Assembly: GCA_024220525.1 (NCBI GenBank)
Contig: JAMYWO010000329.1
Coordinates: 19,459-40,001, forward strand
Direction of reading: 5' to 3'
From: Cochliopodium minus
Taxonomy: Eukaryota > Discosea > Himatismenida > Cochliopodiidae
Length of the DNA: 20,543 nt
Below the pieces are notes generated by a model. It searched no databases and had not been told where the DNA came from. It was given only the letters and a program-made list of their open reading frames with translations. Both the position numbers and the translations under genes were made by a program. Positions 1-20,543 of the stretch are shown here, piece by piece (position 1 is the first letter of the stretch; every line of letters begins with the position of its first letter).

Positions 1-77
1 ATAAAAAATAAAAAATAAAATAAAAAATAAAAAATAAAAAATAAAAAATAAAAAATAAAAAATAAAAAATAAAAAAT
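1..77. repeat. (ATAAAAA)n microsatellite
   Basis: About ten copies of a 7-bp unit ATAAAAA (one copy shorter) open the window. It lies upstream of a splice acceptor at 134-135, so it is probably inside an intron of the first gene. No coding potential. Confidence 0.9.
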
Positions 78-135
78 TTTTAAAAAGAATTATTGACCAA
101 GTTTTTTTGAAATTAAATTCTTTCTTAAAAAATAG

Positions 136-909
136 CAACGTTCATCAAAGCAAACTGCACTATACATACGTCTAACATAGATAAACAACAGAAATGTTCT
201 CTGAATAATTGTAATTTTGTATACGCATGCGTGATGAGCGTAGAATATTACAACGATCAAATACACGAGGAAATAAATGCAACAGCATTTAGTAAAAACA
301 ATTTTTAACCATTTATTTTTTTTTAATTTTTTTGTTTTATTTTTTTAATTTTTTTTAATATTTTATTATTTATTATTTTTTTCAAAAAACCAAAATTTTA
401 TATTTTATTATTTATTTTTTCTTTTTGATTTTATCATTTACTTTTATTTAGCAATATTCATTTATTTTATTTTATTTTGTTGTAAATAATTTTATTTTTT
501 TTTAAACTTGAAATTCAAGTTTTATTTGTTTGACAACTATTATTTATTTTTATTTAAATTTATTAAAAAAATAATTTTATTTTTATATTATTTTAAATAT
601 TTTTTATATTCACCTTTCTGACAAAAAGATACGTTCGATGGATCTTATGGATACCAAGACACAGCAGAGAAATTTCAAGAAACACATCCAGTGGGATCTA
701 CATTCGAATGTTCCTACGACAGAAACAGAGCCCAAAAGGTGGTTTTCAATTTCTCACACAGCACCATGGCCATTCTTGGGGAGATTGTCGGCATCATCAT
801 TATTTGCATTGGTATTGCCTTTCTTATTAGTGGTGTCTGTTTCTTCAAATTGCATAAGAGGCTGAACCATTCCTTCAACAACAACCATCTTCTCCATGAT
901 GAGATTTAA
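136..909 (+). CDS. Single-pass membrane protein, Cys-rich ectodomain (5' partial)
   Basis: I do not recognise the family with certainty. Two exons are visible: 136-291 (after acceptor AATAG) and 629-909, with a GTAAAA donor at 292 and an AAAAAG acceptor at 627-628. The phase matches across the junction (TTT A | AT ACG). Earlier exons lie left of the window. The joined reading gives an ectodomain with five or more Cys, including KCSLNNCNFVYACVMSVEYY and later HPVGSTFECSYDRNRAQKVV, then one hydrophobic helix (about 22 residues around EIVGIIIICIGIAFLISGV) and a short basic cytoplasmic tail ending at TAA 907-909. The PVGSTFECSYD element resembles the P-V-G-S-x-x-x-C-Y-Y-[DN] signature I associate with DUF3592-like extracellular domains. 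The loop-plus-helix layout also recalls ion-channel beta subunits. Both are suggestions only. The 337-nt intron is almost pure A/T. Confidence 0.65.
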
Positions 910-1191
910 TTTAAAAAAAAAAAAAAAAAATTTTTTTTTTGTGTACAAAAAAAAAGAAATAGAAAAAAAAAAGGAGAAAAAAAAAAAATAAATAAATGAG
1001 ATTTGGAACCACAATCACACCTTGTTGTGAATCATAAGTGTAAATTTTGGAAAAAATTATTTTTTTTAAAACAAATATATTTAGAAAAGAAAAATGGATT
1101 GCAATGAGCTATTTTGAAGAGCAAATGGGCACAATAAAAAACAAAAAGATTTGAAAATTAAACAATATATTTTAATCTAAAATTAAAAAGA
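910..1191. other. Convergent 3' intergenic region
   Basis: Spacer between the stop of the membrane protein (+) and the stop of the DysF gene (-). It starts with long A and T runs and carries AATAAA-like sequences near 975-985 and 1132 that could serve in polyadenylation. I see no gene in it. Confidence 0.6.
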
Positions 1192-3299
1192 TCATTTGTT
1201 GTAAGGTTGTTTGGCAGTTCTAGACTTCCAATCATATTTCAAATGGTGAACTTGTAATCTGATCTTAGGAATGGAAGAGTTGGAAATCAACGCTTCGATA
1301 GGCGGGATGACGATCTCATTTTTGGAGAGCCCTGGAACTACTATCGCAAAATTTTGCCATCTTTTTTTGAAGTTTTGTTTTCCTAAGAAACAAAATTATA
1401 ATTAATAAAAAATTAAGAAAATTAAGTAAAAAAATAATTAAATCAATCAAAATAAAAACTAAAAATCAAGAAAAAGACCCTCTTCGCTAGTAAGAGAATA
1501 TTCGCCACTTTCAGTAATGATAGGAGTCAATATAGACCACAAAATTTCTTCGTTACGAGTCTCCAAGTCGTAGATGATGAAAAGGAAGGACTTCTTTGAG
1601 ATTTTCTCGACATTTTTGGACCAAGCGAGTTTCCATTCCTTTAAAAACTCAAAGATGTGCATTTTGCTTAATTCAAAAAGTTGTATGCTATCTTTATCGA
1701 GTTCACCTTATTTTAAAAAAAAAATTAGGAATAAATTAATTAGAAACCAAAAATAACAAGAATAAAGTTTTTTTAAAAAAAATGTAATTCAAAAATAACA
1801 AGAATAAAGTTTTTTTAAAAATGTGATTTTTGAAACAACAAGAAAAAGAAAAATTTTAAATAAAAATTAATTATTAAAATCAAAAAAAAATGAATAATAA
1901 AAAAATAAAAAAAATGAAAAATAATAGAAAATAAAAATAATATAAAATAAAAAATACAATTAAACCAATAATTTATTCAAAAAAAAAAGGTTTACCAATC
2001 TTCTTCTCGATGGTCTGTTGAATCTGGGGCTTGGTCAAAGAAGCCTCACAAGAATAAACCATGTCCAAGTAAGAAAGGTCAACGAGCTGAGAGTTCCCAT
2101 CAGACTCCTCACCCTCGATCTTCTCCTCGATCTTGACGGAGGACTCCTTCTTCATGCTCTTCTCGTTTTCGAGCGACTCGGAGTCTTTCATTTTTTTCCT
2201 TCTCACCCACTTTCTTCTCCTCACGAAAAGACCTGTCCCCAACGCCTTTTTCCACGACTCTGAGTTAAAGTTGAATGCGTACTTGTTTTTTGTTTGTAAA
2301 ATTAATTTTTTTCACGTTTAAAAGATTTTTTTCAAATAAAATGTTTTGTTTGAAGAAAATTTCAGAAATATGATTAAAATTAAATTTAACTAAAAAAAAT
2401 TCTTCTCAATATGATATAATTTGAAATTTTTTTTTATAAAACTTTATCGAGCAAACAGTAAAACCAAGAATCGCATCGAAATTTAAACAAAAATAAAATA
2501 TTTTTTCTTTCTATTTAAGATATGTTATTCTCTGGCATTCTAAAGATAAAGTGATTTCAATTATACAGTGATCACCATGATTTTAAGCATTATACTTGAA
2601 ATGATCTGATATAAACAGAACTCAAAAATTTGATGCTAAGAAATTTCGAATAATTCAAGATTTTGAAATTTTTATAAAATATATCACATATGAATAATGA
2701 TTGGATAAGTATATATTTCAATTCTTGTATCAATATCAAGAAAAAGATTTCAATATAATAATATATTGAAAATTGATCAGAATAATTCTTCCTTTATTAC
2801 CAACAATTTTTATATCTCAAAATAAGATACTATAATTGATCCAAATTATCATTTGTATATGTTGATTAATATTTGATCTTTTACCGTCATTTTTCTAATT
2901 AATCAAATATAGAATGTTGTTTTAATAAATATTCAAGCCTATTGTTATTATGAAGATTTTTTATAGGTTTAATTTTACCTTCCATCCTTCTTTATCTCTT
3001 TTATCATCGCATTTTACCTCCCAAATTCCATCCCAATAATATCCATTGGGACATTCAATCTGATCAGGAGCCTTTAATTTGGCACCATTCTTGTCGCTCC
3101 AAGCATCTCTATCTGTAGGTAATAATCTGGACTTTTGAAATATAGAATTAAATCCAAGACCTCTCCTACACAAAAAAAATATAATAAATTCATCAATTGA
3201 TTTTGTAATCATTAAAAATATTGGTGAGATCTTAATTGGTGATATGATCTAATACCTTTCATTCTCATAAACATACTGTTTTTCAAATTCATGCTTCAT
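1192..3299 (-). CDS. Dysferlin/peroxin (DysF) domain protein, 311 aa, five exons
   Basis: Exons on the minus strand: 3299-3256, 3165-2979, 2281-1996, 1706-1479, 1382-1192 (TGA at 1194-1192). They sum to 936 nt, and every junction keeps phase with GT..AG ends. Residues 1-105 form a DysF domain: QYVYENERR, LLPTDRDAWSD, then GYYWDGIWEV and DKEGWKYAFNF, closing with the DysFC signature VRRRKWVRRKK. The DKEGWK | YAFNF and YENER | RG joins are both restored by splicing. DysF modules occur in ferlins, Pex30-type peroxins and TECPR1-like proteins, usually at membranes. Residues 106-165 are charged and disordered. The C-terminal half (from about 165, with FEFLKEWKLAWSKN and RWQNFAIVVPGLSKNEIVIP) is folded-looking but I do not recognise it. 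There is no transmembrane helix. Intron 2 is 697 nt and unusually long here. The ATG at 3299 is followed at once by the conserved YVYENER, which supports this start. Confidence 0.85.
1748..1829. repeat. 42-bp tandem duplication inside intron 3 of the DysF gene
   Basis: Two adjacent copies starting at 1748 and 1790 share about 30 identical bases beginning CAAAAATAACAAGAATAAAG, followed by a T run and A run. Simple intronic tandem duplication. Confidence 0.75.
2282..2978 (-). other. Long intron 2 of the DysF gene, holding element A
   Basis: 697-nt intron, donor AAG|GTAAAA at 2978 and acceptor ACAAG at 2282. Unlike other introns here it is not mainly homopolymer. The stretch 2480-2960 has mixed composition, a GTGATCAC palindrome near 2569, and a segment (2480-2634) resembling 15551-15709. 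It may host a nested non-coding gene; no protein-coding exon was found. Confidence 0.5.
2480..2634. other. Element A: intronic copy of a two-copy conserved segment
   Basis: Shares with 15551-15709 an AAAATATTT..TTTCTTTCT lead, an AAGATATGTT block followed by TTCT and GCATTC, and an identical 17-mer GAACTCAAAAATTTGAT (2618-2634). The distance from AGATATGTT to the 17-mer is 100 bp here and 102 bp in the other copy. The intervening sequence is poorly conserved. On the minus strand the 17-mer reads AAATTTTTGAG, similar to an Sm site. It could be a small RNA gene or a regulatory element; the class is unknown. Confidence 0.35.
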
Positions 3300-3461
3300 T
3301 TTTTTTTTTTTTTAATATTATTTAATTTTGTGAGATATTGGTGATGTTTGGAAACAATTTTTTTTGAACAAGCAAATAGATAACTAAATTAACCACATCA
3401 AGATTCTATAAATTTCAGATAAATCAAAAAATAGGACAGCATAATTTAAAATAAAAAAAAT

Positions 3462-6400
3462 TTAATTATTGGTTGTGGATTGAGTTCTTTTGCTATTGAC
3501 ACTCTCAAACTCATCAACCCAAGACTCCTTCTCCTGTTGATCAGACAAATATATTACAAGCAACTTGCCTTTAGAGTGGGAAAGGGCGATGGCGTTCTCA
3601 ATCAAGGACTTCTCCATCTCGGTGATCTTCTTGCCAAGGGCCTGCTCAATCTCCTTGGAATCGGAAATAAACTTGCAATCACTAAGAAGAATCTGGGTTT
3701 TTAATTTGTAGATGTATTTGCCAACTTGTTCGACAGATTGCGATTCCTCGGTGAGCAAAAACATATCGGAAATCAAAAAGGCTTTGTAGCTCTTCTTCAA
3801 AGATTTGCGTTTCTCAGTGGTAATACAAATGATGGTGCCCTCTTTCTCGATACGACGATGATGTTCGATGATATCCTTGGGAGAGGGATCGATAGACTCA
3901 ACCAACTTTCTGAACTTTCTGTGCTTCTCAAACTCACGATTCCAATCCTCCACTTCGAGCCAGACAGATCTGAGTAACTTGATGGCGTTATCTATCAAAG
4001 GATAATCTTCGTGATCAGACTTGGTAGCTCTCAACAAATCCTCGTAGAGGGACATCACTCTTTTGATGTACTCGCCCGGGCAATCCAAAAAGTGTTGGAA
4101 CTGTCTTCCGCTGCTTTCTTCGAGTTGAGAAAGCTTCAACAAAAGATTTGAAAAGCTGGTGTTGTTTTTGTGAACGTAGTAGGCTGCTTTGAAAGTGGCA
4201 TGCTTACGGATGAGCAACACATCAACGTTGGAAATGTATTTTGCAATTTTGTTGATCTCCTCTCCAATTTTCCTCGAGTAGAAGTACCCTTGGGTCCCCT
4301 TGTCATAAAGTTCATCGCAAAATCTTTTATGTCTGGTGAAAAAGTCCAAGTAGTTGTCCCTCATCTCTCTGAAGATGTTGTCCTTAACCACGAGTTTTTG
4401 TTTGGTCTTTTGGAGTTTCTTTTCTTCTTTAGTAGGAGAAACGAGAGATGCATCCAACCATTTTCTAGCAAAGACGATTACGTCCAACAACAAAGTCTCT
4501 TCGCAATTAACAATTTCATTGATGATCAACAATCTCCATTTGTCACGTTGTTCAGGATACAAAGAATCCCAAGGGATTTGCGTCATTCTCTTTCTCTCTG
4601 CATCATAATGAATACTTTTGAGCTCTCTTTGGCCTTGGTTCTTTCTTTCTTCAATCCATTGCTCATTCATGTTTTGTCTGAACCCCTTGGCTTTGATCTC
4701 TTCTTCGGTGGGTGCACGCAAAATAATCTTGATGATGGCAGGTTCATAGCTGTTGTCAAGATTGATAGAATGAGTTTCTTGAGGAGGGAGGTTGGTGTTC
4801 AAAGAAGGAGGAGCCAAAGTGTTGAATGAAGGGCTCGAGTTGAAAAAAGAGGAATTGTCATTAACTATTGGAGGAGGGATGTTGCTTGGGTTAGAAAGAG
4901 GAGGAGGAATGGTGGTAGGCATTTGGGTGTTGGTCAAAGGAGGAGGAATGTTGGTAGTCAAACTTCCGCTAAGTGGGGGAGGGATGTTGCTTGGGTTAGA
5001 AAGAGGAGGAGGGATGGTGGTAGGAATTTGGCTGTTAGACAAAGGAGGGGGAATGTTGTTACTGATACTGTTGTTTGTTTGTAAAATTTTGGGTGATTCA
5101 GTTTTCACAGAAAGTGGCTGAAAACTAAAATTGGTAGAAAGGGACGGAGGTGCAACTAAAGTGGATCTTCTGGTCAACGTTTGAGGAGGAGGCAGATCTA
5201 TGAACTCTGTGGAAGTGTTAAGAGAAGGGTGGATGGTAGAAGAAGGAGGGCGGGAATCATCAAACAAATTGGTCTTTGTCTCTTGAGTGCTCTTTTGAGG
5301 AATAGGAGGCACAGGAGGAAGCTTCTTCTCAGTACTTTGTGGTTCGTTCATTTTCATCTTTGAGAAATTGAAGTCACTGTCATCGTCAAAATTAAAGATG
5401 CTTGGTCCTTCTGTTGATACGGGTGTTTTGGTTCTGTTGGGAAGAGGAGGAGGGAGAGGAAGGCTCCCAGAAGAACTTGGGGGTGTAGGTGTTTTGCTTG
5501 GAAACAAAGAGTTCAAAGATCCCAAAAAGTTGTTTTGATCATTGTTGTGGGGTGGATGTTGATCGTTGTTGTTTCTTTGGTTAGAAGAATGGTTGCTGTT
5601 ATGGTGGGAAGAATCATGTTCATCATCAAAGTTGAAGATGTTAGGCCCCTCTGTAGTTGTTTTGTTATTTCTGTTGGGAAGAGGAGGAGCAGTAGTATTG
5701 AAAGGGTTAAAGTTAGTTTTTGGTGTGATGTCAGATTTATGCTCATCTGTCTGGAAAGGATTGAAAGGATTAGATCTATTGTTATTGGAAAAAGGGTTGC
5801 TGGATGGTTGGTGAGGCAAAAGAACAGGTGTTTGATTACCACCACTCTTGATGTTTTCCTGTTGTTCCAAAAGCAATTTGTTTTGGTGTTCCACTTCCTT
5901 AGACTTTCTCTCCAACTCTTTGATGTACTCCATCTGTCTCTCCCTTTCCTCCTTCTCTTTTTGTTTGAGGAGCTTCTTTTCTTCCTTTCTCTTTTTTTCT
6001 TCCTCCAACTTTTCTTCGTTCTCTTCGAGAATTTGTTTCCTGATCTTCTCTTCCATAGCTTTTCTCTCCAAAAGAATCTTTTGTCTGGTTTCTTCTTCGA
6101 TTCTCTTCTTCATCTCTTCATATTGTTTCTGTCTGTCCTCCTCGGTTATTTTTCTAGGGGACTTTACATTCTTGTGATGATCCTCTTCTTTCGTATTGGA
6201 CACTTCTGTGTTACTCGAGTGTTGTCTATTAGGAACTGGAGGAAAATTGGTCAAATTAAAGTTGCTGTTATTTCCAGAGGAAAAGCTGTTTTGTTGGTGA
6301 TTGTTTTGTTGATTATTTAGGAAGCTAACTTGAAGGTTGCTTTGTTGAAAAGTATTTTGTTGATGATTGTTTTGCTGATGATTGCTTTGTTGAAAGAGAA

Positions 6401-8225
6401 AATTCAGATTGTTTTGTTGGTCATGGTTGTTTTGTTGAAAGCTGTTTTGAGAAAAGGTGTTTTGTTGCTTCTGTCTTTCCTCTTCCTCGTGTCTTTGTTT
6501 GATAAGAAGTTGAAGCTTTTGGTGTTCCTCCTCTTCTTGTTGGTCCTTGAGTCTTTGCTGATTGACGAGGTCGTCTTCTTGTTTTTGTTTCATCATTTGA
6601 AGTCTCTTTCTGCTGTTCTCTTGTTCTTGCTGTTTCAGGTACTGTTCCCTGATGATGTTGTCCTCTCTCTGCAACTCTTGTTGTTGTTGTTGCAATAACT
6701 GTTGTCTTTTCAGCTCCTCTTGGTTCTGTTGCTGTTGCATCTGTCTTTTGATCTCTTCTTGTTGTTGCTGCAACATTTGTTGTCTTTTGATTTCTTCTTG
6801 TTGTTGTAATAACTGTTGTCTCAACATCTCCTCTTGGTTCTGTTGCAATAACTGTTGTCTCAAATTTTCTTCTTGCTGTTGCTGTTGCATCTGTCTTTTA
6901 ATCTCTTCTTGTTGTTGTTGTTGCAACATTTGTTGTCTTCTCATTTCTTCCTGCTGTTGCTGCAATAACTGTTGTCTCAACATCTCCTCTTGGTTCTGTT
7001 GTTGTTGCATCTGTCTTTTGATCTCTTCTTGTTGTTGAAGAAGCATTTGTTGTCTTTTGATTTCTTCTTGTTGTTGTAATTGTTGCCTTTTCATCTCCTC
7101 TTGTTGCTGCAACATTTGCTGTCTTTTCATCTCTTCTTGTTGTTGCTGCAACATTTGTTGTCTTCTCATTTCTTCCTGCTGTTGCTGCAATAACTGTTGT
7201 CTCAACATCTCCTCTTGTTGTTGTTGTTGCATCTTTCTTTTTATCTCCTCTTGTTGTTGAAGAAGCATTTGTTGCCTCTTCATTTCTTCTTGTTGTTGTT
7301 GCAACATTTGCTGTCTTTTCATCTCTTCTTGTTGCTTTTGCTGCAATAACTGTTGTCTCAACATCTCCTCTTGTTGTTGTTGTTGCATCTGTCTTTTTAT
7401 CTCTTCCTGTTGGAGCATTTGTTGTCTCTTCATTTCTTCTTGTTGTTGCTGTAACATTTGTTGTCTTTTCATCTCTTCTTGTTGCTGTTGCAACATTTGT
7501 TGCCTCTTCATTTCTTCTTGTTGTTGCTGTAACATTTGCTGTCTTTTCATCTCTTCTTGTTGTTGTTGCAACATTTGTTGCCTCTTCATTTCTTCTTGTT
7601 GCTGCAACATTTGTTGTCTTCTCATTTCTTCTTGTTGTTGTTGAAGAAGCATCTGTCTTTTGATTTCTTCTTGTTGTTGAAGAAGCATCTGTTGTCTCTT
7701 CATTTCTTCTTGTTGCTGTTGCAACATTTGTTGCCTCTTCATTTCTTCTTGTTCTTTCTGTAACATTTGTTGTCTTTTCATCTCTTCTTGTTGTTGTTGT
7801 AACATTTGTTGTCTCTTCATCTCTTCTTGTTGAAGGATCATCTGTTGTTGTAATAATTGTTGTTGTAATAATTGTTGTTGATTCATTTGAAGATTGTATT
7901 GATTCAAATTCATATTATTGTTAAATTGATTCATATTATTCATATTATTTTGATTGAATTGCATATTATTTTGAAATTGATTCATATTATTTTGAGGATT
8001 ATTATTATTAAATGGTTGTATGGTTTGCATTCCATTATTTCCAAAATAGTTATTTGGTTGCATCAATCCATTATTTAAATTCGAATTATTATTTGGTTGC
8101 ATCATTCCATTATTTCCAAAATTATTCGATTGTCCTCCACTAAAATCTATATCCATTAACTGATCCATAATAGATACCTTTGGCTTTGTATTAGTATTTT
8201 CATTTTTCTTATTCCTTGTTGACAT
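3462..8225 (-). CDS. RhoGEF (DH-PH) with giant Gln-rich repeat and endocytic motifs, 1587 aa
   Basis: One uninterrupted exon. Residues 1-115 are Asn/Gln-rich with LMDID (23-27), which fits a clathrin-box pattern. Residues about 120-520 are roughly thirty 12-13-residue repeats of the type QEEMKRQQMLQQQ, predicted to be coiled coil. A second, charged coiled coil spans about 690-795. Residues 805-845 hold four NPF motifs (SNPFS, SNPFN, FNPFQ, FNPFN). A duplicated PPLPNR...TEGPxIFNFDD unit lies near 850-870 and 930-950, followed by Pro-rich IPPPLSN repeats (about 1055-1145). The DH domain runs about 1222-1430: CR1 contains NEIVNCEETLLLDVIVFARK and CR3 contains LYEDLLRATKSDHEDYPL. A PH domain with ICITTEKRKSLKKSYKAFLI and a C-terminal KESWVDEF helix fills 1442-1580. 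Role by family: activation of Rho/Rac GTPases. The endocytic or phagocytic link is inferred from the motifs. It sits 162 bp downstream of the DysF gene start, same strand. Confidence 0.92.
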   Translation of the reverse strand: MSTRNKKNENTNTKPKVSIMDQLMDIDFSGGQSNNFGNNGMMQPNNNSNLNNGLMQPNNYFGNNGMQTIQPFNNNNPQNNMNQFQNNMQFNQNNMNNMNQFNNNMNLNQYNLQMNQQQLLQQQLLQQQMILQQEEMKRQQMLQQQQEEMKRQQMLQKEQEEMKRQQMLQQQQEEMKRQQMLLQQQEEIKRQMLLQQQQEEMRRQQMLQQQEEMKRQQMLQQQQEEMKRQQMLQQQQEEMKRQQMLQQQQEEMKRQQMLQQQQEEMKRQQMLQQEEIKRQMQQQQQEEMLRQQLLQQKQQEEMKRQQMLQQQQEEMKRQQMLLQQQEEIKRKMQQQQQEEMLRQQLLQQQQEEMRRQQMLQQQQEEMKRQQMLQQQEEMKRQQLQQQEEIKRQQMLLQQQEEIKRQMQQQQNQEEMLRQQLLQQQQEEMRRQQMLQQQQQEEIKRQMQQQQQEENLRQQLLQQNQEEMLRQQLLQQQEEIKRQQMLQQQQEEIKRQMQQQQNQEELKRQQLLQQQQQELQREDNIIREQYLKQQEQENSRKRLQMMKQKQEDDLVNQQRLKDQQEEEEHQKLQLLIKQRHEEEERQKQQNTFSQNSFQQNNHDQQNNLNFLFQQSNHQQNNHQQNTFQQSNLQVSFLNNQQNNHQQNSFSSGNNSNFNLTNFPPVPNRQHSSNTEVSNTKEEDHHKNVKSPRKITEEDRQKQYEEMKKRIEEETRQKILLERKAMEEKIRKQILEENEEKLEEEKKRKEEKKLLKQKEKEERERQMEYIKELERKSKEVEHQNKLLLEQQENIKSGGNQTPVLLPHQPSSNPFSNNNRSNPFNPFQTDEHKSDITPKTNFNPFNTTAPPLPNRNNKTTTEGPNIFNFDDEHDSSHHNSNHSSNQRNNNDQHPPHNNDQNNFLGSLNSLFPSKTPTPPSSSGSLPLPPPLPNRTKTPVSTEGPSIFNFDDDSDFNFSKMKMNEPQSTEKKLPPVPPIPQKSTQETKTNLFDDSRPPSSTIHPSLNTSTEFIDLPPPQTLTRRSTLVAPPSLSTNFSFQPLSVKTESPKILQTNNSISNNIPPPLSNSQIPTTIPPPLSNPSNIPPPLSGSLTTNIPPPLTNTQMPTTIPPPLSNPSNIPPPIVNDNSSFFNSSPSFNTLAPPSLNTNLPPQETHSINLDNSYEPAIIKIILRAPTEEEIKAKGFRQNMNEQWIEERKNQGQRELKSIHYDAERKRMTQIPWDSLYPEQRDKWRLLIINEIVNCEETLLLDVIVFARKWLDASLVSPTKEEKKLQKTKQKLVVKDNIFREMRDNYLDFFTRHKRFCDELYDKGTQGYFYSRKIGEEINKIAKYISNVDVLLIRKHATFKAAYYVHKNNTSFSNLLLKLSQLEESSGRQFQHFLDCPGEYIKRVMSLYEDLLRATKSDHEDYPLIDNAIKLLRSVWLEVEDWNREFEKHRKFRKLVESIDPSPKDIIEHHRRIEKEGTIICITTEKRKSLKKSYKAFLISDMFLLTEESQSVEQVGKYIYKLKTQILLSDCKFISDSKEIEQALGKKITEMEKSLIENAIALSHSKGKLLVIYLSDQQEKESWVDEFESVNSKRTQSTTNN
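6690..7860 (-). repeat. Coding tandem repeat, about 36-39 bp unit, inside the RhoGEF
   Basis: Roughly thirty imperfect units encode Q/E/E/M/K/R/Q/Q/M/L/Q/Q patterns. The + strand shows TTGTTGTTGC and TCTTTTCATCTCTTCTTG motifs in alternation. Unit length varies by whole codons through gain or loss of CAA/CAG. The frame is open throughout about 1.2 kb, which argues for purifying selection on the frame. Confidence 0.9.
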
Positions 8226-8418
8226 ATCTTTCTAGAAAACAGAAAATATTTATATAACTCAATTTTTTTATTTTATTGTTAAATTTTAAAATAAATCTTG
8301 TTTATCCATTTGTGATTCTTTAAATTGTGAAAGAGGTATATTTGTTTGTTAAATTATTTTTTTAAATAGTATGTGTTTATAAAATTAAAAAAAAAGGTTT
8401 CATTGAAAAAGCTTAGCA
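8226..8418. promoter_or_regulatory. Divergent promoter region, RhoGEF / THOC7
   Basis: 193 bp between the RhoGEF start (8225, minus) and the THOC7 start (8419, plus). A/T-rich with T and A runs and a TATTTATATAA stretch at about 8249. Both genes start here and no other gene intervenes, so it must hold both promoters. No specific factor site was recognised. Confidence 0.55.
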
Positions 8419-9076
8419 ATGGATTCTGGTATCAAAATATAATAAAGATCATAAAATATCTATTTAATTTGGAAATTATTGTTAATATATCTTTAATATG
8501 CTCATTTATAAAGCTGTTTTGAGATTGCGTGTTGAATCAAAGGAAAAATATATACTATTGATAACAAAAAAATGGATGGAATTGAAGGATAAATTGATAA
8601 ATGGAACATATGAAGAATGTGAGCAAATATACCAAGAGATTCAAAAAAATTTGATAATGTGTGATTCCACATTAACAAAGAGTGGATACTATGAAAGTGT
8701 GAATAAATTAGAGAATGATAATTTTCAGAAATCAATAAATGAGAAAGAAATAGAAATAGAGCAATTGGGAAAAGAAATAATTTCATTAAAGAAAGAATAT
8801 AAACAGATGAACATTGATAAGAAAAATAGAGAACAATATGAGAATATGGTAAAATTGATAAACGAATATCCATCAAAAGAAAAAACAGAGAAGGAAATAC
8901 AAGTGATTGAAAATGAAATAAAGCAGCTTGAAGATGATAATGAGAAATTGAATCAGAAATTTTTGAATCATTCAAAACAATTCCAACTGTTATTTTTTTC
9001 TCTTCAACAATTGGATCAAGAAATTCAAGAAGACACAAACAAAAAATCAAATGATATGGATACAACAAGCAACTGA
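8419..9076 (+). CDS. THOC7: THO complex subunit 7 homologue, 190 aa
   Basis: THOC7 is a coiled-coil subunit of the nuclear THO/TREX complex, which couples transcription to mRNA packaging and export. The body matches the family from memory: an N-terminal RLRVES-type start, KKWMELK, QIYQEIQKNL with CDSTLTKS, then coiled coil, the conserved KKNREQYENMVKLINEYPSK block (human KNRQEYDALAKVIQHHP) and NHSKQFQLLFFSLQQL (human RRKQFHVLLSTIHEL). The preferred model has exons 8419-8428 (ATGGATTCTG) and 8514-9076, with donor G|GTATCA, acceptor AAAG and an 85-nt intron. It gives MDSAVLRLRVES, which mirrors the family N-terminus better than the unspliced alternative start at 8498 (MLIYKAVLRLRV). The short acidic C-tail ends with NDMDTTSN. 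It is convergent with the phosphatase gene. Confidence 0.85.
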
Positions 9077-9271
9077 TGATAGGATATAAAAAAACAAAAT
9101 AACTATTTATTTCATACATGAATTTATTATTGAGTGAAATAAATAGAATAAATTTTAATTAAAATTTATATTCAAAATTTCCGTAAAATACAAAATTATT
9201 TCTTTGATTGAAAGGATCTAAATAATCTTTATTCACAAAATGAGCTACAAAAAAAATAATTAATTTTTCTT

Positions 9272-10799
9272 TCACAGATGATGTTGAATAAAATAGTTAA
9301 TAGCTTTATAAATGAGGGCATATTGTTTCCAAGTCGTGACAGAACCCGTCCTTTGTTTCCTGATATTCAAAACGATTGAAGGAATATCCAAAACAAGATT
9401 TAAATTTGTACGACTGAAAGAAGAAGTATTATTTTTTAAAAAAGTGGTGATTTGAGAAGCAAAAACGAAGGAAGTGTAGGTAGCAGCTCGACCTATTCCA
9501 GCAGAACAATGTACAATAGAAGGTCCATCAAGACCTTCAAGAAGACCTTGTTTTTCAAGTTTCTTTTGATGATCATAGATTTGGATGAGGGATATAGGAT
9601 GATCAGGGACATCATTGTCAGGCCAGCCAGAATAATGAACTTGGTAAATCTCTCTGACAATGCTGCTGCAGATGTTTTTAACGGACATTTTACGGATGAC
9701 AATGTTGTTTTCAAATTGATTCTCTTCACAAATGGAGATTTCAAAATGGGAGACAATGAGGGGTTTTTTAGAAGAAGAAGGCCAATAAGGAAACATTTTA
9801 ACTGTTTTGTTTTCTACGAGAGAAGTGAGAGCTACAATAACTTTAGAATTAGATTGCCATACCATTTCGAAGAATTCGGGCAATGTTTTTTCAAGTGGAG
9901 CTTGAGTGGCGATGAAAACAGAGTTGGATTGATGAGTTCCTTTGATATAATTTGCGTTGATGTATCTCTCCTCTTCCTCTTTTATTTTGTTCATGTCAAA
10001 CAACATTTCGTCCAATGAAATTTCATTCATTGACTCATGCAAAGTCCCATCATTGAAGAAAACAAATTTGGAGTGTTCATTGCAAAGAACATCTTGATAT
10101 CTAAAAAGAAAGAAAATTATTTGAGAATAAAATCTTTTTTTTTTTGATTATCATGATGGGAATTATAAAATGTTGAGAAAATTTATAAAAAAAAAAAAAA
10201 ATGAAGATGAATATGTTTGGGAATTTTCTCATTTACCTATTTTTTGAATAATTTGAAAATGAACATGATGAAGGATATTTCACCTGTTTTTCATGGAATT
10301 TCATTTTTGGGGTGAGATATGGCTCGATCATGCAAATAGATTTGTGCTCTTGTTTGAGCAATTTGGAAAGATTCTTTTTGTTATAATATTCTTCACTCTC
10401 CTCGTTGGGTATCTTTGGAGCGACAAAGAGGGGATAACCTCCGATATCAATCTCCTTGAAGTAAAAAACCTTATTATCATTCATCTGTTTGATTGCTTTG
10501 ACAATGTTCATTTGGATTGGTTCGCTTCTGCTCATTTCCCTCTTTTTTTCGATCTGCAAATCTGATAAATTCAATTTTTGCTTTTTATTATCCCTTATAT
10601 GCATATCATCCTTTATCTTTATTTTCATCTTGATCTCTTTCTTTCTGGGCGATATTAAATTTAAATTTTTTCTTTCTATTTCCTCACTTTTGACCTTGGT
10701 ATTTGGAACCTCAAATTTTTCTTCTTTTATCTCTTGAGTTTGTATCTCCATTGGTATTTGGAGGATTGGCAAGGATTTTCCAATATGCATGGTTTTCAT
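9272..10799 (-). CDS. Classical protein tyrosine phosphatase, atypical P-loop, 463 aa
   Basis: Two exons, 10799-10237 and 10100-9272, joined AG|A to rebuild the KNRY motif (SKNRYQDVL) at residues 186-189. Donor GTAAAT, acceptor TTTAG, 136-nt intron. Residues 1-150 are Lys/Glu-rich and unrecognised. The PTP domain follows: RYINANYIKG, ATQAPLEKTLPEFFEMVW, the WPD loop YSGWPDNDVPDHP (WPD 347-349), the P-loop VHCSAGIGRAATY (Cys386, Arg392) and the Q-loop region QRTGSVTTWKQY. The family hydrolyses phosphotyrosine through the Cys. Two departures from consensus: the Ser/Thr after the P-loop Arg is Ala393, and the usual VQT of the Q-loop is VTT, so the first Q-loop Gln is missing while the QY Gln is kept. 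It may be slow, altered in specificity, or partly a substrate trap; this is inference. Stop TGA at 9274-9272. Confidence 0.9.
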
Positions 10800-11369
10800 T
10801 ACAAAGTCTTTTTTGATTCAATTTTTTTTTATTTTTTTTTGATAATTGAAATCTTTAAATTCTCAGTTTTAAAAACCAAGAATAATTAATTCAGACTTAA
10901 TTGATAAAAAATAAAAATATTTCACTTAAAATTATGAAAATATTTTGGGTTTATCTTTTAAATTTCTCCTTTTTAAATCCATTTTTTATATCCCTAATTG
11001 TGTGTGATTTATATGAAGAGATTCAATATTTTTGAATATTAAAGAAAATTCCAAAATAAATTTCCTTAAATTCCTTTTATATTCCCCTTTCTTTTATTAC
11101 GAGATTTGAAATGTTTTGGTATAAAATAAGTGAGGAAATAAAAATTGGGAATTTGGTATCAAAGTTATCATTAGTTGAGTTTCAAAAAAAGACTAATTTT
11201 TTTTTTTCAGAAAATTATAAAAAAAATTGGTTATCCAAGTTTAATATTAAACAAATAGATAATTTAAAGTGGATAATCTTGAAAAATTTCCTTGTATACA
11301 CCTATATTCTATTCCATTAATCATAATATACCATTTATTGGAAATTTATATATAAATTCATATAGAATT
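10800..11369. promoter_or_regulatory. Divergent intergenic region, phosphatase / dehydrogenase
   Basis: 570 bp between two divergent starts. Mostly A/T-rich. It contains a small dyad at about 11025-11039 (TTCAATATTTTTGAA), T-rich tracts, and a 69-codon open frame at 11111-11320 that is Lys/Asn/Phe/Ile-rich and not convincing as a gene. Both promoters should be here. Confidence 0.45.
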
Positions 11370-12445
11370 ATGATGATTGATAAGAAAGATTCTAAAATAG
11401 ATGCAAAGATAAGCTCTGTTTTGATCACAGGATGTTCAAGAGGGATTGGATTTGAATTAACAAAACAATTATTGGAAAATGAAAAAATAGAAATCATTTT
11501 TTCGACAGCAAGAAAGATAAATAAAAGTCTTGAATCACTCAAAGAGAAATTCAATGATCGGTAGGATATTTCAAATTGAAACATCAAATAATTAATTTCA
11601 AAAAAGATTAATATTATTGGAGATGGATGTCACAAAAATAGATACAATCAAAAAAGCATTTGAATATATAAAAGATAAAGTTGAATCTATAGATCTTTTA
11701 ATAAATAATGCAGGTATTTATCTGAATTCTCAATCATTACATATATTTATATTAATCCAACAAAATTGATTAACAAAAAATAGGAATAGTTGGAGAATCA
11801 ATATACAATAAACCCACAGAAATAGATTCAGAAGAAATGATGAAAGTATTCGAAACAAATGTGTGCGGAGTTTTAAATGTTACCAACACATTTTTTCCTC
11901 TCTTCAATAAAACAAAGAAAACACTTGTAGTGAACATGACATCGAATTCTGCAAGCATATCCCAGAATCATATCGCCAAAATCGTGCCATATCGTTGTTC
12001 AAAGACGGCCTTGAATATGCTTACAAAAAACTATGCAATAGAATTGGGAAAAGTTGCCACTTTTGTAGCAATGCACCCCGGGTGGTTAAAAACAGGTAAA
12101 TTATTAAACAATAAAGGATAAATTTTGGGATAAAAAAATTCAAACAAGATCATATTTTAAAATGTTTCTCATTGATCATTGATATAGTATCTCATGTTAT
12201 CATAAAAATCTTTTAATTAAATTCTTATAAAAAAATTTAAAAATAAAAAATAGAAATGGGCAATAGGTAAAAAAAAATTCAAAAACAAAACAAAACATCA
12301 ACTAAACATATTTTACAGCGGACATGAAGAGGCTCCGTTGGATGTCGAAGAGGGTGTGAGGAATGTGGTCCTACAGATTCAAAAGTTGGACGAGCGAAGC
12401 AATGGTTGTTACATCGATTTGTACGGGGAAGCAATAGATTGGTAA
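11370..12445 (+). CDS. Short-chain dehydrogenase/reductase, 249 aa, five exons
   Basis: NAD(P)-dependent oxidoreductase of the classical SDR fold, closest by memory to C-factor-like SDRs; the substrate is unknown. Exons: 11370-11560, 11607-11713, 11784-12095, 12254-12266 (13 nt), 12319-12445, total 750 nt, phase kept at every GT..AG junction. Cofactor motif TGCSRGIG at 20-27, LLINNAG ending at 100, ETNVCG with Asn125, catalytic Ser near 153-157 (NMTSNSAS), Tyr169-x3-Lys173 (PYRCSK). After HPGWLKT the 13-nt exon supplies EMGN, restoring the family W-[VL]-x-T-[DE]-M-G loop, then SGHEEAPLDVEEGV and the usual ending YIDLYGEAIDW. There is no signal peptide or membrane helix, so it is probably soluble. 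An in-frame extension from 11292 exists, but it lacks family support. Confidence 0.9.
12254..12266 (+). other. 13-nt microexon of the dehydrogenase
   Basis: AAATGGGCAATAG lies between acceptor AAAAATAG (ending 12253) and donor GTAAAA (12267). Upstream exon phase 1 plus 13 nt gives phase 2, which the last exon needs. Without it the last exon reads into a stop or the wrong frame. With it the product gains E-M-G-N at the conserved loop. Confidence 0.85.
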
Positions 12446-12530
12446 ATCATTTGCCTTGCCTCAAAAAAAATTTGAAATTTTTTTTTTTTTGGAAAATTAA
12501 AAAAGAAAAATTTTCTAAAAAAATTTAATT

Positions 12531-13805
12531 TTATTTGACTACAAAGTTGAAATAAATGTCTTTAAATGGTTCATCTATTAAAGTATAGTGCCACCACTCA
12601 TCAATATATGGCCTATAACCATTTTTAGCCATTATTTCTTGCAAGAAATTTCTTTTTTCTACGAAAGAATAGTCAACCACCGTAGTGTTGTGATGAGAAG
12701 CTTCCCCAAAGTAGTCGAAAGAACAACCCATGTCTTCACTATTGTCATCAAGTAAGAAGATGACATGTCCATTCAATAAGACCCTTTCTTTCATAATAAT
12801 TGGCCCGATTTTTTCGCCTGTTTTTATGATGGATAGATCTACTGTACTTCCCCTGCTGTGCCCTGACTTACGTGCTAGAGTTAGGAAAAAAGTAAAAAAA
12901 AAAATTAAAAAATGAAATTTAATTATAAAACAACAAAATTTTTTTAATGGAATGATTAAACAATATATATATTTTAAATATATTTAATGTATTATTTTTT
13001 TTTTTTTAATATACCTATGTAACCTAATTTTTTTTTATTCGAAAATTTTGAAAATTTTTTCAAGAGTTTTTACCATCTATCACCACTAAAAAATTTTTCA
13101 AATGAAATATTAGTTTTATGAATAATGTGGAAAATAAAAATAAAAATAAAATTTTAAAATTTTTTTAAATAAAAATAATAAACAGTTTGATTTATTTTGG
13201 TAGGGATAATATTTAGATTTTTCTTTTTGATCATTGCTGTCATCCACCCAGTACATAAACATGTCGACTGATCTCTGAGGTCTGTAAGCATCATAAACAA
13301 CCAGGCTGTAATTATAATTACTTAACTCTTTTTGTACATTCGAAAGTGCTTGTGCTGCTTTTTTTGTTAATATCACTTTATTTGCCTTTTAAAAAAAATA
13401 ATAAAAAATAATAATAATAAATAATAAAAAATTAATTTTTTTTTGATTTAAAATTATCTAGATAATTTTTATATAATGGGATATCATGTCACATATCTAT
13501 CATTAAACCTCATATCCGTTAATTCTGCGTCCCATAAAATTTTCATTCGTATAATATCTCAAATTTTGAATTATGGTGGGATCTATATCTTTCAAATAAA
13601 CAAATCCATCTGCCATTGATTCCTAATTTTGGAAAAAATATAGCGAATTGATAAATTTGGAAAGACATAATTTGTATTTTACGTCATTTGAATTGATGGC
13701 CATTATAAGCAAAATCAATAAAAATATGAAAACAATGAATAATAGAATGAAAATAATCCTATTTCTTGATATCTTTTTTGTATCTCCTTCCAAATTTTCA
13801 TCCAT
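12531..13805 (-). CDS. VanX-type D-Ala-D-Ala dipeptidase, membrane-anchored, 267 aa
   Basis: Zinc dipeptidase of peptidase family M15D, which cleaves D-Ala-D-Ala. Exons: 13805-13683, 13622-13509, 13385-13184, 13085-13074 (12 nt), 13023-13015 (9 nt), 12874-12531, total 804 nt, with every junction in phase. Residues 16-38 are one hydrophobic helix after a short polar N-terminus, suggesting a signal anchor with the enzyme on the lumenal or outer side. Then GFVYLKDIDPTIIQNLRYYT, NFMGRRINGYEANKVIL and VVYDAYRPQ (Arg114, equivalent of VanX Arg71). Zinc ligands are His159 and Asp166 in SGHSRGSTVDL and His249 in EWWH, with catalytic Glu246. The spacings equal VanX (116/123/181/184), and the ending DEPFKDIYFNFVVK parallels VanX. 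All catalytic residues are present. A bacterial origin by transfer is likely, with introns gained since. Probable job: digestion of cell-wall dipeptides from prey. Confidence 0.92.
13015..13023 (-). other. 9-nt microexon of the VanX-like gene
   Basis: GTTACATAG on the minus strand, acceptor AATTAG before it and donor GTATAT after it. It encodes the core of G-Y-I-A, the residues that precede the KSGHSRG zinc motif in VanX enzymes. Phase 1 in, phase 1 out. Confidence 0.85.
13074..13085 (-). other. 12-nt microexon of the VanX-like gene
   Basis: TGGTGATAGATG on the minus strand, acceptor TTTTTTAG before it and donor GTAAAA after it. Joined to the preceding exon (..KSN + T) it reads L-V-I-D, then G-Y-I from the next microexon. 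This gives YYPYQNKSNLVIDGYIARKS, the expected VanX spacing. It is only 50 nt away from the 9-nt exon. Confidence 0.82.
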
Positions 13806-13941
13806 TTTTATTTTTATATTTTCTCTGAATCAAAAAATCTTCAAAAAAGATTCGAATAATTTCAAGTAATCAACAACTTTTTGATTCAATCAAAATCTCA
13901 AAAACACTCAAAATTTTATATTTTTTTCCAAATAAAATAAA
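13806..13941. promoter_or_regulatory. Shared divergent promoter region, VanX-like / aquaporin
   Basis: Only 136 bp separate the two start codons on opposite strands. The sequence is A/T-rich, with a TTTATTTTTATATTTTC stretch near the VanX-like side and AAATAAAATAAA directly before the aquaporin ATG. No discrete factor site was recognised. Co-regulation is plausible but unproven. Confidence 0.5.
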
Positions 13942-15419
13942 ATGGTATTGCCAAAATTAGGTATGATATTCACTTAAACTTTTTTTATCTAGAAAATTAT
14001 TAACCTTCAAAAAGTGAGGTGTTGTATTGTTGAATTTGTCGGGACTTTTTTTTTGGTATTGGTCATCTCTTTGACAGGCACTCAACCCAATGTGGAGGGT
14101 ACATAATTCTTTTGATTTATAATTTATTAACTGATGCTGATAACTGATTTATAAAAAGAATTGGGATTCAGTCCATTGGCCGTGTAATTTAAATTATACT
14201 TCTCCATTAGATAATTCTAAATTTAAAACCAATATCATAGTGGAATTTCTTTGATTTGTTTGGGTTAGAGATATTTATATTCGAAAAATTATCGATCAAT
14301 ATTTATAACGAATAAAATTAGTGTATATGGGATTTCATATCTCGAAGGGTAAAATCAAATATTTTTAAATGGAAATAAAAATGATCGAAATAACTTTTTT
14401 TTCAGCACATTATAATCCAATAGTGGTAAAAGAAGAATCATTCTTTTATGTGATCAATTTGAATTCAAATTTTTTTTAATTTAAACAGACAATCGCTGCA
14501 GCCATAAATGGAAAGATTGACACGAAAATATTTGTCTCATTTATTTTGTGTCAAATGAGCGGATCTTTTTTGGCAGCACTAACATCAACGGGGATCACAG
14601 GGTCTTCAGTTTTGCCCTATCCTGTCAAGGGAGTAGGTGTAGGGGTATTGTGTGAAGGGTTGTTTAGTTTCCTTCTCATTTCAGTGATTTTAAATTTAGT
14701 TGTAAGTTTTTGATTTTAATATTTTTTTTGAATTATTTTTTTTTTGAATTAATTTTTTTTTTTTGGATTATTTTTTTTTCCAGGATCCTGCGAACAAAAG
14801 TAACTAATTTTTTTTCATTTTTTGAAAGTTTTCGAATTGAACTTTTTCTTTAAAGGAAATTGGGCATATGGGATTGGTTTTGGGTTTGCAGTTTTAGTGG
14901 GAGCATGTAAAACGATTTTTTATTTTTATTTTACATTTTTAATTTTTTATTTTTATAACAAAATTTTTGTTTTTTTTTTCATTTTTTGGTTAGATTTTCT
15001 ATTTTTTATTTTTTATTTTTTAGACTGTGTGGGAAACATATCAGGAGCTATGTATACTAAATTTTTTATTTATTACTATTTTTTTATTTATTTTTGTCTT
15101 TTAAGGTTTAATCCAGCGGCTGCAACAGGTCTCATTGCATGTCACAGTATTTTTACAAATAACAGAGGGTGGAAAATCATTTGGGTCTATTATGTAGGTC
15201 CTATCACTGGTTCAGCTCTAGGTAAATTTTTTTTTTTAAATTTTTTATTTTTTTCATTAATTATTATTTTGAAAGATATCTTTTTTATTTTTAATATCTT
15301 ACTTATTTTTATTTTTAAAATTTTTAATTTTAATACCCATTCTTTTAGCTTGCTTATATTACAGGGCCACTACCAATCCAGTTAGCGAATTCGAAAGCAA
15401 CTATGATTTCGTCAACTGA
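13942..15419 (+). CDS. Aquaporin (MIP family), 230 aa, twelve exons
   Basis: Membrane channel for water or small solutes. Exons: 13942-13944, 13993-14098, 14159-14183, 14241-14257, 14322-14348, 14406-14425, 14489-14701, 14784-14799, 14856-14906, 15024-15051, 15106-15221, 15349-15419, total 693 nt, all in phase with GT..AG ends. TM1 is VEFVGTFFLVLVISL. TM2 and the first half-helix read LAVGISLILYMGFHISKGAH and YNPIV, so the first NPA motif is NPI (64-66). The second half-helix is GNISGAMFNPAAATGLI, with an intact NPA (171-173). The ar/R-filter arginine that normally follows NPA is Ala174. TM6 is IIWVYYVGPITGSALACLYY. The start is the least sure part: exon 1 would contribute only the ATG before a GTATTG donor, because exon 2 has an in-frame TAG directly upstream. 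The gene is divergent from the VanX-like gene. Confidence 0.88.
14241..14257 (+). other. 17-nt microexon of the aquaporin
   Basis: TGGAATTTCTTTGATTT between acceptor ATATCATAG and donor GTTTGG. It converts phase 2 to phase 1 and encodes the middle of TM2 (V-G-I-S-L-I-L). Without it the TYM-GFH exon is in the wrong frame. Confidence 0.8.
14784..14799 (+). other. 16-nt microexon of the aquaporin
   Basis: GATCCTGCGAACAAAA between acceptor TTTTTCCAG and donor GTAACT. It encodes DPANK plus the first base of Arg, the loop before the TM5 segment NWAYGIGFGFAVLVGA, and shifts phase 0 to phase 1 as the next exon requires. Confidence 0.82.
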
Positions 15420-15503
15420 ACACAAGAAAAAAAATTTCGACTATTAAAATTAAAACACTAATTTTTTTAAATTGAATAGAAGAAACTTTTTTAAATTAAA
15501 GTC

Positions 15504-15509
15504 AATAAA
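15504..15509 (+). terminator. Probable polyadenylation signal of the aquaporin
   Basis: AATAAA 85 nt after the aquaporin TGA, within GTCAATAAAG. Position and sequence fit a polyadenylation signal, but A/T-rich DNA produces such hexamers often. Confidence 0.35.
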
Positions 15510-15550
15510 GAATTTAAAGAAATATTTTTTTTTTATTTTTTTTAGATTGA

Positions 15551-15709
15551 AATTACAACAAAATTTAAAATATTTGTTTCTTTCTGATAAAGATATGTTT
15601 TTCTTGCGCATAGCATTCCCAAAATATTTTTTTTTGAAAATTTAAAATGCACAATTTAAATTGGTTTTTTATTTTGTCAGTATTTATGTAAAGAACTCAA
15701 AAATTTGAT
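15551..15709. other. Element B: intergenic copy of the two-copy conserved segment
   Basis: Partner of 2480-2634. The shared AAAATATTTGTTTCTTTCT lead and AAGATATGTT block are followed by GCATTC and, 102 bp from the block, the identical 17-mer at 15693-15709. A perfect hairpin follows: TTCATCAT at 15732-15739, 5-nt loop, ATGATGAA at 15745-15752. Confidence 0.35.
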
Positions 15710-15832
15710 CTTGGGAATAAAATGAAAAAAATTCATCATCAATTATGATGAAATTCAAAGTTTTAAGATGAAATGCTTTTGATACTCACAAAGATTTAAT
15801 TTGAAAATTAAAATAATAAAAAAAAAATTTTG

Positions 15833-17472
15833 ATGATGAATTTGGATCGTTTAGATTTACAGTCTGATTTATTGGTGATTAAAATTGAAGGATGTAAAGA
15901 TTTGGCTTCAAAGGATTTCAATGGTTTAAGTGTAATTTTCAAAAAATAAATTATTTTACTCTTCAATAATTCAAGATATGGTCAAAGAAAATATTAAATA
16001 TTATCTTTGAATTACTTCATAATTATGATTATCATTCGTTTTTTAAATAATATTCATTTAATATTCTGATTAATTTCAAAGGATCCCTTCTGTCAAATTA
16101 AAGTTTACAGCCAACTAAAGAAAAGGACCAAAGTAATAAAGAAAAAGTAAATACAATACATATAACATTGTAAGCTCTTTCATTTTTTTTTAAAAATTTG
16201 TTTTCAGCTTGAATCCACATTGGGAAGAAACATTTTCATTCTCCAGAGATGCTTATTTCAAACAATTTCTCGAACAAAAAGAAGCAATAATAATAGATGT
16301 GTTCGATAAAGATATTATTGGAAAAGATTTTTTGGGAAGGTGTTATTTTTGATTATTTTTTTTAAATATATTTTTAAATTTATTTTGTTTTTTTAATTTT
16401 GTTTTACTTTTTTTTCCAAAAAAAAAATTAATCAAAGTTTATTAAAATCAGGGTGACAGTATCAGGAGAAGAGGTTTAGATTAATTTTTTTTAAAAATAA
16501 TTTTTAAATATGAAAAAATAATATTAATTTTATGTTAAAAGGTTGCTTCTTGTATAACAGAGCAGAGTTTTAACCTCAAATTGATGCCCAGAGAGGGAAA
16601 AAAGGACAAAAATATTAAAGGAGAAATAAGCTTTAAAGTTTCTTACAAAAACACCAATTTTGTCTATTATGAAGATCTAGATTTTTACTGTAAAGAGTAT
16701 AATACACAAAGGAACGTATTTGTCAACATGTTCAATAAATATGCTGTAAACAAAAAAAATTAAAATTATTCAATTTAAAAATTCATTTATTCAAAAATTT
16801 TTTAGTTTGATTTATTTTTGTTGTTTTAAATATTTTTTTTTAATATTTATAATTTAATTCACATTTCTTCTCTAAAGGGAGCAATGGAAAAAAATCTTAT
16901 GATGAAAAAGTTCAATCAATTCATGAGTTCAGTCGATGGACACGTAAAATATGACAGATCATATAAAGAATTGAAGCCTTTAATTTATCTCAAGAAATCC
17001 ATTCATTACTTATGGGACCCTCTCCTTTCGGGGCATTTCGTAGACAGGAATCTTGTGATCGAAAATGAGAAGGGTTCTCTTTTTTATGGGTATTTGCAAG
17101 AACATTTGTTCAATAAAATAGACTTGTAAAAATTTTTTTTTTATTTTTTTTTTAATTTTTTTTTTTTTATTACTTCAATTTAAATTTTTTTTTTATTTTT
17201 TTAAAATTATATTTCATTTTTTTTTTCATTCATTTTTTTTTTTTGTTAGTGACTTCAAAAAGACCTGTGAACTTTTGTTTCTTTACAAAGAAGAAAAAAT
17301 GAGGGCCTCTCTTGTGGAATACCTGACGATTATGCTTTTCCACAGTGATAACGACAAACTCAATGAAGAAGCATTTGAATTTTTCAGCTTGTTTCCATAT
17401 TACTCTGTTTTAAGTAATGAGATTGTCCAAAAAGAAAGTCACGTAACCAAAAATTTTCTTCTTGTCCAATAA
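15833..17472 (+). CDS. C2-domain protein, unrecognised C-terminal region, 330 aa or longer
   Basis: Exons: 15833-15931, 16082-16146, 16208-16339, 16452-16473 (22 nt), 16542-16745, 16878-17125, 17250-17472, all GT..AG and in phase. The N-terminal C2 domain (about residues 8-140) is clear: LLVIKIEGCKDLASKDFNGL, SDPFCQIKVYS, NLNPHWEETFSFS, IIIDVFDKDIIGKDFLGR. Asp residues in SDPF and DVFDKD are present, so Ca2+-dependent phospholipid binding is plausible. The rest contains YYEDLDFYCKEYNTQRNVF, KPLIYLKKSIHYLWDPLLSG and FKKTCELLFLYKEEK. It is soluble and mostly helical-looking, and I do not recognise it. A stop at 17470-17472 (overlapping AATAAA) may be real. Alternatively a donor at 17464 (CTT|GTCCAA) joins, phase 0, to an acceptor at 17711 and makes one 508-residue protein ending in the Gly-rich tail. 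Confidence 0.75.
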
Positions 17473-17717
17473 AAAGTCTTACAATTTTTTTTTTTTACTA
17501 GAGTTGTTCACAGAAAGTTGTAACATTTTTTTTTTTAACAATATTAATTTTCATCATTTAAATAACAATTAAAAACAAAACTTTATTTTTCAAATAAACC
17601 TTTTTTAATATTTTAAATTTTCTTATAATTCTTCGAAACAAATTTTTTGAAACAAATTATTTCATTTGTATAAAATAATACATTAAAAAATTTATATTAA
17701 AAAAAATATAGCCTCTC

Positions 17718-18559
17718 ATGGAACAATTTAATAAACGTTCTGAATTGGAAATCAAACCCTTGATTGTAAAAAAATTCAAATCAGCGTTTCAAAAGAGTAT
17801 CGGGCTTAATCTGAGCGAACTCAACAAAGCCAAGTATATCGAATTTGTCATGGACACCAACAAAGTGAAGGTGTTCGCTGAAATAGTCTCTCAAAAAATC
17901 TCATTTCCTGATTTTTATGAGAAAGCCAAACAAATCATGATAGAAGAAAGAGAAAAAATTTTTGAGGAAGCAAAAAAACAACAATTACAAGTTATTTTTT
18001 TTTATTTTTTTATTTTTTCTTTGTTAAATTTTTATATTTTTTTTTTATTTTTTTATTTTTTTTTTACTAGATTAATTGTAGAAACCAACAACACAGTCAC
18101 TATGATGGAGAAGTTGGCTATTTTCCAAGTGACAATGACACAAACAGTCATACCGGAGGAAATGAAAACACCAGTGACACTGTTTTTGGAGGTTTTTTTT
18201 TTAAATTTTTTATTTTATTGTTTTTTTTATTGTTTAAAAAATTTTAAGGAGATGATGGTGGAGGAGATTATGGAGGGGATGGAGGTAAAATTTTTTTTTT
18301 TTTCGAATTTCAATAAATCATTTCAACTTTTTGTAGGGGATTATGGAGGGGATGGTGGCGGAGATTATGGAGGGGATGGAGGAGGTAAAATTAAAATTTT
18401 TTTTTTCAAATTTCAATAAATCATTTCAACTTTTTGTAGGAGATTATGGAGGGGATGGTGGAGATGGTGGAGGTAAAAATTATTCTTAAAATTTGTTTTG
18501 TTTTTTGCAATTTTTGAATTATTTATTTCAAAGGAGATGGAGGAGGGGGAGGAGATTGA
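17718..18559 (+). CDS. Helical segment plus Gly/Asp/Tyr-rich tail (own gene or end of the C2 gene)
   Basis: Exons: 17718-17990 (or from 17712 if spliced), 18071-18191, 18249-18284, 18337-18384, 18440-18472, 18534-18559; GT..AG, in phase, TGA at 18557-18559, 178 aa from the ATG. The first exon is charged and helical (FNKRSELEIKPLIVKKFKSA, YEKAKQIMIEEREKIFEEAK). The second is polar (NQQHSHYDGEVGYFPSDN). The remaining exons encode only GDYGGDGG-type repeats. No family recognised. The exon starts after a good acceptor (ATATAG at 17711) and CCT CTC ATG is open in frame 0, so continuation from the C2 gene is about as likely as a separate start at 17718. The Gly-rich exons and their introns arose by tandem duplication. 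Confidence 0.6.
18249..18559 (+). repeat. Tandemly duplicated exon-intron units (Gly-rich tail)
   Basis: The 3' half of the intron plus acceptor is identical over 32 bp at 18306-18337 and 18409-18440, an offset of exactly 103 bp. The exon motif GATTATGGAGGGGATGG recurs at least four times. Donor contexts GGAG|GTAAAA are the same in three introns. Confidence 0.85.
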
Positions 18560-18898
18560 GAATGTTTTTTTTTTTTTGAACAATTTTTTTTTTTTGGAAT
18601 TTTAAAAAGTGATCTTGGATTAAAAAAAGTTTTTGAAAATGAAACATATTCAGAAGATATCACTAGGATCTTGAAACATTAACAAATTTTTTTCTTTTTC
18701 CATAGAAAATCCTTTTTGGGATTTTCTTCTGAATTTTTTTATTATAATTTTAATTATATATACCTCCAAATTCTGAATTGATTGATATGAAAAAATTGAT
18801 TTCATTTTCTTTGATAATCTGATATCCCTATTACAAGCAAAAAAAAAGTTCTATTTGAAATATTAGGATTATTATAAATTATAAATTAAAAAAAAAAA
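18560..18898. other. Intergenic region with a nested hairpin
   Basis: 339 bp between the Gly-rich gene stop and the PAQR start. It holds an outer 9-bp inverted repeat ATTCAGAAG (18648-18656) / CTTCTGAAT (18726-18734), an inner 9-bp repeat AGAAAATCC (18704-18712) / GGATTTTCT (18719-18727), and a T7 run right after the outer arm. The PAQR promoter should also be here. Confidence 0.5.
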
Positions 18899-20418
18899 AT
18901 GGTTCATATAATCTATTGGATAGTCCTCGCCTATTTGATATCATTATTGATCTTCTTCCTCAAATTATATTTCTCAAGAAAACTTCTTCCCATCCCCAAA
19001 TTCAACATGCCAGGGGTGGAAGATCCATGCTTGATGCATAAAGATCTTGGTAAGATATAAAATGAAGAAGATGATACGATAGATTATCCAATATATGACA
19101 ACATATACGCATCCATAAATTCACTTAGCTGTATATTTTAACACCCAATAAAATAATATAGAGGGGAAAAATTTCGTGGCGAAGAGGGATCCCAGATCCA
19201 AATTCAAAGATAACAAACAACAAGGTGGATTAAGAACATTCACTGAGATGCCATTTTACGTGCAGGGTAATTAAAATTATATAATTAATAAGACTTGTCC
19301 AAAATTTTGTTAGCGGATATTTAATTTATGACTGGATTCCTTTTTAAAAAAATTTTTTTTTTGTTTAATTTTTTTTTAAATGAAATATAGGAGTAAGATT
19401 ATCGTTTGATGAAAAATCAAACTTTAAAAATTAAATTTCTTAAAAAATTAAATTCCTTAGAATCCTTGGATTGTGGATGGTTACAGAGCAAATTTTTCTA
19501 TCAAGAAGGCTCTCGTTTCTATGTTCCAAGTAAAAATAATTTATAAAATTTTTTTTGTTTTTAAAAAATATTTTTTTAAAATAAATCTTCAAGATTCACA
19601 ATGAAAGTTGGAATGTTTGGTCACGTGAGTTTTTTTTATTTTTTCATTTTTTTTAAATTGTTTTATTTTTTATTTTTTATTTTTTTTTTTATTTTTTTTT
19701 TTTTTTTTAATTTTATTTTTTATTTTTTATTTTATTTTTTATTTTTTATTTTATTTTTTATTTTTTATTTTATTTTTTATTTTTTATTTAATAGACGTTT
19801 TTGGGTTTCTATTTTTCTTTGTTTTAATGATAAAGAACATCTATACCGCTTTTGCTTACAATATCACGTACAACTACACAGAAATAACTATGCTTATTTT
19901 CCTAGTTGGTAATAAAACAAATCAAAATATAAAAAATTTAAAAATAATTAATTAAAAAAATAAAAATAATTGATAAAAAAATAAATCAAAAAAAAAACAA
20001 TAAAAAAATAAAATTACAATTAAAATTAAATTAAAATTAATATTAATATTAATATTAAAATAAAAATTAAAATTAAAATTAAAATTAAAATTAAAATTAA
20101 AATTAAAATTAAAATTAAAATTAAAATTAATATTAATATTAAAATTTTTTTTTGACATTTTTAGGAGCTCAAGTTTTATTCTTCGTTTCTTCTTTATTTC
20201 ATCTCTTGTCATGTATGACCCACAGCATCTATTCCATTACTGCAAAATTAGGTAAAAAAAAAATCAAAAAAAAATAAAAAATCAAAAAAATAAAAAATAA
20301 AATAAAATTAAAAATTTAAAAAAATTAAATTCTGCAGATTATACTGGAATATCCGTTTTGATCATCACTTCTTTTTTTCCTGCAATGAAACACTTTTTCA
20401 CTTGTAATCCCAACTGGG
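18899..20418 (+). CDS. PAQR / adiponectin-receptor-like membrane protein (3' partial)
   Basis: Seven-helix HlyIII/PAQR superfamily; members are receptors or ceramidase-like zinc hydrolases. Exons: 18899-19049, 19162-19266, candidate 19391-19392, 19461-19529, 19594-19624, 19795-19908, 20165-20251, 20338-20418; a donor GTAAAG at 20419 leads out of the window. The N-terminal helix YWIVLAYLISLLIFFLKLYF is extra to the core. Family blocks: FTEMPFYVQ, NPWIVDGYRANFS, IHNESWNVWSHVFGFLFFF, SSLFHLLSCMTHSIYS (S-x3-H zinc-type motif), KLDYTGISVLIITSFFPA (conserved Asp). The final HxxxH motif is beyond the end. The junction between MPFYVQG and NPW keeps frame only with a 2-nt exon (GA, codon GGA) or by using an earlier GTGCAG donor at 19260, which would drop three residues from a spacing conserved with AdipoR1. 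Confidence 0.85.
19625..19794. repeat. (T)nA-rich microsatellite intron of the PAQR gene
   Basis: 170-nt intron consisting almost wholly of T4-T12 runs separated by single A, with TTTATTTTTTATTTTA repeating several times near its 3' half. Acceptor TTTAATAG at 19794. Confidence 0.85.
19919..20150. repeat. (TTAAAA)n and (TTAATA)n microsatellite in a PAQR intron
   Basis: The 256-nt intron 19909-20164 holds a run of about twelve AAAATT units around 20056-20130, flanked by shorter TTAATATTAA stretches. The open frame on the minus strand here (Asn/Phe repeats) is a by-product of this repeat. Confidence 0.85.
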
Positions 20419-20459
20419 GTAAAGAATAAAAAACTTATTGTTCGATTTTTCATTTTCAT

Positions 20460-20543
20460 TTTTTTATTTTATTTTTTATTTTTTATTTCAAATTTTTTAT
20501 TTCAAATTTTTTATTTCAAATTTTTTATTTTTTATTTCAAATT
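20460..20543. repeat. TTTTTTATTTCAAA repeat at window end
   Basis: A unit of about 14 bp (TTTTTTATTTCAAA) recurs four times near the end, preceded by TTTTATTTTATTTTTTATT. It lies in the intron that starts at 20419. Confidence 0.75.

Follow-up and report, generated by a model that had tools for sequence, protein, structure and literature searches.

The VanX-like (peptidase M15) gene lies on the minus strand of a 20,543-nucleotide stretch of a Cochliopodium minus contig (JAMYWO010000329.1), hereafter the window. It comprises six exons, and its coding sequence of 804 nt, stop codon included, encodes 267 amino acids and contains no internal stop (Table 1). The five introns are all of the GT-AG type, with lengths of 60, 123, 98, 50 and 140 nt, and introns 3 to 5 are all in phase 1. 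A preliminary description of this DNA had placed two microexons of 12 and 9 nt in the gene, separated by a 50-nt intron, with GT..AG ends on the three introns around them, phases 1, 1, 1 and an 804-nt coding sequence without internal stop. Each of these elements was found at the positions proposed. The hydrophobic segment encoded by exon 1 is a probable type II membrane anchor.

Table 1. Exons and introns of the VanX-like gene and short exons of neighbouring genes, in window coordinates.
Feature	Position	Strand	Description
Exon 1, VanX-like gene	13683..13805	-	123 nt; start codon and hydrophobic segment
Exon 2, VanX-like gene	13509..13622	-	114 nt; peptidase M15 domain begins here
Exon 3, VanX-like gene	13184..13385	-	202 nt; DAYRPQ arginine motif; translation ends YYPYQNKSN
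Intron 3	13086..13183	-	98 nt; weak donor GTTTATT; acceptor TTTTTTAG
Microexon 1	13074..13085	-	12 nt, TGGTGATAGATG; codes for most of L-V-I-D-G; phase 1 to 1
Intron 4, separating the microexons	13024..13073	-	50 nt; GTAAAA..TTAG
Microexon 2	13015..13023	-	9 nt, GTTACATAG; rest of G, Y-I, first base of A; phase 1 to 1
Intron 5	12875..13014	-	140 nt; GTATAT..CTCTAG
Exon 6, VanX-like gene	12531..12874	-	344 nt; HSRGSTVD and DEWWHY (predicted zinc ligands, catalytic Glu); stop codon
13-nt microexon, short-chain dehydrogenase gene	12254..12266	+	skipping would shift the frame
Exons of short-chain dehydrogenase gene	11373-11560, 11607-11713, 11784-12095, 12254-12266, 12319-12445	+	13-nt exon needed
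Run of four short exons, aquaporin gene	14159..14425	+	25, 23, 27, 20 nt
Further short exons, aquaporin gene (13942-15419)	14784-14799, 15024-15051	+	16 nt, 28 nt
Short exon, C2-domain gene	16452..16473	+	22 nt

The neighbours that could be given a family encode a short-chain dehydrogenase, an aquaporin, a protein tyrosine phosphatase, a C2 protein and an HlyIII/PAQR protein; two further frames had no family, and no van genes were found among the neighbours scanned in the window. By eye, positions 3462-8231 of the minus strand form a single open frame of 1589 aa, in which a long Q/E-rich repeat region is followed by an apparent RhoGEF-type end. At 18250-18555, a glycine-rich gene carries a unit of exon plus intron (GDYGGDGG..) in tandem, with near-identical introns, likewise as judged by eye. 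The HlyIII/PAQR-family membrane protein gene at 18899-20420 (plus strand, Pfam 73.5 bits) has several small exons, the borders of which were drawn by eye.

The predicted protein matched the Pfam M15 model (PF01427) with 124 bits (E = 8.8e-36), the curated cut-off being 27 bits. When the complete genome (44.65 Mb in 598 contigs, AT-rich in the stretches sampled) was searched with this model, two matches were obtained, both of them exons of the VanX-like gene, which points to a single locus. One gene with an Fe-hydrogenase domain was likewise recovered from this genome (E of 0.001 or less); read as the Nar1 type, it speaks weakly against Anaeramoeba. Aligning the protein to VanX, as the preliminary description had suggested, gave an E-value of 1.8e-40 with PDB 1r44 and 37% identity to the VanX chain, and the alignment was gapless across the segment LVIDGYIA (MISKGYVA in VanX). 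The scores with the NCBI equivalog models for VanX (NF033115) and for DdpX-type enzymes (PRK10178) were 192.1 and 80.8, below the respective cut-offs of 320 and 176. The VanX identity put forward at the outset was thus upheld as far as the M15 family, but not as a VanX equivalog. The active-site columns hold R114, H159, D166, E246 and H249, and the same residues occupy them in all 79 bacterial relatives described below. We take the active-site residues of VanX to be R71, H116, D123, E181 and H184; in the 1r44 chain, positions 116 and 123 are occupied by the His and Asp of the HSRG motif.

The relatives were gathered in one scan of genome contigs with patterns located outside the microexon segment, and the best 80 of 418 confirmed relatives were kept. 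The profile was built from 79 of these, all bacterial, with one (L028) left out. In viral contigs, 20 stretches matched a pattern and none was confirmed. The columns aligned with the microexon segment are strongly conserved in the 79 relatives: the first position is M, L, V or I in 79/79, the glycine is present in 79/79, the tyrosine in 77/79, a V or I in 78/79 and the alanine in 73/79. Scored with an HMM of the 79 relatives alone, the protein with both microexons reached 260.7 bits, compared with 249.4 for a variant with a 3-nt first microexon, 245.7 with only the 9-nt exon, 243.1 with only the 12-nt exon and 234.5 with neither. The preference was the same for an HMM of the ten nearer relatives (310.0 bits with both vs 284.7 with none) and for one of the other 69 (204.5 vs 179.9), and in BLAST comparisons all 79 relatives favoured the protein with both microexons. 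This bore out the proposal that the two exons rebuild LVIDGYIA ahead of the zinc-binding HSRG.

These data bear directly on a competing transcript, in which position 13184 is joined directly to 12874; the microexons would then be matches due to chance, and seven residues would be absent from the protein. Such a join is in frame, and the Pfam model even scores it slightly higher (125.1 vs 123.8 bits; 127.2 with the 12-nt exon alone and 126.1 with the 9-nt exon alone). It is, however, 26 bits worse with the 79-relative HMM, it is preferred by none of the 79 relatives and it loses the glycine that is invariant among them. We take the profile of the 79 relatives to be a better judge than the broad Pfam M15 model, and the disagreement between the two stands.

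How readily a model of this quality could arise by chance was addressed by enumerating all GT-AG chains between the YYP codon and the D of HSRGSTVD (interval 13183-12875). Introns had to be at least 25 nt long, internal exons no longer than 60 nt, and donors had to lie 12 or more bases inside the scored stretch. When a maximum of two internal exons was allowed, 13 in-frame models without stop were obtained, and again 13 with up to three. Among these 13, the two-microexon model had the best score with the 79-relative profile (63.2), the next scoring 50.4 and the direct join 33.7. The protist protein had zero weight in this profile, yet it was present when the underlying alignment was made; HMMs aligned without it agreed with the enumeration profile. 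In dinucleotide shuffles that retained the terminal GT and AG, 0 of 20,000 sequences reached 63.2 (mean 37.5, maximum 61.6, 31 at 55 or above), and none of 2,000 did so when all 309 bases were shuffled. The former is the fairer test, because many of the full-interval shuffles had lost the donor. No shuffle provided an equally good chance model. We regard the direct join as the main transcript as extremely improbable, and the model with both microexons was retained.

A purpose-written spliced aligner (BLOSUM62, no prior on exon length, splice matrices from 34 introns outside the VanX-like gene) was run unguided on the region 13950-12400 with each of the 79 relatives. The 34 reference introns were homology-inferred and partly hand-picked, 23 from chaperonin genes and 11 from the aquaporin gene; those of the chaperonin genes were chosen by hand among the candidates for 24 gaps in seven genes, and the first-ranked candidate was not always used. 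The 9-nt exon was recovered with 79/79 relatives. For the 12-nt exon, recovery was complete (79/79) when the splice weight was 0 or 0.5, and it was 66/79 at weight 1.

As a control, the aligner was run on the SAHH gene, in which every internal exon exceeded 30 nt at three weights (exons of 206, 120, 354, 175 and 531 nt), and on four dehydrogenase paralogues, with the same outcome when the weight was 0 or 0.5. In these paralogues the aligner also returned a 17-nt leading fragment (L117 and L118) and, at weight 1, a 1-nt exon at the end of L119, which we have treated as an end artefact. Various short exons appeared with shuffled proteins (n = 5, scores 81-104) and at wrong-strand loci (scores 54-120), and for this reason a short exon was counted only when it stood in a high-scoring alignment.

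At full splice weight, exon 6 was split by a 66-nt GC-AG intron (12804-12739) with nine of 13 relatives, among the models listed. We have rejected this intron. The window protein and its four nearest relatives (L003-L006) have in common a loop of 31-32 residues, where 74 of the 79 relatives have nine; the relatives that split exon 6 are without the loop, and L003-L006, in which it is coding, do not split it. The loop was read as coding because L003-L006 carry it as unsplit coding sequence.

The splice sites around the microexons differ in strength. Introns 4 and 5 have donors that score 8.8 and exceed 28 of the 34 reference donors. For the donor at 13183 the score is -2.3, lower than that of any reference donor; there is no alternative GT between 13182 and 13087, and none of the models listed avoids this donor. 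The C2 gene and intron 2 of the VanX-like gene also have donors of the form GTTTA.

The acceptor of the 12-nt exon scores -3.6, above only one of the 34 reference acceptors. An alternative is that the first microexon consists of only 3 nt (13076-13074), entered through the AG at 13078-13077, with a protein reading NKSN-Y-GYIA instead of NKSNLVIDGYIA. The acceptor of this form scores 4.4, and at weight 1 it was chosen in the unguided alignment with 13 of the 79 relatives, including the four nearest. It was chosen with none of them at weights 0 and 0.5, though, it costs 11.3 HMM bits and it leaves a 3-residue gap relative to most relatives; moreover, the AG of the 12-nt exon comes first, after a T-run. 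We therefore consider the 3-nt form very unlikely. Regarding the borders given by the preliminary description, those of microexon 2 are supported, while the acceptor of microexon 1 is less certain.

Skipping 12, 9 or 21 nt leaves the frame intact and open, with at most seven residues lost. Either microexon could be dropped without a frameshift because the last three introns are all in phase 1. The earlier expectation that missing the microexons would truncate or shift the enzyme was thus not borne out, since seven residues are simply dropped in frame.

The same property could make the microexons targets of alternative splicing, in which in-frame skipping would take away residues next to the zinc ligand, yield a full-length inactive isoform and act as an on/off switch. 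Both lengths are multiples of three, phase 1 is kept throughout, the skip forms are open and a weak donor precedes the microexon pair. This donor does not favour skipping, however, because it serves every isoform. In addition, skipping of the 13-nt exon in the neighbouring dehydrogenase gene would always shift the frame, a hint that inclusion of tiny exons is routine in this cell. We judge such a switch unlikely and prefer constitutive inclusion of both microexons.

Very short exons were also predicted in some other genes of the genome. With its 13-nt exon, the dehydrogenase reads KTEMGNSGHEEAPLDV where PDB 1sny has KTDMGGSSAPLDV, and the exon was recovered by unguided alignment with the 1sny protein. 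Four paralogues on another contig (L116-L119, contig C88) have TDMGNS or TEMGNI at this place. In L116 the 13-base stretch lies within one exon, without an intron; the other three each have one intron within the stretch, after 8 of the 13 bases, and at neither of the intron positions of the window dehydrogenase. A reading in which, of the two introns flanking the 13-nt exon, just the second is present in the paralogues was discarded, because the intron of three of them matches neither position and the fourth has none. Since the paralogues encode the peptide with different introns or none, it is confirmed by its kin, and the intron positions appear to have turned over. This is a sign of turnover in which gain and loss are indistinguishable.

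The aquaporin gene dropped from 91.9 to 28.5 Pfam bits without its six exons of 16-28 nt (and its first residues). An aquaporin-4 chain recovered these short exons, the 16-nt one only at full weight, in an alignment whose splice matrix includes introns of the same gene. A second aquaporin gene (L083, contig C103) was aligned with the first and showed exons of 27, 8, 25, 23 and 16 nt whichever of the weights 0, 0.5 and 1 was used; the score at 0.5 was 348. When the aquaporin-4 chain served as the query, the exons of 25, 23 and 16 nt were present at every weight and those of 27 and 8 nt at weight 1 only. The model of L083 at 1230-1320 varied with the splice weight, between 12 + 8 nt and a single exon of 20 nt, and neither form is put forward here. 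The two aquaporins have few intron positions in common. At position 2184 of L083 we have noted a candidate 1-nt exon, G (ttag/G/gtaaaa), that would complete a GCA codon after NPAP; it was returned with two query proteins at three splice weights each, by an aligner that can make end artefacts.

Ordinary exons were seen in the SAHH gene, the best matches to ribosomal L3 and actin lay in single frames, and the Pfam matches of the chaperonin genes were mostly contiguous. The best hit of the SAHH protein was PDB 6uk3, probably from Acanthamoeba, and for ribosomal protein L3 the probable Dictyostelium entry 5an9 stood low among the 60 of 65 matches listed. At one chaperonin gap (L110, about 15 profile positions) no candidate for a simple intron was found. 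In this small and partly position-chosen sample, short exons thus seem common in some genes and not in all. The microexons of the VanX-like gene fit the gene architecture of this genome, because other genes also seem to need very short exons.

The origin of the gene was approached with a quick tree of 80 rows, in which 36 of 77 inner branches were open and the query branch had a length of 1.2. The protein grouped with two Babeliales genes, one Pelagibacter-labelled gene and one from a Puniceicoccales MAG (SH-aLRT 94, not starred). That group was nested in a set of 11 rows (99, starred), apart from a set of 69 rows from Actinomycetota and Bacillota, which presumably includes genera known for glycopeptide production. 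Babeliales are associates of amoebae. Such an association is consistent with the title of PMC4378268. These four MAG-derived M15 genes (L003-L006) are 44-45% identical to the window protein and have the 31-32-residue loop at the same place, but, unlike the window gene, they are uninterrupted reading frames. At the loop position of L003-L006, a Pseudolabrys-labelled MAG M15 gene (L017) carries an unlike insertion of 33 residues. We infer that the gene may have been acquired from a protist-associated bacterium, a direction of transfer that is not proved, with MAG labels that may be wrong. The tree supports, and does not prove, a bacterial origin, and a gain of introns after the transfer would rest on it.

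The window protein resembles VanX and DdpX (PDB 1r44; NF033115, PRK10178) in its family, its active-site residues and the GY(V/I)A..HSRGS segment, and differs from them in a loop longer by 22 residues, an N-terminal hydrophobic segment and five introns. If coding microexons are internal exons of 15 nt or less, lying between GT-AG introns and restoring frame and homology, both exons are of this class. Adjacent microexons are already a known kind, since they have been described in plants, and microexons have been sought in a unicellular relative of animals. According to the parts of the article consulted, which deals with 45 conserved clusters, those of adjacent 5-nt and 12-nt microexons were placed in plant peptidase M1 genes, RT-PCR confirmed one such adjacent pair of 5 and 12 nt in rice mRNA, and the annotation lacked most of the 2,398 small microexons in plants (PMC8831610, Nat Commun 2022). 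For the unicellular relative of animals, the part of the source consulted describes a search method that included microexons of 3-15 nt (PMC4739763).

The pair reported here is like the plant cases in being two back-to-back exons of 15 nt or less. Whereas those, in the parts consulted, have RNA support and positions conserved across species (PMC8831610), the present pair occurs in a protist and in a bacterial-type gene, has lengths that are multiples of three and is supported by homology. Genes of bacterial origin in Acrasis kona likewise had introns added after their transfer into an amoeba, and they also gained a signal peptide; the example in the portion consulted has two identically placed introns, with no microexons described there (PMC11589745). 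The published A. kona genome of 44.02 Mbp has introns of 9-95 bp, one or two in each gene that has any, a poor fit to the present genome. Among the matches listed in our literature search (titles and abstract openings), no microexons were described in a VanX-type gene. What is special here is the combination of a bacterial-type gene, three introns in 21 coding bases and neighbours rich in short exons.

Taken together, the comparisons of sequence favour, with a probability of roughly 0.87, a bacterial-type M15 dipeptidase-like protist gene in which 21 coding bases are interrupted by three introns, so that constitutive microexons of 12 and 9 nt are left between them. We regard it as a well-supported new case from a protist, with inclusion that is probably constitutive. 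Under this reading, the mature mRNA would contain both microexons, and their inclusion would restore the conserved stretch (M/L)xxxGY(V/I)A just ahead of the HSRG zinc-ligand motif. Most likely, the spliceosome would handle short exons as routine, and both microexons would be constitutive. The protein might be anchored by its N-terminal hydrophobic segment, or secreted, and the predicted enzyme may hydrolyse cell-wall dipeptides of the D-Ala-D-Ala type from bacteria that are eaten or live as symbionts.

Because an exon of 9-13 nt has too little room for the signals that normally define exons, each proven case tests how the spliceosome recognizes exons. In genes like this one, automatic annotation could lose conserved residues beside the catalytic site with no frame error as a warning. 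A bacterial-type gene is useful because its introns were probably gained after the gene had passed from a bacterium into the protist lineage; if so, three introns in 21 coding bases would show how microexons can arise. Tentatively, and as a possibility that we hold to be somewhat doubtful, genes that are peripheral or were acquired laterally may, in this lineage outside plants and animals, have been split into series of exons of 8-16 nt (possibly down to 1 nt) through repeated gain of introns or their turnover at ever new positions. If true, the spliceosome of this lineage would recognize exons of this size as routine, and many conserved motifs would escape the current annotation of such genomes.
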